A stretch of 64,000 nt of DNA, from positions 129,676 through 193,675 of the forward strand of contig JAKAUN010000002.1 in assembly GCA_021817605.1 (NCBI GenBank), read 5' to 3'. The notes under the pieces were generated by a model. That model was given only the letters and a program-made list of their open reading frames with translations, was not told where the DNA came from and ran no database searches. Shown here piece after piece: positions 1-64,000 of the stretch. How positions within the stretch are numbered: position 1 is the stretch's first letter; the number at the start of each line of letters is the position of its first letter. Source of the stretch: Thermoplasmata archaeon. Its GTDB lineage: Archaea; Thermoplasmatota; Thermoplasmata; Lutacidiplasmatales; UBA184. Made by a program: the position numbers and the translations under genes.

Positions 1-309
1 CTGCTGGTAGCGACGGTCGATCTCGGGGTTCTCGTCGCGGTCGACCTTGACCGCCACGAAGTGTTGGCGGAGGAGTCGGGCGACCTCCTCGTCGACGTAG
101 GTCCCCTCGTCCATCACGTGGCACCAGTGGCACCAAGCCGCACCGATGTCAAGCAGGATGGGCCGGCCTGTCTCCCGGGCGCGACGGAACGCCTCCTCCC
201 CCCACGGGTACCAGTCGATCGCCTGCTCCGCGGCGGAGCGCAGGTAGGCCGATCGGGCGGCGGCGAGGCGCGAGCGCCCTGTCAGGGAAGGAGCCGGGGT
301 CTCGGTCAT
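1..309 (-). CDS. DUF255 thioredoxin-fold protein (YyaL/SSP411 family), N-terminal fragment
   Basis: The first 103 codons of a protein that runs off the left edge; the visible start is the ATG at 309. Residues about 28-100 form the thioredoxin-like domain of the DUF255 family: a YPWGEEAF segment, then ILLDIGAAWCHWCHVMDE with the CxxC pair, then VKVDRDENPEID. Full-length members are usually 600-700 residues with a C-terminal glycosidase-like toroid, so most of the gene is outside the window. The biochemical role of the family is not settled. A minus-strand TATA-like stretch (CGTATCTT, 333-340) lies about 27 bases upstream of the ATG, which would give a leaderless message. Confidence 0.85.
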   Translation of the reverse strand, partial: MTETPAPSLTGRSRLAAARSAYLRSAAEQAIDWYPWGEEAFRRARETGRPILLDIGAAWCHWCHVMDEGTYVDEEVARLLRQHFVAVKVDRDENPEIDRRYQQ

Positions 310-423
310 CGGCCCTGCTCGCTCGCCGGCGCAAGATACGCTTGTCGCTGGGCGCAGGCCACGGACAAAGGTCCGGGAGGGGCGGGGTCAAGGCGGTGGA
401 GCTAGCGCCACCGCCCGCGCGGG

Positions 424-433
424 CTTTATAAAG
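424..433 (+). promoter_or_regulatory. TATA box of psmA operon
   Basis: CTTTATAAAG, a perfect palindrome, sits 33-42 bases before the psmA ATG. Transcription should start near 453-458. An AGGAG at 454-458 lies eight bases before the ATG and could act as a ribosome-binding site. The box probably drives the whole psmA-SBDS-exosome-rpoP run. Confidence 0.65.
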
Positions 434-465
434 GGGCCGTCGGTGCCCGCCAAAGGAGCGCAACG

Positions 466-1221
466 ATGGAGATGCAACCCGGCCAGATGGCCTACGACCG
501 GGCCATCACCGTCTTCTCGCCGGACGGCCGCCTTTTCCAGGTCGAGTACGCCCGCGAAGCGGTGCGCCGCGGCGCGACCACCGCCGGGCTCGTCTACGCG
601 AACGGGGTCGTCCTGATCGCCGACCGGCGGATCCCCAATCCCAAGCTCGCCGAAGCCGCGAGCCTCGAGAAGATCAACCAGATCGACGAGAACATCGCCT
701 GCGCCACCGCAGGGCTGGTCGCCGACGCGCGGGTGCTGGTCGACTACGCCCGCCTCGCGGCGCAGGTCCACCGGGTCACCTACGCCGAGCCGATGTCGGT
801 CGAGATGCTCGTCCGACGCATCTGCGACTACAAGCAACAGTACACCCAGTTCGGAGGGGTCCGTCCGTTCGGGACCGCGCTCCTGGTCGGCGGCTACGAC
901 GACGCCGGCGTTCACCTCTACGAGACCGAGCCTTCCGGGTCGATGACGAGCTTCAAGGCCGATAGCACCGGCGGCAACAAGGGGCCGGTGATGGAGCTCT
1001 TCGAGCAGAAGTACCGTCCGGGCCTCGACCGTGACGCCGCGATCCTTCTCGCCCTCGAAGGGCTCCGCGCGGCGCTCGAGGAGGGCGGCTCGCTCTCCCA
1101 GGTCGAGGTCTGCACCGTCCAGGTCGGCGAGGGAATGACCCGCCTGTCCTCCGACGAGATCCAGCGCTTCGTCCAGCGTCTCCCCGCCGCGGGCGGTTCG
1201 GGCCGGGGCGGACGCAGCTAG
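466..1221 (+). CDS. psmA: Proteasome alpha subunit
   Basis: Forms the outer heptameric gate ring of the 20S proteasome. The N-terminal gate and helix-0 sequence is intact (YDRAITVFSPDGRLFQVEYA, residues 9-28), followed by EAVRRGATT and the usual alpha-type core. At 251 residues it is a normal archaeal length with a short Gly/Arg-rich C-terminus. It is the first gene of a plus-strand superoperon that continues into SBDS and the exosome, an order widely seen in euryarchaea that ties protein and RNA turnover together. No beta subunit or PAN ATPase is in the window. Confidence 0.97.
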   Translation: MEMQPGQMAYDRAITVFSPDGRLFQVEYAREAVRRGATTAGLVYANGVVLIADRRIPNPKLAEAASLEKINQIDENIACATAGLVADARVLVDYARLAAQVHRVTYAEPMSVEMLVRRICDYKQQYTQFGGVRPFGTALLVGGYDDAGVHLYETEPSGSMTSFKADSTGGNKGPVMELFEQKYRPGLDRDAAILLALEGLRAALEEGGSLSQVEVCTVQVGEGMTRLSSDEIQRFVQRLPAAGGSGRGGRS

Positions 1222-1245
1222 GCCCGAGGGTCACAGGACCTTCCC

Positions 1246-1941
1246 ATGGTGAAGGTCGAGGACGCGGTCATCGCACGGTGGGAGACCCAGGGCTCCCGCT
1301 TCGAGGTTCTCGTCGACCCGCAGGCGGTCCAGGACCTCAAGGACGGCAAGGAGGTCGATCTTTCCGACAAGCTCGCCCTCGACCAGGTGTTCAAGGACGC
1401 CAAGAAGGGCGACAAGATCTCGGAAGAGCATCTTGAGCGGACGTTCAAGACGCGCAACCTCGCCGAAATCGCCAAGCAGATCGTCCTCAAGGGCGAGGTC
1501 CAGGTCACGACCGAGCAACGGCATCGCCTCCAGGAGGCGAAGCGCAAGCAGATCGTCACGACCATCGCCCGCAACGCGATGAACCCCCAGACCGGAGCCC
1601 CGCATCCTCCCGCCCGCATCGAGGCCGCGCTGGTGGAGGCGAAGGTCCACATCGATCCGTTCCGGCCGGTCGACGCGCAGGTCCAGGAGGTCCTTGCCAA
1701 GCTCCGCCCGCTGCTCCCGATCCGCCTCGATGTCGTCAAGGTCCGCATCCGCGTCCCCGGCCAGCACTACCCCCGGGTCATCGGGGAGGTGCGGGGGCTC
1801 GGTAGGCTGCTCGAGGAGCTCTGGATGTCGGACGGCTCCTGGAGCGGGGTCGTGGAGATCCCGGCAGGCGTCCAGACGGAGCTCTACGAGAAGCTCAACG
1901 CCCGGACCAAAGGGACCGCGGAAACCGCTCTCGTTAAATAA
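1246..1941 (+). CDS. sdo1: Ribosome maturation factor SBDS/Sdo1 homologue
   Basis: A 231-residue member of the Shwachman-Bodian-Diamond family, which in eukaryotes releases eIF6/Tif6 from the new 60S subunit; the archaeal role is inferred to be similar. The N-terminal FYSH domain (about 1-90) starts [20 protein letters not shown] and includes [13 protein letters not shown]. The helical middle domain contains [15 protein letters not shown], and the C-terminal ferredoxin-like domain follows. The gene begins 24 bases after psmA and is followed 36 bases later by rrp4, so it is probably co-transcribed. Confidence 0.96.
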
Positions 1942-1977
1942 CCCGCCCTCGTCGCGCGCCCCGGTGCAGCAAGAAAA

Positions 1978-2853
1978 ATGCCACGAGGTCATCGTCCCGG
2001 CCACCGTACCGGTGGCGGCGAGGCTCACCCCTCGCCTTCGGCCCGGGAACGCGTACTAGTTCTTCCCGGGGAGGAGCTCGAGGCCCGGGGCCTAAAGCCC
2101 GGGCCGGGCACCTACCGCGTAGGCGGCAAGGTCTACGCGAGCATCCTCGGACTCTACTTGCCCCGTCCGCCGCTCGTCCAGGTCGTCCCGCTCTCGGGCC
2201 GCTACATCCCGAAGCCCGGCGACACCGTGGTCGGGACGGTCACGGACGTTCAGAACACCTTCTGGCTGCTCGACATCGGGGCGCCGAGATGGGCTCCGCT
2301 CCACATGACCGGCGCGCCTTGGAAGGTCGACGTCGGGGAGACAGAGCGCTTCCTCCGGGTCGGTGACGCGGTCGTCGTGCGGGTCGAGAACCTGGACGCG
2401 ACCGGGCGCATCGGGGTAACGATGCAAGGCGAGGGGCTGGGCAAGCTCGAGGCCGGCACCATCGTGCGCATCACCCCGGCCCGGGTCCCCCGCCTCGTCG
2501 GCCGGGGAGGTTCGATGATCCAGACGATCCGCCAGCGGACCGGCGCCGAGATCGCGATCGGCCAGAACGGCCGGATCTGGGTCGGCGGCACGGAAGAGGC
2601 GGTGCGGCGCGTCTCCGAGGTCCTTCGGATGATCGGGGAGAGCGGGCAACGCCCCGGCCTCACCGAGAGGGTCGCTCGCTATCTCGTCGCCACGACCCCC
2701 ACCGCCCACGAGGCGGCCGAGGGCGAGGGGGAGGGCGAGAGCCCCCGCCAGGGGCCGGCGGAGACGAACGGAGAAGACGGGGACGAGGGCGACGAAGCCC
2801 CCGGACCCGAGAACGGAAAATCCGAGGAGGAACGAACCTCATGGGAAACATAG
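1978..2853 (+). CDS. rrp4: Exosome RNA-binding cap protein Rrp4
   Basis: Cap subunit that binds RNA over the exosome ring and feeds it to Rrp41/Rrp42. Visible domains are an N-terminal region ([22 protein letters not shown]), an S1 domain around [21 protein letters not shown], and a KH domain with [16 protein letters not shown]. The last 50 or so residues are a Glu/Gly-rich acidic tail, longer than usual. The chosen ATG gives an N-terminus rich in Gly and Arg ([14 protein letters not shown]). The 3' end overlaps rrp41 by 13 bases, consistent with translational coupling. Confidence 0.95.
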
Positions 2854-3593
2854 GAGCGAAGGAGGTGCCCGTGCTGCTGAGCCCGGAAGGGCTCAGGATC
2901 GACGGGAGAAAGCTCGACGAGCTGCGTCCGATCGAGATCCGCGCCGGCGTACTGCGCCAGGCCGACGGATCGGCGTTCGTCGAGTGGGGACAGAACAAGG
3001 TGATGGCGGCGGTCTACGGGCCGCGCGAGGTCCACCCCCGCCATCTCCAGCAGAACAACAAGGCGGTCATCCAGTGCCGCTACAACATGGCGGCATTCTC
3101 GGTCGACGAGCGCAAGCGCCCCGGGCTCGACCGTCGCTCGCAGGAGATCTCCAAGGTCATCGCGGAGGCGTTCGAGTCGGTCGTTTTCGCCGAGGAGTTC
3201 CCTCGGACGAGCATCGACGTCTACATCGAGGTCCTCCAGGCGAACGCCGGGACCCGCTGCGCGGGCCTGGTCGCCGCCTCGGTCGCCCTCGCGGACGCGG
3301 GGATCCCGATGGTCGACCTTCTGCCGGCCGTCGCGGTCGGCAAGGTCGCCGGCGCGATCGCCCTCGACCTCAAGAAGGAGGAGGACAACTTCGGCGAGGC
3401 GGACCTCCCGATGGCCCTCGTCCCGCAGTCCGGTCGGCTGGTGCTGCTGCAGATGGAAGGCCACATGACCGAGGAGGAGCTCTCCCGGTCGCTCGACCTC
3501 GGGGTGGCCGGCTGCCGCGTGATCTACGAGAAGATGAAAGCGGCTCTCCGCGAGCGTTATTCGGTCGAGCCGGTCGCCACGGAGGCGGCATGA
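2841..3593 (+). CDS. rrp41: Exosome catalytic subunit Rrp41
   Basis: RNase PH-fold phosphorolytic subunit that degrades RNA 3' to 5' as a heterohexamer with Rrp42. It shows the typical opening [21 protein letters not shown], then [16 protein letters not shown] and the catalytic-region segment [20 protein letters not shown]. At 250 residues it is full length. The ATG lies inside the end of rrp4 and the TGA overlaps the rrp42 ATG (ATGA at 3590-3593). Confidence 0.97.
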
Positions 3594-4378
3594 CGGAAGA
3601 GGTCACGACCGAGATTCTCCAGACGCACATCCTCGACCTGGCGGCCGACGGCAAGCGGCTGGACGGGCGCGCCCCGGACGAGTACCGGGCGCTCTCGCTC
3701 GAGCCGGGCTACGTCGTCACGGCCGACGGGAGCGCCCTCGTTCGCTTGGGCGAGACGATGGTCCTCGCCGGTGTCAAGCTCGAGCCGGGCAAGCCGTTCG
3801 CCGACACCCCCAACGCCGGGGTGCTCACCACCAACGCCGAACTCATCCCCCTATCGAGCCCCACGTTCGAGCCGGGACCCCCGCAACCCGGGGCGATCGA
3901 GGTCTCGCGCGTGGTCGATCGGGCGATCCGGGCGGCCGAGACGATCGACCTCGCCGGCCTGTGCATCACCCCGGCCGAGAAGTGCTGGACCTGCTATGTG
4001 GACATCCACGTCCTCGCCCACGCCGGCAACCTCATCGACGCCGCGCTGCTCGCCGCAGCCACGGCGCTCTCGCATGCGACCGTGCCCGCCAAGCGCTTCG
4101 GGATCGCGGAGGCGGACTACCCGCTCAAGGTCCACCACCTCCCGATCGAGTGCACCTTCGTGCGCCTCGGCGACACCATCGTGGTCGACCCGACCTTCGA
4201 CGAGGAGCGTGCCTCTCAGGGACGCCTCACCATCGCCACGGACGAGGCGGGACGGGTGGTCGCCATGCAGAAGGGGCTCATCGGCGCGTTCTCGCCGGAC
4301 GATGTCCGTTCCCTCGTCCGCCGCGCCTTCGTCCACGGGGACCGGCTGCGGGCGTCCGTTCGAGGAGGCGGAGCATGA
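3590..4378 (+). CDS. rrp42: Exosome subunit Rrp42
   Basis: Structural RNase PH-like partner of Rrp41. The start ATG at 3590 was chosen because it overlaps the rrp41 stop and gives the standard opening ([33 protein letters not shown]). The frame stays open upstream, but that part is a shadow of rrp41. The protein is 262 residues. As in the family, the core has the fold ([33 protein letters not shown]) but lacks the Rrp41 catalytic residues. The TGA overlaps the next ATG (4375-4378). Confidence 0.96.
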
Positions 4379-4644
4379 GCCGGCGGACCAAGAAGGTCGG
4401 CCCGACCGGCTGGATGGGCCCCCGCTACGGGATCCGCATCCGCCGCAGGGTGCTCGAGATCGACCGCGCGCGACGCCGCCCGGCGGCCTGTCCGCGCTGC
4501 TCGACCGTCACCCTCCGTCGGGTGGCGAGCGGCATCTTCGAGTGCTCCCGATGCGGGACGCGTTTCGCCTCGAACGCCTACCTCTTTGCTCCGCCCCCCC
4601 CGATCACCCGCGCCGAGAGGGAGACGGCCTCCGACAACGCTTAA
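4375..4644 (+). CDS. rpl37ae: Ribosomal protein L37Ae (eL43)
   Basis: A 89-residue zinc-ribbon protein of the large ribosomal subunit. It opens [19 protein letters not shown] and carries the C-x2-C-x14-C-x2-C zinc ribbon (CPRC...CSRC, residues about 38-59). Translationally coupled to rrp42 through an ATGA overlap. The exosome-L37Ae-RpoP order is conserved in many archaea. Confidence 0.95.
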   Translation: MSRRTKKVGPTGWMGPRYGIRIRRRVLEIDRARRRPAACPRCSTVTLRRVASGIFECSRCGTRFASNAYLFAPPPPITRAERETASDNA

Positions 4645-4671
4645 GACCGGACCGTCGCTCGTTGGATCACC

Positions 4672-4806
4672 ATGTTCCGCTGCATTCGGTGCGGGGAGGC
4701 GCTTCCGTCCGACGCCAACCTCTTCGGGGTCCGCTGCGACAACTGCGGCGGGAAGATCTTCACCAAGGAGCACCCGAACGTCAAGAAGGTCCTCAAGGCG
4801 CGCTAG
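4672..4806 (+). CDS. rpoP: RNA polymerase subunit P (Rpb12-like)
   Basis: A 44-residue zinc-ribbon subunit of archaeal RNA polymerase. It reads MFRCIRCGEALPSDANL then VRCDNCGGKIF, giving the C-x2-C-x14-C-x2-C zinc site, and ends in a basic helix (KEHPNVKKVLKAR). It starts 27 bases after rpl37ae and appears to close the superoperon; 148 bases without a gene follow. Confidence 0.93.
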   Translation: MFRCIRCGEALPSDANLFGVRCDNCGGKIFTKEHPNVKKVLKAR

Positions 4807-4954
4807 GCTTCGGCCCGACGCCCCCGCCGCGGGGCCGCAGGCGACCGTGGCCTGGCTCGTCCCGCGCACGACCTCGACCCCACGGTGACGTGCGCCGCGC
4901 CCGGAAAGTCCGGGACGGGGCCGAAGGTAAAGGGGTACCGACCGTACCCGCGGC

Positions 4955-5644
4955 GTGGCCTCCGACAGGGTGGCGACCGGCATCTCCTCGGTAGATCGGC
5001 TGCTCGGTGGGGGCCTGGAGACCGACTGCCTCACGGAGATCTACGGGGAGGGCGGCAGCGCCAAGACCCTCTTCTGTCTCGAGATCGCCGCCCGCATCGC
5101 CCGCGAGGGCCGCTACGTCCTCTACGTCGACACCGAGGGGGTAAGCCTCGAGAGGCTTCGGGCGATCGCCGGAGCGGACCTGCCGAAGGTCCTCGGCCAC
5201 TTTTTGCTCACGTCGCCCAAGGACTTCGAAGAGCAGCGGCGGGCCGTTGCGACCGCCTGCACCCTCGCACGCGACGGTCGCCGTCCGATCGGGCTCCTCG
5301 TGGTCGACTCGTTGACGAACTTCTACCGGCTCTCGCTCTCGGGGCCGGACGAGGACGAGGCCCGCGAGGCCCTCGCTCTCCAGATCGCCGACATGGTGGC
5401 GACGACCCGGACGCGGGCCCTCCCCGCGCTACTGACCAACCAGGTCTGGCGAAGTCCCAAGGAAGGCACCCTCGAGCCGGTGGGAGGCTCCTACCTCAAC
5501 CACGCGGCCAAGACCATATTGCGTTTCGACCGTCTCCCCGGACCCCGGCGTCGCGTGGTGCTGATGAAGCACCGCGCGCGGCCCGAAGGATCGGTCGAGT
5601 TCGTCATCGGCTCTCACGGGCTCGAGGGCGGCACGCCCTCTTGA
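4955..5644 (+). CDS. radB: DNA repair and recombination protein RadB
   Basis: RecA-fold RadA paralogue found in euryarchaea, thought to assist RadA recombinase. It lacks the N-terminal HhH domain of RadA, as expected, and is 229 residues from a GTG start. The opening VATGISSVDRLLGGGLE is typical. Oddity: the Walker A reads GEGGSAKT, with Ala in place of the Gly that normally precedes Lys. Walker B is LLVVDSLTNFYRL, and ALLTNQVWRS and GGSYLNHAAKTILR match the L2 and C-terminal regions. Confidence 0.93.
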   Translation: MASDRVATGISSVDRLLGGGLETDCLTEIYGEGGSAKTLFCLEIAARIAREGRYVLYVDTEGVSLERLRAIAGADLPKVLGHFLLTSPKDFEEQRRAVATACTLARDGRRPIGLLVVDSLTNFYRLSLSGPDEDEAREALALQIADMVATTRTRALPALLTNQVWRSPKEGTLEPVGGSYLNHAAKTILRFDRLPGPRRRVVLMKHRARPEGSVEFVIGSHGLEGGTPS

Positions 5645-5663
5645 AACCGAGATAAGCCCCCGC

Positions 5664-6290
5664 GTGCGTCGGCCGACGATGGGCGCCCCGGTGGAGGTCG
5701 CGGACGTTCTGACCCCCATCGGCACCTTCCGCGTCGCCTACGAGGGGTCGACCGTCCGCGTCATCGACCTGGTCGAGAAAGGCCTGCCGCAAACCGGGAC
5801 TCCCGCCGGGGCGCTCCGTCGCGGGTCGCCGTTCCCCCCGGGGAGTCCCCCGCAGCAGGTCCGCGCCTACTTCAAGGACGGCCGGACCGCCTTCGCGCTC
5901 CGGGTCGCCCCCGACTCCGGTTCCGAGTTCGACCGGACCGTCTGGGAGGCGCTTCGCAAGGTCCCCGCCGGCGAGACGGTGACCTACGGCGAGCTCGCGC
6001 GCCGGGCCGGCTTTCCCGGGGCCGCCCGCGCCGTCGGAGGCGCGATGGCGCGCAACCCGATCCCGATCGTCATCCCGTGCCACCGCGTCGTCGGCCAGGG
6101 AGGCAGCATCTGCGGCTTCGGGCTGGGACTGTGGAGGAAGCGTTGGCTCCTCGATCACGAGGGGGCCTGGCCGCTGCGCTCCCGTTCTGCCGAGGGGCCG
6201 CGGCCCGGCGGGCAACGGACCCTGGATGGGTTCCCCCCGACGGGCACCGTCCGATCGAAGAGAGGGCGGGCCCGCGCCCCCGAAGCGTAG
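5664..6290 (+). CDS. ogt: Methylated-DNA-protein-cysteine methyltransferase (MGMT/Ogt)
   Basis: Repairs O6-alkylguanine by irreversible transfer of the alkyl group to the active Cys. The C-terminal half carries the full signature: FDRTVWEALRKVPAGETVTYGELA, AARAVGGAMARNPIPIVIPCHRVV with the PCHR active site, then GGSICGFGLGLWRKRWLLDHE. The N-terminal domain is poorly conserved and the tail is a 40-residue basic, disordered extension. It follows radB after 19 bases, forming a DNA-repair pair. Confidence 0.93.
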   Translation: MRRPTMGAPVEVADVLTPIGTFRVAYEGSTVRVIDLVEKGLPQTGTPAGALRRGSPFPPGSPPQQVRAYFKDGRTAFALRVAPDSGSEFDRTVWEALRKVPAGETVTYGELARRAGFPGAARAVGGAMARNPIPIVIPCHRVVGQGGSICGFGLGLWRKRWLLDHEGAWPLRSRSAEGPRPGGQRTLDGFPPTGTVRSKRGRARAPEA

Positions 6291-6320
6291 CTCGCAAGGG
6301 ACCGGGGCTCCCCGGCGTTT

Positions 6321-6401
6321 AAGCTACTACACCACGTAACAGCTAGATCTCTCGTCGGTCGTGCCCCGTCCTCCGGCGCCGAAGCCACTACAATGTGTAG
6401 T
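6321..6401. repeat. Hairpin and related direct repeat in a convergent intergenic gap
   Basis: Between the ends of ogt and aEF-2. At 6382-6402 the arms AAGCCACTACA and TGTAGTTGCTT pair at 10 of 11 positions around a 3-base ATG loop; the inner six pairs (ACTACA/TGTAGT) are perfect. A copy of the left arm with one change (AAGCTACTACA) sits at 6321-6331, and TTTAA at 6317-6321 is a weak TATA candidate. It could be a 3'-end structure, an operator or a small RNA; no coding potential is seen. Confidence 0.45.
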
Positions 6402-6424
6402 TGCTTTGCCCGCCGAGGCAGAGC

Positions 6425-8626
6425 TCAGCCGGAGTAGTAGCTCGCGTCGTAGGGTTCGGGCTTGAGCCCGCGGCGCTGGCGGACCTCGGCGACGACCTTG
6501 GGCTGGAGCTCGACGGGGACCGGCTCAAAGCCCATCGACTCGGTCGACCAGAGGACCTTGCCGGCGGTCGCGCTGCGGATGTCGGAGGCGAAGCCGAACA
6601 TCTCGGCCACCGGAACCTTCGCGACGACCGTCTGCAGGTCGCCGACGTTCGTCATGTCAAGGATCTCGCCGCGCCGGCGCTGGAGCTCGCGGGTCGCGCC
6701 GGCGAGGACGTCTTGGGGAACGTTGACCGTGACCTTCTGGAACGGCTCGAGCAGGAGACGATCGCCGAGGCACATCGCACCGTACATCCCCGAGCGGGCG
6801 GCCGGGATCGTCTGGGCGGGCCCGCGGTGGATCGAATCCTCGTGGAGCTTCGCGTCGACGAGGCGGACCTTGAGGCCGTAGACCTTCTCGTTCGCGAGCG
6901 GGCCGCGGTTCATCGCCTCCTTGAAGGCGTCGACGATGAGGTCCATCGTCTCGTTGAGGTACTGGATACCCTTCGTGACGTCGAACAGGATGTTCGTCCC
7001 CTCGACGGCGACCAGCCCACGGCCCTCGTCGCGCGAGATGCCCAGGGTGTCGAGCTTGGTGACGAGGCTCTTGAGGTCCTTGAACGACTTTCCCTGCGGG
7101 ACCTCCCCGTCCTTGATCGCCTGGACGACCCCCGCGGGAAGTGGCTCGACCTCGAAGTAGAAGCGGTTGTGCTTGTTCGGCGACTTGCCCTCGAACGGTC
7201 CCCCCGGCTGCCTCACCAGCTCGCGGTAGACGACGATCGGCTTGGACGCCTCGATCTCGACCTTGTAGTCGTTGATGATCCGGTACTCGGTGATCTCGAG
7301 GTGGAGCTCGCCCATTCCCGAAAGGAGGTGCTCGCCGGTCTCGGGGTTGATCTCGACCTTGAGGCTCGCGTCCTCCTTGCCGACCTTGCGCATCACCTCG
7401 ATGAGCTTCGGAAGGTCCGCCATGCGCTTCGGCTCGATGGCGACCGTGACGACCGGCTCGGAGACGTGCCGGATCTCCTCGAACGGGACCATCTCGGGGA
7501 TCGTGCTCGTCGTCGTCCCGGCGAAGGCGTCGCTGAGCCCGATGACCGCGGCGATGTTGCCGGCGGGGACGTCCTCGACCATGAGCCGCTCCGGGCCCAT
7601 GAACAGCGAGACGTGCTGGACCCGGTTGCGGAGCTTGGTGCCGAGGATCTGGAGCTCCATCCCCTTCTGGAGGTGGCCGGAGAAGACCCGGCCCGTGGCG
7701 ATCTCGCCCGCGCTCGGGTCCATCGTGATGTCGGTGACCATGAAGGAGGTCGGCCCGGCAGCGTCGGTGTTGACCATCGCCTGGCCCACCGACGAGCCGA
7801 TCTCGCCCTTCCAGATGTTCGGGATGCGGTACCTCTGCGCGATGCGCGGGCTCGGCAGGTGGCGGACGACCATGTCGAAGACCACGTCGTTGATCTTCGC
7901 CCGCTGCGCGATCTCCCGCGAGCGGCCCGTGGAGACGAAATCGATGATGTCCGGGAACTTCACCCCGGTCCTCTGCATGTACGGCACGCTGATCGCCCAG
8001 TTCTCGTAGCCCGAGCCAAAGGCGACCGACCCGTCGCGCGGGTCGACCGACCACTCGTCGACGAACTCCTCCGGCGCCATGCGACGGATGAGCTCGTTGA
8101 CCTCGGAGATGATCGTGCCGAACCGCTTCTGGAGCGAGTCGGGGGTGAGCTGGAGCTCCTTGATGGCACGATCGACCTTGTTGATGAACAGGGTCGGCTT
8201 GACCTTCTCCCGGAGCGCCTGGCGGAGCACGGTCTCGGTCTGGGCCATCACGCCCTCGACCGCGCAGACGACGACGATTGCCCCGTCGACCGCGCGCATG
8301 GCCCGGGTCACGTCCCCGCCGAAGTCGACGTGGCCGGGCGTGTCGATGAGATTGATGAGATACTGTTGCCCCTCGAACTCGTGGACGATGGTGACGTCGG
8401 CGTTGTTGATCGTCAGGAGGCGGGCCTGCTCTTGCTCGTCGAAATTGAGGTAGAGCTGCTTGCCCGCAAGCTCGTTGGAGATCATGCCGGCCGCCGCGAG
8501 GAGGTTGTCGGAGAGCGTCGTCTTGCCGTGGTGGATGTGGGCGACGATGCCGATGTTACGGATGCGCTCGATCTGGCGCATCATGTCGGGAATGGCCTTG
8601 GCCAGCTCGGCTCGTACGTGGGTCAT
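6425..8626 (-). CDS. fusA: Translation elongation factor aEF-2
   Basis: GTPase that moves the ribosome by one codon; 733 residues, full length. Visible features are the G domain with DTPGHVDF (G3) and INKVDRA (G4), the archaeal EF-2 core, and the diphthamide loop LHEDSIHRGPAQ whose last His is the modification site. Two unusual positions: the P-loop reads AHIHHGKTT where the Asp of AHIDHGKTT is expected, and switch I reads ARLLTI where RGIT is usual (the key Thr is kept). It is the last gene of an rps12-rps7-EF2 operon, 17 bases downstream of rps7. Confidence 0.96.
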   Translation of the reverse strand: MTHVRAELAKAIPDMMRQIERIRNIGIVAHIHHGKTTLSDNLLAAAGMISNELAGKQLYLNFDEQEQARLLTINNADVTIVHEFEGQQYLINLIDTPGHVDFGGDVTRAMRAVDGAIVVVCAVEGVMAQTETVLRQALREKVKPTLFINKVDRAIKELQLTPDSLQKRFGTIISEVNELIRRMAPEEFVDEWSVDPRDGSVAFGSGYENWAISVPYMQRTGVKFPDIIDFVSTGRSREIAQRAKINDVVFDMVVRHLPSPRIAQRYRIPNIWKGEIGSSVGQAMVNTDAAGPTSFMVTDITMDPSAGEIATGRVFSGHLQKGMELQILGTKLRNRVQHVSLFMGPERLMVEDVPAGNIAAVIGLSDAFAGTTTSTIPEMVPFEEIRHVSEPVVTVAIEPKRMADLPKLIEVMRKVGKEDASLKVEINPETGEHLLSGMGELHLEITEYRIINDYKVEIEASKPIVVYRELVRQPGGPFEGKSPNKHNRFYFEVEPLPAGVVQAIKDGEVPQGKSFKDLKSLVTKLDTLGISRDEGRGLVAVEGTNILFDVTKGIQYLNETMDLIVDAFKEAMNRGPLANEKVYGLKVRLVDAKLHEDSIHRGPAQTIPAARSGMYGAMCLGDRLLLEPFQKVTVNVPQDVLAGATRELQRRRGEILDMTNVGDLQTVVAKVPVAEMFGFASDIRSATAGKVLWSTESMGFEPVPVELQPKVVAEVRQRRGLKPEPYDASYYSG

Positions 8627-8643
8627 GAGCTCTCTCCGGGCGC

Positions 8644-9306
8644 CTAACGGGCCGACTGGGCGACGCGCTCGACCTCTTCCTTGCGACCGACCGCGAAAGA
8701 GGTGAGGTCACCCTTCGATGCGAGCCGGATCTCCTCGGCGAGACACGTCTCGATCGCCTTGGTCGACTTGCGCGATGCCTGGATCGCCCCGAGGGCGAGG
8801 TTGCGGATCGCAACGTTGACACGACGGGCCGGCGAGGCGTCCACGGCCCTGGGGACGGAGATCCCGCCGAACTGGAGCCGGGTGACCTCCTCGCGGGGCG
8901 CGGCGTTCTCGACGGCGTCCACGAGCATCTGGAGCGGGTTCTTCTGGTCCTTGGCCCCGAGCTCCTCGAAGGCCTTGCGGACGGTCGCGAGGGCCTTCTG
9001 CTTCTTGCCCGTGAACTTGCCGCCCTTCATCAGCTGGTTGGCGAGCCGCTCGACCAGGTGCATGTGGGTCTTGAGGAACGGCCGGCCGGAAAGACGGCCC
9101 TCGGTGTGGGGCGCGTAGACCGGGTGCAGGTAGAGGTACGGCAGGAGCCCCGGGTCGTGGACCTCGATGCCTTCGAACGAGAACTTGCCGAAGAGCGGCG
9201 GGATGGGGAACGGGGGAGCGGGGGCCGGCTGCGGCCGCGCCACGACCGGCCCGGTTTCTTCTGTAGGGGCCTCGGCCGGGTGACCTGGGCTCTTCTCGTC
9301 GCTCAT
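8644..9306 (-). CDS. rps7: Ribosomal protein S7 (uS7)
   Basis: Small-subunit protein that nucleates 16S rRNA head assembly. The ATG at 9306 overlaps the rps12 stop (ATGA), so coupling decides the start. The product is 220 residues with a Pro/Ala-rich N-terminal extension of about 40 residues before [17 protein letters not shown]. The core shows [56 protein letters not shown] and [12 protein letters not shown]. Confidence 0.96.
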
Positions 9307-9737
9307 CGGGCCGGCTTCTCCTTGCGTCCGCGGACGAGCTCGTCCAGCGAGACACCGTTCACCTGGATCACCTTGTAGCGGACACCCGGGATGTCCCCGT
9401 AGGACCGGCCCATCCGCCCGCCGATCCCTTCGACCAGCACCTCGTCGTGCTCGTCGATGAAGTTGATCGCCCCGTCCCCGACGGCGAAGGCGGTCACCTG
9501 GCGGCCGTTCTTGATGAGCTGGACCTTGATGCACTTGCGGATCGCCGAGTTCGGCTGCTTGGCCTCGACGCCGACCTTTTCGATCACGATCCCGCGACCC
9601 TGCGGCGCCCCCTCGAGGGGGTCGGAGCGCTCCTTGAGGTGGAGCGTGCGCCGCTTGTAGTAGCGGTCCGACCAGCGTCGCCGCTGGCGGAGCCGCGCGA
9701 GGCGGCCGGCGGTGTGAAGGCCAGACGGCGGGGTCAT
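9303..9737 (-). CDS. rps12: Ribosomal protein S12 (uS12)
   Basis: Decoding-centre protein of the small subunit, 144 residues, archaeal type. Hallmarks are [61 protein letters not shown] and [18 protein letters not shown]. First gene of the operon. The more common archaeal order places EF-1A after S7; here EF-2 takes that place. Confidence 0.97.
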
Positions 9738-9770
9738 GAACCGTAAGGGAGCCGAGCCACAGGGTCGCCC

Positions 9771-9779
9771 TATTTAAAA
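9771..9779. promoter_or_regulatory. Shared TATA box between rps12 and the udg-polB pair
   Basis: TATTTAAAA with a palindromic TTTAAA core centred near 9775. The rps12 ATG (minus) is about 38 bases one way and the glycosylase ATG (plus) about 40 bases the other way, so a single A/T element could serve both directions in this 77-base gap. Confidence 0.6.
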
Positions 9780-9814
9780 CTCCCTGACGCTCGCCGGCGG
9801 CGAAGAGCGCCCGG

Positions 9815-10468
9815 ATGCCGAGGAGGGGGGTCGGAAGGGGCCGGACGAGGGCGCGGCGGACGGCCCGAGATGCCCCGCAGCGGCGGCCCGGAGGCCCGTC
9901 GCGTGCGGAGGAGCTCGAGCGGCTCGCCGCCACGATACGCGCCTGCCGGCTTTGCCCGCTCGGCCGCAGCCGCACCCACGCGGTCGTCTACCGTGGGAGC
10001 CTACGGCCAAGGGCCGTCTTCGTCGGCGAGGCCCCCGGGGCCGAGGAGGACCGACAGGGGGTGCCGTTCGTCGGCCGCTCGGGAGCGATCCTCGACAAGG
10101 CCGTGGCCTCTCTCGGCGACGACCTCGGGCCCTACGGCGTGCTCAACGTCGTCAAGTGCCGGCCCCCGGCCAACCGGTTCGACCCGGGCGCAGCGCGTGC
10201 CTGCCGCCCGTACCTCGACCGCCAGCTTGAGCTCCTCGCCCCGGAGTTCCTCGTGCCGCTCGGGGCGAAGGCGCTCCGAGCCCTCGCGCCGGAAGCCCCT
10301 CCGATCCTTCGGACCGCCGGCCAGGAGCTCGCGTCGCGCTACGGAGTGCTCTTCCCGCTCGTCCATCCAGCGGCGACCCTGCGCTCCCGCCGCCTCGCGG
10401 AGAGATGGCAGGACGACCTCGGGCTCCTGCACGCCTGGCTGCGCGGCCGGCCCCTGCAAAGGGCATAA
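9815..10468 (+). CDS. Uracil-DNA glycosylase, family 4 (Fe-S type)
   Basis: Removes uracil from DNA to start base-excision repair. Motifs are CRLCPLGRSR (first cysteine pair), FVGEAPGAEEDRQGVPFVGRSG (active-site motif A), NVVKCRPPANR and ARACRPYL (the other two Fe-S cysteines), and PLVHPAATLR (motif B). The protein is up to 217 residues; the first 30 or so are basic and low-complexity, so the real start could be a little later. It stops 22 bases before PolB, suggesting co-expression with the polymerase. Confidence 0.9.
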   Translation: MPRRGVGRGRTRARRTARDAPQRRPGGPSRAEELERLAATIRACRLCPLGRSRTHAVVYRGSLRPRAVFVGEAPGAEEDRQGVPFVGRSGAILDKAVASLGDDLGPYGVLNVVKCRPPANRFDPGAARACRPYLDRQLELLAPEFLVPLGAKALRALAPEAPPILRTAGQELASRYGVLFPLVHPAATLRSRRLAERWQDDLGLLHAWLRGRPLQRA

Positions 10469-10490
10469 CTCGACCCCGGCTCCGAGAGCC

Positions 10491-12953
10491 GTGCGCTCGG
10501 TCGAGCTGTTCCTCCTGGACGGTTCCTACCAGGCTGTCGACGACGGGGTCGTCGTCGAGCTCTTCGGGCGCACGCGGGAGGGCCGCTCGCTGGTCGCGCG
10601 CTACTACGGCTTTCGCCCGTACTTCCTCCTGGTCGAGCCGACCCACGAGGAGCGCGAGCGTCTCGGCCACGATCCCGAGGTGGTCTCCGTCCAGGCGACG
10701 ACGGTCTTCCACGGCGGACGGGACCGTTCTACGGTTCGTGTGATCCTCCATCACCCCTGGCTCGTCCCCGACTACCGCAAGGCCTACCGCGGGAGCGGCA
10801 CGGAAGAGCGCGTGCTCTCCTGCGACATCCCGTTCGTCCACCGGTTCCTCTACGACAAGCACCTGGGGCTCTGCCTGGTCTTCGACGCCGAGGACGAGCC
10901 CGAGGAGCTCCGGGCGCGCTACGCCGTCCAGGAGGTCGTCCGGGTCGTGACGGACGGCGGCCGCGACCTCGCGCCCGCCGAGGGGTTCCGCCCGTCGCTC
11001 CGGGTCCTCTCCTTCGACATCGAGAACGCCATCCGGGCGCGGACGATCTTCACGATCTGCGGTGTCTCCGAGGGCGCGGGCCGCCCCCGGCGGACCTTCC
11101 GCTTGAGCGGGCCGGACGAGCGAACGATCCTCGAGGAGTTCGTCCAAACGGTGCGCGAGGACGACCCGGACGTGATCACGGGCTACAACATCGGAGGCTA
11201 CGACTTCCCGCTCCTGGTCGAGCGGGCGCAGAAGGTCGGCCTCGGCGAGCTCAAGCTCGGACGCCAGGCGGGACCGGCGAGCGAGGCCGGTGAGCGGCTC
11301 TGGAAGATCACCGGTCGAATCGTCGCCGACGCGTGGTGGGCAGCGCACCGGGAGCTTCGTCCGAAGCAGGAGACGCTCCAGTTCGTCGCCCGCACTCTCC
11401 TCGGCGACAGCAAGCTCGACGTCGACCGCCGCAACATCGAGCAGGAGTGGGCCCGCGACCCGGCGCGCGTGATGGAGTACTGCGAGCACGACGCCGACCT
11501 CGCGCTGCGCATCGTCCAGCGGCTGCGCGTCGTGGAGAAGGCCGCCGACCTCGCGACCGTGGCCCACCTTCCTCTCGAGGAGGGTCTCAACGGCCGCACC
11601 TCGCTCTTCGTGGACGCGCTGCTCATCCCGCGCGCGGACGCTGAGAAGGTCGGCGTCCCTCCCACCCATCGGGCCAGCCGGGAGGGCGCGATCGAGGGCG
11701 GCTACGTCCACGCGATCCGCCCGGGTCTCTACCGCTACGTGGTCGTCCTCGACTTCAAGTCGATGTACCCGTCCATCATCATCGCCAACAACCTCTGCTT
11801 CACGACGCTCGCCTCCGAGGGGACGACCCGGGCGCCGGGGGGGGCGCGCTTCCTCGCCCCCGAGGTGCGTCGGGGGATCATCCCGCAGATCCTCACCGAG
11901 CTCTTGGCGGACCGCGACCGCTTCCGACGCTCCGCCAAGGAGGCCCCGAGCCGCGAGCTCGCCGAGTACTACGACGGTCTCCAGAACGCCGTCAAGGTGC
12001 TGATGAACTCGTTCTACGGAGTCCTCGCCTCGAGCTTCTATCGCTTCACCAACAAGGAGATCGGCGCCTCCATCACGGCGTTCGCCCGCGAGGCGATCGT
12101 CTCCATCATCCGCGACCTCGAGAAGGAGGGCTCCGAGGTGATCTACTCGGACACCGATTCGGTGTTCGTCCGCTCCCCGGTTCCCACTTTGGACGGGGCC
12201 CGCGAGTTCGGGGAGACGATCGCCCGTCGGTTCACGCTGCGGGGGGCGACCTTCGAGTTCCAGTCGGTCTACGAGACGTTCTTCTCCCACGGGGCCAAGA
12301 AGCGCTACGTCGGCCGGATGGTCTGGCCGCGGGAGGAGACGGTCGTCCGCGGCTACGAGACCCGCCGCTCGGACGCCTTCGACTACCAATCGGAGTCGCT
12401 TCTCGAGGTCTTCGACCTAGTCTTGCGCGGGGAAACGGAGGCCGCGGTGCGGCGGGCCCGCGAGCTCGTCCAGGCGGTGCGGGCCCGTGGCGTGGCGGTC
12501 GAGAAGCTCGTCATCGCCCGGTCCGTCCGCGACGAGAGCGAGTACAACGCCGCCACCCGCGACTCTCTGCCCTTCCTCAGGGTCTATCGTCGCCTCAAGG
12601 AGGAGGGCTACGACGTCGTCCCGGGCATGCGCGTCGCCTGGATCGTCACCAACTCGCGCAAGAGCCCCCAGGAGGTCGAGCCGTGGGTGGAGGGACGGAG
12701 CTTTCCGAGCGAGCCGGATTGGGAGTACTACGCCGAGCGGGTCGCGCAGACCCTCGCGCGGGTGACGGAGGTCTTCGACTGGGACGCTGACTCGCTCCTG
12801 AGGGGCAACCACCAGCAGCGCCTCGGCGGCCACGACCCCGGCACGGCGGCCGCCGCCGCGGGCGCACCGGCCGGGCTCGACAGCCCGATCGACGAGCTCG
12901 GTCCCCCGGCGCGTCGCCGCGTGGCACGCAAGAACCTCACGGACTGGCAGTAG
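10491..12953 (+). CDS. polB: DNA polymerase family B
   Basis: Replicative/repair polymerase with proofreading, 820 residues from the GTG at 10491. This start gives the family opening (VRSVELFLLDGSYQ) and leaves a 22-base gap to the glycosylase; the open frame upstream is a shadow. Exonuclease motifs are LSFDIENA (ExoI), ITGYNIGGYDFPLL (ExoII) and MEYCEHDADLAL (ExoIII). Polymerase motifs are LDFKSMYPSIIIANNLC (region II), AVKVLMNSFYGVLAS (III), IYSDTDSVFV (I) and KKRYVGR (VII). All catalytic acids are present. The 3' end overlaps a convergent transporter gene by 17 bases. Confidence 0.96.
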   Translation: MRSVELFLLDGSYQAVDDGVVVELFGRTREGRSLVARYYGFRPYFLLVEPTHEERERLGHDPEVVSVQATTVFHGGRDRSTVRVILHHPWLVPDYRKAYRGSGTEERVLSCDIPFVHRFLYDKHLGLCLVFDAEDEPEELRARYAVQEVVRVVTDGGRDLAPAEGFRPSLRVLSFDIENAIRARTIFTICGVSEGAGRPRRTFRLSGPDERTILEEFVQTVREDDPDVITGYNIGGYDFPLLVERAQKVGLGELKLGRQAGPASEAGERLWKITGRIVADAWWAAHRELRPKQETLQFVARTLLGDSKLDVDRRNIEQEWARDPARVMEYCEHDADLALRIVQRLRVVEKAADLATVAHLPLEEGLNGRTSLFVDALLIPRADAEKVGVPPTHRASREGAIEGGYVHAIRPGLYRYVVVLDFKSMYPSIIIANNLCFTTLASEGTTRAPGGARFLAPEVRRGIIPQILTELLADRDRFRRSAKEAPSRELAEYYDGLQNAVKVLMNSFYGVLASSFYRFTNKEIGASITAFAREAIVSIIRDLEKEGSEVIYSDTDSVFVRSPVPTLDGAREFGETIARRFTLRGATFEFQSVYETFFSHGAKKRYVGRMVWPREETVVRGYETRRSDAFDYQSESLLEVFDLVLRGETEAAVRRARELVQAVRARGVAVEKLVIARSVRDESEYNAATRDSLPFLRVYRRLKEEGYDVVPGMRVAWIVTNSRKSPQEVEPWVEGRSFPSEPDWEYYAERVAQTLARVTEVFDWDADSLLRGNHQQRLGGHDPGTAAAAAGAPAGLDSPIDELGPPARRRVARKNLTDWQ

Positions 12954-13866
12954 CCGCTCGGTCGGGGACCGGCCGCTCCGCGCGAAGCGCCACCAGCCCC
13001 CCGGCGACCGCCACCGGCACGCCGAGGAGCGCCACCGAGGGAGGGACGATGCCGAGGACGGCTGCCGTGAGCAGCAGGGTGAACACCGGGATGCCGGTCA
13101 TGAGCGTCGGCGGAAGGAGCAGTCCGGCTCGCGCGATGGCAGTGAAGTAGCAGAGCGGGGCGAGGAAGAAGCTCACCAGGCCATTGACGAGGAGCAGCAA
13201 CAAGGGGAGCGAGCCCACTCGCACGAGGCCGCCCCAGCCGCCGGGGACGAGCGGGGCGAACAGGGCGGCGAGCCCCCCCGCGCAAACGATCGACTGGCCG
13301 ACCGCCGCGGAAAGGCCGACCTTGGAGGCATCCCGCGCGGAGACGACGAAGTAGAGCGCCACGGCGAGGGGGACGGCCGGCACGGCGAGCCAGCCCGCCG
13401 GCGGGACCGCCTCGAGGGAATGCCCGCCGGCGATCGCGAGGCCGCCCCCGACGACGCTGAGGAGGAGGCCGAAGGCGAACAGGGCCGAGGTGACCTGGCG
13501 GCGTCGCTCGGCCACCCACCATGCGACCAGGAGCGGGGTCGCGACCAGATCCCCGATCAGCGAGAGCAGAGAGGCATCGACCGGGCCCGTGAGATAGGTC
13601 GAGGCGAGCACCGAGGCCTGCATGCCCACGAGCAGCCCGGCGCGGAGGTAGCCCCGCACGTCCAGGAATTCGCGCCGAAGAGCCCGTCCCTCGGAGCGCA
13701 GCACCGCCCACACGCCCCAACCGAGGGCGCCTCCGACGAACGGATAGACCAGGGTGGCGGAAGGGGACGTGCCGGGCGTCACCCAAAGCACGAACAGGTA
13801 GTAGGTCGCCCAGCCGAACGCGGCCACGACGGAGAGTCCGATGGCGAGGCTCCGGCCGCTCGGCAT
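12937..13866 (-). CDS. EamA/DMT-family membrane transporter
   Basis: A 309-residue integral membrane protein with about ten hydrophobic helices in two repeats, the layout of the drug/metabolite transporter superfamily. Typical pieces are FGWATYYLFVLW near the N-terminus, SLIGDLVATPLLVAWWVAERR at the end of the first repeat and PPSVALLGVPVAVAGGLVALR at the end of the second. Substrate is unknown. Convergent with polB (17-base overlap). Confidence 0.8.
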   Translation of the reverse strand: MPSGRSLAIGLSVVAAFGWATYYLFVLWVTPGTSPSATLVYPFVGGALGWGVWAVLRSEGRALRREFLDVRGYLRAGLLVGMQASVLASTYLTGPVDASLLSLIGDLVATPLLVAWWVAERRRQVTSALFAFGLLLSVVGGGLAIAGGHSLEAVPPAGWLAVPAVPLAVALYFVVSARDASKVGLSAAVGQSIVCAGGLAALFAPLVPGGWGGLVRVGSLPLLLLLVNGLVSFFLAPLCYFTAIARAGLLLPPTLMTGIPVFTLLLTAAVLGIVPPSVALLGVPVAVAGGLVALRAERPVPDRAATASP

Positions 13867-13938
13867 CCGGTCCCGGCCCCGTCGGACGGGGGGCTTACGG
13901 TTTGCGCCCTGGCTGCGACGCGGCCGGGGCCGCCGCCC

Positions 13939-15006
13939 TCACGCGTAACCGGTGTAGGAGATCCCGAGGGTGGGCAGCTCCACTCCCCTACCGGCCTCGA
14001 CATGGCCGATCTCGAGAGCGTCGGAGAACCCGGCTCGGGCGAGGCGACGGAGCGCGTCCCTCCGGGCGGAGGGGGCGAGCACGACCGCGAAACCGACTCC
14101 CATGTTGAACGTCTGGTACATTTCCTCCCCGGAGATCCGCCCGAGGCGGCCCAGCCATTCGAAGAGCCCGGGCGGGGCGGGGAACCGGTCGAGGACGAAA
14201 CGGACCCGGTCGTGGAGCCGCAGGAGGTTGCGTACTCCTCCGCCGCTCACATGGGCAAAGCCGTGCACGCCCTCCCGCTCCGCGAGCGCCTCGCTCGCCG
14301 GCGTGTAGGTCCGGGTAGGGACGAGCAGCTCGCGGCCGAGAGGTAGGTCGGCCCCCGGTCTCCGTCGAGCGAGCGGGACGTGTTGCTCGTCAAGGAGGCG
14401 ACGGACCAAGGTGTAGCCGTTCGCGTGGAAGCCGTCGGAGCGGAGACCGAGGATGACGTCCCCGGAGCGGATGCGCTCGCCCAGGACCGGCCGTCGGCCG
14501 CGGGGGAAGAACCCAATCGCCGTGCCGCCGAGATCGATCCCGCGGACGATCTCGCCTACTTGGGCCGTCTCGCCACCGAGGAGGGAACAGCGCGCACGGG
14601 CGAGCCCCCGTCGGATACCCCGACCGAGGGCGCGGAACGTGGCCACCGAGGCCGTGCCGTAGAGGATCGTGTCGACCAGGCCGGCCGCCCGCGCGCCCAC
14701 CGAGGCGAGGTCGTTGACGTTCGCCGCGACCAGGTCCTCGCCCACCTCCTCCCAACGGCCGAGCTGCTCGGCGAGCAGCACCTTCGTCCCGACGGTGTCC
14801 GTGGTGACGGCGATCGTCTCGGAGCCCAGTCGCAGTAGGCCGGCGTAGTGGCCCAGAGAGGCCGCGACGGGAGCACCGTGCGACGCGGGGGCGCGGTAGC
14901 GCGCCGCCTCGATCAGGGCACGGACGGCCTCGGCACGGGCCGCGACGTCCACCCCGCTCGCCCGGTAGGTGAGCGTCCGGGCGCGTCCCGCGGAGCCTTT
15001 CGCCAC
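13939..15006 (-). CDS. purM: Phosphoribosylformylglycinamidine cyclo-ligase (AIR synthetase)
   Basis: ATP-dependent ring closure of FGAM to AIR in purine synthesis. The sequence follows PurM: YRASGVD at the N-terminus, VTTDTVGTKVLLAEQLGRW, GEDLVAANVNDLASVGARA, SLLGGETAQVGEIV, GLRSDGFHANGYTLVR, FAHVSGGGVRNLLRL and EEMYQTFNMGVGFAVVL. I chose the GTG at 15006, giving 355 residues; the frame stays open further upstream but without recognisable PurM sequence. Divergent from pyrC. Confidence 0.92.
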   Translation of the reverse strand: MAKGSAGRARTLTYRASGVDVAARAEAVRALIEAARYRAPASHGAPVAASLGHYAGLLRLGSETIAVTTDTVGTKVLLAEQLGRWEEVGEDLVAANVNDLASVGARAAGLVDTILYGTASVATFRALGRGIRRGLARARCSLLGGETAQVGEIVRGIDLGGTAIGFFPRGRRPVLGERIRSGDVILGLRSDGFHANGYTLVRRLLDEQHVPLARRRPGADLPLGRELLVPTRTYTPASEALAEREGVHGFAHVSGGGVRNLLRLHDRVRFVLDRFPAPPGLFEWLGRLGRISGEEMYQTFNMGVGFAVVLAPSARRDALRRLARAGFSDALEIGHVEAGRGVELPTLGISYTGYA

Positions 15007-15035
15007 GGGGCACGGGAGCCGAAGCGCGAGAAAAA

Positions 15036-15053
15036 CCCTCCCCCGCGGGAGGG
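15036..15053. repeat. Perfect inverted repeat between purM and pyrC
   Basis: CCCTCCC-CCGC-GGGAGGG, seven perfect pairs with a 4-base loop, inside the 67-base gap between the divergent purM and pyrC starts. An A-tract (15031-15035) adjoins it. The position suits an operator for coordinated purine/pyrimidine control or a 5' hairpin in the pyrC leader; function is not shown. Confidence 0.4.
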
Positions 15054-15073
15054 CCGAGGGCTCTTTACGCGAC

Positions 15074-16450
15074 GTGCGCTCGGTCGATGCGTTGGCACCT
15101 CCCGCGCGACGCTTGCGGTCGACCGAGGGCGAGACCGCCCCGAGGACGGCTGCGCTCGTCCTCGCCGGACGCGTCTGGCACCGGGGCCGCCTCCGTCCCC
15201 TCGAGATCGCCGTGGACGAGGCCGGCCGCATCGCCTCGATCGGCCACGCTCGCGACGGCGTCCGTCATCACGACGTCGGCGATCGAGTGATCCTTCCGGC
15301 GGCGACCGACCTCCACGTGCACTTCCGCGACCCCGGACCGCCTTCAGCCGGCGAGTCGATCGCCACCGGGACGGTCGAGGCCGCCCTCGGGGGCGTGAGC
15401 CTGGTCGGCGAGATGCCGAACACCGAGCCGCCGGTCACATCGGTCGACCGGCTGGAGGAGAAGATCGCCCGTGCGCGCGGGCGTGCCGCGGTCGACCTCC
15501 TCTTCTACGCCGCGCCGACCGAGCCGCGCCGCATCGCCGCCCTCGCACGACGCGCAGGGGCGTTCAAGCTCTACCTGAGCCCGACGACGGGCATCGAACA
15601 GCCGGTCTCACGCGCGTCGCTCCCCGGGCTCCTCGCCGAGCTTTCCGCCCACGACCTTCCCGTGACCGTCCACGCCGAGGACCCGGCGCTCTTCCGAACG
15701 GACCTTGCGGCCGTCGACCCTGCCGGCTGGAACGCGTGCCGGCCCGCCGCGGCGGAGGCGAGCGCCGCCGAGGAGCTCCTCGCCGCGCCCGCCCGTCTCC
15801 GCCTTCATGTCGCCCATGTGACGAGCGCGGCGCTGGCCGCCCGTCTGCGGCAGCGCGGGATCTCCTTCGAGGTGAGCCCACAGCATCTACTGCTCTCCGA
15901 CCGCGACGGAAGGGACGCCCGTTTCAAGGTCAACCCGCCGCTCCGGGACGAGAGGACCCGGGAGGAGCTCTGGCAGGCCTACCGCAGCGGGGCCGTGCCG
16001 TGCCTCGCCAGCGACCACGCCCCGCATCCTGCCGAGGCGAAGGACCTGCGCTTCGACCTTGCTCCGAGCGGGATGCCGGGCGTCGAGACCAGCGTTCCCC
16101 TGCTGCTTTCCCGCGTGCGGGCCGGCGAGCTATCCCTTGAGGTGCTCCTGGCGACCGCCTGCGACCGGCCGGCGCGCTGGCTGGGCCAGCCTCTCGGCCG
16201 CATCGCGGTCGGACATCGCGCGAACCTGCTGGTCGTCGACTTCCGCGAGCGGCGGAGGGTGCGTGCCGCGGAGCTCGCCGCGCCGTGCGGTTGGTCCGCC
16301 TTCGAGGGACGCGAGGCGATCTTCCCCGTCGAGCACTGGCGGGACGGAGAACAGATCGTCGCGGGGGGAGAGTACGTCGGGCGGCCGACCGGCCGTGCTC
16401 TCCGGCCCGAGTACGCAGCCGGCCCGGCCCCCCTCGAGGCGGCGGACTAG
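15074..16450 (+). CDS. pyrC: Dihydroorotase (class I amidohydrolase)
   Basis: Interconverts carbamoyl aspartate and dihydroorotate in pyrimidine synthesis. Metal and substrate motifs are LPAATDLHVHFRDPGPP, GEMPNTEPPV, AFKLYLSPTTG (carboxylated Lys), VTVHAED and CLASDHAPHPAEAK, with the typical late PARWLGQPLGRIAVGHRANL. Length is 458 residues from the GTG at 15074. Allantoinase is the main alternative because the family overlaps, but the purM neighbour favours dihydroorotase. The stop overlaps the end of the convergent dedA by 4 bases. Confidence 0.88.
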   Translation: MRSVDALAPPARRLRSTEGETAPRTAALVLAGRVWHRGRLRPLEIAVDEAGRIASIGHARDGVRHHDVGDRVILPAATDLHVHFRDPGPPSAGESIATGTVEAALGGVSLVGEMPNTEPPVTSVDRLEEKIARARGRAAVDLLFYAAPTEPRRIAALARRAGAFKLYLSPTTGIEQPVSRASLPGLLAELSAHDLPVTVHAEDPALFRTDLAAVDPAGWNACRPAAAEASAAEELLAAPARLRLHVAHVTSAALAARLRQRGISFEVSPQHLLLSDRDGRDARFKVNPPLRDERTREELWQAYRSGAVPCLASDHAPHPAEAKDLRFDLAPSGMPGVETSVPLLLSRVRAGELSLEVLLATACDRPARWLGQPLGRIAVGHRANLLVVDFRERRRVRAAELAAPCGWSAFEGREAIFPVEHWRDGEQIVAGGEYVGRPTGRALRPEYAAGPAPLEAAD

Positions 16451-17151
16451 GGGACGGACGGCGGCCCGCCGTCCGGCTCTGCCAGGGCAGGCGGCTCGGC
16501 AGCACCGGCCCGCCTCCATCGAGGAGGCCAGCCGGCGGTGATCTTGCCGAGCAGCAGGAGAACGATGTAGACGAGGGCCACGACCACCAGGACCCCCGCG
16601 GCCACGTCGACCCACTTGAAGTAGCCCGAGACGCTCGTCCAGCGGGAGCCGAGGACGATCCCCGCGTAGAGGAACGCGAGGGTGAAGGGCACCGAGCCGG
16701 CGAGGGTGTAGATCCCGAAGCGCACCGGCCCCATGCGGGCCGTCCCGGCGGGGTAGCTGATGTAGCTGCGAACGACCGGCAACAGACGGGCGATGCCGAC
16801 CGTCGCCTCCCCGTGACGCTCGAAGAAACGGTCCATCCGGTCCAGATGCCTTGGCTCGATGCGCAGCGGCCCGATGCCGAGGTCGAGCAGGCGGTGGCGC
16901 CCCCATCGTCCGACCGCGTAGGCGATGTAGGAGCCCGCGAGCCCGCCGGCGAGGGCAGCCGCGACCGCTCCACCGAGGGAGAACACGCCCTCCGCGACGA
17001 GGAACCCCGAGAACGGCAGGATCACCTCGCTCGGCACCGGAGGGATCCCGAAGCTCTCCACCGTCATCAGGGCGAAAAGCCCCGGGAGTCCGATGGTCGT
17101 CAGGATGACCACGACGAGACCGGCGACCGATTCGACCAGCGAGAACGCCAT
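16447..17151 (-). CDS. DedA family membrane protein (SNARE-associated domain)
   Basis: A 234-residue membrane protein of the DedA family, linked in other organisms to lipid scrambling/flipping and envelope homeostasis. Signatures are LPGLFALMTVESFGIPPVPSE (re-entrant loop), GSYIAYAVGRWGR and ARLLPVVRSYISYPAGTARM, with about five or six hydrophobic segments and a Pro-rich C-terminal tail. Confidence 0.88.
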   Translation of the reverse strand: MAFSLVESVAGLVVVILTTIGLPGLFALMTVESFGIPPVPSEVILPFSGFLVAEGVFSLGGAVAAALAGGLAGSYIAYAVGRWGRHRLLDLGIGPLRIEPRHLDRMDRFFERHGEATVGIARLLPVVRSYISYPAGTARMGPVRFGIYTLAGSVPFTLAFLYAGIVLGSRWTSVSGYFKWVDVAAGVLVVVALVYIVLLLLGKITAGWPPRWRRAGAAEPPALAEPDGGPPSVP

Positions 17152-17170
17152 CGTTCGTCGGGGTACCGGT

Positions 17171-17422
17171 CTAGCTCGCCTCGTCGTCGACGATCAACCG
17201 GAACGGCACGGCAAGATGCACGTTGGTCCGGGCCGGGATGCCCTCGAACTCGAGAGGGACCTGGCAACCCCCGCAGGAGACCGAGCCGCGCGCTCGCCCG
17301 AGGGCGACCGAGAGCGCGACGTTGACCTCGATCTCGCGCGGGCGGACCTTCGCCTCGCGGAGCGCGGCCGCGAGAGCGGCGAGCAGGCGGTCCGGTTCGG
17401 CAAGCGAGGCGTCGGCGCTCAT
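17171..17422 (-). CDS. Small protein of unknown function with a CGGC motif
   Basis: An 83-residue protein I do not recognise. It has an N-terminal amphipathic helix (SLAEPDRLLAALAAALREAK), a beta-like segment (REIEVNVALSVALG) and a single CGGC followed by a second beta-rich stretch (RTNVHLAVPFRLIVDDEA). A TTAAG at 17451-17455 lies about 30 bases upstream of the ATG, a good leaderless promoter. The cysteine pair could be a redox or metal site, but nothing else supports this. Confidence 0.6.
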   Translation of the reverse strand: MSADASLAEPDRLLAALAAALREAKVRPREIEVNVALSVALGRARGSVSCGGCQVPLEFEGIPARTNVHLAVPFRLIVDDEAS

Positions 17423-17476
17423 CGGTGCAGATACGACCGGTCTTTCGGACTTAAGCTCGCCCCGCGGCCGGAGCGC

Positions 17477-17998
17477 TCAGCCATCGCTCTCGTCCGACGG
17501 TTCCTCGCCCTCCGCCATGGTCGTGCCGTCCTTCGGCGGCGTGCGACGGCGGATCTGTTCGCTCAGCCGGTCGAGCTGGGCGAGGAGCTTGCCGAGGTCC
17601 GGGGGCGGCTCGTCCGCAGGGAGGCCCTCCTGCGCGCCCGGGACCGTCGCGGTGTCTTGGGAAGAGGACGAAGCTTCGGGCTCCTCGGGATCTTCGAGGT
17701 ACTCCGGTCGCGGGGGCTTGGATGCGGGTGGCTCCGTTCGAGCGGCTCGAGCCGGCGGGACGGGGCGGGCCGAGGCTCCGGAGGGCGCCGTCTCCCCGTC
17801 CGCCCGGCCTTCCTCGGGCGCACGTCCACGACGGCGACGGAACAGGGCCATCGCACCGAGCCACGACGCGGCGGTGAGGGAGGCGAACGGCGCGGTGGCG
17901 AGCAGCAGATGGGTCGGGTCAGGAACCGAGGCGAGCATCAGACCGCCCTCTCCCGAGCCCCGCGGAGCGGAGGCGAACCCTCTCGGGCCCCGTCCCAT
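17477..17998 (-). CDS. Membrane-anchored, proline/glutamate-rich hypothetical protein
   Basis: Up to 173 residues. One transmembrane helix near the N-terminus (HLLLATAPFASLTAASWLG followed by RRRRGR) would place a long Pro/Glu/Ser-rich region and a short C-terminal amphipathic helix (LGKLLAQLDRLSEQIRRR) in the cytoplasm. An internal ATG at 17938 just before the helix is an alternative start; the TATA-like TTATAGATA at 18060-18068 fits the 17998 start better. No family recognised. Confidence 0.55.
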   Translation of the reverse strand: MGRGPRGFASAPRGSGEGGLMLASVPDPTHLLLATAPFASLTAASWLGAMALFRRRRGRAPEEGRADGETAPSGASARPVPPARAARTEPPASKPPRPEYLEDPEEPEASSSSQDTATVPGAQEGLPADEPPPDLGKLLAQLDRLSEQIRRRTPPKDGTTMAEGEEPSDESDG

Positions 17999-18100
17999 GC
18001 GAGGGCTTCCTCTCGAGGCCGCAAGGTCACGGACCTGCCCGCTCCATCGCTACGCCCCTATCTATAAGGGAGACCCGCACGCGAGGCCGGCGGTCCGGGC

Positions 18101-19744
18101 TCACTCGGGGGGAGCCCCGCGCAGCGGTTCGCTCGAAGGGCTCTCGGAGCCGGGGGGGACTTTGGGCCCGGTGACCGGACGGGTCCGGTCCCGAAGCCCG
18201 AGCCGGCCCACCAGCCAGCGTACCACAGGGATCCGGATTCCCGTCCAGCGCTCCACGGCCTCGAGCAGCAGACGGTCGCCTTCCCCGACACTCCGCGTGG
18301 CCAGGATCGTCAGGACGAACAGCGTGGCCACCCCAAGACCGAGCACCGGCAGGTCGAGCAGCGGCAGCTTCGGCCGCACGACCTCTAGGACCGCCGAGAG
18401 CGGCAGCAGGAGAGCGAGGACGGGAACGACGAAGTCCCGACCGAACGGGTTCAGCTTCTCTCCGCTAGAGAGCTGGGCGAGGCAGAGAGCGAAGAACAGG
18501 ACATTGGCCGTCGCCCAGGCGATGCCCGAGCCCACGGCGCCGTAGGTGGGCACGAGGGCCAGGGAGAGGGCGACGTCCGCGACCGCGGCGGCGACCGAGT
18601 TGTAGGCGACCAGGCGGACCTGGCCGAACGCCACCTGGGTCATGGGAGAGGGCCCGAGCAGGGTCCCGAGGAACGCCCCGAGCACCACGATCTCGAGCGG
18701 GAGGACCTCCGCGGTGTAGCTCGGACCGAAGACAAAATCGAGCGAGCCTCCCGGCAGGAAGAAGAACACGACGAAGAGCGGCAACGCGAAGACGGCGAGC
18801 CACTTGGTGACCGTGACGTAGGTCAGGCGCACCGCTCTCTCGTCCCGGCGGCTCAAGAAGCGCGAGGCGACCGGCAGGAAGATGTACGAGGCCGCGACGA
18901 TCCCGACCTGGAGGAGCCGGGCGAGCGTCAGGCTCGCCGAGTAGGCCCCGACCTGGTCGTAGTGATAGGCGCCGAGGACCAGCGTGTCGCCCGAGGTCGC
19001 CACGCTCGAGAACCCTCCCATGACCGCGAGCGGCGCGATGAGGCGGAGGAAGCCGCTGCGGGCGAAGCGGTCGGCGGCCCCGCGCGCCAGGAGCGAGTGG
19101 GGCAGCTTGCTCACGGTGTAGACGACGAGCGCGAGCAGCGTGAAGACGTGTGACGCGGCGAAGGCGAGCAGCGCGGTCTCGTAGGTGATCCTCCCGGGGG
19201 CGACAAAACGCGCCCCTACGAGCACGCCGACGTAGATCGCCGGATTGAGGATCTGGACGAAGAGGGCGTTCGGCAGCACGTCGGCGAACCCCTGGAAGAG
19301 CGAGGCGAGCAGCGTCGACGCGATCAATCCCGCGACGGCGATGGCGAAGAACTCGAGGCCGAGCACGAGCTCGGGCGCGGCCAGGGCGTGGGCGATCCAC
19401 GGGGCGACCAGGGCGAGGGCGAACCCGGCCGAGGCGGCGGCGATCCCGCCGGTCAGGAGCGACGTGCGGACGATGGTGCGCCGCTCGCTCTCCGAGGCAG
19501 AGAACGGGAGTCCCCGGGCGACGGCGACGGGGATGCCGAAGGAGCCGACGGCCGCGAGGACCTGGACGAGGGTGAACCCGAGGGAGAAGGCGTTCCAGTC
19601 GGCGATCGAGATGCTCCGTACGATGAGGACGCGGGCGATGAAGCTGAGGAAGATGTAGACGAGCGTCGCGACGACGAGCGCGAGGGTCCCGAACGTGACC
19701 GTCGAGAGGCCCTCGCGAAGCCCGGGAGCATCCGAACCGGCCAC
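18101..19744 (-). CDS. Polysaccharide/oligosaccharide flippase (Wzx/MATE-like)
   Basis: A 547-residue protein with about 12-14 hydrophobic helices of the polysaccharide biosynthesis (MOP exporter) superfamily, which flips lipid-linked glycans across the membrane. Typical features are the N-terminal helix pair before VRSISIADWNAFSLGFTLVQ, GSFGIPVAVARG, and alternating short loops, with a disordered C-terminal tail. It probably serves S-layer or archaellin glycosylation or surface polysaccharide export. No glycosyltransferase adjoins it; the hddA-gmhA cassette later in the window could feed the same pathway. Confidence 0.82.
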   Translation of the reverse strand: MAGSDAPGLREGLSTVTFGTLALVVATLVYIFLSFIARVLIVRSISIADWNAFSLGFTLVQVLAAVGSFGIPVAVARGLPFSASESERRTIVRTSLLTGGIAAASAGFALALVAPWIAHALAAPELVLGLEFFAIAVAGLIASTLLASLFQGFADVLPNALFVQILNPAIYVGVLVGARFVAPGRITYETALLAFAASHVFTLLALVVYTVSKLPHSLLARGAADRFARSGFLRLIAPLAVMGGFSSVATSGDTLVLGAYHYDQVGAYSASLTLARLLQVGIVAASYIFLPVASRFLSRRDERAVRLTYVTVTKWLAVFALPLFVVFFFLPGGSLDFVFGPSYTAEVLPLEIVVLGAFLGTLLGPSPMTQVAFGQVRLVAYNSVAAAVADVALSLALVPTYGAVGSGIAWATANVLFFALCLAQLSSGEKLNPFGRDFVVPVLALLLPLSAVLEVVRPKLPLLDLPVLGLGVATLFVLTILATRSVGEGDRLLLEAVERWTGIRIPVVRWLVGRLGLRDRTRPVTGPKVPPGSESPSSEPLRGAPPE

Positions 19745-19777
19745 GCCTTCAGCCCCGGCGACCGCTCTCCTTCGAGG

Positions 19778-19787
19778 GTATATACAT
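19778..19787 (-). promoter_or_regulatory. TATA box of the flippase gene
   Basis: TATATACATA (plus-strand reading), one of the most A/T-rich spots nearby, 34-43 bases upstream of the flippase ATG on the minus strand. Confidence 0.55.
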
Positions 19788-19836
19788 ACCTCCCGGAGCG
19801 CCGGGAACGCCGGCCTTTGCCGGCGCGGGCCGCCGC

Positions 19837-20736
19837 CTAGACGAACTCGTCGAGGACCTTCGACAGGTCGGCGATGCCCGTCGGCTGGGAGACGAGCGGG
19901 CCGGCGCGCAGGACCTCGTCAAGGTCCTCGTAGGTCGGCTTCTCCGTGCGGTAGAACAGCCCGATGGGAATCTTCTCGCCCCACTCGAGCGCCCGCTGCC
20001 AGGCGGCGACCAAGTCGGTGGGGTCGTGGCCGGAGCTCTCGAGCTTGTAGACCCTCTGCCGGAAGAAGTCGAAGGTGTTGATCTTGTTGTAGGTCACGCA
20101 CGGGCTGAAGACGTCGACGAAGGCGAATCCCTTGTGCCGGATGCCGTTGGCGACGAGCTCGGAGAGGTGTTTTACGTCCCCGGAAAAGCCTCGGGCGACG
20201 TAGGTCGCCCCGCTCGCGAGCGCGAGCGCGATCGGGTCGATCGGGTTCTCGATGACCCCGGCGGGCGTCGACTTGGTCTTCTGCCCCAACGTAGAGGTCG
20301 GGCTCGCCTGGCCGGTGGTGAGCCCGTAGATCTGGTTGTCCATCGTCACGTAGGTCATGTCGACGTTGCGACGCATGGTGTGGACGAAGTGGCCCACGCC
20401 GATCCCGAAGCCGTCGCCGTCGCCGCCGGTGCCTATCACGGTGAGCCCGTGGTTCGCCCAGCGGATCCCTTCCGCGACGGGGAGAGCCCGACCGTGGATC
20501 GCATGGAACCCGTAGGAGGAGAGGAAATGGGGAAGATTGGACGAGCAGCCGATCCCCGAGACGATCACGACGTTCTGGCTCGGGATGCCCAGACGCTTGA
20601 GCGCCATCTCGATCGACGCCACCACCCCGAAGTCGCCGCAGCCCGGGCACCAGGTCGGGCGGGTGTCGGACTTCCCCACGACGGGAAGGGGCGGACCGCT
20701 CGGCACCTGGACCGGAGTGGCGCTACTGCCGGCCAT
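19837..20736 (-). CDS. korB: 2-oxoacid:ferredoxin oxidoreductase, beta subunit
   Basis: Thiamine-diphosphate subunit that, with the alpha subunit upstream, oxidises 2-oxoacids to acyl-CoA and reduces ferredoxin. Hallmarks are TRPTWCPGCGDFGV, SGIGCSSNLPHFLSSYG, HGRALPVAEGIRWANHGL, and the ThDP/Mg site GTGGDGDGFGIGVGHFVHT...DNQIYGLTTGQASPT. The distal Cys is in FSPCVTYN. Length 299. The alpha gene ends 14 bases inside this one. Pyruvate versus 2-oxoglutarate specificity cannot be read from sequence; two-subunit archaeal enzymes of this kind are often broad. Confidence 0.93.
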   Translation of the reverse strand: MAGSSATPVQVPSGPPLPVVGKSDTRPTWCPGCGDFGVVASIEMALKRLGIPSQNVVIVSGIGCSSNLPHFLSSYGFHAIHGRALPVAEGIRWANHGLTVIGTGGDGDGFGIGVGHFVHTMRRNVDMTYVTMDNQIYGLTTGQASPTSTLGQKTKSTPAGVIENPIDPIALALASGATYVARGFSGDVKHLSELVANGIRHKGFAFVDVFSPCVTYNKINTFDFFRQRVYKLESSGHDPTDLVAAWQRALEWGEKIPIGLFYRTEKPTYEDLDEVLRAGPLVSQPTGIADLSKVLDEFV

Positions 20737-22477
20737 CGAAACCCACCTCCCTCGCCTTCGCTACGATCTCGTGCGGATAGAACGGTTCGCCGTCGTACTT
20801 GAGAAGACGATCGGTCGGCACGAAGCCGGTCTCCGCCCGCAAGAGGCGCCCGAACTGCCCGGAGTAGTTGCCCTCGACCAAGAGCGTGCGACGGGCACTG
20901 GCGAGCTCGGTCCCCAGCAGGTCGGCCTTCAGCGGGTAGACCGCGGGGAACCAGAGGAGATTGGTCGGCTTTCCCTGCTGGAGGAGCTCGGCCATCGCGT
21001 CCCGCACCGCCCCGACCGTCGAGCCCCAGGCAAGGAAGGTAAGGGGAGCCTCCGAAGGGCCCTCGCGTCGCGGCGCGGGGACGGCGTCGGCGAGCCCGCG
21101 TAGCTTCTTCATCCGCTTGTCCATCATCTTCTGCCTCTCGGAGACCCACTTGGGGATGCCGGCCCTGATGTCCGAGATGAGGTGCCCGCGCTCGTCGTGC
21201 TCGTCCGAGCCGGCGACGAACTGCAGGCCCGCCTGGCCCGGGACCGCGCGAGGGGAGACCCCGGTCTCGGTGTACTGGTAGCGGAGGAACGGCTGGCCGT
21301 TCGCCTCGGCCGTCGCGAGCGGGGCTAGCGGGCCGACCGGCGGAAGCTCGTCGCGATCGACCGTCGCGAAATCCTCGGAGAGATGGAGGTCGCTTGCGAG
21401 CAGCACCGGGGTCTGCCAGGCCTCGGCGAGACGGAAGGCGTCGACGGCGGCGTGGTAGGCCTCCTTCGGATGGGAGGGGGCGAGGATCGCCCTCGGGAAC
21501 TCGCCCTGGCCGGCTCCGAGCATCAGGTTGAGATCGCCCTGCTCGGTCTTGGTCGGCAGCCCCGTGGAGGGCCCGGTGCGCTGCGACTCCACCACGACCA
21601 GAGGAGTCTCCGTCATGCCGGCCATCCCCAGCGCCTCGACCATCAGCGAGAAGCCCCCGCCGCTGGTCGCCGTCATCGAGCGCACCCCGCCGAAGGAGGC
21701 GCCGATCGCCATGTTGATCGCCGCGAGCTCGTCCTCGGCCTGCTTGACGACGACGCCGAGCTCGGCGGAGTGGGCAGCCATCCAGTGCATGATGGACGAG
21801 GCCGGGGTCATCGGGTACTGGGCGAGGAACTTGCAGCCGCCGGCAGCCGCGCCGAGGGCGATCGCCTCGTTGCCGCTGAGAAGGAGCTTCGGCGCCCCGG
21901 CACGGGGCAGCGCGTGGTCGTGGACCGTCGCGTTCGCCTCCGCGAACCGGTAGCCCTCGGCGCTGGCACCGAGGTTCCAGTCGACCAGCTCGCCCTTCTT
22001 GCTGCCGAACGAGTCGGAGAGCACCTGCTGGAGGAGCTCGAGCGGGACCCCCGCGAGGAAGGCGGAGGCGCCCATGCCTGCCGCGTTCTGGAGGATGGAC
22101 TGGCTCGTGTACTTCCTCGCGATGGCGAGGGTCGGTACGGCGAGCGCCTTCACGCCGGCGGGGAGCGAGGAAGGATCGACCGAGAACTTCTCCGGGTCGT
22201 GGAGGACCGTGCTCCCCGGCCTCAGGTCGTTAGCATGGATCTCGACCGTGGCCGGGTCGAGGGCGTAGAGGAGGTCGGCGCCGTCCCCCTGCGAGTAGGA
22301 CCGGTCGTCCGAAGCGCGCGCCTGGAACCAGACGTGCCCGCCGCGGATGACGGACTGGTAGGAGTTGTGGCCGTAGACATGCAGGCCCATCCGCGAGAAC
22401 GAGCGCGCGACGACCTCGCCTATCGAGGCGATCCCGTCGCCGGCTTGGCCTCCGGCCCGGAAGGTGAGGCTCCGCAT
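20723..22477 (-). CDS. korA: 2-oxoacid:ferredoxin oxidoreductase, fused gamma-alpha subunit
   Basis: Residues 1 to about 190 are the gamma domain (RAGGQAGDGIASIGEVVARS, YGHNSYQSVIRGGHVWFQ), the rest the alpha domain (GNEAIALGAAAGGCKFLAQYPMTPASSIMHW, QAEDELAAINMAIGASFGG, TATSGGGFSLMVEALGMAG). The YPMTP motif matches the YPITP of Sulfolobus-type enzymes. I chose the ATG at 22477 (MRSLTFRAGG, 584 residues) over the earlier in-frame start at 22522, because the TATA-like TATTAATCGATA at 22501-22512 would lie inside the longer ORF. Confidence 0.92.
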   Translation of the reverse strand: MRSLTFRAGGQAGDGIASIGEVVARSFSRMGLHVYGHNSYQSVIRGGHVWFQARASDDRSYSQGDGADLLYALDPATVEIHANDLRPGSTVLHDPEKFSVDPSSLPAGVKALAVPTLAIARKYTSQSILQNAAGMGASAFLAGVPLELLQQVLSDSFGSKKGELVDWNLGASAEGYRFAEANATVHDHALPRAGAPKLLLSGNEAIALGAAAGGCKFLAQYPMTPASSIMHWMAAHSAELGVVVKQAEDELAAINMAIGASFGGVRSMTATSGGGFSLMVEALGMAGMTETPLVVVESQRTGPSTGLPTKTEQGDLNLMLGAGQGEFPRAILAPSHPKEAYHAAVDAFRLAEAWQTPVLLASDLHLSEDFATVDRDELPPVGPLAPLATAEANGQPFLRYQYTETGVSPRAVPGQAGLQFVAGSDEHDERGHLISDIRAGIPKWVSERQKMMDKRMKKLRGLADAVPAPRREGPSEAPLTFLAWGSTVGAVRDAMAELLQQGKPTNLLWFPAVYPLKADLLGTELASARRTLLVEGNYSGQFGRLLRAETGFVPTDRLLKYDGEPFYPHEIVAKAREVGFDGRQ

Positions 22478-22500
22478 CTTTCGCAACGAATCTTCTTCGC

Positions 22501-22512
22501 TATTAATCGATA
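22501..22512 (-). promoter_or_regulatory. TATA-like element of the korAB operon
   Basis: TATTAATCGATA, 24-35 bases upstream of the korA ATG, which implies a leaderless transcript and decides the start codon. Confidence 0.55.
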
Positions 22513-22561
22513 GGGGTGGCACGGCAGCAATTCTTACAGAGGGCTTCGGGCTCCCGGGGAT

Positions 22562-22819
22562 GTGGCGGCGAGCGTCCGGGTCCGGTTCTACGCCACCGCC
22601 CGGCTCGCCACCGGCACCGCGCAGGTCGAGCTGCCCGTGCCGGGGCAGGGGATCAGCGCCCGTGACCTCCTTTCCGAGCTCGCCCGCGAGTACCCGAAGC
22701 TCCGACGGGTCCTCGGCGCGAGTCGGTTCCTACGCAACGACCGCTACCTGACCGACCTTGCCGAGCGGCTCGCTCCCGGCGACCAGTTCGCCGTGCACCC
22801 GCCCTACGGAGGCGGCTAG
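22562..22819 (+). CDS. moaD: MoaD/ThiS-type ubiquitin-like sulfur carrier
   Basis: An 85-residue beta-grasp protein from a GTG start. It reads SVRVRFYATARLATG...VELPV and ends PPYGGG, with the C-terminal Gly-Gly needed for thiocarboxylate formation. It is followed 2 bases later by moaE, so its main job is the small subunit of molybdopterin synthase. Archaeal MoaD-like proteins can also act as SAMP protein modifiers, a possible second role. A TTCTTACAG at 22527-22535 could be the TATA box. Confidence 0.88.
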   Translation: MAASVRVRFYATARLATGTAQVELPVPGQGISARDLLSELAREYPKLRRVLGASRFLRNDRYLTDLAERLAPGDQFAVHPPYGGG

Positions 22820-22821
22820 CG

Positions 22822-23253
22822 GTGAGCGTACGCCTCGGTCCCAGGGCCCTGTCGCTCGCCCGGGCGTATGCCGAGCTCACCGGCCCCGGCCTCGGCGGGA
22901 TCGTCCTCTTCGCCGGGCGCGTCCGTCCGGACCGCGTCGCGGGGGCCCGTGTGAGGGCGCTCGACTACGAGGTCGACAGGACGGTCGCCCTCGAGCGGCT
23001 GCGCGCAATCGAGACTACGGCCCGACGCCGTTTCGGGGCGGAACGGACCGTCCTATGGCATCGCAGCGGCTCGGTCGCGGCCGGCGAGGTCGCCGTGATC
23101 GTGGGAGCCGCCTGCGCCCACCGCGACCCGGCGTTCCGGGCGGCGCGCTACCTCATCGAGGAGCTCAAGCGCTCGGTGCCGATCTGGAAGGAGGTCCTAG
23201 CACCACCCGCGCGTCGACGGCGACGGCGCCCTGCCCGGCCGGCCGCACGATAA
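22822..23253 (+). CDS. moaE: Molybdopterin synthase catalytic subunit MoaE
   Basis: Converts precursor Z (cPMP) to molybdopterin using sulfur from MoaD. Motifs are GGIVLFAGRVRPDRVAG, LDYEVDRTVALERLRAIE, VLWHRSGSVAAGEVAVIVG, CAHRDPAFRAARYLIEELKRSVPIWKEV. The family normally ends just after PIWKKE; here a run of about 20 Arg/Pro/Ala residues follows because the stop lies 89 bases inside the convergent acyl-CoA synthetase gene. That tail is likely a read-through extension. Confidence 0.92.
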   Translation: MSVRLGPRALSLARAYAELTGPGLGGIVLFAGRVRPDRVAGARVRALDYEVDRTVALERLRAIETTARRRFGAERTVLWHRSGSVAAGEVAVIVGAACAHRDPAFRAARYLIEELKRSVPIWKEVLAPPARRRRRRPARPAAR

Positions 23254-25315
23254 GCGGGTTGATGTCGAGCTCCGCGACCTCGGGCTGTTCGACGGCCAGC
23301 TGCGAGACCCGCTCGAGGATCTCGATCAGGGCCGGGATGTCGCTCGGCGGCTCTCCCCGCACCCCCTCGAGCAGCGGAAAGCTGCGGACGGCGCGGACCA
23401 TGTGCTCGGCGGAGAGCGGGCGGAGCGGGGCGAGCCGAAAGGTCACGTCCCGCAGCGTCTCGACGTAGATCCCCCCCATCCCGAAGACGACGATCGGTCC
23501 GAACCCCGGGTCGCGCTGGATCCCCAGGAGCACTTCCTTCCCCGGCGGGACCTGGCTTTCGACCTCGAAGCCCTCGATCCGGGCCGACGGCACGGAACGC
23601 CGCACGCGCGCCTCCATGCGGGCCACGGCCTCTTCGACGGCCGCGGCGTCCGCTAGGTCGAGGGCGACCCCGCCGACGTCGGTCTTGTGGGAGATGTCCG
23701 GCGAGGCAACCTTGAGGACGACCGGGTAGCCGACGTGCTCGGCGGCGGCGACCGCCTCTTTCGCCGTCCGCGCGAACTCGACCTTCGGGACCGGGATTCC
23801 GTAGGCCTGGAGGAGATCGCGCGAGGCATACTCGGGAAGGACGGAGGCATGGCGGTCTTCCGCGCGCTCGAGCACGCGGCGGACGCGCTCGAGGTCGACC
23901 GGGAAGCTGCGTACCGGCAGGCGCGGTCGGGTCCTCCAGGCGCGGTAGCGGGCGAGGCCGGCGAGCCCTTCGATCGCCTCCTCGGGGAACGTGTAGCACG
24001 GCACGCCGTTGGCCTCGAGCGTCTTCGCCTCCTGGGAGAGATCGGTGAGCCCGAAGAGGCAGGCGACCACGGGCTTGTGGCTCATCGCCCGTGCCTCGAG
24101 GACCGCGCGGACGACGACCTCTCCGGTCAGCGTGCCGGTCGGCGTGGCGATGACGAGCGCCCCATCGAGCTCGCCGGAGTCGAGGAGAGTGGAGAGCGTC
24201 TGCCGGTAGGCCTCCCCCCCGATGTCCGCGGTCATGTCGAGCGGGTTCGCCACCGCGGCTATGGACGGGAGGTGGGGAGCTATGCGGTCGTGGACCTGGG
24301 CGGAGAGCTTCGGTAGCTCCAGCCCGTGGCGCACCGCCGCGTCGGCCGCGACGATCCCCGGGCCGCCCGAGTTGGTGAGGATCGCGAGGCGGGGACCGTC
24401 CAGGGCGAGACCCGAGGCGAAGATCTTCGCGGCGCGGAACATCTCGCCGAGCGTGTCGACACGCTGGACGCCGCTCTGCTCGAAGAGCGAGTCGTAGAGC
24501 TGGTCGCGGCCGGACTGGGCGAGCGAGCCGGTGTGGCTCTTCGCCGCGCTCTCGCCGGCGCTCGTCCGTCCGCTCTTGATCACAAGGACGGGCTTGTGTT
24601 CCGTGACCTCGCGTGCGGTCTCGAGGAACCGTCGGCCGTTCGCGAGGCTCTCGACGTAGAGCAGGATGACGGTGGTCGACGGGTCGTTGCCGAGGGCGAG
24701 GAGGAGGTCGTTCTCGTCCACCCCGGCCCGATTGCCCACCGAGACGAAACGGGAGAAGCCGATCCGCTCGGACGCCGCGTAGCGGAGGATCCCCGCCCCG
24801 AGCGCCCCGCTCTGCGAGACGAAGGCGATGTTGCCGCTCGGCGGCAGGGTCTCGCTGAAGGTCGCGTTGAGGGCGACGGACGGGTCGGTGTTGAACACCC
24901 CGAAGCAGTTCGGACCGACCACCGACATGCGGTAGCGTTCCGCCCGGCGGACCACTTCCGCCTCGAGCTCGGCGCCGGCCTCGCCGACCTCGCGGAAGCC
25001 GGCCGTGATGATGACCACCCCCTTGGCGCCGATCTCCCCGAGCTCGTCGACGGTATCGGGGACCGCCGCCGCGGGCACGATGATGACCCCGAGGTCGGGC
25101 GCCTCGGGAAGCGATCGGATGTCCGGATAGCAGCGGACCCCCGAGACGCTCTTCCAGGAGGGGTTCACCGGATAGGCGACTCCTTGGAAGCCTGCCGCGA
25201 GGATGTTGCGGAAGAGGGAGGCGCCGACCTTCCCCGGGCGGTTGGAGGCGCCGACCACCGCCACCGACGCCGGCCGGAAGATCTCCTGGAGGTCCGGCGA
25301 CCGACCCACCGTCAT
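23165..25315 (-). CDS. acd: ADP-forming acyl-CoA (acetate-CoA) synthetase, fused alpha-beta
   Basis: Makes ATP from acyl-CoA and ADP plus phosphate, the archaeal route for energy conservation from pyruvate or amino-acid oxidation. The 716 residues include a CoA-binding Rossmann domain (SVAVVGASNRPGKVGASLFRNI), a ligase domain with VSQSGALG and the phospho-His segment KSHTGSLAQSG, and a C-terminal ATP-grasp domain (VGYPVVLKVASPDISHKTDVGG, VVFGMGGIYVETLRDVTFRLAPL, ELDINPL). The 2-oxoacid oxidoreductase just upstream would supply its acyl-CoA substrates. Confidence 0.93.
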   Translation of the reverse strand: MTVGRSPDLQEIFRPASVAVVGASNRPGKVGASLFRNILAAGFQGVAYPVNPSWKSVSGVRCYPDIRSLPEAPDLGVIIVPAAAVPDTVDELGEIGAKGVVIITAGFREVGEAGAELEAEVVRRAERYRMSVVGPNCFGVFNTDPSVALNATFSETLPPSGNIAFVSQSGALGAGILRYAASERIGFSRFVSVGNRAGVDENDLLLALGNDPSTTVILLYVESLANGRRFLETAREVTEHKPVLVIKSGRTSAGESAAKSHTGSLAQSGRDQLYDSLFEQSGVQRVDTLGEMFRAAKIFASGLALDGPRLAILTNSGGPGIVAADAAVRHGLELPKLSAQVHDRIAPHLPSIAAVANPLDMTADIGGEAYRQTLSTLLDSGELDGALVIATPTGTLTGEVVVRAVLEARAMSHKPVVACLFGLTDLSQEAKTLEANGVPCYTFPEEAIEGLAGLARYRAWRTRPRLPVRSFPVDLERVRRVLERAEDRHASVLPEYASRDLLQAYGIPVPKVEFARTAKEAVAAAEHVGYPVVLKVASPDISHKTDVGGVALDLADAAAVEEAVARMEARVRRSVPSARIEGFEVESQVPPGKEVLLGIQRDPGFGPIVVFGMGGIYVETLRDVTFRLAPLRPLSAEHMVRAVRSFPLLEGVRGEPPSDIPALIEILERVSQLAVEQPEVAELDINPLIVRPAGQGAVAVDARVVLGPPSRSAPSA

Positions 25316-25344
25316 GACAGCTCTCGGCTTTTCAGCGGAGTCCC

Positions 25345-25352
25345 TTATATAT
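25345..25352. promoter_or_regulatory. Bidirectional palindromic TATA box (acd / mrp)
   Basis: TTATATAT with a self-complementary ATATAT core lies in a 57-base gap between two divergent ATGs. The core centre is about 24 bases from the mrp ATG (leaderless) and about 35 bases from the acd ATG (roughly 9-base leader). No second A/T-rich element is present in the gap. Confidence 0.65.
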
Positions 25353-25372
25353 CAACGCACGGTGAAAACGGC

Positions 25373-26251
25373 ATGAGCACTGGGGAAAGGCCGCCGGAGG
25401 GTTCGCCTGCCCCGCCTCCCTCCCCTACGGCAGGGGGCCACGCCGCACACGGCCCGCGAGGGCTCCTCCAGCGCATGGACAAGGGCGGCATCCGGCACGT
25501 CGTGGCGGTCGGGAGCGGCAAGGGCGGCGTGGGCAAGTCGTCGGTCACCGCGCTCCTCGCCGCCGAGCTGCGCCGACGGGGCCGTACCGTGGGGATCCTG
25601 GACGCCGACATCACCGGCCCGTCGATCCCCAAGCTCCTCGGGATGACCGGCCCGCTCGTCGACCGCGGCGAGGGGATCGAGCCGGCGAGCTCGCGGGGCG
25701 GCATCTCCGTGGTCTCCTCGCAGTTCATGGTCGAGGACGAGCAGACCCCCGTGATCTGGCGCGGCCCGCTCGTCACGCGCCTCATCACCCAGTTCTTCGG
25801 CTCGGTCCAGTGGGGGGCGCTCGACTTCCTCCTCATCGACATGCCGCCGGGCACGAGCGATGTGCCGCTCACCGTCTTCCAGACGATCCCGATCGACGGC
25901 ATGGTCTTCGTCCTGACCCCGCAGGAGCTCGCCGCGCTCATCGTCCGCAAGGCGATGAACATGGCCCGTGACCTCCACGTCCCTCTGCTCGGCGTCGTGG
26001 AGAACATGTCGCATCTCAGCTGCCCGCACTGCGGCAAGGAGATCGAGCTGTTCGGAGCGAGCCGGGTCGGGCACGTCGCCGAGGAGTACGGCATCCCGCT
26101 TCTCGGCAGGCTCCCGGTAACGACCGGGGTCTCCGAGCTCTCCGACGCCGGTCGCCTCGAGGAGCTCGCCTCCCCCGAGGTCGCGTCGTTGGCGACCGCC
26201 TTCGAGAAGGCGATCGACGAGGCTACGAGGGGCGCGATGACGGTCCTCTGA
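25373..26251 (+). CDS. mrp: Mrp/NBP35-type Fe-S cluster carrier ATPase
   Basis: P-loop ATPase that carries Fe-S clusters to apo-proteins; 292 residues from the ATG at 25373. It shows the deviant Walker A VGSGKGGVGKSSVTALLA, DADITGPSIPKLLG, LLIDMPPGTSDVPLTVFQ and the cluster-binding CPHCGKEIELFG. The first 40 residues are a Pro/Gly-rich disordered segment. It neighbours two Fe-S-dependent systems (korAB, moaDE). The end overlaps the convergent TraB-family gene by 29 bases. Confidence 0.93.
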   Translation: MSTGERPPEGSPAPPPSPTAGGHAAHGPRGLLQRMDKGGIRHVVAVGSGKGGVGKSSVTALLAAELRRRGRTVGILDADITGPSIPKLLGMTGPLVDRGEGIEPASSRGGISVVSSQFMVEDEQTPVIWRGPLVTRLITQFFGSVQWGALDFLLIDMPPGTSDVPLTVFQTIPIDGMVFVLTPQELAALIVRKAMNMARDLHVPLLGVVENMSHLSCPHCGKEIELFGASRVGHVAEEYGIPLLGRLPVTTGVSELSDAGRLEELASPEVASLATAFEKAIDEATRGAMTVL

Positions 26252-26936
26252 TCGTCCGTAGCTCTCGGAACGGGATCGATTCCACCGGAACGCCCCGACG
26301 GGCGAGCGCCGCGGAGAGCCCGGGAACGTGGGCGTCGCCCACGACGACGGCGAGGCGCCCGAATCCCTCGCCGCGCAGCTGGCTCAGCCGCTCGGCCATG
26401 TGCTCGTTGCGGTCGTCCAAAAGGACGCGGGCGACCGTCGGGCTCGCGCGGCGGATCTCCTCGGCGAACTCCTCCGGCCGCTCCGCGTAGCGGTCCATCT
26501 CCTCCGAGACCCTGCGCGCCGGCACGAACAGCCCCATGAGCGCGCCCAGCAGCAGCGTCACCCGCTCCTTCGCCGGCATCGACCGCACCAGGTTGGCGAA
26601 GGTCCTTCGGATCGGGTCGTCGATAAGGAAGAGCGGGAGCCCGCGCTCACGCGCGAGGGTCGCGGCGATCTTCATCTCCTCGCCCGGGTCGCCGCCGCCG
26701 ATCTCCTCGCCCAGACGGCGCTGGAGGTGCCCCCAGAGCCGCGCGAGCAGCGGGACGTCGCGTGCGGGTCGGCGGTCGTGCCCCTCCGAAAAGAGCGCGG
26801 CGGCCCGTTCCTGGTCGAGCTCGACCGCGACCCCGTCCAAGGGTCTCTGGGAGAGAACCGAGCGCAACGGACCGGCGAGGTCGACCACGTGGGCGGTGCC
26901 CAGGAGCAACATCCCCTCCGCGGGAGAGCTCGTCAC
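26223..26936 (-). CDS. TraB/GumN-family protein
   Basis: A 237-residue member of the TraB/PrgY/TIKI superfamily. It has the two signature motifs, GTAHV near residue 13 and VVVGDAHVPGL near residue 200, plus the central AVELDQERAAAL and the hydrophobic RVTLLLGALMGLF. Some family members are metalloproteases, but the archaeal substrate is unknown. Confidence 0.8.
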   Translation of the reverse strand: MTSSPAEGMLLLGTAHVVDLAGPLRSVLSQRPLDGVAVELDQERAAALFSEGHDRRPARDVPLLARLWGHLQRRLGEEIGGGDPGEEMKIAATLARERGLPLFLIDDPIRRTFANLVRSMPAKERVTLLLGALMGLFVPARRVSEEMDRYAERPEEFAEEIRRASPTVARVLLDDRNEHMAERLSQLRGEGFGRLAVVVGDAHVPGLSAALARRGVPVESIPFRELRTIRGPSSRPS

Positions 26937-27043
26937 CGCCGAAGGAGACCGACCTCGCTCAAGTAGTCTCTCGGGGAGGCGCGCCGGAGGCGGCGCCCCG
27001 GGAGCTGGGGCTTTCCTTATAGCGGGCCCGGCTCCGGGGGAGC

Positions 27044-27346
27044 GTGGCTTGGATTCTCTTCGCCATCCCCTCCGCCCAACGGCAGAGCCTGGAAGGGGCG
27101 CTCAAGGACGACCTGCTCTCGCGGCAGAGCCAGAAGGTCCGCGACGCCGCAACGGTGGGGGGACCCGCCGAGACCGCCTACGTCCTCCTCGAGGGAGGAG
27201 CCGAGGGACTCCGCCGGGCCGAAGAGCTTCTGGGACCGCTCGGAAAGCGCCTCGAGGGCGCGGAGGCCGAGGCGCTCTACCAGAAGTTCAAGGCCGAGGA
27301 AGAGGCCGCCTCGGCCGGCATGGGGCTCTTCTTCACCGAGGACTGA
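27044..27346 (+). CDS. Conserved-looking hypothetical protein, 100 residues
   Basis: No family recognised. Starts at GTG 27044, with a TATA-like TTCCTTATAG at 27013-27022 about 25 bases upstream, a textbook leaderless arrangement that supports the gene being real. The sequence is mixed alpha/beta (AWILFAIPSAQRQSLEGAL, TAYVLLEGGAEGLRRAEELLGPLG) with an acidic helical C-terminus ending GLFFTED. It is soluble, without cysteines. Convergent with the GPN GTPase, 9 bases apart. Confidence 0.6.
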   Translation: MAWILFAIPSAQRQSLEGALKDDLLSRQSQKVRDAATVGGPAETAYVLLEGGAEGLRRAEELLGPLGKRLEGAEAEALYQKFKAEEEAASAGMGLFFTED

Positions 27347-27355
27347 CCGGGCCGG

Positions 27356-28147
27356 TCACTCCGGCTCGGGAGTGTGCGACGGCTCGAGGTCCTCGCCCCC
27401 CGCGAAGACCCTCTGGCACTCCCGGTAGAAGGACTCGAGGCCCGTCGACTCCTTCGCGGACGTGGGAAGCAGGCCGGCGACCGGGCCCATCGTCTCGATC
27501 GCCCGGAAGAGCTCGGTCGAGAGCTGCACGTCGGGGGTCGGCACGTCGCGGGTGACCGCTTCGTAGAGCTTGTCGGGCTCCTCCGCCCAGCCGGTGAGCT
27601 CGGAGAGCTGGTCGGGGGAGAGCACGTCCGACTTCGCGAGGACGTTCACGAGGGGCAGCCGGAAGCGGAACTCGACGGTGGCGCTGAGCATCAGCAGCGA
27701 GACGAAACCGGGGGGGGTCCTCGCGAGCGCCGGGTCGAACAGGAAGGCGAGCAGCGAGCGGTCGCCACCCAGGGCGTCGACGATCGCCTTGGACGCCTCG
27801 CGAAAGGCGAACAGCTCGATCTGCCCCGGGGTGTCGACCAGCACGTAGTCGGCCTTGAGGCCCTCGACCACCTGCTTCACCTCGAAGATCTTGAGGGCGA
27901 TCATGTCGGCGGCGGCGACCTGGGCGCCGTTCGGTCCGAGGCCGTACTCGTCCTGGATGTCGGCGAGCCGGACCCAGTCGCGAATGTCGACCTCCGGCTC
28001 GAGGCCGGGGTCCTCGAGCCCGGGGTCGAGGTTGACGATCGTCGCCTCGAACCCTGCGCTCTTCATCCATTCGGCGTAGGCGCGCACGAAGGAGGTCTTT
28101 CCCGCGCCGGCGGTCCCGGTGAAAAAGACGGCTCCTGGCTCCTCCAT
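27356..28147 (-). CDS. GPN-loop GTPase (XAB1/Gpn family)
   Basis: A 263-residue homodimeric GTPase. Motifs are FFTGTAGAGKTSFV (G1), the family-defining GPN loop (YGLGPNGA, near residue 72), VLVDTPGQIELF (G3), VLAKSDVL (G4, NKxD variant) and PTSAKES (G5). In eukaryotes Gpn proteins help assemble RNA polymerase II; the archaeal function is unproven. It abuts SRP19 with no gap (stop and start adjacent at 28147/28148). Confidence 0.92.
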   Translation of the reverse strand: MEEPGAVFFTGTAGAGKTSFVRAYAEWMKSAGFEATIVNLDPGLEDPGLEPEVDIRDWVRLADIQDEYGLGPNGAQVAAADMIALKIFEVKQVVEGLKADYVLVDTPGQIELFAFREASKAIVDALGGDRSLLAFLFDPALARTPPGFVSLLMLSATVEFRFRLPLVNVLAKSDVLSPDQLSELTGWAEEPDKLYEAVTRDVPTPDVQLSTELFRAIETMGPVAGLLPTSAKESTGLESFYRECQRVFAGGEDLEPSHTPEPE

Positions 28148-28447
28148 CTACTTCTTCCCCGCGACGTCCCGCAGGCGTCGGACCTCGGAGGCAAGGGCTC
28201 GCAGGAACGCCGCCTTCGACCTCGTCCCGCTCTTGGTGACACGCAGCCGGCCGCCGTAGTCGAAGAAGCGGCGAGGGTAGTGCTTGTCCGCCTCGACCGA
28301 GGCCTTCGCCCCGAGCCGTCGGGCGGCCTCGAGCAGCTCCTCCGCGGTGAGTTCCGGGACGGCCTGGTCAGCCGGCACGCGCCGGCCGTCGGCGCGGGAG
28401 AGTCCCCGCTGGAGGTAGGCTGGATAGACGAAGAAGTAGTCGGGCAT
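28148..28447 (-). CDS. srp19: Signal recognition particle subunit SRP19
   Basis: Binds 7S RNA and prepares it for SRP54. 99 residues, matching the family: FFVYPAYLQRGLSRADGRRVP, AVPELTAEELLEAARRLG, ADKHYPRRFFDYGGRLRV, and a C-terminal basic helix (KAAFLRALASEVRRLRD). Lies between rps8e and the GPN GTPase in one minus-strand run. Confidence 0.9.
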   Translation of the reverse strand: MPDYFFVYPAYLQRGLSRADGRRVPADQAVPELTAEELLEAARRLGAKASVEADKHYPRRFFDYGGRLRVTKSGTRSKAAFLRALASEVRRLRDVAGKK

Positions 28448-28467
28448 CGGGTCGGGACGGCCCCGCT

Positions 28468-28857
28468 CTAGGAGGCGGCGGCGACCCGGATCCCGTTGAG
28501 GACGCCGTCCTGGCCGGGGCGAGAGCTCACCCGTACGAGACCGATCTCGGTCTCGAGGATCGCGCCCTTGGTGATGATGTTGCGCTGAACGTAGTTCGGG
28601 TTGGCCGGGTTCTCGCGGACCGTGACGATCTGGGCGGGCCTCATCTTCTGGGTCGCCGGATCGAAGACGTTGACGGTGGACGCGGTGAGGATGCGGAGCT
28701 TCTCGTTCGCCCCCCGGACGCGGTAGGTCTTCACCGTTCCCGCCCCTAGGGTCGCCGTCTGCAGCTCGCGGGCGATCTCGAAGCGGCGCTTCTTGCGGAG
28801 CGGGCGATAGCGTCCGCCCGTGCGCTTGCGTCGCGAACGGCCCTGCCAGATCCCCAT
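28468..28857 (-). CDS. rps8e: Ribosomal protein S8e (eS8)
   Basis: Archaeal/eukaryotic small-subunit protein, 129 residues from the ATG at 28857. It opens MGIWQGRSRRKRTGGRYRP and continues RGANEKLRILTASTVNVFDP, NPANPNYVQRNIITKGAILET and SRPGQDGVLNGI. A weak TATA (CTCAAATAG on the minus strand, about 28889-28897) lies 32-40 bases upstream. First gene of rps8e-srp19-GPN. Confidence 0.95.
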   Translation of the reverse strand: MGIWQGRSRRKRTGGRYRPLRKKRRFEIARELQTATLGAGTVKTYRVRGANEKLRILTASTVNVFDPATQKMRPAQIVTVRENPANPNYVQRNIITKGAILETEIGLVRVSSRPGQDGVLNGIRVAAAS

Positions 28858-28901
28858 GTTCCGCTGAGGGGCGTGCGACCCGGGCCCGCTATTTGAGTCT
28901 T

Positions 28902-30014
28902 TCAGCGGAGCGAAGGGGGGTCCCCCGCGGCTCCCACGACGAGGACGCTCTTCACCAGGCCCGGGGTCCGTCGGGCGAAGACGTCCCCGAACTCCTCCCA
29001 TGGCCGCCGCTCGCCGATGAGACGGGAGGTGACCCCGGGCCAGAGGGCCTCGAACCTGCCGAGGTCCGCGACCGCCGCGGCGAAATGCGTGCGGTTCGCG
29101 TTCACGCTCCCCACCACCGCCTGGTTCTCGAGGACGAGACCGCGAAGGCGGGCCCCCATCGCCACGCTCGGGGCGGCGGAGGGGTCCGGGATGCCCGTGA
29201 GCACCAGCGTCCCGTTCGGCCCGAGGAGGTCGAGGAGCGAGACGTCCAGGTTCGCCGAGCCGGTCGCCTCCACGATGAGCTCGAACCGGTCCGATCCGAG
29301 CGCCTGCGAGCCCGCCGAGGCATCGACGTGGCGGGCGCCGATCGCGCCGAGGACCCCCGCGGCCGGGGTGCCGGAGGGGTGGCGGTCGATCGCCGTGACG
29401 CGCCAGCCTCGGACACGCAGGACGAGCGAGGCGAGCATCCCGATGGCGCCGGTCCCCGCGACCAGCGCCGCGGGCGGGGAGGCGGCGGGGGCCGCGGAAG
29501 GAGCGTTCATCCGGGCGAGGACGCCGAAGCCCTGCTCGGTCGCCTTCTCGACCACGCTGAGCGGCTCGACCAGCACCGCGGTGCCGCGGATCGACGGGGG
29601 GACCTTCACCAGGTAGGCCGGCGTCTCGACGTACTCCTCGGCGAGGTAGCCGTCGGCCCGCCAGATCCCCCGCTCGGTGTAGCGGCCGGTCTCGCAGAAG
29701 TCGGATCGATTGGCCGCGCAGAAGCGGCACGCTCCGCAGCCGCGTCGCACGGTCGCCACGACCAAATCCCCCGGCGTCAGCTCCTGGACCCCCGCGGCGC
29801 GCTCGACCACGGTGCCCAGGTTCTCGTGTCCGAGGACAAGATGGTCCGCTCCGTCGGGGACCCGGCCGTAGCGTCCCGCGACGATCTCCTGGTCGGTCCC
29901 GCAGACCCCGACCTCCGCGACGCGGACACGCACCCCGCCGGGCGGGAGCGGTGGGGTGGCGACCTCCCGCAGCTCGGCGCCCCCGGTCGGAGGATGGCTC
30001 ACGAGCGCACGCAC
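28902..30014 (-). CDS. gdh: Zinc-dependent glucose/aldose 1-dehydrogenase (MDR family)
   Basis: 370-residue medium-chain dehydrogenase resembling archaeal glucose dehydrogenases. Catalytic zinc region EVGVCGTDQEIVAGRYG and LVLGHENLGTVV; structural zinc cysteines C-x2-C-x2-C-x7-C in CGACRFC...FC; nucleotide-binding VAGTGAIGMLASLVLRVRG. It would oxidise glucose (or galactose/xylose) to the lactone, the first step of the archaeal Entner-Doudoroff route. The aldolase gene lies 2 bases upstream in the same operon, which strongly supports a sugar role over a generic alcohol dehydrogenase. Confidence 0.82.
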   Translation of the reverse strand: MRALVSHPPTGGAELREVATPPLPPGGVRVRVAEVGVCGTDQEIVAGRYGRVPDGADHLVLGHENLGTVVERAAGVQELTPGDLVVATVRRGCGACRFCAANRSDFCETGRYTERGIWRADGYLAEEYVETPAYLVKVPPSIRGTAVLVEPLSVVEKATEQGFGVLARMNAPSAAPAASPPAALVAGTGAIGMLASLVLRVRGWRVTAIDRHPSGTPAAGVLGAIGARHVDASAGSQALGSDRFELIVEATGSANLDVSLLDLLGPNGTLVLTGIPDPSAAPSVAMGARLRGLVLENQAVVGSVNANRTHFAAAVADLGRFEALWPGVTSRLIGERRPWEEFGDVFARRTPGLVKSVLVVGAAGDPPSLR

Positions 30015-30016
30015 GG

Positions 30017-30934
30017 CTACCTTCCGAGGTACGGGACGAGACGGGCCTCCACCGGGCCCAGCCGTTCGACCACCCGCGCTTCCTCCTCCGGGGACAGCGG
30101 GTCGTAGGGGGCGCGATAGCCGACGTCGGCCCGGCGCAGCCGCTGGGCGAGGAACTTGACGGCCTGAGGGAACGGGCCCGCGTCCACGACCGCGGCGAGC
30201 TCGTCGACGAGCCGCTGCGCTTCGGAGACCTTCTCCGCCTCCCCCGCGCGGGCCCGGCGCACCAGCTCCCCGCAGAGCTTCGGAACGAGGTTGGCGAGGC
30301 CCATGACCGCGCCGAGGGCCCCTCGGCCGATGGCGGCGGCGGCGAGCCGATCGTCCCCGGGGAAGACCGCGAAGCCTTCGGGCCTGCCGTCGAGGAAGCG
30401 CCCGACGCTCTCGATCGACCCGGAAGTGTCCTTGACGCCGACAAGCACTCCCTCGCGGGCGAGCCGGTGCACGAGCTCGGGGGAAAGCGCGTAGCCGACC
30501 AGCGAGGGGATGTTGTAGGCGAGCAGCGGGATCGACACCTCGGAGCGCAGCGCCCGGTAGTAGCGCGCCACCGCCTCCTCCGTCGGACGGAGGTAGTATG
30601 GGGCGACGGCGACCACCGCGGCGGCCCCCGCCCCCTCGGCCTGGTCGGCGTAGCGGGCCGCCTGGCGCGTGGACGGGGCGCCTACCCCCACCCAGACGTC
30701 CGTAGGGCTCGAAACGCTCTCGATGACGCTCTCGAGCAGGCGGGGCCGCTCCTCCTCGGTGACGGAAGGAAACTCCCCCAGGGAACCGAGGAGGAAGAGA
30801 TGGTCGACCCGCGCCTCGGAGAGCTCCCGAGCGAACCGCGCGTTGCGCCCGGGGTCCAAGCCTCCGTCGTCCGCGAAGAGCGTCGGCACCGGAACGATGA
30901 GCCCGCCGAGATCCACGTCTCGGCCAGAGGGCAC
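30017..30934 (-). CDS. kdgA: 2-keto-3-deoxygluconate aldolase-like protein (DHDPS/NAL family)
   Basis: TIM-barrel class I aldolase, about 305 residues from the GTG at 30934 (a second GTG at 30916 gives 299). Motifs are FLLGSLGEFPSVTEEER, APYYLRPTEEAVARYYRAL, LLAYNIPSLVGYALS (active Tyr) and GVLVGVKDTSG (Schiff-base Lys). Family members split 2-keto-3-deoxygluconate, make dihydrodipicolinate or cleave sialic acid; the glucose-dehydrogenase partner makes KD(P)G aldolase the best call. Divergent from RNase HII. Confidence 0.8.
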   Translation of the reverse strand: MPSGRDVDLGGLIVPVPTLFADDGGLDPGRNARFARELSEARVDHLFLLGSLGEFPSVTEEERPRLLESVIESVSSPTDVWVGVGAPSTRQAARYADQAEGAGAAAVVAVAPYYLRPTEEAVARYYRALRSEVSIPLLAYNIPSLVGYALSPELVHRLAREGVLVGVKDTSGSIESVGRFLDGRPEGFAVFPGDDRLAAAAIGRGALGAVMGLANLVPKLCGELVRRARAGEAEKVSEAQRLVDELAAVVDAGPFPQAVKFLAQRLRRADVGYRAPYDPLSPEEEARVVERLGPVEARLVPYLGR

Positions 30935-30967
30935 GGCGTCATAACGGACACGAACGTACCGGCCGAC

Positions 30968-31642
30968 GTGGGGTCGGCAGGTCCTCCCCTGCTCGTCGGG
31001 GTCGACGAGGCCGGCCGCGGAGCCTGGATCGGCCCGCTCGTCGTCGGCGCGGTGGCCGTCCGGCCGGAGGAGGTCGAGCGGCTGCGGGAGGCCGGCGCGC
31101 GCGACTCTAAGCTGCTCACTCCGCTCAAGCGCGAGGAGGTCTACGCGCGTCTCGGCACGCTCGCCCGTCTGGGGTCGATCGAGATCCCGCCGGGGGAGAT
31201 CGATCGCCACGTGCGCCAAGGCAAGCTCAACGAGCTCGAGGCCCGCGCGTTCGGCGAGGTGGTCCGCCCGTTCGCGCCGGCCCGAGTCCACGTCGACGCC
31301 TGCGACACGGACCCGAGGCGGTTCGGCCGGCGGGTCGCCCACCATGCGGGCCGCGGGCTCACGGTGGTCGCCCGCCACCACGCCGACCGCGACGACCCGG
31401 TGGTCGGCGCCGCGTCCATCGTCGCCAAGGTCCGGCGGGACCGCGCGATCCGCGAGCTTGCCGAGCGTCTCGGTGCCGAACTCGGCAGCGGCTATCCGTC
31501 GGACCGACGAACCGTCGACTTCGTCCGCGGGCTCCTGCGCCCCGGCGCCGTCCCCCCCGACTGGCTGCGCCTCTCCTGGCGCACGACACAAAGGGTTATC
31601 ACGGCCCGACCGGCTCGCTCCCTCGATCGATTCGGCCCGTGA
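30968..31642 (+). CDS. rnhB: Ribonuclease HII
   Basis: Cuts RNA in RNA-DNA hybrids, including single ribonucleotides. The start GTG at 30968 puts VGVDEAGRGAWIGPLVVGA close to the N-terminus as normal; 224 residues. Active-site acids are in DEAGRG, DSKLLTPLKRE, VHVDACDTD and HADRDDPVVGAASIVAKVRRD, followed by GSGYPSDRRTVDFV. The GTG of the next gene overlaps its stop. Confidence 0.93.
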   Translation: MGSAGPPLLVGVDEAGRGAWIGPLVVGAVAVRPEEVERLREAGARDSKLLTPLKREEVYARLGTLARLGSIEIPPGEIDRHVRQGKLNELEARAFGEVVRPFAPARVHVDACDTDPRRFGRRVAHHAGRGLTVVARHHADRDDPVVGAASIVAKVRRDRAIRELAERLGAELGSGYPSDRRTVDFVRGLLRPGAVPPDWLRLSWRTTQRVITARPARSLDRFGP

Positions 31643-31974
31643 CGATAGAGGAGACCTTGGCATCGCTCGTCGAGCGGTTCAACCGTCACGTCGAGCGCAC
31701 CCCGGCGGTCGCCGAGGAGCTCGACGGGATCGAGCGCACGATCGCGATCCGCCTCTCGGACGCGGGCAGCTACGCGGTCGACCTCGTGCGCGGACGGCTC
31801 GCCAACCTGCGCTCCGGCGCGCCGGAGAACGCCGAGCTCAAGATCTCGACGGACGCGCGGACCTTCCAGGAGCTCGTCCGCAAGGAGATCGGCCCGATGA
31901 AGGCGATGGTGACGCGTCGCCTGTCGATCGACGGGACCCTCGAGGACAAGCTGCTGCTGCGCCGGCTGCTCTAG
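31639..31974 (+). CDS. SCP2 sterol-carrier-like domain protein
   Basis: A 111-residue single-domain protein with the pattern of SCP2 lipid-transfer domains: ERTIAIRLSDAGSYAVDLVRG, then NAELKISTDARTFQELVRKEIGPMKAMVTRRLSIDGTLEDKLLLRRLL. The closing segment (sub-state helix then small beta strand) is typical. Ligand unknown; a hydrophobic cargo is inferred. GTG start overlaps the rnhB stop (GTGA). Confidence 0.75.
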   Translation: MTIEETLASLVERFNRHVERTPAVAEELDGIERTIAIRLSDAGSYAVDLVRGRLANLRSGAPENAELKISTDARTFQELVRKEIGPMKAMVTRRLSIDGTLEDKLLLRRLL

Positions 31975-31996
31975 TCCGTCCGGCGCGACGGGCGAT

Positions 31997-32497
31997 CTAC
32001 GGAAGAAAGACGCACGCCGCGATGCAGACCCCGTAGTGGTCCATCGGGATAGAGAGCTCCTCCGTGCGATAGTGCACGCGACGCAGCTCGACGCCCCGGA
32101 AGTGGGCGATCTCCTCCATGCGCCACTTGAGGAACTCCTTGAGCGACTTCTGCGTCCCGTGGAGGTGGCCCTCGGCGACGTAGCCGCCCTCCCCGTCCGC
32201 TCGGAAGCCGTAGGCAATCCCCGCGCTGATGACCTCGCCCTCCCCGCCGCCGTGGCGCGCGAGCACGCAGTGCGTGATCGCTCCGCGGGAGATCCGGACC
32301 CGGTCGACCTGGCGGATCCCGATCGGAAGGACCGAGGAGACGCTCACCAGGTTCTGCTCGCCGATGCCGGCCTGCAGAAGCGCGAGGTCGAAGGCGTTGA
32401 GCTCGCTGGTCTTGTTGATCCCTTTGCCGCTCGTGACGAAGAATCGGGACGGAACGGGGACCAGGGTACGGTCGGACGGTTCCGCGGCGTGCGGCAC
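31997..32497 (-). CDS. pdaD: Pyruvoyl-dependent arginine decarboxylase
   Basis: Makes agmatine from arginine, needed for polyamines and, in archaea, for agmatidine in tRNA-Ile2. 166 residues. FFVTSGKGINKTSELNAFDLAL is the N-terminal signature; NLVSVSSVLP contains the Ser-Ser self-cleavage site that makes the pyruvoyl group; HCVLARHGGGEGEVISAGIAYG and GHLHGTQKSLKEFLKWRMEEI follow. TTTAAGG at 32520-32526 sits about 26 bases upstream of the ATG (leaderless). Confidence 0.93.
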   Translation of the reverse strand: MPHAAEPSDRTLVPVPSRFFVTSGKGINKTSELNAFDLALLQAGIGEQNLVSVSSVLPIGIRQVDRVRISRGAITHCVLARHGGGEGEVISAGIAYGFRADGEGGYVAEGHLHGTQKSLKEFLKWRMEEIAHFRGVELRRVHYRTEELSIPMDHYGVCIAACVFLP

Positions 32498-32550
32498 GCC
32501 GGGGCGAGGGGCCGGCTCGTTTAAGGTTTGGGCCCAAAAGAGCGCCCGGA

Positions 32551-33117
32551 CTACACCATGATCGCGTGACGGCGGCGCATCGACGCTTCCGACTCGCCAC
32601 GCGCCGCCAGGACCTCGGCGATGACCGCGTCGGTGAACCGCAGCGCAGCGGACTCAAAGAGCGTGCCGAGCGGGGCGAAGCGGGGCCGTTCCGCGTCGTC
32701 GCCGAACTCGATCGTGAGCAGCAGCGAAGCGGTGTGCGCGAGCTTGGAGGTGGGCCGGCCGGTGAGCACGATGAGCTCGGCGCCCTCGCGACGGACGATG
32801 TTCGCCGTCTGGATGGACGAGTAGCTTTCGCCCTGGCCCGAGACGATCACGACCGCGTCGCCTTTGCGGACGATCGGCGTGACGCTCTCGCCGATGACGT
32901 AGGCGCGAAGGCCGGTCTGGACCAGGCGCATGGCGAAGGCGCGGCCGACGATCCCGCTGCGCCCGGCACCGTAGACGAAGATCTGCGGGGCACGGGAGAG
33001 GATCTCCACCATCCGCGCGACCGTGGTCGGATCGACCTGGGCCAGCGCGGCCGTGACCCTCTCACCGATGTAGCGCTGGGCGCGGACGAAGGTCGAGGAG
33101 CTAGCGGCTTCGGCCAC
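32551..33117 (-). CDS. hxlB: 6-phospho-3-hexuloisomerase (SIS domain)
   Basis: 188 residues from the GTG at 33117; the open frame upstream is a shadow of the neighbouring gene. The core FVYGAGRSGIVGRAFAMRLVQTG, AYVIGESVTPIVRKGDAVVIVSGQGESYSS and ERPRFAPLGTLFESAALRFTDAVIAE closely follows archaeal PHI proteins, which interconvert fructose 6-phosphate and hexulose 6-phosphate to supply ribulose 5-phosphate. The partner hexulose-phosphate synthase is not in the window. Starts 17 bases inside the end of the upstream TIM-barrel gene. Confidence 0.85.
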   Translation of the reverse strand: MAEAASSSTFVRAQRYIGERVTAALAQVDPTTVARMVEILSRAPQIFVYGAGRSGIVGRAFAMRLVQTGLRAYVIGESVTPIVRKGDAVVIVSGQGESYSSIQTANIVRREGAELIVLTGRPTSKLAHTASLLLTIEFGDDAERPRFAPLGTLFESAALRFTDAVIAEVLAARGESEASMRRRHAIMV

Positions 33118-34348
33118 GGTCGCCTCCGTGGGTCGCCGGCTTTCCTCCCTTGCGGGAGGCGGCGGGCCGCCGAGGGGTGGTGGACGAGCGCGCAGGAGAG
33201 CTGCCGCGGGCCTTCGCCTCCGCGACGGGACGGGCGGCCGGAACGGCCGGGCGGAACTTGCCCACGACGCTCGCAACCGTCTTCGGACGAACCGGTGGCG
33301 GGACCGCCTTGGAGGAGGCGCGAGCCCCTCCCGCTGCCGGGTGGAGCCGGCTGTAGCGGCGCGTGAGGGCGCGCTCGTAGAGCAGTTTCATGTACATCGC
33401 GTCGTGCTCGAGGAGCGGCGAGCTCGAGATGACGGTCACGTCGTAGTCGCGCTCGGCGAGAAGCTCGGCGAGCGGATCGAAACGGACGAGCCCCCGCTTG
33501 ATCGGGGTGAGACGGAACTCCCCCGGGCCGTAGAATTCCACGCCGGAGAAGTTGAGGTAGAGCGGGCCGTCGGTGGCGCGAACGAACTCCTTGAGGACCG
33601 GCTCGAGCTCCTCGGCCTCCTCGAAGCTCGTGCGCTCCCGCGCGGCGAGGTGCGGCAGGTTGAGCACCGGCACGATCCCTCGGGCCCGGCGGACGAGGTC
33701 GAGAACTTCCTCGCGGGAGCCGAAGACATCGGGGTGGCCGCTCGGCTCGATCGCGAGACGTACCTTGCCCTTGGAAAAGGTGGAAAGCCACTTCGAAAGG
33801 TCCATCGCGATCTCGGTGAGCGCCTGGATCGAGTCCTCGCGCTGTCCCGGACCGTAGAATCCGAGATGCGTGACGGCCAGCCGCGCCCCGAGGCCGTGCG
33901 CCAGGACGCCCGACCACTGGATCTGGCGCGTCGACTGCTCGCGGGCATCGGCGGAGCCGAAGAAGTCGACGTAGTAGGGAGCGTGGAGCGTGAGGTCGAC
34001 GTCGAGCCCCCGCGCGAGGTTGCGCGACTGCTCGAGGTCGGCGTAGTCCTTTGCGAGGCTCCACGTGAGCGCGGTGATCGAGTCGCGGCGGCGCAGCGGG
34101 GAGGCCAGCGCCTCCGCCGAGGGAATGTCCTTCTCCGGGTTCGTCCCCACGCTGACGGGCAGCACCTGCGTGAGCTCGCGGGGGCTCTTGCCCACCTCCT
34201 CGTCGAGCGCGTGGCGGGTGAGCGGGTTCACTTTGATGAACTGGACCTCCATCGCGGTGAGGCCCAGGTGGTGCACGTCGGCCATCCCGTCGCGGAGCGT
34301 CCTCCCCTTGCACGACAGGGGGATCCCCGCCGGCCCGAATCGAATCAC
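33101..34348 (-). CDS. TIM-barrel endonuclease IV-like protein with basic C-terminal tail
   Basis: 415 residues. About 1-335 form an AP-endonuclease-2/xylose-isomerase-type TIM barrel: MIRFGPAGIPLSCKGRTLRDGM, MEVQFIKVNP, DVDLTLHAPYYVDFFGS, RLAVTHLGFYGPGQ, VRLAIEPSGHPDVFGS, PVLNLPHLAARE and PLYLNFSGVEFYG. Several His/Glu/Asp residues expected for a trinuclear zinc site are present (H of LHAPY, H of THLGF, E of IEPSG, H of NLPHLA). The last 80 residues are Pro/Ala/Arg/Lys-rich and look disordered and nucleic-acid-binding. It may repair abasic DNA, but the family also includes sugar isomerases. Confidence 0.72.
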   Translation of the reverse strand: MIRFGPAGIPLSCKGRTLRDGMADVHHLGLTAMEVQFIKVNPLTRHALDEEVGKSPRELTQVLPVSVGTNPEKDIPSAEALASPLRRRDSITALTWSLAKDYADLEQSRNLARGLDVDLTLHAPYYVDFFGSADAREQSTRQIQWSGVLAHGLGARLAVTHLGFYGPGQREDSIQALTEIAMDLSKWLSTFSKGKVRLAIEPSGHPDVFGSREEVLDLVRRARGIVPVLNLPHLAARERTSFEEAEELEPVLKEFVRATDGPLYLNFSGVEFYGPGEFRLTPIKRGLVRFDPLAELLAERDYDVTVISSSPLLEHDAMYMKLLYERALTRRYSRLHPAAGGARASSKAVPPPVRPKTVASVVGKFRPAVPAARPVAEAKARGSSPARSSTTPRRPAASRKGGKPATHGGDRGRSR

Positions 34349-34361
34349 GAGTAACCAGGCC

Positions 34362-35039
34362 TCAGGCTCGGGAGCGGAGGTGAACCTGCGAATGTATATT
34401 ACGAGGGCCCGGCGGCTCCGCGGAAGAGCCGGACAACGCCCCGGCTCCCTTCCGGAGCCCGCGCGCGACCAGGTAGATCTCGGAGGAGGCCCCGCGCGAG
34501 GCCGGCGGCTTGGTGCGCCGGACGTCCGCGAACTCCGCGGAAAGCTCCCTCACGAGGTCCTCCACGAGCTCTCCGTCGAAGACCTTCGCCGCGAAACGCC
34601 CGCCCGGCACCAGGACCTCCTCGGCGAGGCGCATCGCCTCTCGGACGAGATCGACCGAGCGGGCATGGTCGGTCGCGTAGGCGCCGCTGATCCGCGGGGA
34701 AAGGTCCGAGAGGACCAGGTCGAACGGGACCTCGCCTAGGCGCGCGCGCAGACCAGGGTCTCCCACGCGGCCCCGCACGACGCGCACCCCCTCGATCGGC
34801 TCGATCGGGCGAAGGTCCACGGCAACGACCTCGCCTCGGGGGCCCACCGCACCCGCGGCGTAGATCGCCCAGCCGCCGGGGGCCGCCCCCAGGTCGAGGA
34901 CGCGACGGCCTGGCCCCAGGAGACCAAAGCGTCGGTCGAGGTACTCGAGCTTGAACGCCGCCCGGGAGCGCAGCCCCTCGGCCTGGGCCTGTCGGTAGTA
35001 GCGGTCGGAGCGCCGCTCCTGAAGGAACCTGCGGCCCAT
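34362..35039 (-). CDS. rlmE: RlmE/FtsJ-type rRNA 2'-O-methyltransferase
   Basis: 225 residues from the ATG at 35039. FtsJ features are RSDRYYRQAQAEGLRSRAAFKLEYLD (with the catalytic-tetrad Lys), RRVLDLGAAPGGWAIYAAG (SAM site), VLSDLSPRISGAYATDH (catalytic Asp) and GGRFAAKVFDGE (catalytic Lys). The target is expected to be a ribose in 23S rRNA. A 30-residue Gly/Ser/Pro-rich tail follows. 10 bases downstream of the kinase-GNAT gene. Confidence 0.88.
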   Translation of the reverse strand: MGRRFLQERRSDRYYRQAQAEGLRSRAAFKLEYLDRRFGLLGPGRRVLDLGAAPGGWAIYAAGAVGPRGEVVAVDLRPIEPIEGVRVVRGRVGDPGLRARLGEVPFDLVLSDLSPRISGAYATDHARSVDLVREAMRLAEEVLVPGGRFAAKVFDGELVEDLVRELSAEFADVRRTKPPASRGASSEIYLVARGLRKGAGALSGSSAEPPGPRNIHSQVHLRSRA

Positions 35040-35049
35040 CGGGCCGAGC

Positions 35050-36291
35050 TCAGCCGAGCTCGCTACTTGAGCGGGGCGCCGTCTCCCGACCCGGCAGGCG
35101 CCGGCGGGCCTTCCGTCTCTCGGGCACGGCCGACGGCGAACGAGGCGACGGCCGAGGAGCCCTCGGAACGCGCCGGGATCGAGGGCTCTCGAGCATCCTC
35201 GCCACGCGGAGGCTCGTGGGCACAAATCCCATCCGGGCGTAGAGCGCGCGCGCGGGAGTGTTGTCGGCGAGCACGTGGAGCCCCAGCCTGTCGGCGCCGG
35301 CGGCCCGCGCGCGCGCGGCCATCTCCCTGAGGACAAAGCGGGCGTAGCCCCTGCGGCGATACCGCGGCTCTACGAAGAGCCAGTGGATCCAGAAGTGCGT
35401 CCGGCCCCCCTTGGCCGCGACGGAGAACCACGCCTCGCCCACGCGCTTTCCCCGCTGGCCGTCCATGATCTTGACGAACGAGAACCCGGCTGTGGCCCCA
35501 CCCCGCGGAAGGAGCTCGGCGTACTCCTTTCGACTGGTCGTAAGGGCGACCCGCCTGGCCCAGAGCCCGCGAGCGACATTCTCCCGGGCCGACCGGACGA
35601 TCCCCCGAGCGATGGACGACCGGACCTCGTTCGCGCTCATCGGCTCGAGACGCATCGTCTCTCGCCGAGCACGCGCAGGGATCGGACCGGAGGGGACCGC
35701 ACGACCCGGCGGGCCGATCGCGGACCGTCCTCCGACAGCCTCCGAGGCTTCCCGCGTCGTTGGCGTGCGGTGGGGGGGTAGCGAGCCCCGAAGCCGGCCA
35801 ACAACCGTCTCGACCGGGCCGCGTGCGTCCACCCGCCTTCCGGCGGCCACGGCGGCGACCATCCGATAGACCTCTTTCGCAGCCTCCGCGCCCAGAGAGT
35901 CACCGGCGCGAGGATCCCTGCCCGGGTGGGTCTTCGGTCGTTGCCGGTCGCGCTCGATGCACAGCTCCAAGGGAGCGGAGAGCGTGCGGACGAAGCACGG
36001 ACAGGCCAACCGCCGGACCAGGTCGTCGATCGCCTCCTTCCAGTAGAAGTTGCCCTCGATGACCGCCGGCATGCCCCGCTTGAGGAGCGTGCGGGCCTCC
36101 CGGATCGCGTGGTCGTTGGCACGCAGGAAGCTCCCGAGCGAGATCCGGTCCTCGTCCCACGCTTCCAGGCGGTGCTCCTTTAGGATGCGGTCGATGGAGA
36201 TCGAGCGGCCACCGAGGCGGTCGGCAAGCCGGTCGGCGATCGTGGTCTTCCCGACGCCGAGGGGGCCCCGGATCACGACGCAGTAGCTCAT
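35050..36291 (-). CDS. P-loop kinase fused to a GNAT acetyltransferase
   Basis: One 413-codon frame with two unrelated domains. Residues 1-160 are a small P-loop kinase (VVIRGPLGVGKTTIADRLADRLGGRSISIDRIL, VIEGNFYWKEAIDDLV, CIERDRQRP), like adenylate-kinase-type or zeta-toxin-like phosphotransferases. Residues about 215-360 are a GNAT domain (EAWFSVAAKGG, HWLFVEPRYRRRGYARFVLREM, LGLHVLADNTPARALYARMGF). A Pro/Arg linker of about 50 residues joins them and a 50-residue basic tail ends it. Internal ATGs at 35655 and 35640 could start the GNAT domain separately. Substrates unknown. Confidence 0.72.
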   Translation of the reverse strand: MSYCVVIRGPLGVGKTTIADRLADRLGGRSISIDRILKEHRLEAWDEDRISLGSFLRANDHAIREARTLLKRGMPAVIEGNFYWKEAIDDLVRRLACPCFVRTLSAPLELCIERDRQRPKTHPGRDPRAGDSLGAEAAKEVYRMVAAVAAGRRVDARGPVETVVGRLRGSLPPHRTPTTREASEAVGGRSAIGPPGRAVPSGPIPARARRETMRLEPMSANEVRSSIARGIVRSARENVARGLWARRVALTTSRKEYAELLPRGGATAGFSFVKIMDGQRGKRVGEAWFSVAAKGGRTHFWIHWLFVEPRYRRRGYARFVLREMAARARAAGADRLGLHVLADNTPARALYARMGFVPTSLRVARMLESPRSRRVPRAPRPSPRSPSAVPERRKARRRLPGRETAPRSSSELG

Positions 36292-36394
36292 GGGAGAGGG
36301 GGGCAGGCAACGATCGGCGACGCTCCGTCCGCCGCGCCCGCCCCGGCCTGGACGGCGAGCTGCGCCCAGCGGCGGACCATCCGGTCTCCCCCCG

Positions 36395-37156
36395 CTACCG
36401 CACCGCGCAGAGCACCCGGTTCTCGAAGTCCTGCCAGACGACCTGCGCGTCTCGGAACCCCGCCCTCCTGAGCGCCCTCAGGTGAAGGTCGAGGGGGAGG
36501 TCGCCCGTTCGGGGGTGCTGCGAGTGTCGCTCCTCCCGCAGCTGGAACGCAGGCGCGAGCGCGGGGACCTTCTCGGCGTCCTTCCACCACCGACTCCAGG
36601 CGGCCCACTGCCGGGCCGCCGACGCCCCGTGCAACCGAGCCTCGCGCACCCCCTTGGCCATCCGCGAGAACCGGCGGTAGGAGGGGCCCCACGGGAGAAA
36701 ATCGCCGTTGAGGAAGATGCCCCCCGGGAGCAGGAGACGGCGCAGATCGGCGTAGAGCGCGCGCAGCGGCGCGGGAGCCAGCCAGTGCAGCGCGGTCGTG
36801 CTGAGCGCCGCGTGGAATCGCCCGGACGGCAGCGCTTTCGTCCAGCCGGGCGCCCCCATCCTCGCATCGACCCAGCTGAGCCGGCCTCGGTAGGAGCCGA
36901 GCGCGCCCTCCCCCACGCGCAGCGCGACCGGGTCGTAGTCGACCGCGGTGACGGTCGCACGGGGGAACCGCCGTAGGAGGCGCACGCTCAGCGAGCCCGG
37001 CCCCGATCCCAGGTCGAGGGCGCGGAGGCGACGAGGCTGGGTCGCTTCCACAGCGTCCAGCATCGCCGAGAAGCGGCGTTCGCGCTCCAGGTGGAAACTC
37101 TCCTGTTGCTCGTCCCAACGGCGCAGCCACTCCTTCCAGTTCACGCGTGCGGCCAC
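36395..37156 (-). CDS. Class I SAM-dependent methyltransferase
   Basis: 253 residues from the GTG at 37156. RALDLGSGPGSLSVRLLRRFP is motif I, VTAVDYDPVAL motif II, FHAALSTTALHWLAPAPLRALY motif IV (BioC/Tam-like small-molecule type) and LLLPGGIFLNGDFLPWG motif V. The substrate is unknown; the HWL motif is shared with trans-aconitate and malonyl-ACP methyltransferases. A longer overlapping frame on the same strand (36288-37208) is a shadow. Confidence 0.8.
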   Translation of the reverse strand: MAARVNWKEWLRRWDEQQESFHLERERRFSAMLDAVEATQPRRLRALDLGSGPGSLSVRLLRRFPRATVTAVDYDPVALRVGEGALGSYRGRLSWVDARMGAPGWTKALPSGRFHAALSTTALHWLAPAPLRALYADLRRLLLPGGIFLNGDFLPWGPSYRRFSRMAKGVREARLHGASAARQWAAWSRWWKDAEKVPALAPAFQLREERHSQHPRTGDLPLDLHLRALRRAGFRDAQVVWQDFENRVLCAVR

Positions 37157-37274
37157 GCATGCCTAGGGGCCCGTGGCCCATAACCCGGTCGGGAGGCGCA
37201 GAGCGCACCGCGGCCCCCCGCCCGGCCCGACGACGGGCCTTGGGCCCCCGCCACGGCTCCCGGCTCCCCAGGGC

Positions 37275-38267
37275 TCAGGCCACCGTCGCGAGAGTTCCTT
37301 CCACGCGGCCGAGCACGCGGAGCGCGCGGAGCGTGATCATCTTGCTCGGGCGTCCAACCGCCTCGAAGGCGAGGGGCGTCGGCCGATCTGCGGGATGCTC
37401 GACAAACCATCGCGCGGCCTTCCCCCCCACGTCCGGGTGTACCGCGTCCAGGTTCCACCGGCCGTCCGGCCGACGCTTCCGCTCAACCCGCTCGAGGGCG
37501 AAACGCAGCCTGCGGTCGGCGCCGTAGCCAAGGGCGGTCAGGACATCGAGGCCGACCAGGAGATCGTAGTAGTAGTGTATCGGCCAGTGGAAGCGGTACC
37601 ACGGTGGGTAGCGCGCTCCCTGGCGGTGGAGCTCCCGCTCGAGCCAGTACTCGGCCCCGAGCTCGACCACGGAGTCCATCGCGGGTGTCCGCTTCGATCG
37701 CGGATAGGCGGCGAAGGCGCCGAGAGCCTCCCACGAATCGAGGTTGCGGCTCGTGGCCGGACCGTCGCGGAACGACCAGCAGCTCCAGCCACCCTTCGGG
37801 TGGGCGTTGCGGACCAGCCAGTCGAGCGCTTTGCGGACCCGGGGGTCTTCCCCGTAGCCGAACCGCAGGAGGGCCCGGGCCATGTTGCCCGTGTAACAGA
37901 GATGGCCGTTGCCGTTCGATAGGCCTCCTACGCCCCCACCGTTGAGCGGGGAGCGGGCCATCCAGACCTCGCAGGAGGCGCGCACGGCGGGGTGCGCGCG
38001 CGTGATCCCGAGGTCGGAGAGGGCGAGGAGGTTCCAGGTCGTGGCGAGGTACTTTGGGCGGTAGAGGCTCTTCTCGGCCACCCACCAGCCCCCGGGCAGG
38101 CGACGCGAGAGGATCTCGGCAACCCAACCGGCGGTGGCGAGGGAGGCCTTCGCCTCCTTGACCTCCGGGTCGGAGGCCCGCCTTCCGAGAAGCTCGGTGA
38201 GCGTCAGGTAGCGGATCGCGGGCTGCTCGGGTTCGAGCAGCCAGTCGATGACCTTCTTGGCCGGCAC
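37275..38267 (-). CDS. Alpha/alpha-toroid (prenyltransferase/squalene cyclase-like) protein
   Basis: 330 residues from a GTG; a TGA four codons upstream in frame fixes the start. Repeated helix-hairpin units look like the terpenoid-cyclase/prenyltransferase toroid: GGWWVAEKSLYRPKYLATTWNLLALSDLG, VRKALDWLVRNAHPKGGWSCW, DSWEALGAFAAYP and RRLRFALERVERKRRPDGRWNLD. The QW-like GGW and DGRW repeats support the fold. No DxDD or DDxxD catalytic motif is visible, so enzymatic activity is doubtful. Confidence 0.68.
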   Translation of the reverse strand: MPAKKVIDWLLEPEQPAIRYLTLTELLGRRASDPEVKEAKASLATAGWVAEILSRRLPGGWWVAEKSLYRPKYLATTWNLLALSDLGITRAHPAVRASCEVWMARSPLNGGGVGGLSNGNGHLCYTGNMARALLRFGYGEDPRVRKALDWLVRNAHPKGGWSCWSFRDGPATSRNLDSWEALGAFAAYPRSKRTPAMDSVVELGAEYWLERELHRQGARYPPWYRFHWPIHYYYDLLVGLDVLTALGYGADRRLRFALERVERKRRPDGRWNLDAVHPDVGGKAARWFVEHPADRPTPLAFEAVGRPSKMITLRALRVLGRVEGTLATVA

Positions 38268-38671
38268 GTATCGGTCTCAGGGCTCCTCCTTCTTCAGGCT
38301 TGGCCGGCCGCGACGCGGCACCCTCCCAGCCTTGGGCTACGGGAGGCAGGCGGTCGCGCCGTCCGACCGGGAGGGAGCCGGACGACCGACCCGGTGGACC
38401 GGCGCACCCCCCAGGACGATCTGGCCGTAGGCTAGCTCCCCCGCGTTCGAGCTCCCTCAGAAACGGGACCTTAGGACCGGAAGGGCTCGCCCCGACACCG
38501 ACCGCTTAAGGCGACGCGCCCGGCAGAGCGAAGCCGGGCCCATCGGGCCCGTCGCCCGGCCCCTGCCCGAGGAGGGGCGGACCGCACGGGAGCTCAAAGG
38601 CGGCCGGCGGCCCCACGGCTCCCCCTTGCGCCACCCCCCGGCGAAGGCGATGTCAGGACCACGTGCCGGGA
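38268..38671. other. 404-base gap without a gene; GC-rich and strongly self-complementary
   Basis: No convincing ORF on either strand. It contains nested complementarity around 38531-38560 (GCCGGGC and GCCCGGC, seven perfect pairs around a 14-base loop that can itself fold) and a TTAAG palindrome (CGCTTAAGGCG, 38503-38513) that could be a TATA box for either strand. I looked for SRP RNA (GGAAG/AGCAGC loop) and RNase P RNA (GAGGAAAGTCC, ACAGAA) signatures and did not find convincing matches. It may hold an uncharacterised RNA or a long leader of the toroid gene. Confidence 0.35.
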
Positions 38672-38746
38672 TGGGGCCGTCCGAATTTGAATCGGAGTCT
38701 CTTGCACCCCAAGCAAGAAGGATGGTCCAAGCTACCCCACGGCCCC
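38672..38746 (-). tRNA. tRNA-Pro (anticodon GGG)
   Basis: Minus-strand cloverleaf: acceptor GGGGCCG/CGGCCCC, D-arm with GGGTAGCTTGG, anticodon stem CTTGC/GCAAG around the loop TTGGGGT (anticodon GGG), and T-arm TCCGA-TTCAAAT-TCGGA, with an A discriminator and no encoded CCA. No intron. About 75 bases. A TTATCTTTC-like stretch near 38778-38786 may be its promoter. Confidence 0.92.
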
Positions 38747-38808
38747 GTAGCGCCGGCGGGCCGAGGACCCGGGCCCGAAAGATAACGGTTGTCCCGGACC
38801 GCCGCCGG

Positions 38809-38985
38809 CTAGTGCACGAGGAACCAGGTGACGACGCCGGCCACGGCGATCACGAGCGTGTTGAGGAGCGCGAGCCAGAAGAATCCCCAGAGCTCGGAGA
38901 TTCCCTCCGTCGGCCCGACCTGGGGACCGGGGGTCGAGCTCCCCGGGTTCGGGGCGTAGGGCGTCCGGAACGTCCCCTCGCTCAT
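38809..38985 (-). CDS. 58-residue single-helix membrane protein
   Basis: A short ORF: polar, Pro/Gly-rich N-terminus (SEGTFRTPYAPNPGSS) then one long hydrophobic helix (ELWGFFWLALLNTLVIAVAG to VVTWFLVH). A TTAAG (39012-39016) lies about 25-30 bases upstream of the ATG, giving a leaderless start and supporting reality. Size and topology resemble small accessory subunits of respiratory complexes, and the heme-copper oxidase operon begins 1 kb away, but there is no direct evidence for that role. Confidence 0.6.
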   Translation of the reverse strand: MSEGTFRTPYAPNPGSSTPGPQVGPTEGISELWGFFWLALLNTLVIAVAGVVTWFLVH

Positions 38986-39064
38986 CGCTGGGGGAACGAC
39001 CTCGGGACGTTCTTAACCCCTAGGTTCGAGCTCCCCGGACCCCCCGCGACGTCCGCCCGGAAGC

Positions 39065-39778
39065 CTACGCGGCGAACCAGGGGAGCCGGGCCGCCGGACC
39101 GGTGGGCTTGAGGACGAGCGTGTGGAGGTTCGCCCCTCCGTCACCGGGGGCGTAGGCGTCCTTGAGGGCGAGCTGGTAGAGGAGGAAGAGGGCGTCCTCG
39201 TCCGACTCGACGCCGAGGGAGCGATGCACGTCCAGCCCGAACTGGCTGCGGAGGGCCCCGAGCATCTCCTCGAAGTCGATCTGGCTGCCGCTCTCCGCCG
39301 CCTGGGCGCGCCTAAAGAGGCCGACCACGACGCCCGTGGCGACACGAAGGACCTCCGCCGGGCTCGCCCGACGCAGGTGGAAATGCCCGCTCCGCTCGAT
39401 GTCCTCGCGGGGAAGAACGAGGATCGAGACCGCCCCGTAGAGCTCGGCGGTCTCGCGTCCGGCGAGGCGGTCGAACGCCTCCTCCGCAACCGTGTCGCTC
39501 GGCGCAACGAAGATCGCCCGCCGCCGCTGCGCGGCGGTCCCCGCGCCGATCCTCAGCCAGCGGTCGATGCGGTCGCTGAGCGCGGAGGTCTCGGACGGAG
39601 GGACGAAGACCGGGAACGTGCGGCGCGGGAAACCGGGCTCCTGCACCCAGAACGACACGTCATGCTCCGAGCCCGCCTTGCGGTGCGGGCGCACGCGAGC
39701 GAACCCGAGCCGCTTGAGGGCCGTCTCCGCGTCGCGGGTCCGTTCGGCTGCCGGTGCCTCGGGTCCGGGCTCGACCAT
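39065..39778 (-). CDS. Hypothetical protein, 237 residues
   Basis: Not recognised. Start ATG 39778 is preferred because a TTATC box (CACCTTATCTCGC on the minus strand, about 39799-39811) lies about 25 bases upstream. The N-terminal half is basic and beta-rich (TALKRLGFARVRPHRKAGSEHDVSFWVQ, FPVFVPPSETSALSDRIDRWLR); the middle has a Rossmann-like stretch (RAIFVAPSDTVAEEAFDRLAG); the C-terminal half is helical (ASPAEVLRVATGVVVGLFRRAQ). It ends near PTGPAARLPWFAA. Soluble. Confidence 0.6.
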   Translation of the reverse strand: MVEPGPEAPAAERTRDAETALKRLGFARVRPHRKAGSEHDVSFWVQEPGFPRRTFPVFVPPSETSALSDRIDRWLRIGAGTAAQRRRAIFVAPSDTVAEEAFDRLAGRETAELYGAVSILVLPREDIERSGHFHLRRASPAEVLRVATGVVVGLFRRAQAAESGSQIDFEEMLGALRSQFGLDVHRSLGVESDEDALFLLYQLALKDAYAPGDGGANLHTLVLKPTGPAARLPWFAA

Positions 39779-39828
39779 CGACACAACGAGGGGGGTGGGC
39801 GAGATAAGGTGTGCTGGTTCGAGGGAAA

Positions 39829-40764
39829 CTACCAGGCGCTTGGTACCCCGGCGCGCACGAGCAGCACGTTGGCGGCGACCGCCGCCACGACCCCGAGCAG
39901 ATAGGGCCCCGAGTAGAGAAAGCCGCGACGCGCCGTCCGGGAGGAGGTGTCCCGCCAGAGCGGGCCGGTGAGCGCGACGAACACGAGCCCGAGGGCGACC
40001 AGCACCACGGTCACCGGCCAGCTCACCGCCCCGACGAGCCCGGCGGCGGCCGGCACGAGCAGGGCCGCCGAGGCGACCACGACCTTGCCCGAGAAGGCCG
40101 GGTCGTCCATCCTCGGCAGCATCGGGAGGTCGACCTTCGCGTAGTCCTCCCGGAGCAGGAGCGCGAGGCTCCAGAAGTGGGGAGGGGTCCAGAGGAAGAC
40201 CAGGACGGCGAGGGCGACCGCCCCGTCCGTCCATGTCCCGCTCGCCGCCGCGCTCCCGGCGAGCACCGGAGCGCTCCCGGCGAAGCCACCGATGACGATG
40301 TTCCAGCTCGACCGACGCTTTAACCAGGCGGTGTAGACGACCACGTAGGTGACTCCGCCCAAGAGGATCGAGAGGCCCGTGAGGGGGTTGAGCAGGAGCG
40401 TCGCGGCAGCGACGCCCCCGCCCAGGAGCACTAGCCCGACGGCGGCCGCCGCGCCGCCGTGGTCGATGCGGTGCGCCGGCAGCGGTCGGCCCCGGGTCCG
40501 GCGCATCCGGGCGTCGAGATCGCGGTCCAGGTAGTGGTTGAGCATCGCCGCGCCGGCGCTCCCTGCCGCTCCCGTGACGACCAGGATCCCGAGCGGGAGG
40601 AGGACGACCGTTGCCGGGCGCGCGAGAAGGTAGCCGCCGACCGCGACCAGAACGATGAGCCCGGTGATCCCGGGCTTGGCGAGCGAGAACCAGTCGCGGA
40701 GCCCGCCTCCTTGGGCCGCCGGTGCGGCTGGGGATGGGGCGACGGAGCTCGTAACGGTCGTCAT
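39829..40764 (-). CDS. ctaB: Protoheme IX farnesyltransferase (heme O synthase)
   Basis: UbiA-type integral membrane enzyme that adds a farnesyl chain to heme B, making heme O. Signature NHYLDRDLDARMRRTRGRPLP (first Asp-rich loop), YTAWLKRRSSWNIVIGG, and LFLWTPPHFWSLALLLREDYAKVDLPMLP. 311 residues from ATG 40764, with a TTG seven codons earlier as alternative. Last gene of the respiratory operon, next to ctaA, so heme A for the oxidase is made from the same transcript. Confidence 0.93.
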   Translation of the reverse strand: MTTVTSSVAPSPAAPAAQGGGLRDWFSLAKPGITGLIVLVAVGGYLLARPATVVLLPLGILVVTGAAGSAGAAMLNHYLDRDLDARMRRTRGRPLPAHRIDHGGAAAAVGLVLLGGGVAAATLLLNPLTGLSILLGGVTYVVVYTAWLKRRSSWNIVIGGFAGSAPVLAGSAAASGTWTDGAVALAVLVFLWTPPHFWSLALLLREDYAKVDLPMLPRMDDPAFSGKVVVASAALLVPAAAGLVGAVSWPVTVVLVALGLVFVALTGPLWRDTSSRTARRGFLYSGPYLLGVVAAVAANVLLVRAGVPSAW

Positions 40765-40798
40765 GGAAGCGGTCGGTCGGGGCAACGCCCCCCCCCGA

Positions 40799-41371
40799 TT
40801 AGCTCTGAGGGGGGGAGACGGCGGCCTTCGGGGCGGGGACCCGCGGGACGGTCCCTGTCGCCTCGTCCGTCGGGATCGAAGGACGCTCCTCGGAGGCCCG
40901 ACGGGCCCAGTCGATCCAACGACGGGGCATCTGGCGCATGTTGGAGAGCAGCGCGAGGACGAGCAACAGGCCGAAGAGCGCGGTGGCGATCGCGAGGTGG
41001 ACGAGGACCAGGGCGATGGTGAGGTCGCTGCGCACGACCCAGCCGCCGAGCGCCGCCTCGACGACCACGAGCCCGAGGGCCACGAGGCCGAGCCGGAGGA
41101 GGACCGGCCGCTGGCGCTCGTAGGCGACCCCGAGGAGGGCCATCGCGAGCACGCAGCTCGAGAGGAAGAACGCCGCCACGCGGTGGCTCCACTCCACGAA
41201 CGCCGCGCCGTGGACGTCGGGAAGCAGGCTGTGGTTCGGGTAGCAGGTCGGCCAGGTGGGACAGCCGAGGCCGCTGTCGCTGGCCATCACCGTCCCGCCG
41301 AGCAGGATGGTCGAATAGCAGAGGAGCGCCGCGACGAGAACCGCGGTCCGGAAGAGGTCGTGGCCGCGCAT
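40799..41371 (-). CDS. ctaA: Heme A synthase, compact archaeal form (CtaA/Cox15)
   Basis: Oxidises the C8 methyl of heme O to the formyl of heme A. 190 residues with four hydrophobic helices, half the size of bacterial CtaA. Compact four-helix forms are known from archaea such as Aeropyrum and probably work as dimers. Visible features are GLGCPTWPTCYP (the Cys pair loop), EWSHRVAAFFLSSC and LVHLAIATALFG, which supply the His ligands. The last 45 residues are a Pro/Ala-rich tail. 7 bases after coxA. Confidence 0.88.
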   Translation of the reverse strand: MRGHDLFRTAVLVAALLCYSTILLGGTVMASDSGLGCPTWPTCYPNHSLLPDVHGAAFVEWSHRVAAFFLSSCVLAMALLGVAYERQRPVLLRLGLVALGLVVVEAALGGWVVRSDLTIALVLVHLAIATALFGLLLVLALLSNMRQMPRRWIDWARRASEERPSIPTDEATGTVPRVPAPKAAVSPPQS

Positions 41372-41378
41372 GGCGCGG

Positions 41379-43049
41379 CTACGGCTCCTGCGCGACGCTC
41401 GGGACCGGCACCGGCATGCGCAGCGGCGAGGGCGTCGGCGCCGGACCGGTCATCGTGGAGGGGAGCGGCTCGCCCCACGGGTCCTCGGTCGCCACCGGCA
41501 CGCCGGCGTAGTAGGAGTAGACCATGTTGAACAGGAAGACGAGCTGGCCGACGCCGAAGATGTAGGCTCCGAGCGTCGCGAGGAAGTTGAGGAACTGGAA
41601 GTTGCCCGACCACAGGTAGGTGTAGACCCGCCGGGGCATCCCCTCGGCACCGAGGATGAACATCGGGAAGAGCAGGAGGTTCACGCCGACGTAGGTCAGG
41701 AGGAAATGGACGTGGCCGAGCCGCTGGCTGTACCAGCGCCGGGTCAGGATAGGGAAGTAGAAGTAGATCCCGGCGAAGATCGCCATCAGGGTCCCGCCGA
41801 GCAGGATGTAGTGGAAGTGGGCCACGACGAAGTAGGTGCCGTGGTAGAGGTAGTCGACGGGGATCGAGGCGAGCATCACGCCGGAGAGCCCTCCGATCAC
41901 GAAACCGGTGATGAACGCGACGCAGAACCACATCGGGACGGCCATCCAGATGCGGCCGCCCCAGAGCGTCGCGACCCAGTTGAACGTCTTGACCGCCGAA
42001 GGCACCGCGATCGCCATCGTGGTGAGCATGAAGACGAACCGCACGTCGGTCGAGATCCCCGTGACGAACATGTGGTGCTCCCAGACGGCGAAGGAGAGGA
42101 CGGCGAAGACGCCGAGGGAGATCGCCATCGCGGCGTAGCCGAAGATGTCCTTGCGCGCGAGCTTCGGGAGAACGGTGGAGATGATCCCGAACGCCGGCAG
42201 GACCATGATGTAGACCTCCGGGTGGGCGAAGAACCAGAAGACGTTCTGGTAGAGCAGCGCCCCACCGAGCGGCGTGCCGTTCGACGCCGCGAGGATGTGG
42301 GTGTGGAAGAGCCGGTCGGAGAGGACCATCGTGAGGCCGATGGAGAGCGACGGGAGGGCGAAGATGAGGAGGACCGAGTTGATGAGGGTCGCCCAGACGA
42401 AGAGCGGCATGTTCCAGTAGTGGACGCCCGGGGCGCGGTGCTTGAGGATGGTGACGAGGAAGTTCACCGCCCCCAGCATGGAGGAGACGGTGAGGATGTG
42501 CAGGCCGAGGATCCACAGGTCGATCCCGTTGCCCGGCATCTGCACCGAGAGCGGCACGTAGCCGGTCCAGCCGGCGTTGGCGTTCGAGAGAAGGAGGATG
42601 ATCCCCGCGGGAGGGAGGAGCCAGAAGGCGATCGCGTTGATGCGCGGGAGCGCCATCTCGCGCGAGCCGATCATCGAGGGGACGAGGAAGTTGCCGAAGC
42701 CGGCCAGGGTCGGCATGATGAACATGAAGATCATCAGCACCCCGTGCATCGTGAACAGGGTCGAGTAGACATCCGGGGAGATCCCGAGGGTCGTCTGGGG
42801 ATCGAGCCCTAGGCCCTGCACGAGGCCGAGGTCGGTGCGGATCAGCATCGCGTAGATCCCGCCGATGAAGAAGAACAGGATCCCGGTGGCGATGTACATG
42901 AGGCCGATGCGCCGGTGGTCGGTGGTGAACAGCCAGGTCTTGATCGCGCGGAGAAGCCACTCGCCCCGGTAGGAGAGCACGCCGAGGAGGAACGCAGCGA
43001 ACCCGAGGACGAGAGCGAGCTCGGTCCCGAGCGACAGCCACGCGGTCAC
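41379..43049 (-). CDS. coxA: Heme-copper oxidase subunit I (A-type cytochrome oxidase)
   Basis: Catalytic subunit that reduces O2 and pumps protons; 556 residues, 12 or more helices. Heme and copper ligands are present: [27 protein letters not shown] (CuB His, cross-linked Tyr and the D-channel-end Glu), EHHMFVTG (CuB His pair) and [12 protein letters not shown] (heme a and a3 His). The K-channel Lys is in [10 protein letters not shown]. The D-channel entrance, normally IGAPDMAFPRMN, reads [12 protein letters not shown], so Glu replaces the entrance Asp. A Pro-rich C-terminal tail follows. The ATG overlaps the gene upstream. Confidence 0.96.
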
Positions 43050-43411
43050 GAGAGCAACCCCCCGACGAGGTAGGCGACCGCCGCGGCGGCGAGGACGAGG
43101 ACCAGGACCTTGAGGAAACGCACCTGCGACTGTTCGGTCACCGGCCCCGGCGGGGTCGGCCGGAACTTCCTTCCGAGGGGCCAGGAGCGGTAGGTCCTGT
43201 CGAGGACGTGGAAGAGGACCGCACCCATGAGCGCCATCAGGGCGATGGCGAGCCCGAAGGACTCCTGCACGCCGGGCCCGTTGAGAGGGCCGAGCCGGAG
43301 CACGTAGACGATCAGCACCGCGATGCCGAGGAGCATGAGCAGCGTCGTGGCCGAGTAGAGGTCGAGGACACGGCGGACGGCCGTTCGGCGGTCGAGCTCG
43401 GGATCACTCAA
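43046..43411 (-). CDS. Small membrane protein of the oxidase operon (3 helices)
   Basis: 121 residues with three hydrophobic helices ([57 protein letters not shown]) and polar loops. It overlaps both neighbours by 4-8 bases, so it is translationally coupled into the oxidase operon. It sits where subunit III/IV genes often lie but is too short for a canonical subunit III; a lineage-specific accessory subunit is the best guess. Confidence 0.7.
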
Positions 43412-43670
43412 AGAGCCCCACCTTCCTCTTCGTCGCGCCGCGGTAGCGGTCGACCCGGTAGAGGATCCCGGCGGTGAACAGGAAGGCGAGGAACGCCACG
43501 GCGGCTCCCGCCCCCACGGCCAGGCCCCCGACGAGCGGCGAGGAGGCGTACGCCCCGAGCCCGTAGACGATCGTGGCGAGGCCGACCGCCCCGAAGACGA
43601 GGAACACCGCGAGGATCCCCCACAGGACGGCGGTCGATCCCCGCGGGGCCTCCTCCGCCCGCTCAGTCAC
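43404..43670 (-). CDS. Small membrane protein of the oxidase operon (2 helices)
   Basis: 88 residues, two helices (AVLWGILAVFLVFGAVGLATIVYGLG and VGGLAVGAGAAVAFLAFLFTAGILY), then a basic C-terminus [17 protein letters not shown]. Overlaps cytochrome b by 8 bases upstream and the next gene by 8 bases downstream. Could be subunit IV-like or a bc-complex accessory protein. Confidence 0.68.
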   Translation of the reverse strand: MTERAEEAPRGSTAVLWGILAVFLVFGAVGLATIVYGLGAYASSPLVGGLAVGAGAAVAFLAFLFTAGILYRVDRYRGATKRKVGLFE

Positions 43671-45018
43671 GGCCGGTGGCCTCCGGCCGGGCCGCAGGGG
43701 CGCCAGCGGGGGGAGGGAGATAGGCTCCGGTGTAGGGGACCGCGGCCGTTCGGGAGGCGAGGCGCCGCCGGTAGCCGCGGACGTAGCGCCAGTGGAAGAG
43801 CAGGACGACCAGGCCGTTGACGAGGAAGAGCGGACCGAGCGTCGTGGCGACCTGAACTGTCGGGATCTGGACGCCGGGGGTCTCGCCTCCCCAGACGGTC
43901 ATGACGATGAAGAACGCCAGGAGCGACGTGCCGATCCAGACGAAGAACGGCCGATCGCGCGGATGCGTGCGCTTCGAGCGGTCGAGGAACGGCAGGAAGA
44001 GCACGAAGAGCAGCACCACGGTCGTGACGGCGACCGCGATCACCGGCGTGACCCCCTGGAAGTCGACCAGTTTGAACAGCCAGAGGAAGTACCAGTCCGG
44101 TTCGGTGACCCCCTGCTGGGCGGCGAGGTTGCCGACGTAGGTCGGCAGCTGCCACGGCCAGAGCGCCGCGATGCCGAAGAGGACGCCGACGTAGAGGAGC
44201 GCCCACTTGCCGATGTAGAACAGGATGTGCGGCATGAACGGGACGTGCTCCTTGGCCTCCCGGTCGGTGAAGCGGCGCCGCTGGGTGGGGTCCGAGGTGG
44301 AGGGAGGGGCTATCCCGTGCGACTCGAACAGCGCGATGTGGGCGTAGAGGAGGGCGCCGAGCGCCACCGGGATGAGCAGGACGTGCGCGTCGAACATCCG
44401 GGACAGGAGGCCCTGGGAAGTGCCGTCGCCCAGGATGAACGGCCCCAGGAGCGGGCCGACCGTCGGCAGCCTGAGGGCGAGGACGAGCCCGACATTGGTC
44501 GCGTTGTAGGAGAGCTGGGTGTAGGGCAGGAGGTAGCCGGTGAACCCCATTCCGAGGGTCATCACCATGAGGAGGGTGCCGACCATCCAGGAGAACTCGC
44601 GGGGCGCCTTGTAGACGCCGAGGTAGTAGCCGCGAAAGAAGTGGACGAACATGAGGAAGATCATCGCGTAGGCGCCGTAGAGGTGGGTGGAGAGGAGGAG
44701 CGAGCCCATCGGTACGGAATGGATGATGTAGTAGGTCGAGCACCAGGCGGCCGGTGCGGGCGAGGTCGTCCCGAGCGACTGGCCGCACGAGGTGAACGTC
44801 GCGTGGGTCGCCGTGCTCGGTTGGTAGTAGAGCAGGAGCAGCGCGCCCGAGATGACCTGGTAGAAGAACGCGTTCGCGACGAACGCCCCGGTCCAGTAGG
44901 ACGGCTTGAAGGAGAACTCCGGCTGGGGCCGTAGCGCCCAGCGTCGCATCGAGGTGCGGTCCTCGACGAACCCCCAGATCCGGTTGAGGGTCCGGTTGTA
45001 CCAGCGGGAGAAGACCAC
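43663..45018 (-). CDS. petB: Cytochrome b of a Rieske/cytochrome b complex
   Basis: 451-residue diheme quinol-oxidising subunit. The helix B pair is STHLYGAYAMIFLMFVHFFRG (13 residues between His) and the helix D pair AHVLLIPVALGALLYAH (14 between, the b6-like spacing). The quinol-site loop reads EPDWYFLW, the PDWY form of PEWY. The N- and C-terminal halves are joined in one polypeptide. It follows the Rieske gene by 12 bases and precedes the oxidase genes, so quinol oxidation and O2 reduction are co-transcribed. Confidence 0.94.
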   Translation of the reverse strand: MVFSRWYNRTLNRIWGFVEDRTSMRRWALRPQPEFSFKPSYWTGAFVANAFFYQVISGALLLLYYQPSTATHATFTSCGQSLGTTSPAPAAWCSTYYIIHSVPMGSLLLSTHLYGAYAMIFLMFVHFFRGYYLGVYKAPREFSWMVGTLLMVMTLGMGFTGYLLPYTQLSYNATNVGLVLALRLPTVGPLLGPFILGDGTSQGLLSRMFDAHVLLIPVALGALLYAHIALFESHGIAPPSTSDPTQRRRFTDREAKEHVPFMPHILFYIGKWALLYVGVLFGIAALWPWQLPTYVGNLAAQQGVTEPDWYFLWLFKLVDFQGVTPVIAVAVTTVVLLFVLFLPFLDRSKRTHPRDRPFFVWIGTSLLAFFIVMTVWGGETPGVQIPTVQVATTLGPLFLVNGLVVLLFHWRYVRGYRRRLASRTAAVPYTGAYLPPPAGAPAARPEATGRD

Positions 45019-45030
45019 TTTGTCGTCCTC

Positions 45031-45849
45031 CTAGGTCGGGAAGCTGCAGGTGATCACCGGCGCCTCCTTCTCGAGCTGCGAGTTCGACCCGACTCCGTAG
45101 TCGCCCTGGAGGGTGCTGATGTGCCCGTTCACGGGCGGGCCGGTCTCCCCGACGGCGTAGAGGTAGTCGTTGCCCCCCTGGCTCGGGTCGTCCCACTCGA
45201 TGGTGACCTGGGGGAGCGGAAGGACCGCCGGTCCGGTGAGGTTAGCCGCCCCGTCGGTGACGTCGTAGGTCGACCCGTGGCAGCTGCAGTGGATGTAGAA
45301 CGGCAGGCTGCCGTTCTTGAACGTCTGGCTGCAGGTTCCCGGAGGGTAGTAGGAGATCGCCGGGGCCGGGCAGCCGAGGTGCTGGCAGATGGCGCTGAAG
45401 GCGACGATCGACTTGTTCGGGCCGACCCCGTTCTTCACCGTGTAGCTGCTCCCCGACGGAGGAGGGTAGAGGTTCAGCAGGAAGTTCGGCTCGTTGCGGA
45501 GAGGGTAGTTGAACAGGAACAGATCGCTCGTCCCGATGTTGTACTCGCTGTCGACCTTGGTGGCGGTGAGGGGGGAGCCGTCCACGTCGAGCAGCTGGGT
45601 CTTCGGGTAGGCGGAGATCCCCACGGCCGGAGGCTGGACGTACTGCAGGGCGCCGCCCGCGACACCGCCGATCCCCACGCCGAGGACGCCCGCGACCGCG
45701 GCGAGCTTGAGGAGGTTGCGTTTGGTCTCGTCGACCTCGGGCTCCACCGCGGCGACGCGGTGGATCTGGCCGACCGGGAACTCAAGGCGAGCGTCCCCAC
45801 CCCCGAAACGAGGGCAAGAGCTCGAGCAGGAGGACGGCTCCACGTTCAT
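45031..45849 (-). CDS. Rieske iron-sulfur protein
   Basis: 272 residues. Cluster motifs are CQHLGCPAP and HCSCHGSTYD (two Cys, two His plus the Cys disulfide pair). The N-terminal anchor is preceded by a Tat-like twin (DETKRNLLKLAAVAGVLGVG), with Lys-Arg in place of Arg-Arg. Folded Rieske domains are a classic Tat substrate, and tatC and two tatA genes lie directly upstream in the same operon. The 45 residues before the anchor are cytoplasmic and contain two CSSSC-type cysteines of unknown use. Confidence 0.93.
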   Translation of the reverse strand: MNVEPSSCSSSCPRFGGGDARLEFPVGQIHRVAAVEPEVDETKRNLLKLAAVAGVLGVGIGGVAGGALQYVQPPAVGISAYPKTQLLDVDGSPLTATKVDSEYNIGTSDLFLFNYPLRNEPNFLLNLYPPPSGSSYTVKNGVGPNKSIVAFSAICQHLGCPAPAISYYPPGTCSQTFKNGSLPFYIHCSCHGSTYDVTDGAANLTGPAVLPLPQVTIEWDDPSQGGNDYLYAVGETGPPVNGHISTLQGDYGVGSNSQLEKEAPVITCSFPT

Positions 45850-46034
45850 TCCAAGCTCCTCCCGCGCGTGTCCGGCACCGCGTCGTCCGCCTCGCCCGGA
45901 GCCGGCAGGACCGCCTCACCGGGAAGCTCGGCGTCCTCGCTGCCGTAGTAGACGGCCCAGATGACGGCGATCCCGAGGAGCAGGGCGAGGACCTCGGTGA
46001 GCGTAATGATCTGAGTGACCGTGAGCGCGCTCAC
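45846..46034 (-). CDS. Small single-helix membrane protein (62 residues)
   Basis: One helix (IITLTEVLALLLGIAVIWAVYYG) followed by an acidic, Pro-rich tail. It overlaps the Rieske gene and the tatA-like gene by 4 bases each (ATGA-type), so it is coupled to both. Likely a small subunit of the Rieske/cytochrome b complex or a Tat helper; no family recognised. Confidence 0.65.
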   Translation of the reverse strand: MSALTVTQIITLTEVLALLLGIAVIWAVYYGSEDAELPGEAVLPAPGEADDAVPDTRGRSLE

Positions 46035-46432
46035 TTCCCCTCCCCCTCGCGTGGTTGCACGCTGCTAAGGCTGGTCGACCAGCTGGTCATGACATAGCCG
46101 AAGCCCACGGCCCCGGGAGCGGCGGGCGCGAACGGCGCCGGCCCCGCCGGGCCCTGCGGGGGGGTTCGCACCGCCGCCGGGATCCCGCGGCCGGCGCTCG
46201 GCGGTGCGCCGAGCCCGAGGAGCGCGGCCCGGAACGACCCCGGGCTCGTCCCCGCGGGCAGCGGAAGTTCGGCGGCGCGGGCGAACTCGCCCACGAGCTC
46301 CTGCTTCAGATGGTTCGCGCGGCTGTACCACTTCCCGAGGGTGCGGATCGCCTGCGTGTTGCCCCGGCCGAAGAGGAGGAACGCCCCCACGACGAGGATG
46401 ATCAGCCAGTCGATGTCGGAGAGAAGCGCCAC
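46031..46432 (-). CDS. TatA-like protein with extended Pro/Ala tail
   Basis: 133 residues. The N-terminus matches TatA/E: a short helix DIDWLIILVVGAFLLFGRG (with the FG motif) and the amphipathic TQAIRTLGKWYSRANHLKQELVGEF. About 80 residues of Pro/Ala/Gly follow, much longer than usual. Second TatA of the locus, 4 bases after tatC. It may play a TatB-like role. Confidence 0.75.
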   Translation of the reverse strand: MALLSDIDWLIILVVGAFLLFGRGNTQAIRTLGKWYSRANHLKQELVGEFARAAELPLPAGTSPGSFRAALLGLGAPPSAGRGIPAAVRTPPQGPAGPAPFAPAAPGAVGFGYVMTSWSTSLSSVQPREGEGK

Positions 46433-46436
46433 GTCG

Positions 46437-47270
46437 TTAGCCCCCTGCCGGGGCGAGTGGGCCCCCGCGCCCGCCGTCCCGTCGGCTCTCCCATCGCCGC
46501 GCGAAGTAGGCCCCGCCGAAGTAGAGCCCGATCATCGGCGTGGCGATGAGGAGCATCGTAATGCCGGAGTTGTCGGGCGTGACGATCATCCCGAAGACGA
46601 GCGCGCCGATCACCGCCCCGCGCCAGTGCTTACCCCAGGCGGCGGCCCGCACGACGCCGAGGCGGGTGAGCGCGTAGAGGAAGACCGGCAGCTCGAAGAC
46701 GACCCCGAAGGCGAGCGAGTAGAGGAGGGCGAAGGTCACGAACGACTGCGCGCCGAGCACCGGGGCGAGGCCCATGGCGTAGACATACAGGAAGAGGAGG
46801 CGGAAGGTGAACGGAGTGAGGAAGAATAGCCCGGCAAGGGTCCCGCCGGCGAACAGCAGGCTCGCGGGGAGCCCGATCTCCCTCAGGAGGCGCCGCTCGT
46901 GGCCGCGCAGCGCCGGCACCAGGAAGGCGCCGAGCTCGTGGACGATCCACGGCATCCCGAAGATGAGCGTGAGGAGCAGCCCGATCTCCATCTGCACGAC
47001 GATCGAATCGCCGACCCCCACGTTGAGGAGCGTCACACCGTGTGGGAGCATCCAGCGGACCATGGCGCGGAAGACCTGGGCGGTGACGTTGTAGAACGGG
47101 CTCGGCCAAGGGTAGGCGAACGGGACGCTCACCGCGCCGAGGTCCAGCCGCCAGGGCACGAGCTCGAAGAAGATCAGGAAACCGAAGATCGCCGCGAGGA
47201 CGACACCGAGGCGGACCAGCCGGCGGCGGGCCTCGGTCACGATGGCCAGGATCCGGGGAAGGTCGGCCAT
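46437..47270 (-). CDS. tatC: Twin-arginine translocase subunit TatC
   Basis: 277 residues with six hydrophobic helices. TatC hallmarks are FGMPWIVHELGAFLVPALRGHERR, LFFLTPFTF, FGVVFELPVFLYALTRLGVV (the FELP motif) and VFGMIVTPDNSGITMLLIATPM. It recognises twin-arginine signals and, with TatA, exports folded proteins. It stands directly upstream of the Rieske gene, its most likely substrate; the Cys-rich copper proteins nearby have Sec-like signals instead. Confidence 0.93.
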   Translation of the reverse strand: MADLPRILAIVTEARRRLVRLGVVLAAIFGFLIFFELVPWRLDLGAVSVPFAYPWPSPFYNVTAQVFRAMVRWMLPHGVTLLNVGVGDSIVVQMEIGLLLTLIFGMPWIVHELGAFLVPALRGHERRLLREIGLPASLLFAGGTLAGLFFLTPFTFRLLFLYVYAMGLAPVLGAQSFVTFALLYSLAFGVVFELPVFLYALTRLGVVRAAAWGKHWRGAVIGALVFGMIVTPDNSGITMLLIATPMIGLYFGGAYFARRWESRRDGGRGGPLAPAGG

Positions 47271-47369
47271 CTAGCGCCCACCGGCGGGCAGGTGCGATTC
47301 GAGCCCCACGGCGGGGTCGAACCGGTTACCCTGCGTCGCTCGTGCGGCCATCGGGAAAGTTCGGGGGAT

Positions 47370-47576
47370 CTACCGGGCGGTCCCGGGAGGCGAAGCGCCG
47401 CCCTGGGCCTTGGCCTGCTCGGCCTGGTACTCGCGCTCGGAGTCAAGGCGTCCCCGCTTGAACTCCCCCACCGACCGGCCCAGGCTCCGGGCCAGCTGGG
47501 GGATCTTGGTCGACCCGTAGAAGAGAACTCCAAACACGACCGCGATGATCAGCCAATCGTCAATCGAATCGAACAT
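47370..47576 (-). CDS. tatA: Twin-arginine translocase subunit TatA
   Basis: 68 residues, canonical TatA: WLIIAVVFGVLFYGSTKIPQLARSLGRSVGEFKRG with short helix, hinge and amphipathic helix. First gene of the respiratory operon. A 99-base gap separates it from tatC. The GTAC-N5-CCATATC promoter lies 35-50 bases upstream of its ATG. Confidence 0.93.
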   Translation of the reverse strand: MFDSIDDWLIIAVVFGVLFYGSTKIPQLARSLGRSVGEFKRGRLDSEREYQAEQAKAQGGASPPGTAR

Positions 47577-47610
47577 CGTCCGGTGCCGGCGCGACCACCC
47601 GGTCTCCGCC

Positions 47611-47626
47611 GATATGGCGTTCGTAC
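47611..47626 (-). promoter_or_regulatory. Promoter of the tat-Rieske-cox operon, copy 1 of the GTAC-N5-CCATATC element
   Basis: Plus-strand reading GATATGG (47611-47617), five bases, GTAC (47623-47626). On the minus strand CCATATC is the TATA candidate, 35 bases from the tatA ATG, and GTAC lies just upstream of it. The same arrangement recurs at 51672 and 52676. Confidence 0.65.
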
Positions 47627-47726
47627 GGTGTGACGCAACTGGTGCGAACCGTCCGGACTCGGAGGAGATAAACCCCCGACCGGCCGACGCAACGGCGGGC
47701 CGGACGCGGACGCGGGCGACCGGCGG

Positions 47727-48770
47727 CTAGGCCGCCTCGACCAGGATCGTCTCGTTGCCCGCCGCCACGGCGCGGTCGATCGCGATCTCGGCGAGCAGCT
47801 CGAGGCAGCCGGCGGAGCGTTCCAACAGCTGCGTGACCGGCCGTAGCGAGGTCGACCCCGCCGCCGCGCCCCGACCGGATCGGTCCCGGACCGCCGCGCG
47901 GAGCGTCCCCGCGCCCCCGTGGTAGACCTCGCAGGCGTGGTCGAGCGACGGGTGGATGAGCGCGTCCACGACCTCCTTGAGATGCGCCTTGAGCTCGGGA
48001 AGCGTCTCCGCGAGCGAGGAGCTCGACGCGCTGCCGAGGCGCGAGGCCTGCCGGTTGAGGATCCCGAGCGCTTCGGCGTACATCTCCGCGAGCTCCTCGA
48101 GCGCGTGCACGACGACCCGCCACTCGAGGAGGTGGCGCGGGTCCGGGCTCCCGATGCGCCGGGCGAGCGACCAGTCGCGGCTCGCGAGGAAGAGCTGACG
48201 GACCAAAAGTGCGAGGACCTTGCTCGACTCCTCCTCGAGCGTCCCGAGCCGACGGCTCGCGGAGCGCTTGCGCAGGGCCTCCTCGATCTCCTCGAGGAAG
48301 GCGATGAGGATCATCTTGGTCCGCTGGACCAGCTGGGGCAGGCCGTACTTGGACGGGTCGATGAAGTTCTGGAGGACCACCCGGTTGGGCTCCTGGGAGA
48401 CCACCGAGACCCCAAGCAGGCCTCGGGCCGTCTCCAGGAGCTCCTCGACGCGCTCCGGGGCAAGGGCGACATCCGTGCGGATCTCGATCGCGTCGTGGCC
48501 GACCCGGTAGGCGCCGATGACGAGCCGCTCGAGGATCCCCGGCGTGGCGAAGGAACGCGCCTGGACGAGGAACGGCGCGGCGGTGCTTCCGGCTCCGGGG
48601 ACCGGCGCCGGCTTGAGGAAGAGCGTGCCGTCGTCGTTCTGGTCGAAGACGACCACGTCCCCCGGCCTCAGGTTCATCGCCTCTGCCCACGGCTTCGGCA
48701 GCGTGACCGCTATGGACGAGTGGCCGGCTTTGAGGACGCGACGCTCACGACTGGGGACACCCCACGCCAT
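47727..48770 (-). CDS. AbrB-PhoU-type transcriptional regulator
   Basis: 347 residues from the ATG at 48770. The N-terminal AbrB/MazE DNA-binding hairpin is RRVLKAGHSSIAVTLPKPWAEAMNLRPGDVVVFDQNDDG; two PhoU-like helical bundles follow (about residues 110-345). Archaeal proteins of this build are annotated as phosphate uptake regulators. No phosphate transporter lies nearby; it sits inside the respiratory locus. A palindrome overlaps its promoter, suggesting autoregulation. Confidence 0.85.
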   Translation of the reverse strand: MAWGVPSRERRVLKAGHSSIAVTLPKPWAEAMNLRPGDVVVFDQNDDGTLFLKPAPVPGAGSTAAPFLVQARSFATPGILERLVIGAYRVGHDAIEIRTDVALAPERVEELLETARGLLGVSVVSQEPNRVVLQNFIDPSKYGLPQLVQRTKMILIAFLEEIEEALRKRSASRRLGTLEEESSKVLALLVRQLFLASRDWSLARRIGSPDPRHLLEWRVVVHALEELAEMYAEALGILNRQASRLGSASSSSLAETLPELKAHLKEVVDALIHPSLDHACEVYHGGAGTLRAAVRDRSGRGAAAGSTSLRPVTQLLERSAGCLELLAEIAIDRAVAAGNETILVEAA

Positions 48771-48781
48771 CGGACCTTCCA

Positions 48782-48811
48782 AACCTACTACGAGGTTCGT
48801 AGGTTATACAG
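48782..48811 (-). promoter_or_regulatory. TATA box and overlapping palindromic operator of the AbrB-PhoU regulator
   Basis: Perfect arms AACCTAC (48782-48788) and GTAGGTT (48799-48805) around a 10-base spacer. On the minus strand TATAACC (48802-48808) is the TATA candidate and overlaps the upstream arm; the downstream arm ends 12 bases before the ATG, around the expected transcription start. Protein bound here would block TBP/TFB or polymerase. Confidence 0.6.
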
Positions 48812-48844
48812 GGAGGGGTTCTTGAACGTTGCGCCGCGCCCGGC

Positions 48845-49555
48845 CTACGGAGCGGGCGGGGGGGCGTGCGGCGGCTCGGAAGGGCTCCCGGCCCCGCCGG
48901 ACGGCTCGGGATAGCCGAGGCGTTCCGGAGGCATCTCGTGGACCGAGCCCTCCCGCCGGCCGATGACGAACCCGAGGACGATCGCGAGGACGGTGAGCGC
49001 GACGATCGTCGCCACGATGATGAAGACCGCGATGCCGGGTCCGACCGCCCCGCCGCTCAGGCTCAGGTTGGACGGGAGGTTCTCGCCGAAGGCGATGAAC
49101 CCGTACATCCCCTTCTCGAAGTGACCGGAGACCGCGCAGAGGAACTCGTACCAGCCCATCGCATGGACGGTGAAGGTCCCTTGGACGGTCTGGCCGGCGG
49201 CGGCCGAGATCGAGACCAGCGAACCGTAGTGGGTGAGAAGGTCCGAGACGTTACCGGTCGAGGCGGAGTTGGGGATCACCCAGCCCGAACGGTTGAGGAT
49301 CGTGAAGGTGTGGGTGAGCGCCGGGTCGGCGTTGGTGAACGTCACAGTGACCGTCGTGTTGAGCGGGACCTGGTCGTACTCTCGGGTGTCGAAGTCGAAG
49401 TTCGTCACCGCGGTCTCGGCGATCTGGCCGCTCGTGGCGACCACCACGGGGCGGGCAACCGCCACGTGCGACACACCGAGCGCGGCGACGCAGGCCAGCA
49501 CCGAGACGGAGAGAAGCAGCGCGACCGGTCTACGCCAGAACTGCCTACTTCTCAT
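48845..49555 (-). CDS. Membrane-anchored cupredoxin (blue copper protein)
   Basis: 236 residues: an N-terminal signal segment (PVALLLSVSVLACVAALG), one cupredoxin domain facing outward, a C-terminal anchor (GPGIAVFIIVATIVALTVLAIVLG) and a Pro-rich cytoplasmic tail. Type 1 copper ligands are the His of LTHTFTIL and the Cys, His and Met of FLCAVSGHFEKGM. Divergent from coxB. It is the best candidate for shuttling electrons from the Rieske/cyt b complex to CuA. Confidence 0.88.
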   Translation of the reverse strand: MRSRQFWRRPVALLLSVSVLACVAALGVSHVAVARPVVVATSGQIAETAVTNFDFDTREYDQVPLNTTVTVTFTNADPALTHTFTILNRSGWVIPNSASTGNVSDLLTHYGSLVSISAAAGQTVQGTFTVHAMGWYEFLCAVSGHFEKGMYGFIAFGENLPSNLSLSGGAVGPGIAVFIIVATIVALTVLAIVLGFVIGRREGSVHEMPPERLGYPEPSGGAGSPSEPPHAPPPAP

Positions 49556-49615
49556 GCGGGATCCGATCGCTCACCGGCGAGGGCTTCCCACCTGAGGGTG
49601 GTTCAAAGCCCCTCC

Positions 49616-49698
49616 GTACGTACCTGCTCGCACGCGTCCCCGGCGAGGCCACCGCGGCGGCCGGCCAGGTGTCCGTACGAACGCGGGCGATAAGTAGC
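49616..49698. promoter_or_regulatory. Divergent promoter region cupredoxin/coxB with GTAC sites
   Basis: The 157-base gap holds GTACGTAC at 49616-49623 and CCGTACGAACGC at 49673-49684. The latter 12-mer is identical to the sequence around the GTAC of the tatA promoter (minus-strand reading). GATAAGTA at 49689-49696 is the TATA candidate for coxB, about 21 bases before the GTG. Spacing to GTAC is 10 here rather than 5, so this is a partial match to the element. Confidence 0.4.
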
Positions 49699-49712
49699 AC
49701 GGCACGCAAGCG

Positions 49713-49940
49713 GTGGGCGTGTACCCCGCGGAGCCGGTGCGCGCCCCGGCGGCGCCGGTGTGGGCCGCGGCCGTCGGTCTCATCGCCGCGGCGTCGGAGA
49801 GCAACCTCGCGCAGACGACCACGCTCGTCTGGACGTTGGTGGCGATCGGCGCCGCAGGGGCGATCGTGACGTTCGCCATCATGGTCTACGCCCTGCTCAA
49901 GTTCCGGGACCCCGCAACGCGGAGGCGCCGGTATGGTTGA
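49713..49940 (+). CDS. coxB1: Cytochrome oxidase subunit II, N-terminal part (first helix)
   Basis: 75 residues from a GTG: a signal-like segment (APVWAAAVGLIAAAS), then TTTLVWTLVAIGAAGAIVTFAIMVYALLKFRDP, which corresponds to transmembrane helix 1 of subunit II and its cytoplasmic basic end (RRRRYG). It stops with TGA inside the start of the next frame (ATGGTTGA, 49933-49940). Together the two ORFs make one complete CoxB; either the gene is naturally split in the cytoplasmic loop or one base differs from the true sequence. Confidence 0.72.
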   Translation: MGVYPAEPVRAPAAPVWAAAVGLIAAASESNLAQTTTLVWTLVAIGAAGAIVTFAIMVYALLKFRDPATRRRRYG

Positions 49941-50397
49941 GCGGCTCGAGGTCGCCTGGACGCTCGTCGTGGTCGGCCTCCTCACGGGAGTCGCCGTCTA
50001 CTCCACGGTCCTCCTCTACCACCTGGACGCGCTCCCGGCCCATCCCAACGAGTACGTGAACGTCATCGGGCACCAGTGGTACTGGGAGTTCTGCTACCCG
50101 GCGAACAAGACCTGCTTCAACTCGAGCTACGACCCGTCGACCAACAGCGTCTCGGGCGGGGCATTATGGGCGCATCCCGGTTGGGTCGTCCAGCTCAACA
50201 TCACCTCGGCCGACGTCATCCATTCGCTCAACATACCGGCGCTGGGCGTCCGCATCGACGCGATACCGGGCCGGATGAACCACTTCGCCTTCACGGTGCC
50301 GGCCGCCGCCGCGCTCGGCACGATGTACCTCATCCAGTGCACCGAGTTCTGCGGAACGTTCCACGGAACGATGCGCTCGTTCCTCATCGTAAGCTAG
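49933..50397 (+). CDS. coxB2: Cytochrome oxidase subunit II, C-terminal part (helix 2 and CuA domain)
   Basis: 154 residues. It opens MVERLEVAWTLVVVGLLTG, the usual start of helix 2 in CoxB (LEVAWT), then GHQWYWEF (aromatic electron-entry region) and the CuA site: the His of DVIHSLNIPALGV and the C-x3-C-x3-H-x2-M of CTEFCGTFHGTM. Complete CuA ligands mean it takes electrons from a soluble or anchored one-electron carrier rather than quinol. Overlaps the first part by 8 bases, +1 frame. Confidence 0.93.
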   Translation: MVERLEVAWTLVVVGLLTGVAVYSTVLLYHLDALPAHPNEYVNVIGHQWYWEFCYPANKTCFNSSYDPSTNSVSGGALWAHPGWVVQLNITSADVIHSLNIPALGVRIDAIPGRMNHFAFTVPAAAALGTMYLIQCTEFCGTFHGTMRSFLIVS

Positions 50398-50417
50398 CGG
50401 CCTGCGCACCGGGGCAC

Positions 50418-50435
50418 GGGTCCCCGACGGGACCC
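50418..50435 (+). other. Hairpin just after coxB
   Basis: GGGTCCC-CGAC-GGGACCC, seven perfect pairs with a 4-base loop, 20 bases after the coxB stop and followed by C-rich rather than T-rich sequence. It may stabilise the mRNA 3' end; it is not a typical archaeal poly-T terminator. Confidence 0.35.
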
Positions 50436-50609
50436 CCCCAGCGGTGTCTCCCTCCAAGGGACGCCGCAAGAGACCAGGAGCCCCCGTTCGCGGGAACGAC
50501 TCCCGCCCCGGTCCTTTCGCTCGGTCAGGCGCGAGCGCCGCGACCGCGCGCGCCGGACCGACCGGGACGGGACCCCGGTTCGGCTCGGCGGGGGCCGGTC
50601 CTTGGCTCG

Positions 50610-51635
50610 CTACGGGTGGCCGGGTTCCCGGGGAGGCCGACGCGAGAACCTCCCGGCGAAACCGGAGGCCGTGGCGAGCACGATCCCGATCCCCAGCAGC
50701 ACCCCCGCACCGGCGAGGACGCCCCCCTGGACGATGGCGGTGCTCGGCGGGGGCGCCGGTTTCGGGACGGCAACACCTACGTAGAGGAAGCCGAACATCC
50801 CTGCCTGGAAGTGGCCGGCGATCGTGCAGGCGAACTCGTAGACCCCCGGCTTGGGCACCGTGAAGCTCCCCGAAACGGTCGCCCCTGGCGAGGCGTTCAC
50901 CGAGAGGTTGACGAGCGGCACGATCCCCGCGACCGTAGCGAGCGTCTGGTTCGCCGCCGCGGAGAGAGTGAAGGTGTGCGGAAAGTTCCCCAGGTTGGTG
51001 ACGACGATCTTGAGGTTGGTCGCGCCACCGGACGCGGGCGGGGTGGCGGAGAGGAGGGAGGGCACGAAGGAAAGGCTGTTGGTCGTGTTCACCGAGAGGC
51101 TCTGCACCGGACCGGCGGCGGTGATGTTCAGGAACCCGAACATCCCCGCCTGGAACTGGTAGGGGACCACGGAGACGAACTCGAAGGAGAGCGCGGTGGT
51201 CGAGACCGGGTAGCTGAGGTTCTCCCAGACGCTCGTGCCGGGCGCCACGCTCACGTTGACCTGCGAGCCAAACTTCTGGAAGTACTGGTAGAGCTCCAAG
51301 GGGGTCCACGACCGCTTGAGCGGGGTGCCCGATTGGTTCGTGTTCTCCAGGGTGAAGGTGTGCGCGAGGCTCCCCACGTTGGTGAGGTGGAGATTGACGG
51401 TGGAGTTGGACGGGACGACGAGGGAGGACGGAGCGAAGGACGGGGCGTCGGTGAGGTTCATCGCAACGGTCTTGCTCGACGCCCCCGGGTGGGCGTAGCC
51501 GACCCGCGGGGCGAGGGGGATCGCGTGGGCGGCCGCTATCGCCGGGGCGATTGCCAGGAGCACCAGCCCCGCCACGAGCACCGCGACAGCACGGCGTCCG
51601 GGTCGTGACGGAGCGACGAACGGCACGTCGGTCAC
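50610..51635 (-). CDS. Tandem cupredoxin protein, one domain lacking copper ligands
   Basis: 341 residues from the GTG at 51635; the shared promoter element upstream rules out the earlier ATG at 51725. Signal segment RRAVAVLVAGLVLLAIAPAIA, two homologous cupredoxin domains and a C-terminal anchor (GGVLAGAGVLLGIGIVLATA). Domain 2 has all type 1 ligands (His of FPHTFTLS; Cys, His, Met of FACTIAGHFQAGM). Domain 1 keeps the first His (LAHTFTLE) and the Met, but the aligned stretch reads FVSVVPYQFQAGM, so Cys became Ser and His became Gln. Confidence 0.85.
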   Translation of the reverse strand: MTDVPFVAPSRPGRRAVAVLVAGLVLLAIAPAIAAAHAIPLAPRVGYAHPGASSKTVAMNLTDAPSFAPSSLVVPSNSTVNLHLTNVGSLAHTFTLENTNQSGTPLKRSWTPLELYQYFQKFGSQVNVSVAPGTSVWENLSYPVSTTALSFEFVSVVPYQFQAGMFGFLNITAAGPVQSLSVNTTNSLSFVPSLLSATPPASGGATNLKIVVTNLGNFPHTFTLSAAANQTLATVAGIVPLVNLSVNASPGATVSGSFTVPKPGVYEFACTIAGHFQAGMFGFLYVGVAVPKPAPPPSTAIVQGGVLAGAGVLLGIGIVLATASGFAGRFSRRPPREPGHP

Positions 51636-51671
51636 GGCGTAACCCGAGGGTGTGACGACCTGGGTCGCGTT

Positions 51672-51687
51672 GATATGGTGTTTGTAC
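51672..51687 (-). promoter_or_regulatory. Promoter of the tandem cupredoxin gene, copy 2 of GTAC-N5-CCATATC
   Basis: Plus-strand GATATGG (51672-51678), five bases, GTAC (51684-51687). The spacer and flank are close to the tatA copy (GATATGG-YGTTY-GTACG in both). The box is 37 bases from the GTG at 51635, against 35 for tatA. Confidence 0.65.
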
Positions 51688-51717
51688 GAATTGCCACGAG
51701 CGCCCCTCCCCGGTCGG

Positions 51718-52647
51718 TCACCCACCCGAGGGCTCGGGAGAGGCGCGAGCCCGCGACTCGAGGCTCCCCGGCGCCTTGGCCCCCGACTCGGCGTAGCAGC
51801 TGCGGACGAGAAAGGCGACCTCGCCCGTCATCACGACCCCCATGACCGTCCCGAAGGCGATCCGTGGAACGGTGGAGCCGCCGCCCCCGGCCAGTCCGAG
51901 GCCGGCGAGGGTCATCGCGACGAACGCGAGCGAGATCCCGAGCAGGAACGGGGCCTCCTCCGGCGCCACGCGCCGTCTAAGAAGCAGCCGCAGAAGCAGG
52001 GCGACGACGAGCGCCATCACCCCGGCGAAGAGAAGGCCGCCGGCAAGGGGGAAGGCGCCGACCCACGGCGCGACGAACGCCGAGGCGAGGAGACCGAGGG
52101 CGACCGTGCGCTCGGCCGGGCGCAGGCGCGCCCAGAGCAGCAGCCCGGCCATGACGGCCGACATCGACCAGAAGTACCAGACCGAGGAGAGGCCGAGAGC
52201 GAGCCTCCCGAGCAAGGAGCTCGTCCCTCCCGGGTCGGCGACCGCGAAGAGCACTCCCATGAACACCTCCGAGCCCGTGGCGGCGGCCCCGAGCGCGACG
52301 GGCCAGAGCCAGCCGTCCTCGGCGACCCGGCGGTCGTGGTAGACGACGAGCGCGATGAACCAGAGGCCGATCGGCACGGTCATCATGAAGTTGAACGCCG
52401 TGAGCACCCACGTCCACGCCGAGTAGGCGGCCGGGTTGACGAAGGCGAAGACGAGGGCCAGCAGCAGCACGCTCCCCCCGGCGACCACGGCGAAGGCGAG
52501 GAGCATCTGGGTGAGCAGCGGAGCCCTGCGCTCGCCCGAGAGGACGAGGCCGAGGACGACGATCGTGATCGCGACCATCGCCGCGGCCACGCCGGCGAAC
52601 GGGGCGAGCGCCGCGTCGGAGGAGAAACCGGGGATCGGGACGAGCAT
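51718..52647 (-). CDS. Unknown multi-helix membrane protein of the respiratory locus
   Basis: About 309 residues from ATG 52647; starts at 52665 or 52749 are possible but would lie on or upstream of the predicted transcription start. Eight or nine hydrophobic helices, the first ALAPFAGVAAAMVAITIVVLGLVL. Possible functional residues lie in FNFMMTVPIGLWFIALVVYHDRR, GSEVFMGVLFAVAD and SSVWYFWSMSAVMAG. No known family recognised. It shares the GTAC-N5-CCATATC promoter with the tat/cox operon and tandem cupredoxin, so a role in respiration or copper/heme delivery is likely. Confidence 0.68.
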   Translation of the reverse strand: MLVPIPGFSSDAALAPFAGVAAAMVAITIVVLGLVLSGERRAPLLTQMLLAFAVVAGGSVLLLALVFAFVNPAAYSAWTWVLTAFNFMMTVPIGLWFIALVVYHDRRVAEDGWLWPVALGAAATGSEVFMGVLFAVADPGGTSSLLGRLALGLSSVWYFWSMSAVMAGLLLWARLRPAERTVALGLLASAFVAPWVGAFPLAGGLLFAGVMALVVALLLRLLLRRRVAPEEAPFLLGISLAFVAMTLAGLGLAGGGGSTVPRIAFGTVMGVVMTGEVAFLVRSCYAESGAKAPGSLESRARASPEPSGG

Positions 52648-52675
52648 CGGACCGGCCGAGGACATCAGAGCGTTT

Positions 52676-52691
52676 GATATGGGAACCGTAC
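52676..52691 (-). promoter_or_regulatory. Promoter of the unknown membrane protein gene, copy 3 of GTAC-N5-CCATATC
   Basis: Plus-strand GATATGG (52676-52682), five bases, GTAC (52688-52691). The box is 29 bases from the ATG at 52647, giving a short leader. Confidence 0.6.
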
Positions 52692-52708
52692 CGACCCCCC
52701 GAGGTCGG

Positions 52709-53548
52709 TCACTCCTCGGGCTCGGCGGGCTCGACCTCGTGCTCGACACGACGCAGCAGCTGCGTCGTCACCTCGACCAGCGGGTGGTGGGAGGAGCGGT
52801 CGATCTCGATGTCGGCCACGCTGCCCAGGTGGTGCTCGGCGGCGGTGCGCTCGAAGCCGGTCTCCTGGCGCGCGAACTCCTCGGGGAGGTCGCACTCGAG
52901 GACGAAGGCCTGCAGCTGCGTGAGCCCCATCTCCCGGGCCGCCAGGGCGCGGTGGTGGCCGTCCACGAGCAGCCAGGTCGGCCCCTTGCGGACGACCAGC
53001 ACGGGCTCGGCGAAGCCCCGCTCGAGCTCGTAGCGCCGCCCCTCGAGCTCGTCCTCGTAGACCTTCCACTGCGTCGGGGTGAGCTGCTCGATCGGGACGA
53101 GCCCACGGTGGAACGAGAAGCTGAGCGCGTAGCGCTCGGAGAGCAGGCGCTTGAGCGTGTCCGCCTTCGCCGGGGAAGCGCGCTCGAAGTGCGAGCGGAC
53201 CACATCGAGGTTCGAGAGCACGCCGCAGAGCCTTCCGCGCTCGTCAATGATGGGCAGGTCCCTCAGCCCGAAGCGGAACATGATCCGCGCCGCATCATCG
53301 AGCGCGGTATCCGGGTAGGCCGTGTAGGTCCCCGGGCGGATGATCTGGGAGAGGGGCATGCTCCGCTCCGTCGAGTGCCTCAGGAGCTCCTTGGAGCTCA
53401 CGAACCCCACGAGCTTGCCCGCCGGGTCGGTCACGGGGAGCCCGTGGTGGCGGCTCGTGGTGAGCTTCTGGATTGCCTCGCCGACCGTCGTCGTCGCCCG
53501 GAGGTGCTCGACCTCGAGCACCATGTAGTCCCGGACGCGGACCGTCAT
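52709..53548 (-). CDS. CBS-pair protein with ParB/sulfiredoxin-fold domain
   Basis: 279 residues. Two CBS motifs (RVRDYMVLEVEHLRATTTVGEAIQKL; PDTALDDAARIMFRFGLRDLPIID) form an adenosyl-nucleotide sensor. The C-terminal ParB-like domain has VRKGPTWLLVDGHHRALAAREMG. Proteins of this fold include ParB CTPases, nucleases and the archaeal ADP-dependent free-serine kinase SerK, so a kinase role regulated by adenine nucleotides is possible. Its ATG overlaps the gmhA stop (ATGA), which links it to heptose metabolism. Confidence 0.82.
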   Translation of the reverse strand: MTVRVRDYMVLEVEHLRATTTVGEAIQKLTTSRHHGLPVTDPAGKLVGFVSSKELLRHSTERSMPLSQIIRPGTYTAYPDTALDDAARIMFRFGLRDLPIIDERGRLCGVLSNLDVVRSHFERASPAKADTLKRLLSERYALSFSFHRGLVPIEQLTPTQWKVYEDELEGRRYELERGFAEPVLVVRKGPTWLLVDGHHRALAAREMGLTQLQAFVLECDLPEEFARQETGFERTAAEHHLGSVADIEIDRSSHHPLVEVTTQLLRRVEHEVEPAEPEE

Positions 53549-54138
53549 CGGTCGATCGACGGCTGCTCGTCCCGGAGGTAGGCGGTGAGGAAGTGGCAGA
53601 CGAACAGGTGGACGTCCTCGATGTGCTGCATGTTGTTCGAGGGGACGACCAGAGGCACGTCGACCAGCTCCTTGAGCTTCCCGCCGCCCATGCCGGTGAG
53701 GCCGACCGTCGCGAGGCCCAGCGCGCGGGCCGTCCTCATCGCCTCGAGGACGTTGGGGGAGTTGCCGCTCCCCGAGATCCCGACGGCGAGGTCGCCCGCC
53801 ACGGCGAGGCCCTTCAGCTGCTCGGAGAAGACGCGGGAGTACTCGGTGTCGTTCGCCCAGGCCGTGAGGCTTTCCACGTTGTCGACCAGCGCGACGCAGC
53901 GGAACCTCTTGCCGTCCCCACGAACGGTCGCCTTGCCGACATCGACCACGAAGTGCGAGGCCGTGGAAGCGCTGCCGCCGTTGCCGAAGAAGAAGATCGT
54001 CCGTCCGTCGGCGCGGGCCCGGAGGAGGAGCGGGACGAACCGACGCATCGCCTCGAGGAGGTAGGTCTCCTCGAGCGAGGCCTTGCTCTCCGCGACGAAC
54101 CGGCGGAGGTACGGTTCCAGACCCTCGAGAGCCGTCAT
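53545..54138 (-). CDS. gmhA: Sedoheptulose 7-phosphate isomerase (GmhA-like SIS protein)
   Basis: 197 residues from the ATG at 54138. SIS motifs are TIFFFGNGGSASTASHFVVDVG and VGISGSGNSPNVLEAMRTARALG, then TVGLTGMGGG and the C-terminal helix EDVHLFVCHFLTAYL. It would make D-glycero-D-manno-heptose 7-phosphate from sedoheptulose 7-phosphate. It overlaps hddA upstream by 4 bases and the CBS/ParB gene downstream by 4 bases. Confidence 0.88.
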   Translation of the reverse strand: MTALEGLEPYLRRFVAESKASLEETYLLEAMRRFVPLLLRARADGRTIFFFGNGGSASTASHFVVDVGKATVRGDGKRFRCVALVDNVESLTAWANDTEYSRVFSEQLKGLAVAGDLAVGISGSGNSPNVLEAMRTARALGLATVGLTGMGGGKLKELVDVPLVVPSNNMQHIEDVHLFVCHFLTAYLRDEQPSIDR

Positions 54139-55112
54139 CGTCCGACGAACAGGATGCGCGAGCCCTCGGGGGTGATCCGCACCGGGAGCCGCTCCATCGG
54201 CGACAAGGCCTGCGCTATTTGACGGCTGCGTTCGGGAGGATGGAGGAGGAAGAGAAAGCCGCCCCCGCCGGCCCCGGTGATCTTCCCGCCCCACGCACCG
54301 GCAGCCTTCGCGGCGGCGTACCACGTATCGATCGGTCCGCTCGAGATCCCCTCCGAGAGGCCCTTCTTGAGCGCCCAGCCCTCGTCCAAAAGGGCTCCGA
54401 GGCGGGAGAAGTCCCTCGCGAGGACCGCCGAGCGGGCATCGGCGGCGAGCGAGCGCATCCGAAAGAGCGCGTCGCGGTTGAGCTCGGTGCGGGCGCTCTG
54501 CTGCTGGAGGAGGCCGTTGGCCGAGCGCGTGAGGCCCGTGTAGTAGAGCGAGAGATGCTCGCTCAGCGCTTCGCGGTCCTGCGTCGCGAGGGGGATGGGC
54601 GAGACGCGGACCGTCTCGTCGGCGCGGAACTCGAAGTAGTCGACCCCTCCGAAGGCGGCGATGTACTGGTCCTGCTTGCCCGCCGCGCCGCCGAGGATCT
54701 CGATCTCGATGCGACAGGCCTCCTGGGCGAGCTCGGCAGGGTCCTTGAGGATCCCGCGGTAGGCGTAGAGGGCGTTGAGCAGCCCGACGGTCGTCGTCGA
54801 CGACGAGCCGAGCCCTGTCCCCTCGGACGGGATGTCGGCGATCGTGTGAATCTCGACCGAGTCGTGGATCCCCACGAGACGCATCGCCTCGCGGAAGAGC
54901 GGATGCTGGAGATCGTCCAGGCGGTCGACGTTCTCCGTGCGGGAGTAGGCGACCCGGATCGATCGGTCGAACTTCTTGTTCACGAGCACGTGGACGTAGC
55001 GGTCGATCGCCGCGCTCGTGACCGCGCCTCCGTCGTAGGCGCGGTAGAACGACGCGAGGTCTGTCCCTCCCCCGGCGAAGCTGATGCGGAGGGGGGTGCG
55101 GGTGATGATCAC
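54135..55112 (-). CDS. hddA: D-glycero-D-manno-heptose 7-phosphate kinase (HddA-like GHMP kinase)
   Basis: 325 residues. GHMP motifs: RTPLRISFAGGGTDLASFYR at the N-terminus (typical of HddA/fucokinase type), SEGTGLGSSSTTTVGLLNAL (motif 2, ATP loop) and WGGKITGAGGGGFLFLL (motif 3). Next to gmhA it should phosphorylate heptose 7-phosphate to the 1,7-bisphosphate for GDP-heptose. The later enzymes (GmhB, HddC) are not in the window. TATTA at 55136-55140 is about 25 bases upstream of the ATG. Confidence 0.88.
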   Translation of the reverse strand: MIITRTPLRISFAGGGTDLASFYRAYDGGAVTSAAIDRYVHVLVNKKFDRSIRVAYSRTENVDRLDDLQHPLFREAMRLVGIHDSVEIHTIADIPSEGTGLGSSSTTTVGLLNALYAYRGILKDPAELAQEACRIEIEILGGAAGKQDQYIAAFGGVDYFEFRADETVRVSPIPLATQDREALSEHLSLYYTGLTRSANGLLQQQSARTELNRDALFRMRSLAADARSAVLARDFSRLGALLDEGWALKKGLSEGISSGPIDTWYAAAKAAGAWGGKITGAGGGGFLFLLHPPERSRQIAQALSPMERLPVRITPEGSRILFVGR

Positions 55113-55208
55113 CGACGGGGGTTGCGGGCCCGCGGTATTAGGGCTTCGGGGAGAAAAGGCCGCCGGTGGGGCACGCGTCCGAAACCCCGCCCAACGCCGG
55201 CGAGCTCC

Positions 55209-57260
55209 TCAGAGGCGCGCGGGGGCACCCTCGCCGTCGCTTGGCTCTCCCGCCCCGTCCGCCCGAGCCCCAGGGGAGGGGCTCGCGGACGCCGACCAGC
55301 GGGCCCGTCGTCCGTAGAACGACCGGGCGAGCCGGGGGAGGTCCTCGAGCGGGGCGAGCCCCGGGAGCGCCGAGGCGAACTTGGGAGCGCGACGGTCGAG
55401 GAGGATGGCGATCCCCCGGTCGTTCTCGGAGCGGATCATCCTCCCGACAGCCTGACGGATCACCCGCTGGGCGGGCGCCTCGATGGTGTACTCGAAGCCG
55501 CGACCGGTGGTCTTGTCGAGGAACTCGCGGAGGGCGAGGCGCTTGGCCGTCGGGCGAGGATACGGGATGCCGACCAGGACGACGGCCTCGAGCTCCTCGT
55601 CCGGGTAGTCGATCCCCTCGGAGAGCCGGCCGCCGGCGACGCCGAGGAGGACCGTCCCCTTGGGGTCGCTCTTCCACCCCTCCACGGACCTCCAGAGGTC
55701 GGCGATAGGGACCTTGGCATACTCGATGAACGCGTTCGGCGGCAGCTGGGCCTGAAGCCCCGCTCCCAGGACCTTCTGCATGAGCTCGAAGCTCGGGAAG
55801 AACACCGCCGTCTTCACCGGCAGCGCCTCGAGCACCCGGGCGATCCTGTCGGCGAGGCGCGCGATCGCGTGCGGGTCGGAACGGAGCGCCTCGAACTGGG
55901 TGGTCACCGAGGCGTCGTAGAGGTAGCGGGTGTGCTCCGGGGGGAAGTAGGAGGGCACGTCCAGCAGGCGAGCCGCGCTCCCGAAGCCGAGGGCGTCGCG
56001 GTACTCCTCGAGGGGAGCAAGCGTCCCCGAGAGGTGGACGGAAAGATGGCTCTCGAGGACCGGCTGCGCGGGGACGGCGGCGTCCAGCGCGTAGGCCTCG
56101 ATCGCCGCCCGCGGGGCGCGGGTGGCGACCTTGGCATACTGGGGAGGCTCGAGCTTCGGCCAGGACAACAGGGTGAGCGCGACGGTGTGGGTCCAGGAGC
56201 GGGGGAGGTGGCGCTCCTTGCGGCGCTCCTCCTTGAGGTTCTCGCCCCAGGTCGCGAGGCTTCCGAGCCAGGTGTCGAGCCGGTGCGTCGTCCCGCCGAC
56301 CGCGGCCAGGAGCGTCTCCTCGAACAGGTTGGGTGGCAGGACCGCGTCCTCCTCGCGGACGAGAGCGTGGACGAGCTCCTCGATGGAGGCGGCGACGACG
56401 TCGAAGAAGCGGGTCGCGCTCGGCCCCTCGGAGAGCTGGAAGTCGCCACGCTCCTGGACCTCCTCGCGCGCCCGTCGCACCGAATCGAGGGGGAGGGAGA
56501 CGGTCGTGAGGTCGCGCAGGTAGCTCGGCAGGTTGTGCGCCTCGTCGACGACCAGGTCGACCTCGTCGGGACGGACCCGCAGCCAGTCGAAGAGCGCCCG
56601 CCGGATGAACGGGTGGAAGAAGAAGGCGTACGGCGCGGTGACGACCCGGGCGTGCGGGGCGAGCCGCTTGGTGAGCTCGTAGGCGCAGAGGTTCTCTTCC
56701 CGGCAGAAGGCATCCAACTCGTGGGGGAACGGCGGCTTGGCACGGAACCTTTCGGCGAGGCCGTCGAGGTCGGAGGAGAGCACGCGCGCGTAGTACGGGC
56801 AGCCGTCCAGGTCGACCAGGTCGATCTCCCCACCCTCGGGCAACGAGGGCGGAGGCGTTAGGGTCGCCTCGCCCGTGAGGGAACGCTCGGTCGCCCGCTT
56901 GCGGTCGGCGCAGAGCTTGCCGTGCTCCTCGGCGGTCGCCCCCTTGATCTCCGCCACGTTCTCGAGCAGGAAGCAGCGCCGGGCCCGCCCCTGCAGGCCG
57001 ATCGCGAGTGCCGGGCGGTCGAGCCGGTGGCCGATGATCGAGGTCTCGCGGAGGACCTGGACCTCCTGCGCGTGCGTCCGGACGAGGTAGAGGATCTTGT
57101 GGTTCGCGGCCTCGGCATGCTCGAGGAGAGGGGCGAGGGTCGCGACCGTCTTGCCGCTGCCGGTCGGGGCGTTGACGAGGAGCGTTCCGCCGCGACGGGC
57201 GAGCCCTCCGACCTCGCGAAGGATCGCCTCCTGACCCGGGCGGACCCGGTACGGGAACAG
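55209..57260 (-). CDS. xpd: XPD/Rad3-family DNA helicase
   Basis: Superfamily 2 Fe-S helicase of nucleotide excision repair. Walker A is LVNAPTGSGKTVATLAPL, DEAH box is VDLVVDEAHNLPSYLRD, and the C-terminal motifs include VLLGVAGGRLSEGIDYPDEE and QRVIRQAVGRMIRSENDRG. Cysteines spread between motifs Ia and II (RRCFLLE, KLCADRK, GCPYYAR, CREENLC) are the Fe-S ligands. No ATG, GTG or TTG lies in frame between the Walker A and position 57608; a CTG at 57260 (FPYRVRPGQEAI) or 57326 is the likely start. TTAAAAC near 57332-57338 is a TATA candidate. Confidence 0.88.
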   Translation of the reverse strand: MFPYRVRPGQEAILREVGGLARRGGTLLVNAPTGSGKTVATLAPLLEHAEAANHKILYLVRTHAQEVQVLRETSIIGHRLDRPALAIGLQGRARRCFLLENVAEIKGATAEEHGKLCADRKRATERSLTGEATLTPPPSLPEGGEIDLVDLDGCPYYARVLSSDLDGLAERFRAKPPFPHELDAFCREENLCAYELTKRLAPHARVVTAPYAFFFHPFIRRALFDWLRVRPDEVDLVVDEAHNLPSYLRDLTTVSLPLDSVRRAREEVQERGDFQLSEGPSATRFFDVVAASIEELVHALVREEDAVLPPNLFEETLLAAVGGTTHRLDTWLGSLATWGENLKEERRKERHLPRSWTHTVALTLLSWPKLEPPQYAKVATRAPRAAIEAYALDAAVPAQPVLESHLSVHLSGTLAPLEEYRDALGFGSAARLLDVPSYFPPEHTRYLYDASVTTQFEALRSDPHAIARLADRIARVLEALPVKTAVFFPSFELMQKVLGAGLQAQLPPNAFIEYAKVPIADLWRSVEGWKSDPKGTVLLGVAGGRLSEGIDYPDEELEAVVLVGIPYPRPTAKRLALREFLDKTTGRGFEYTIEAPAQRVIRQAVGRMIRSENDRGIAILLDRRAPKFASALPGLAPLEDLPRLARSFYGRRARWSASASPSPGARADGAGEPSDGEGAPARL

Positions 57261-57439
57261 CGTGGGGGGATGCGACGGGGCGGTTTCCGGCGGCGTGGGC
57301 TTGCTCCAGGCGCGGGAGCTTGACAGGGGGGTTTTAACCTGTCCCCGGAGTGGAAGGAGGAGGACGGCGAGAACTCGCCCCGCGGGGGCCTTCCGCGGCG
57401 CCCCGGACGAGGCGTCCCACGGTCGGGCCGTCCGTCGGC

Positions 57440-57751
57440 CTAGCCGTAGGCGTAGCGCACCCCGTAGGTCCCCCGGGGCATCGTCCAGGCGACCGAACCC
57501 TGGTCGCAGGCGATGTCGCAGGCCCCGCACTCCACGCAGTCCTCGTAGCGGAAGACCAGGCGGCCGTCGAGGCGCTCGTAGCACTTCGCCGGGCAGCCGA
57601 GGGTGCACCGCGAGTGGGGGCAGCGGGCGCAGATCTCCGGGCGGACGGTGATGTGCGCGTGCTCCTTGGAATCGGTGACGTAGCGGAGCGTGGCGAGGCG
57701 TCGCTTGATCTCGAGGAAGCCGCCCGCCTCGCCCGCCGGGACGGCCTCCAT
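57440..57751 (-). CDS. fixX: FixX-type ferredoxin
   Basis: 103 residues with an N-terminal RYVTDSKEHAHITV, then CARCPHSRCTLGCPAKCYERLDG and DCVECGACDIACDQG, the cysteine layout of FixX ferredoxins that pair with electron-transfer flavoprotein:quinone oxidoreductases (FixC/ETF-QO). No fixABC genes lie in the window, so its partner is encoded elsewhere. 12 bases downstream of mdh. Confidence 0.88.
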   Translation of the reverse strand: MEAVPAGEAGGFLEIKRRLATLRYVTDSKEHAHITVRPEICARCPHSRCTLGCPAKCYERLDGRLVFRYEDCVECGACDIACDQGSVAWTMPRGTYGVRYAYG

Positions 57752-57763
57752 CGCGGCGGCTCC

Positions 57764-58714
57764 CTACGCGGCGCTCGGCGGGTGGCTGAGCAGCGCGAGG
57801 TCGGCGCGGACCGCCGCGACGCTCGCCCGGAACGCCTCGTGCTCCTCGGGGTTGAGGTCGACCTCTACGACCTTCTCGATCCCCCCGCGGCCGATGACGA
57901 CGGGAACGCCGATGTAGATGTCCCGCTCGCCGAACTCTCCCCCGAGGTAGGCCGTCGCCGAGAGCAGCCGGTGCTCGTCGCGCGCGACGGCCCGGACGAG
58001 CTCGGCCTGCGTCGCCGACGGGGCGAAGTAGGCGCTGCCGGCCTTGAGCAGGTTGACGATCTCCCCTCCGCCCTGCCGGGTGCGCTCGACGATCTTGTCG
58101 AGGCGCTCCTTCGGAAGGAGCCGCGTGAGCGGCACTCCCGAGACGCTCGTGTGGGAGAGGATGGGCACCATCGTGTCGCCGTGGGTGCCGAGGACGAACC
58201 CCGTGACATCCCGCGGGGCCACGGAGAGCGCCTCGGCGACGAACCAGCGGAACCGGGCCGTGTCGAGGGTCCCGGACTCGCCGAAGACCCGGGCCGCAGG
58301 CAGCCCGCTGGTCTCCCGGAAGCTTTGCGCCATCACGTCCACCGGGTTGGTGACGACCAGGCAGACCGCCCCCGGGGCCTTCGCCTTGACCGCGAGCGCG
58401 TGCTCGCGGACGATCGCGGCGTTCTTGCTCAGCAGGTCCGAGCGGCTCATCCCCGGCTTGCGGGCGAGCCCCGCGGTCTCGACGACGATCTCGGCGCCCG
58501 CGATGGCGTCCAGGGAGGTGGCTCCCGTCACGCGCGTGGAGAAGCCGAGCACGGGCGCCGACTCTTGGATGTCGAGCGCCTTGCCCTGCGGCAGGCCGTC
58601 GACGATATCGACGAGCACGACCTCGCGCGCAAGGTCGGCCTCGGCGAGCCGCTGGGCGAGGGATCCTCCGACATTGCCCGCGCCGAGCACCGCGATCTTG
58701 CCCAGGAGTCCCAT
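57764..58714 (-). CDS. mdh: Malate dehydrogenase (LDH/MDH family)
   Basis: NAD(P)-dependent malate/oxaloacetate conversion; 316 residues. IAVLGAGNVGGSLAQRLAE is the nucleotide fold, VETAGLARKPGMSRSDLLSKNA includes the substrate-specificity Arg (MDH-type, not LDH Gln), VTNPVDVMA, then GESGTLDTARFRWF and GFVLGTHGDTMVPI with the catalytic His. The MDH2-like, LDH-related subtype is typical of archaea. Confidence 0.93.
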   Translation of the reverse strand: MGLLGKIAVLGAGNVGGSLAQRLAEADLAREVVLVDIVDGLPQGKALDIQESAPVLGFSTRVTGATSLDAIAGAEIVVETAGLARKPGMSRSDLLSKNAAIVREHALAVKAKAPGAVCLVVTNPVDVMAQSFRETSGLPAARVFGESGTLDTARFRWFVAEALSVAPRDVTGFVLGTHGDTMVPILSHTSVSGVPLTRLLPKERLDKIVERTRQGGGEIVNLLKAGSAYFAPSATQAELVRAVARDEHRLLSATAYLGGEFGERDIYIGVPVVIGRGGIEKVVEVDLNPEEHEAFRASVAAVRADLALLSHPPSAA

Positions 58715-58819
58715 GGTGAACCTCGTCGACGGCAGACGAGCACCCGGGCTTAACGTTGGGGGAGCGCGACGACCCCTGCGGCGAAAGCTTCTTTGGCGGA
58801 CGGGCCCGTCGTGGCCCGG

Positions 58820-59065
58820 ATGGCCAGCGTGGATTCGGCGCTCGCCGGCGTCCAGGAGCGCGACAAGTGGCGACGCCGGCTCGAGGTCCTCGAGCGGTCG
58901 CTGGGCGAGCTCGTCGAGCGTCGCCGACGGCTCGAGCTTAGGCTACGCAGGGTACGGCGCGAGCTCGTGAAGCTCGAGCAGACCTCCCGCGAGTATGTCG
59001 ACGTGCCGGGTCGGACGCATTTTCCGGAGGTGGCCCGTGTCCCGCGCGGACCGATTTTACGTTAG
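58820..59065 (+). CDS. Small coiled-coil protein 1
   Basis: About 81 residues from ATG 58820 (a TTG at 58793 and GTG at 58811 are alternatives). It is almost one continuous charged coiled coil (RDKWRRRLEVLERSLGELVERRRRLELRLRRVRRELVKLEQ) followed by a short Pro-containing tail. No family recognised. Overlaps the next small gene by 29 bases in another frame. Confidence 0.5.
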   Translation: MASVDSALAGVQERDKWRRRLEVLERSLGELVERRRRLELRLRRVRRELVKLEQTSREYVDVPGRTHFPEVARVPRGPILR

Positions 59066-59261
59066 GATCGAGTCGCTCAAGTCGACGCAGCGCGACCTCG
59101 TGGGGGAGCTCGCCCGCGTGCGACGCGAGGAGGAGTACCTGAGGCTCAAGCTGCGCCAGGCCAAGGAGCAGGTCCGCTACTACGAGGAGCTGCTCGCTCT
59201 GCTGCGACGCGACCTCGGGAGGACCCCCGGGCTCACCAATCTGCTCCGCCGTCTCGGCTGA
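59037..59261 (+). CDS. Small coiled-coil protein 2
   Basis: 74 residues from the GTG at 59037. Coiled coil (YVRIESLKSTQRDLVGELARVRREEEYLRLKLRQAKEQVRYYEELLALLRRDLG) then a short helix (LTNLLRRLG). Followed 16 bases later by panE. Pairing with protein 1 as a heterodimer is plausible but unproven. Confidence 0.5.
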   Translation: MSRADRFYVRIESLKSTQRDLVGELARVRREEEYLRLKLRQAKEQVRYYEELLALLRRDLGRTPGLTNLLRRLG

Positions 59262-59277
59262 GCCAGGGCGACCGTCC

Positions 59278-60228
59278 GTGCAGGTCGTCGTGGTCGGAGC
59301 CGGCGCCGTCGGCAGCGTCGTCGCCGCCCGGCTCTGCGCCGCAGGACACTCGGTGCTGCTTATCGGGCGAGGGGCCTCCGTCCGGGCGATCGACGAGCAC
59401 GGGCTCATCGTGGAAGGGACCGGCGGAGGCACCTACCGGCCGCAGGCGCGGACCGAACTCCTCCCCCGGCAGCCGCTGGACGCGGCGATCCTGGCGACGA
59501 AGACCTTCGACCTCGCGGCCGCCGCGGAGGCGCTCGGCCGAGCCCACTCTCCGCTCCCTACGCTGCTCGTGCAGAACGGCCTCGGGGTCGAGGAGATCGC
59601 GCTCGGCGCGCTCGGCGACGCGGGCTGGTCCCGACCCGAGGAATGGGTCGTGCGTGCCGTCCAATCGATCCCGGCAACGCTCCTCGGACCCGGGGTCGTC
59701 CGAGCGACAGGGATCGGCGAGGTCATCCTGCCGGATCCCGGCGCCCCGCCCCCCGCTCGGGAGGCGGTCGAGACGTTCCTAGTGCTCCTGCGGAGCACCG
59801 GTGTGCCTCTGCGGACCTCCGGCGGGCTCGCCCGGGAGGTCTGGCGCAAGGCGCTGGTGAACGCCGCGATCAATCCCGTGACCGCGGTCCACGGGGTCGT
59901 CAACGGGAGGCTGCTCGAAAGCCCGTTGCGGGAGGAGGCCCTCTGCCTCCTCGAGGAGGCGCGCCGCGTGGCGGAGGTCTCGGGCCACGTGTTCCCGCCC
60001 GAGGAGGCCCTCGCCGACTTCGAGCGGGTCGTGCGGGCCTCGGCCACGAACCGCTCGAGCATGCTCCAGGACGTCGAACGGGGACGGCCCACCGAGATCG
60101 ATGCGATCTCGGGAGAGCTCCTCGCCCGGGGAGAGCGGCGCGGCCTCGAGCTCCCGGCCACCCGGGCGGCGATCGCGGCGGTGCGCTCGCGGCTCCGGGG
60201 CGGGCCCGGCGGCCCCAAACCCCTTTAG
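59278..60228 (+). CDS. panE: 2-dehydropantoate 2-reductase (ketopantoate reductase)
   Basis: NADPH-dependent step to pantoate for CoA synthesis; 316 residues from a GTG. VVVVGAGAVGSVVAARLCAAGHSV is the nucleotide fold, ILATKTFDLAAAAEAL and LLVQNGLGVEEIAL follow, EVWRKALVNAAINPVTAVHGV carries the catalytic Lys and Asn, and SSMLQDVERGRPTEIDAISGEL the C-terminal substrate motif. Confidence 0.92.
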   Translation: MQVVVVGAGAVGSVVAARLCAAGHSVLLIGRGASVRAIDEHGLIVEGTGGGTYRPQARTELLPRQPLDAAILATKTFDLAAAAEALGRAHSPLPTLLVQNGLGVEEIALGALGDAGWSRPEEWVVRAVQSIPATLLGPGVVRATGIGEVILPDPGAPPPAREAVETFLVLLRSTGVPLRTSGGLAREVWRKALVNAAINPVTAVHGVVNGRLLESPLREEALCLLEEARRVAEVSGHVFPPEEALADFERVVRASATNRSSMLQDVERGRPTEIDAISGELLARGERRGLELPATRAAIAAVRSRLRGGPGGPKPL

Positions 60229-60253
60229 TTCGGCCGCGGGCTCGCCAGGCCGG

Positions 60254-61435
60254 ATGGGCGCCAAGCGGGGGATCGGCTCGGCCCCGGTGAAGGGCCGAAG
60301 GGTCCTCGTGCGGGTCGATTTCAATGTCCCGCTGGACGAGCACGGCGCGGTCGCCGACGACCGCCGGATCGTGGAGGCGCTCCCGACCCTCGATCACCTG
60401 CGCACCGCCGGGGCCCGTACGATCCTCCTGTCGCATCTCGGCCGTCCCGACGGGAAACGGGACCCGCGCCTCTCGCTGCGACCGGTCGCCCGGCGGCTGG
60501 GCACGCTGCTCGGTCAGACGGTCCTCTTCGCGGACGACATTGTCGGCGTGAAGGCCCTCGAGTCGGTCGCCCGGCTGAAGAACGGGGAGTTCCTCCTGCT
60601 CGAGAACCTCCGCTTTAACCCCGGCGAGGAGGCGAACGATCCGGGGTTCGCTCAGGAGCTCGTCCGGCTCGGCGAGCTGTTCGTCGAGGACGCCTTCGGC
60701 AGCGTGCATCGGGCGCATGCCTCCACGGTCGGGGTCCCCCGATGCCTCCCGTCGTTCGCCGGCCTCCTGGTCGAGCGCGAGGTCCGCGAGCTCTCGCGCC
60801 TTGTCGGGAGGGTGGAGCGACCCTACGCGGTGCTGGTCGGTGGGGCGAAGGTCGCCGACAAGCTCCCGCTCCTTGCGAGCTTCCTCGGCCGCGCCGACCG
60901 CCTCGTCATCGGCGGGGCGCTCTCGTTCCCGTTCCTTCGGGCCGCCGGCGCCTCGCTCGGGGCGACCGCTGTCGAAGCCGACCTCGGCCCGGTTGCGGAG
61001 GAGTTCCTCCGGCGCTCGGAAGAGGCCGGCACGGAGGTCGTCCTCCCCGAGGACCTCGTGGTAGAGCTGCCCGGCGTCGCTGAGCCCGTCACGTGCCTCC
61101 TAAGCGCGGTCCCGGCCGACGGGCTCGCTCGGGACATCGGCCCGGCGAGCCGCGCTCGGTTCTCGGAGGCGCTACGCGGGACGCGGACGGTCTTCTGGAA
61201 CGGTCCGCTCGGCCTCGCCGAGGACCCGCGGTTCGCCGTGGGGACCGCCGAGGTCCTTCGTACCCTCGGGACGGTCCCGGGCTACCACGTGGCGGCGGGA
61301 GGGGACTCGGCCCGAGTCGTCGCGGCGCTGGGCGTTAGCGGCTCGTTCCAGTTCGTCTCGACCGGCGGCGGTGCGGCGCTAGAGTTCGTCCAGGGGCTCG
61401 AGCTCCCCGGCCTCTCGGTGCTCCCCGACGCGTAG
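60254..61435 (+). CDS. pgk: Phosphoglycerate kinase
   Basis: Glycolysis/gluconeogenesis enzyme; 393 residues from the ATG at 60254. Motifs: RVLVRVDFNVPLDEHG, TILLSHLGRPDG, FLLLENLRFNPGEEAND, VEDAFGSVHRAHASTVG, AVLVGGAKVADKLPLL, TVFWNGPLGLAEDP and FVSTGGGAALEFVQG (nucleotide loop). CTTTAGTT at 60223-60230 is about 25 bases upstream, a leaderless promoter. The 3' end overlaps the convergent cutA frame by 101 bases. Confidence 0.95.
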   Translation: MGAKRGIGSAPVKGRRVLVRVDFNVPLDEHGAVADDRRIVEALPTLDHLRTAGARTILLSHLGRPDGKRDPRLSLRPVARRLGTLLGQTVLFADDIVGVKALESVARLKNGEFLLLENLRFNPGEEANDPGFAQELVRLGELFVEDAFGSVHRAHASTVGVPRCLPSFAGLLVEREVRELSRLVGRVERPYAVLVGGAKVADKLPLLASFLGRADRLVIGGALSFPFLRAAGASLGATAVEADLGPVAEEFLRRSEEAGTEVVLPEDLVVELPGVAEPVTCLLSAVPADGLARDIGPASRARFSEALRGTRTVFWNGPLGLAEDPRFAVGTAEVLRTLGTVPGYHVAAGGDSARVVAALGVSGSFQFVSTGGGAALEFVQGLELPGLSVLPDA

Positions 61436-61769
61436 GGAGCCTCTCGGGCGGCTCGAGCGAGCTCGGGTCGAGCGTTCTCACCAGGTAGGCGAGGTAGCCC
61501 GGCGCGACCCGTCCCACGTCGAGCTCCGCCACCTCCGGCACGTCGTACGGATGCGTCGCGAGGAGGTGGTCGAAGAGCGCACCGACCCGCTTCGGGACGG
61601 TCTTGAACAGCACGAGCCACTCGTCCGCGGTCTCGATCGCCGCGTTCCACCAGTAGCGCGAGGCGACCGGCAGGAGGCTCGCGCACGCCACGAGCTTTCG
61701 GTCGAGGGTGCTCCGGACCGCGGTCTCGGCCGCCTCGCGCGACGGGTAGGCGCTGAGCACCAGCCGCAT
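61335..61769 (-). CDS. cutA: Divalent cation tolerance protein CutA
   Basis: Trimeric ferredoxin-like protein; role in metal tolerance is unclear. 144 residues from ATG 61769. Core: MRLVLSAYPSREAAETAVRS, LVACASLLPVASRYWWNAAIETADEWLVLFKT, LATHPYDVPEVAELDVGRVAPGYLAYL. The family usually ends there (about 105 residues); here a 40-residue Arg/Pro-rich tail follows because the next stop lies within pgk. Confidence 0.88.
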   Translation of the reverse strand: MRLVLSAYPSREAAETAVRSTLDRKLVACASLLPVASRYWWNAAIETADEWLVLFKTVPKRVGALFDHLLATHPYDVPEVAELDVGRVAPGYLAYLVRTLDPSSLEPPERLPTRRGAPRGRGARAPGRTLAPHRRRSRRTGTSR

Positions 61770-61807
61770 CGGGCCGGGCGGACGCGCCGGCACCGGAGGA
61801 GGGGGGC

Positions 61808-63319
61808 TCACGCCGCCGACCCCGAGAGCGCTGCCCGCCGGCTCGAGCAGTCGAGGGTGAGCGTCTCGAGCGAGCGAAGGTCGACGATCGCCGCCCGGCA
61901 CGGGGCCGGGGTGATGTTGCGCATCCGCTGGTACTGGGTCTCGCCCTGCCAGGTCGACGCGTTCACCAGAAGGACGTCGCGGTAGCGGTCAACGCCGTAG
62001 GTGTGCAGGTGCCCCGTGACGAAGATGTCCGGGACCGGGTCGATGATGAGCCCGTCGCGGACGGCCGGGGCGAGCGGCGTGCGGTTGCCGTAGATCGGGG
62101 CGAGGTGGCGCATCTGGAGCATCCGGCGCATCACCTCGGTCGGGCGGGAGTAGGAGGCGTTCGGGATCGCGGGGATGAGGTCGTCGAACCCCCGGCCGTG
62201 GTAGGCGGCGACGACGACCCCGCCGAGGGAGAAGGTCGACGGGTTGGCGAGGAGTCGGACGTTGGGAGGCAGCGGTTTGGCCAGGTTCGGCGGGAGGGGC
62301 GGCTGCGGCTCGGCCGGCGAGACCGCGTCGTGGTTGCCCGGCACCGCCACGATAGTCAGCCGCTCGGGCAGCTCCCGGAGCCTCCGGCCGAGCTCGGCAT
62401 ACTGCTCGACGACGTCCGAGATAGCCACGTCCCGCTCCTGGCGCGGGTAGATCCCGATCCCGTCGACCAGGTCGCCGGCGATGACCGCGAAATCGATCGA
62501 GCGCGCAAGCTCGGGGTTCTGACCCCGCCCCGCGAGGAACTCGGCGAGGCACGACCACTCCTCCGCGAGGAACGCGCGGCTTCCCACGTGGAGATCGGAG
62601 AGCAATATCGCCCGACGTGTCCGATCGGACCGGCCCACGTTGCGCGTCACGGCCACGTCCGGCCGCTCGATCGATTGGACCAGCGGGAGGCGGTCGCGGT
62701 CCCGGCCGAGCCGCAGCTTGACTCCGACCACCTCGTCCAGGACGAACGGGACCTTGAGCGCGGGGGACCCTTTGAGGACGAGCACGTCCAGCGAGGCGGT
62801 CTCGTCGTCCAGCGTGACGATCGTGTGGTGGCTCACGGAGGTCTCGCGGACCTGACGGACCATGCCGAGCACGCTGGCCGTCCCCTCGGCGCCGCGCAGG
62901 TCACGGATCGAACGCGGGTTGACGAGCGTGGACCGCCCGCGGAGCAGCCGGCTCAGGTCGCGGAAGCGCGCGCCGAAGAGACGGGAGTAGCCCGCCAGAG
63001 GCGGACCCGCCGGCGGCGGCCCCGCGAAGCCTTCGCGGACGACGGCGAAGTCCGGTAGCGCCTCCGCGGGGGCGCCGGCAGGGCCGGAAGAGGTCGGGAC
63101 CGGCCGACGAGCAGCGCGGGAGACCGTCCGCTCCTCGATCGCGGTCCGGACCATCGCCTCGGTGACGAACGGGGAATCCTCCTCCGCCCGCTCGACCACG
63201 TCCCGGGAGAGGACCAGCGGCTGGGGAAAGTCGAGCAGCAGGCGCAACGCACCCGCCTCCACGAGCTTGTGGTGCTCCTCGAAGTACGCGACCAGGTGCT
63301 CCCTGAGGCCCGAGGCCAC
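61808..63319 (-). CDS. polD1: DNA polymerase D small subunit (DP1)
   Basis: Proofreading 3'-5' exonuclease subunit of archaeal PolD; 503 residues. The GTG at 63319 is preferred because GGGGAGG lies five bases before it. An OB domain in the middle (VRQVRETSVSHHTIVTLDDETASLDVLV) is followed by the metallophosphatase core: LLSDLHVGSRAFL, VIAGDLVDGIG, VAVPGNHDAVSP, AAYHGRGFDDLIP and FVTGHLHTYGVDRYR, with all metal ligands present. The large subunit DP2 is not in the window. Confidence 0.94.
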   Translation of the reverse strand: MASGLREHLVAYFEEHHKLVEAGALRLLLDFPQPLVLSRDVVERAEEDSPFVTEAMVRTAIEERTVSRAARRPVPTSSGPAGAPAEALPDFAVVREGFAGPPPAGPPLAGYSRLFGARFRDLSRLLRGRSTLVNPRSIRDLRGAEGTASVLGMVRQVRETSVSHHTIVTLDDETASLDVLVLKGSPALKVPFVLDEVVGVKLRLGRDRDRLPLVQSIERPDVAVTRNVGRSDRTRRAILLSDLHVGSRAFLAEEWSCLAEFLAGRGQNPELARSIDFAVIAGDLVDGIGIYPRQERDVAISDVVEQYAELGRRLRELPERLTIVAVPGNHDAVSPAEPQPPLPPNLAKPLPPNVRLLANPSTFSLGGVVVAAYHGRGFDDLIPAIPNASYSRPTEVMRRMLQMRHLAPIYGNRTPLAPAVRDGLIIDPVPDIFVTGHLHTYGVDRYRDVLLVNASTWQGETQYQRMRNITPAPCRAAIVDLRSLETLTLDCSSRRAALSGSAA

Positions 63320-63471
63320 GCTTCCTCCCCGCGGCCCCGCCAGCGCGCGGCCCTCGCGGACCGTTTCCCAGCAGGGTCGGCCGCCCAAGGCGACCGTCGT
63401 TATTTCAACTCTCGGGCGCGAGTCCGGGGGGACGCGGCCCGTACGCCCGCGAAGGGCGTCGGTCGGACGAG

Positions 63472-64000
63472 CTACCGGTACGACTCCTTGGCGTAGGAGC
63501 TTCCCTTCGGGTACTTCTCCTTGAGGTGCGCGATGAACGCCTCGGGCTTGCGCTCGAGGTGCGCGGCGTACCACTGGATGACGACGTCCTTGAGGATCCG
63601 GTGGAGCTCACGGACCTGGACCTCGTGCTCGGCAGCGTCGTAGAGGACGGCCTGGCTCATCATCCGCATCCATCCCGAGTAGCGGTGGTAGCTCTCCCCG
63701 TCGCACCACTCGAAGATCCCGCGGAGACGGGAGGCCCCCTCGGGGGTCCGGTAGTACCAGAACCTCAGCGTGAAGCCGAGCCAGCCGGGGGCGCGGTCGC
63801 CGAGCTCGATGGTCTTGACCGCCCCGAAGTCGAAGTTCTCCTTGAACGTCCACTTGGTCGGGTACTCGGCGAACGTGGCGAACAGCGAGTGGGACGGGTC
63901 GAGGGCGAGGTGCACCCCGGATTCCTCGAACTGGTTGTGGACCTCCCAGAAGTCCTGGAGCAGCCGTCGGTTGAGCTCGGTGCGCCGGCTGAGGTCCTCC
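63472..64000 (-). CDS. Conserved-looking unknown protein, C-terminal part
   Basis: Open to the right edge, so the start is outside. The visible 175 residues begin EDLSRRTELNRRLLQDFWEVHNQFEESG and are rich in aromatic residues (PTKWTFKENFDFG, FTLRFWYYRTPEG, GIFEWCDGESYHRYSGWMRMMSQAVLYDAAEHEV), ending in a helical basic stretch (KPEAFIAHLKEKYPKGSSYAKESYR). No family recognised. Divergently placed genes in this run (PolD small subunit next) give no functional clue. Confidence 0.65.
   Translation of the reverse strand, partial: EDLSRRTELNRRLLQDFWEVHNQFEESGVHLALDPSHSLFATFAEYPTKWTFKENFDFGAVKTIELGDRAPGWLGFTLRFWYYRTPEGASRLRGIFEWCDGESYHRYSGWMRMMSQAVLYDAAEHEVQVRELHRILKDVVIQWYAAHLERKPEAFIAHLKEKYPKGSSYAKESYR

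Follow-up and report, generated by a model that had tools for sequence, protein, structure and literature searches.

A conserved GTWCGWAC promoter element and its likely AbrB-PhoU regulator in the respiratory locus of Lutacidiplasmatales archaea

To our knowledge, little seems to be known about the control of aerobic respiration in Thermoplasmatota. Uncultured soil Lutacidiplasmatales are thought to have gained aerobic respiration independently, and their cluster of complex III/IV, haem A, Tat, and cupredoxin genes, the same gene cluster as the one studied here, is known (PMC9287336). A text search of that paper found neither a term for promoters nor any account of how the respiratory cluster is regulated. 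The locus raises the question of whether its promoters share a control element, and if so, which protein might read it. We address this in a 64-kb window (the whole stretch of DNA that was analysed), in the genome that contains it, and in related genomes.

The original prediction was that a motif, GTAC-N5-CCATATC, is shared by several promoters of the respiratory locus and marks a candidate regulon, a claim that was supported and extended by the comparison of relatives. On the plus strand, GATATGG-N5-GTAC is found exactly at 47611-47626, 51672-51687, and 52676-52691, in each case ahead of a minus-strand gene (tatA, the tandem cupredoxin, and a membrane protein, respectively). No fourth copy was found in the 64-kb window, even with one mismatch, and three copies were reached in none of 100 dinucleotide shuffles of the window. 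Rather than being scattered at random in coding sequence across the whole genome (1,746,615 bases, 16 contigs), the motif has these three promoter copies as its sole occurrences, and the backward-read pattern, used as a control, gave zero matches in the same 1.75 Mb. In 61 genomes, the 11-base pattern returned mostly one 16-mer from the same genus, GTACGAACGCCATATC, which recurs unchanged in 19 genomes of that genus, including the one studied here, and precedes tatA wherever the fetched loci show that gene. A recurrent match in the genus, CGTACGACTACGATATC, was rejected as a promoter because it is coding sequence (YDYDI).

As promoter background we used the window and ~350 kb of sampled genome stretches in which genes were called, giving 234 upstream regions. 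These show an AT peak near -28 with a TTATA-type box, and many promoters of the genome are probably leaderless. GTAC occurs between -75 and -30 in 11 of the 234 regions. The full GTAC-N7-TATA arrangement is seen in three, and the respiratory locus accounts for two of these. In the element, GTAC lies 8–11 bp upstream of the TATA core, i.e., upstream of the genome's BRE position. It does not have the profile of a BRE-type core promoter element, which would be common among the genome's promoters and adjacent to TATA; GTAC is outside the ordinary promoter of this genome. The proposal that CCATATC may be the TATA box, with GTAC beyond the BRE, agrees with the spacing as well as with the promoter profile of this genome.

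Comparison of approximately 75 syntenic Lutacidiplasmatales loci shows what is common to these sites: GTWCGWAC, or a GTAC half of it, placed some 7 bp ahead of a TATA-like box at five promoters. Four of these serve the tatA operon, the tandem cupredoxin, the coxB operon, and sulfocyanin; the fifth, that of the membrane protein, has a weaker variant (GGTCGGWAC-N7-ATAW in relatives). The aligned promoters read CCCGTACGAACGCC-ATATC for tatA, GATTCGTACa-N6-ATATCAAC for cupredoxin, GGTTCGTACGcggg-N2-ATATgtAg for coxB, and GTaCGTACggAggGgc-TTTGAA for sulfocyanin (box CTTTGAA, with a T-run that begins one base later); together, the sites of the promoter families fit GTWCGWAC. The GTAC-N7-TATA spacing is fixed in four promoter families, in roughly 50-75 loci each, counts that come from permissive regular expressions and to which the per-column alignment frequencies are the stronger evidence. 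For example, among 70 distinct tatA loci, TAC is invariant and GAAC is conserved at 93-100% per column. In several coxB promoters, including that of the window, the 8-mer is reverse-complemented (GTACGAAC) and still sits 7 bp before the box, as would be expected of a near-palindromic operator. RTWCGWAC-N7-WTAW was found in 55 genomes of the genus mainly at coxB and cupredoxin, and its two matches in the own genome are only there; the backward control in the 55 genomes was nearly empty. In light of these alignments, the predicted shared core needs revision: CCATATC fits a TATA box, but as just one TATA variant, and the conserved part is GTWCGWAC/GTAC at fixed spacing. Similarly, the three promoters first proposed all belong to the locus, but the set was incomplete, as it missed the coxB operon and sulfocyanin promoters; nor are the three copies equal, since the first two are deeply conserved and the third is a weaker variant, conserved in architecture only.

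The syntenic loci share the order ctaB-ctaA-coxA-two small membrane proteins-cytochrome b-Rieske-tatA2-tatC-tatA-abrB-sulfocyanin, followed by divergent coxB, cupredoxin, and the membrane protein (Table 1). At tatA, the operator is part of an array: a second GTAC-like site lies 19 bp upstream of the first, conserved at columns -19 to -16 and degenerate in the window (GCAC). There is also a second TATA-like box further upstream, whose core is 45 bp from the GTAC in 50 of the 74 loci with the AbrB-PhoU gene; the box is missing in nearly all loci that lack this gene. In some genera this box mirrors the downstream one around the operator array. Cupredoxin promoters (L050, L051) have a conserved CCCAGGT block 8-14 bp downstream of the TATA-like box, and a similar CC..GGT is seen downstream of the tatA box.

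Table 1. Respiratory locus of the window: promoter elements, putative regulatory sites, and genes
Feature	Position	Strand	Remark
tatA operator and TATA-like box GTACGAACGCCATATC	47611..47626	-	34 bp before tatA ATG 47576
tatA operator array, upstream part, second GTAC-like site	47627..47655	-	alignment
Second TATA-like box GGTTTATCTCC	47664..47674	-	core 45 bp upstream of tatA GTAC
Candidate regulator AbrB-PhoU	47727..48770	-	PF04014, TIGR01439, predicted fold
Palindrome ACCTACGAACCTCGTAGTAGG just upstream of regulator start, putative autoregulatory site	48784..48804	-	conserved in nearly all loci
Sulfocyanin promoter element GGTACGTACGGAGGGGCTTTGAAC	49601..49624	-	59/69 loci matched
coxB-operon promoter element GTACGAACGCGGGCGATAAG	49675..49694	+	one of two genome-wide RTWCGWAC-N7-WTAW matches
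Tandem-cupredoxin promoter element ATTCGTACAAACACCATATC	51672..51691	-	48/52 loci
Membrane-protein promoter element GGTCGGTACGGTTCCCATATC, weaker variant	52676..52696	-	relatives' GGTCGGWAC-N7-ATAW
tatA, first gene of tat-Rieske-cytochrome b-cox-ctaAB operon	47370..47576	-	ATG start 47576
Operon remainder: tatC, tatA2, Rieske, cytochrome b, two small membrane proteins, coxA, ctaA, ctaB	39829..47270	-	
Sulfocyanin-like blue copper protein (SoxE)	48845..49555	-	
coxB operon: small membrane protein and COX2 subunit	49713..50397	+	
Tandem cupredoxin	50610..51635	-	GTG start near 51635
Membrane protein without Pfam match	51718..52647	-	likely ATG start 52647

A genome search for further targets with one mismatch allowed gave eight matches, of which the two perfect ones are both in the locus; among the six imperfect ones, two are in the window. 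One of these two, the operator-like site GCTCGAACCTAGGGGTTAA (39013-39031, minus strand; one mismatch), precedes a small gene (38809-38985) that lies a short way past the cta end of the operon. An operator shared by several promoters and conserved across species is the mark of a regulon, and this is what the alignments contain; as far as sequence comparison can tell, the element is part of a single-locus respiratory regulon.

Which protein reads it? The AbrB-PhoU gene sits inside the locus, between tatA and sulfocyanin. Its product has an AbrB-type N-terminal DNA-binding domain of the swapped-hairpin kind (PF04014, E 6.5e-11, above cut-off); TIGR01439 is matched in 52 of 52 family members (the window copy scores 27.5 against a cut-off of 28.3 bits). 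In the predicted structure (AlphaFold, pLDDT 82), this domain is followed by a small alpha/beta domain and a PhoU-like helical bundle, and the ten top-ranked hits in the PDB are PhoU proteins or resemble them (Foldseek probability 0.95-1.00, E 0.004-0.05). The Pfam PhoU match is weak and present in 3 of 52 members. From genus to genus, the DNA-binding segment, i.e., the AbrB domain, hardly varies, and neither does the operator. The promoter of the regulator carries a palindrome, AACCTAC-N10-GTAGGTT, that differs from GTWCGWAC, with only TACGnAC in common; in some relatives there is an extra half-site further upstream. The own genome also encodes two further AbrB-PhoU paralogues, G000:C5:87672-88655 and G000:C14:70570-71562 (32% and 30% identical).

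Genomes with and without this gene are informative. Protein searches gave nine genomes with the tat operon and without an AbrB-PhoU orthologue: G086, which is of the same genus as the window genome, four of g24, and four of g28. The element at tatA is absent in all nine, and the strict patterns occur nowhere in the stretches fetched from them (12-20 kb each). All compared genomes with the AbrB-PhoU gene carry the element, including nine comparison genomes of other genera with at least one each. On the TatC tree, g24 and g28, which lack AbrB, form a group (95/99 support) with g26 and g27, which have both gene and element, so a merely divergent version of the locus is no explanation. The pattern of gene and element needs two to three changes on this tree, at least two of them forced by supported branches; the gene-operator link thus draws on just 2-3 independent events, and some AbrB-less loci also differ in other genes. 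The G086 locus (L236) appears to be a reshuffled respiratory locus: tatA and tatC are 73-74% identical, Rieske and cytochrome b only 52-56%, and no AbrB or cox genes were found in its 20 kb. Because the tag is present only with the AbrB-PhoU gene in the cluster, AbrB-PhoU is probably a respiration switch, and by this association it is the best candidate and the likely regulator of the element. In addition, TATA scores at tatA are higher in AbrB-less genomes (median 9.5 vs. 6.4 in AbrB-bearing ones; Mann-Whitney p=0.005, a value that treats related genomes as independent). Higher-scoring boxes where the regulator is missing suggest activation.

The picture we infer is that AbrB-PhoU binds GTWCGWAC sites that precede weak TATA boxes by approximately one helical turn in the promoters of tat/bc/cox, coxB, sulfocyanin, and cupredoxin, where it would most likely help TBP/TFB to load, i.e., activate rather than repress. 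Autoregulation is the probable role of the palindrome at the start of its own gene, which differs from the operator, and the PhoU-like bundle may be the sensor of a respiration-linked signal. We consider this explanation as a whole, a single-locus aerobic-respiration regulon with an AbrB-PhoU operator, probable activation, and probable autoregulation, to be probable. Its sharper form, in which an activator responds to a signal of oxygen, redox, metal, or energy and switches on all transcription units of the bc/cox/blue-copper chain through GTWCGWAC, falls slightly short of an even chance.

AbrB-family proteins are often repressors, and the same protein could instead block access to BRE and TATA until oxygen, redox, metal, or phosphate state lifts the block. 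The site directly adjoins the BRE, the palindrome at abrB overlaps the presumed start there, and the tatA array, set between two TATA-like boxes, would mask the start that belongs to the upstream box. However, TATA boxes with the operator are weaker than those in AbrB-less relatives, which an activator explains more easily, and we regard repression as possible but somewhat unlikely. A more distant version of events would have another, unlinked factor bind GTWCGWAC while AbrB-PhoU binds only the palindrome of its own promoter and is linked to the operator indirectly. That palindrome indeed differs from the respiratory operator in both sequence and position, the tatA site has changed in several diverged species with no matching change at abrB, and co-variation of the two, which was sought across loci, was not found. 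But such a factor would need to have been lost along with AbrB-PhoU two to three times, and the genome-wide search gave no further conserved target pointing to another regulator gene, which makes this reading doubtful.

A specialised TFB paralogue might read GTAC as an extended BRE, making the element a promoter class and not a regulator-operator pair; the genome does have three TFB genes (C5, C6, C12), and the spacing to TATA is fixed. Yet GTAC falls outside the BRE position, the 8-mer is used in either orientation, and the AbrB-less G086 of the same genus has kept three TFB genes while the element is absent. With TFB gene counts that fail to track the element and a position that does not support it, this candidate was rejected as very improbable. 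TFB gene numbers reach about five in other genera of the family. Chance, or functionless shared ancestry of duplicated promoters, would fit the presence of all copies in one locus, but it is hardly credible: flanks are unrelated among promoters, the element is nearly invariant across genera, and where the cupredoxin gene is on another contig (L039, L040) the element goes along with it, as a site read in trans should.

Known systems resemble parts of the regulon that we propose. Lrp-type archaeal activators such as Ptr2 recruit TBP/TFB from sites immediately ahead of the BRE, and here too the operator is directly upstream of the core promoter; however, the protein family is different and the regulon is confined to a single locus. 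Copper response elements of plant and algal SBP-domain proteins have a GTAC core and copper-protein targets, as here, but these proteins are a eukaryotic family, and the likeness implies no homologue. Archaeal SpoVT/AbrB-family regulators with a PhoU domain, such as Thermococcus TK2245, listed as a chromosome-associated protein (PMC7325993), join an AbrB-type N-terminal domain to a PhoU-like C-terminal bundle, as does the window protein. What differs is that the present proposal names a specific operator, a set of targets, and a role in physiology. In the literature searched, we found neither a DNA target for AbrB-PhoU proteins nor a report of a GTWCGWAC-type element, and the operator is probably the first DNA target proposed for such a protein.

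Proteins like AbrB-PhoU are common in this archaeal class, with matches to the protein in 95 of the 120 genomes sampled across it, and the element offers a specific, testable regulator-operator pair. Such a pair suggests how a laterally acquired respiratory chain came under one switch. If true, it would provide the first DNA target and physiological role for this widespread archaeal AbrB-PhoU type.

Follow-up and report, generated by a model that had tools for sequence, protein, structure and literature searches.

In the 64,000-nucleotide stretch of Thermoplasmata DNA analysed here (the window), subunit II of cytochrome oxidase (COX2) is encoded by two open reading frames, ORF1 for helix 1 and ORF2 for helix 2 and the CuA domain, and the two are separate frames in all 80 family genomes that could be judged. 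It is quite probable, in our view, that an A-family COX2 underwent fission in its cytoplasmic loop, that one mRNA yields both halves, with termination-reinitiation giving the second, and that the halves assemble as two chains. A break between the helices is unusual for the A-family enzyme.

The two frames overlap by eight nucleotides, ATGGTTGA, with ORF2 in the +1 frame relative to ORF1 (Table 1). ORF2 begins with MVERLEVAWT and is the sole PF00116 match in its genome, where COX1 is also single. Cupredoxin genes flank the pair on both sides on the other strand, so that ORF1 and ORF2 form a two-gene unit. The start of ORF1 is more likely GTG 49719 than GTG 49713, since a TATA-like box lies 29 nt before the former and a spacing in the same class (27-31 nt) is found in 55 of 72 related loci. 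An earlier note on this DNA had described ORF1 as a signal-like segment with helix 1, and ORF2 as overlapping it in the +1 frame, beginning at LEVAWT, and carrying the CuA domain. The ORF2 start and its PF00116 match agree with this description, as does the alignment of ORF1 with the helix-1 columns of one-piece COX2 (below).

Table 1. Features of the split COX2 locus and of the presumed COX1 partner, in window positions.
Feature	Position	Strand	Remarks
COX1, A-family, presumed partner	41379..43049	-	PF00115 1e-144, TIGR02891 1e-176
Palindrome GTACGTAC upstream of ORF1, possible operator	49616..49623	.	sequence
GTACGAAC, second palindrome-like copy	49675..49682	.	same related-locus count as GTACGTAC
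TATA-like box ATAAGTA	49690..49696	+	29 nt before GTG 49719
ORF1 open frame	49713..49940	+	75 aa from GTG 49713
ORF1, signal-like N-terminus and COX2 helix 1	49719..49940	+	73 aa from GTG 49719
8-nt overlap ATGGTTGA, ORF2 start and ORF1 stop	49933..49940	+	geometry common to 72/72 judged g1/g25/g29 loci
ORF2, COX2 helix 2 (residues 4-31) and CuA domain	49933..50397	+	154 aa; PF00116 2e-19

Profile comparisons establish ORF2 as a homologue of COX2: it covers positions 54-191 of the CoxB model and columns 82-236 of a one-piece COX2 profile (E 1e-48). The CuA motif, C-x-E-x-C-x3-H-x2-M, is present, and H97, C136, E138, C140, H144, and M147 are invariant across 19 sequences. An AlphaFold2 model of ORF2 has one helix (4-31) and a CuA fold at a mean pLDDT of 91, and the closest solved structure found by Foldseek is a cytochrome c oxidase chain, 7ate_B (E 1.2e-12). 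The COX1 of the window is identified as A-family by its sequence matches. When compared with the PDB it finds aa3-type chains first, near 1e-123, with ba3 chains near 1e-13, and a B-type ba3 identity was rejected on this ordering together with the TIGR02891 match (1e-176). By the features expected of CoxB, the CuA domain and an A-family COX1 in the genome are present, but the two helices and the CuA domain do not lie in one chain in any of the 80 genomes.

The identity of ORF1 as helix 1 of COX2 is well supported by alignment. Taken singly, the window ORF1 gives a weak match to the CoxB model (E 0.0079, model positions 5-43); 14 of 19 diverse ORF1 sequences match this model at E<=0.05, and none of the 19 matches the Pfam COX2 helix model, with the consequence for annotation that so short an ORF is missed. 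Searches with ORF1 return generic membrane families, and an ORF1 profile search of the PDB gave no COX2 match. Aligned together, ORF1 sequences match columns 31-71 of the one-piece COX2 profile with a score of 48.6 (94%). This is helix 1 and not helix 2, and the score is well above those of the controls, with 35 COX1 windows at or below 17.5 (from an alignment of 20 rows, four of them cut to 14-50 residues) and reversed ORF1 at 14.6. ORF1s of the sister genera g27 and g28 match COX2 columns 30-67 with a score of 32.4 (58%). ORF1 and one-piece COX2 also have in common a W...YA..KFR pattern and a basic C-terminal tail, and both the match to helix 1 and the basic tail suggest that the ORF1 helix has the usual A-type helix-1 polarity. 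In the joint alignment the cut falls in the loop that joins helices 1 and 2 on the cytoplasmic side, where the earlier note had put it, and this loop is shorter than in one-piece COX2. It could be argued that ORF1 is an unrelated small membrane subunit and that COX2 merely lost its helix 1. The upstream position of ORF1 resembles that of subunit IIa of ba3 oxidases (PMC3128077), the single-sequence similarity is weak and the matches are to generic membrane families, and in a family that is probably the Thermoplasmatales a two-helix ORF occupies the same place with a weak helix-1 match (22.2, 4%). However, the profile match to helix 1 and the shared pattern and tail make this explanation an unlikely one.

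The split is found throughout the family. A first search of 61 genomes had already found short-framed homologues in the genus. In the full search, 88 of 103 family genomes were matched, 81 of which hold a COX2 of the same type as the window, with the other seven matching through other COX2-like proteins alone; one of the 81 is cut by a contig end, leaving 80 that could be judged. None of these 80 has this COX2 in one piece. The same 8-nt overlap is present in 72/72 judged genomes of genera g1, g25, and g29, with ATG as the ORF2 start in 69 and ACG in three. In the eight genomes of the sister genera g26, g27, and g28, the junction is -4 in five (ATG or GTG) and +3, +4, and +6 in one genome each, so that all three phases are represented, two with an in-frame stop. 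Synonymous change exceeds non-synonymous change (NG86) in both ORFs for most of the 25 closest pairs listed, more strongly in ORF2 than in ORF1; an exception is ORF1 of the pair L065/L081 (0.034 vs 0.037). This pattern shows that both reading frames are maintained by the measure of codon change. The closest named relatives among the best 80 matches bearing names are MAGs of Thermoplasmata, UBA184 and Candidatus Lutacidiplasma silvani among them. The earlier note had left room for an indel in place of a real split and had looked to related genomes for an answer; the two-ORF arrangement in 80/80 judged relatives rules out a base error at the junction. That gene decay, or an error of sequencing or assembly, accounts for the split in the window genome is hardly credible: while the assemblies are of metagenome type, nothing specific speaks for an error, and both the 80 split relatives and the maintenance of the two frames speak against it.

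Codon usage at the junction shows that the ORF2 ATG is under selection. In a first set of 57 loci, the ORF1 codon overlapping the ORF2 start was TAT (48) or CAT (9) in every case, in comparison to 43 of 434 Tyr codons (10%) being TAT and 53 of 242 His codons (22%) being CAT elsewhere in ORF2. The Gly codon before the ORF1 stop varies in these loci (GGT 50, GGC 4, GGA 3), and the stop itself varies among 72 loci (TAA 50, TAG 16, TGA 6). The junction distances of -8, -4, +3, +4, and +6 are all overlaps or short gaps of the kind seen in termination-reinitiation pairs. Short overlaps of -8 and -4 are known archaeal sites of termination-reinitiation; in Haloferax volcanii 62 gene pairs have the -8 overlap, overlapping pairs are enriched for subunits of complexes, and reinitiation is less efficient at -8 than at -4 (all from PMC10666635). 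Programmed +1 ribosomal frameshifting, giving one normal COX2 chain, was raised in the earlier note and is very unlikely. The +1 relation is constant in 72/72 loci of three genera, three of which lack the ATG, and archaeal frameshifting has been described for a small number of genes and viruses (PMC5009743). However, the constant phase is otherwise explained, as no overlap shorter than -8 is available to it (PMC10666635), and the ORF2 ATG is selected. In addition, the varying Gly and stop codons leave no conserved slip site, and the phase differs in the sister genera, in two cases with an in-frame stop, all of which makes a fixed frameshift at the junction unlikely.

The three genomes with ACG in place of the ORF2 ATG are G326 (g1) and G323 and G324 (g25), and their overlapping codon is TAC, not TAT (named copies L168, L176, and L172). 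These loci fall in two places of a quick tree of the 80 loci, so that two independent T-to-C changes are needed. It is possible that MAG errors lie behind the ACG, although it seems improbable that two lineages would carry one at the same base. In G324 a GTG/ATG lies 18-21 nt downstream; G326 and G323 have no nearby ATG, GTG, or TTG that would keep helix 2. In these cases, which comprise at least three species, restart may occur on ACG licensed by coupling, or a +1 slip may give a joined COX2, an account that we offer tentatively as plausible rather than probable. If the coupled restart were true, a natural ACG start would depend on ribosomes just ending ORF1.

Upstream of ORF1, an in-frame GTG or ATG lies 27-31 nt after a TATA-like box in 55/72 related loci; 10/72 have no box by the pattern used, and 7/72 have a box and no start within 27-31 nt. 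The box-to-start spacing in the 55 loci points to one leaderless mRNA. In the 62 related loci having the box, the 120 nt before it contain two GTWCGTAC-like copies in 34 loci, one in 24, and none in four; these palindromes are possibly an operator.

Taken in order, the gene for subunit II of an aa3-like oxidase would have been cut between its helices in an ancestor of the family, a single such event being the simplest assumption. A single leaderless mRNA would carry ORF1 and ORF2, and ribosomes finishing ORF1 would restart at the overlapping ORF2 ATG. The helix-1 protein would run from outside to inside, with the helix-2/CuA protein in the reverse direction, and the two, made side by side, would come together on COX1 to form a subunit II of two chains. 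We infer the single transcript, the reinitiation, the assembly, and the function of the complex. Counted in favor of this reading were the split in 80/80 genomes, the helix-1 and ORF2 profile matches, the selected ATG, the varied sister junctions, the known -8/-4 reinitiation sites (PMC10666635), and the TATA-like box; counted against it were the ACG in three genomes, the weak single-sequence ORF1 matches, and the poorer reinitiation at -8.

Among known systems, subunit IIa of B-type oxidases, which the earlier note does not mention, comes closest. In the ba3 oxidases of Thermus and Aquifex, subunit IIa is a separate helix of 34-41 aa at the place of helix 1, encoded just upstream, with polarity opposite to the A-type helix 1 and a B-family COX1, and fission between the helices was proposed for B-type subunit II by the authors (PMC3128077). 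As in the window, the upstream helix is detached and subunit II has one helix and a CuA domain; in contrast, the window COX1 is A-family, and ORF1 aligns in the usual sense. Split mitochondrial cox2a/cox2b likewise place COX2 in two chains, presumably assembled, but break beyond the two helices, in the intermembrane part, whereas the window break precedes helix 2. The statement of the earlier note that known split cox2 genes break elsewhere holds where checked: in wasps both helices lie on cox2a (PMC5374615), and ORF2 residues 5-53 match a chain of PDB 9f5x other than the CuA chain. Termination-reinitiation pairs (PMC10666635) are like the window pair in their -8/-4 overlaps, short gaps, and genes of one complex; unlike the usual pairs, the window genes are halves of one ancestral protein, and three genomes have ACG at the overlap. 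The genome paper of the order describes this complex IV locus, with an A1-type coxA and a coxB (PMC9287336), and the word "split" is absent from its main text. No report of an A-family COX2 split between its helices was found in the open-access journal articles searched.

Throughout this family of soil archaea, a core respiratory subunit of an A-family oxidase is naturally divided at the helix hairpin. Inter-helix fission, as proposed for the ba3 oxidases, does appear to occur, and the detached helix can stay recognizable. If the complex works as described above, a CuA-bearing subunit II would have no need for a covalent hairpin. The set of junctions (-8, -4, +3, +4, +6, and ACG for ATG) could serve as a comparative series for archaeal translational coupling.

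In the COX1 tree, seven family rows form one clade (100/100), which divides into g1/g25/g29, all with the -8 junction, and g26/g27/g28, with the other junctions. The neighbor of this clade, with weak support (91/74), is L202, whose family has a one-piece COX2 (L105, L117), followed by alphaproteobacteria, where COX2 is likewise in one piece. The simplest reading of the tree is one fission before the two groups parted; two separate fissions in the same loop are a less simple alternative. Statements on restriction to the family cover Thermoplasmata genomes and the best 80 named matches. A survey of the class beyond the family yielded at least 65 loci, 41 with two helices in one ORF and 20 with one helix, while three are cut by contig ends (L052, L262, L274) and one is ambiguous (L292); L038 and L106 are the same place, and L258 and L268 were missed in the script count of two-helix ORFs, where the CuA pattern failed, though their helices were detected.

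Two families of the same class, f19 and f31, one of which is probably the Thermoplasmatales, also have a COX2 with a single helix beside an A-family COX1, and a small ORF for a membrane protein lies just upstream in 8/8 loci examined. In these loci (L110-L113, L115, L118, L120, L121) the small ORF encodes two helices and is overlapped or closely followed by COX2. It is possible that this is another form of separated helix 1. Unlike in the window, the COX1 of f19/f31 branches far away and the small two-helix protein is weakly similar to helix 1; comparisons of small-protein alignments gave 4% for A4 vs A3 and 38% for A2 vs A4. A common origin with the one-helix COX2 of Thermoplasmatales was considered and found unsupported, given the distance of the COX1 proteins and the weak similarity of the small proteins.

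Some COX1 frames in the family are unusually long. In g26/g28 (L203, L206, L207) the open COX1 frame extends over 781-809 aa, in comparison to 556 aa for the window gene, and is possibly joined to another subunit. Four loci (L249, L250, L251, and L252, in G088, G016, G203, and G195; L250 is the same place as L031) have an extra open frame of 913-1001 aa that combines a divergent COX1, one helix, and a cupredoxin-like domain lacking the CuA C-x-E-x-C motif.
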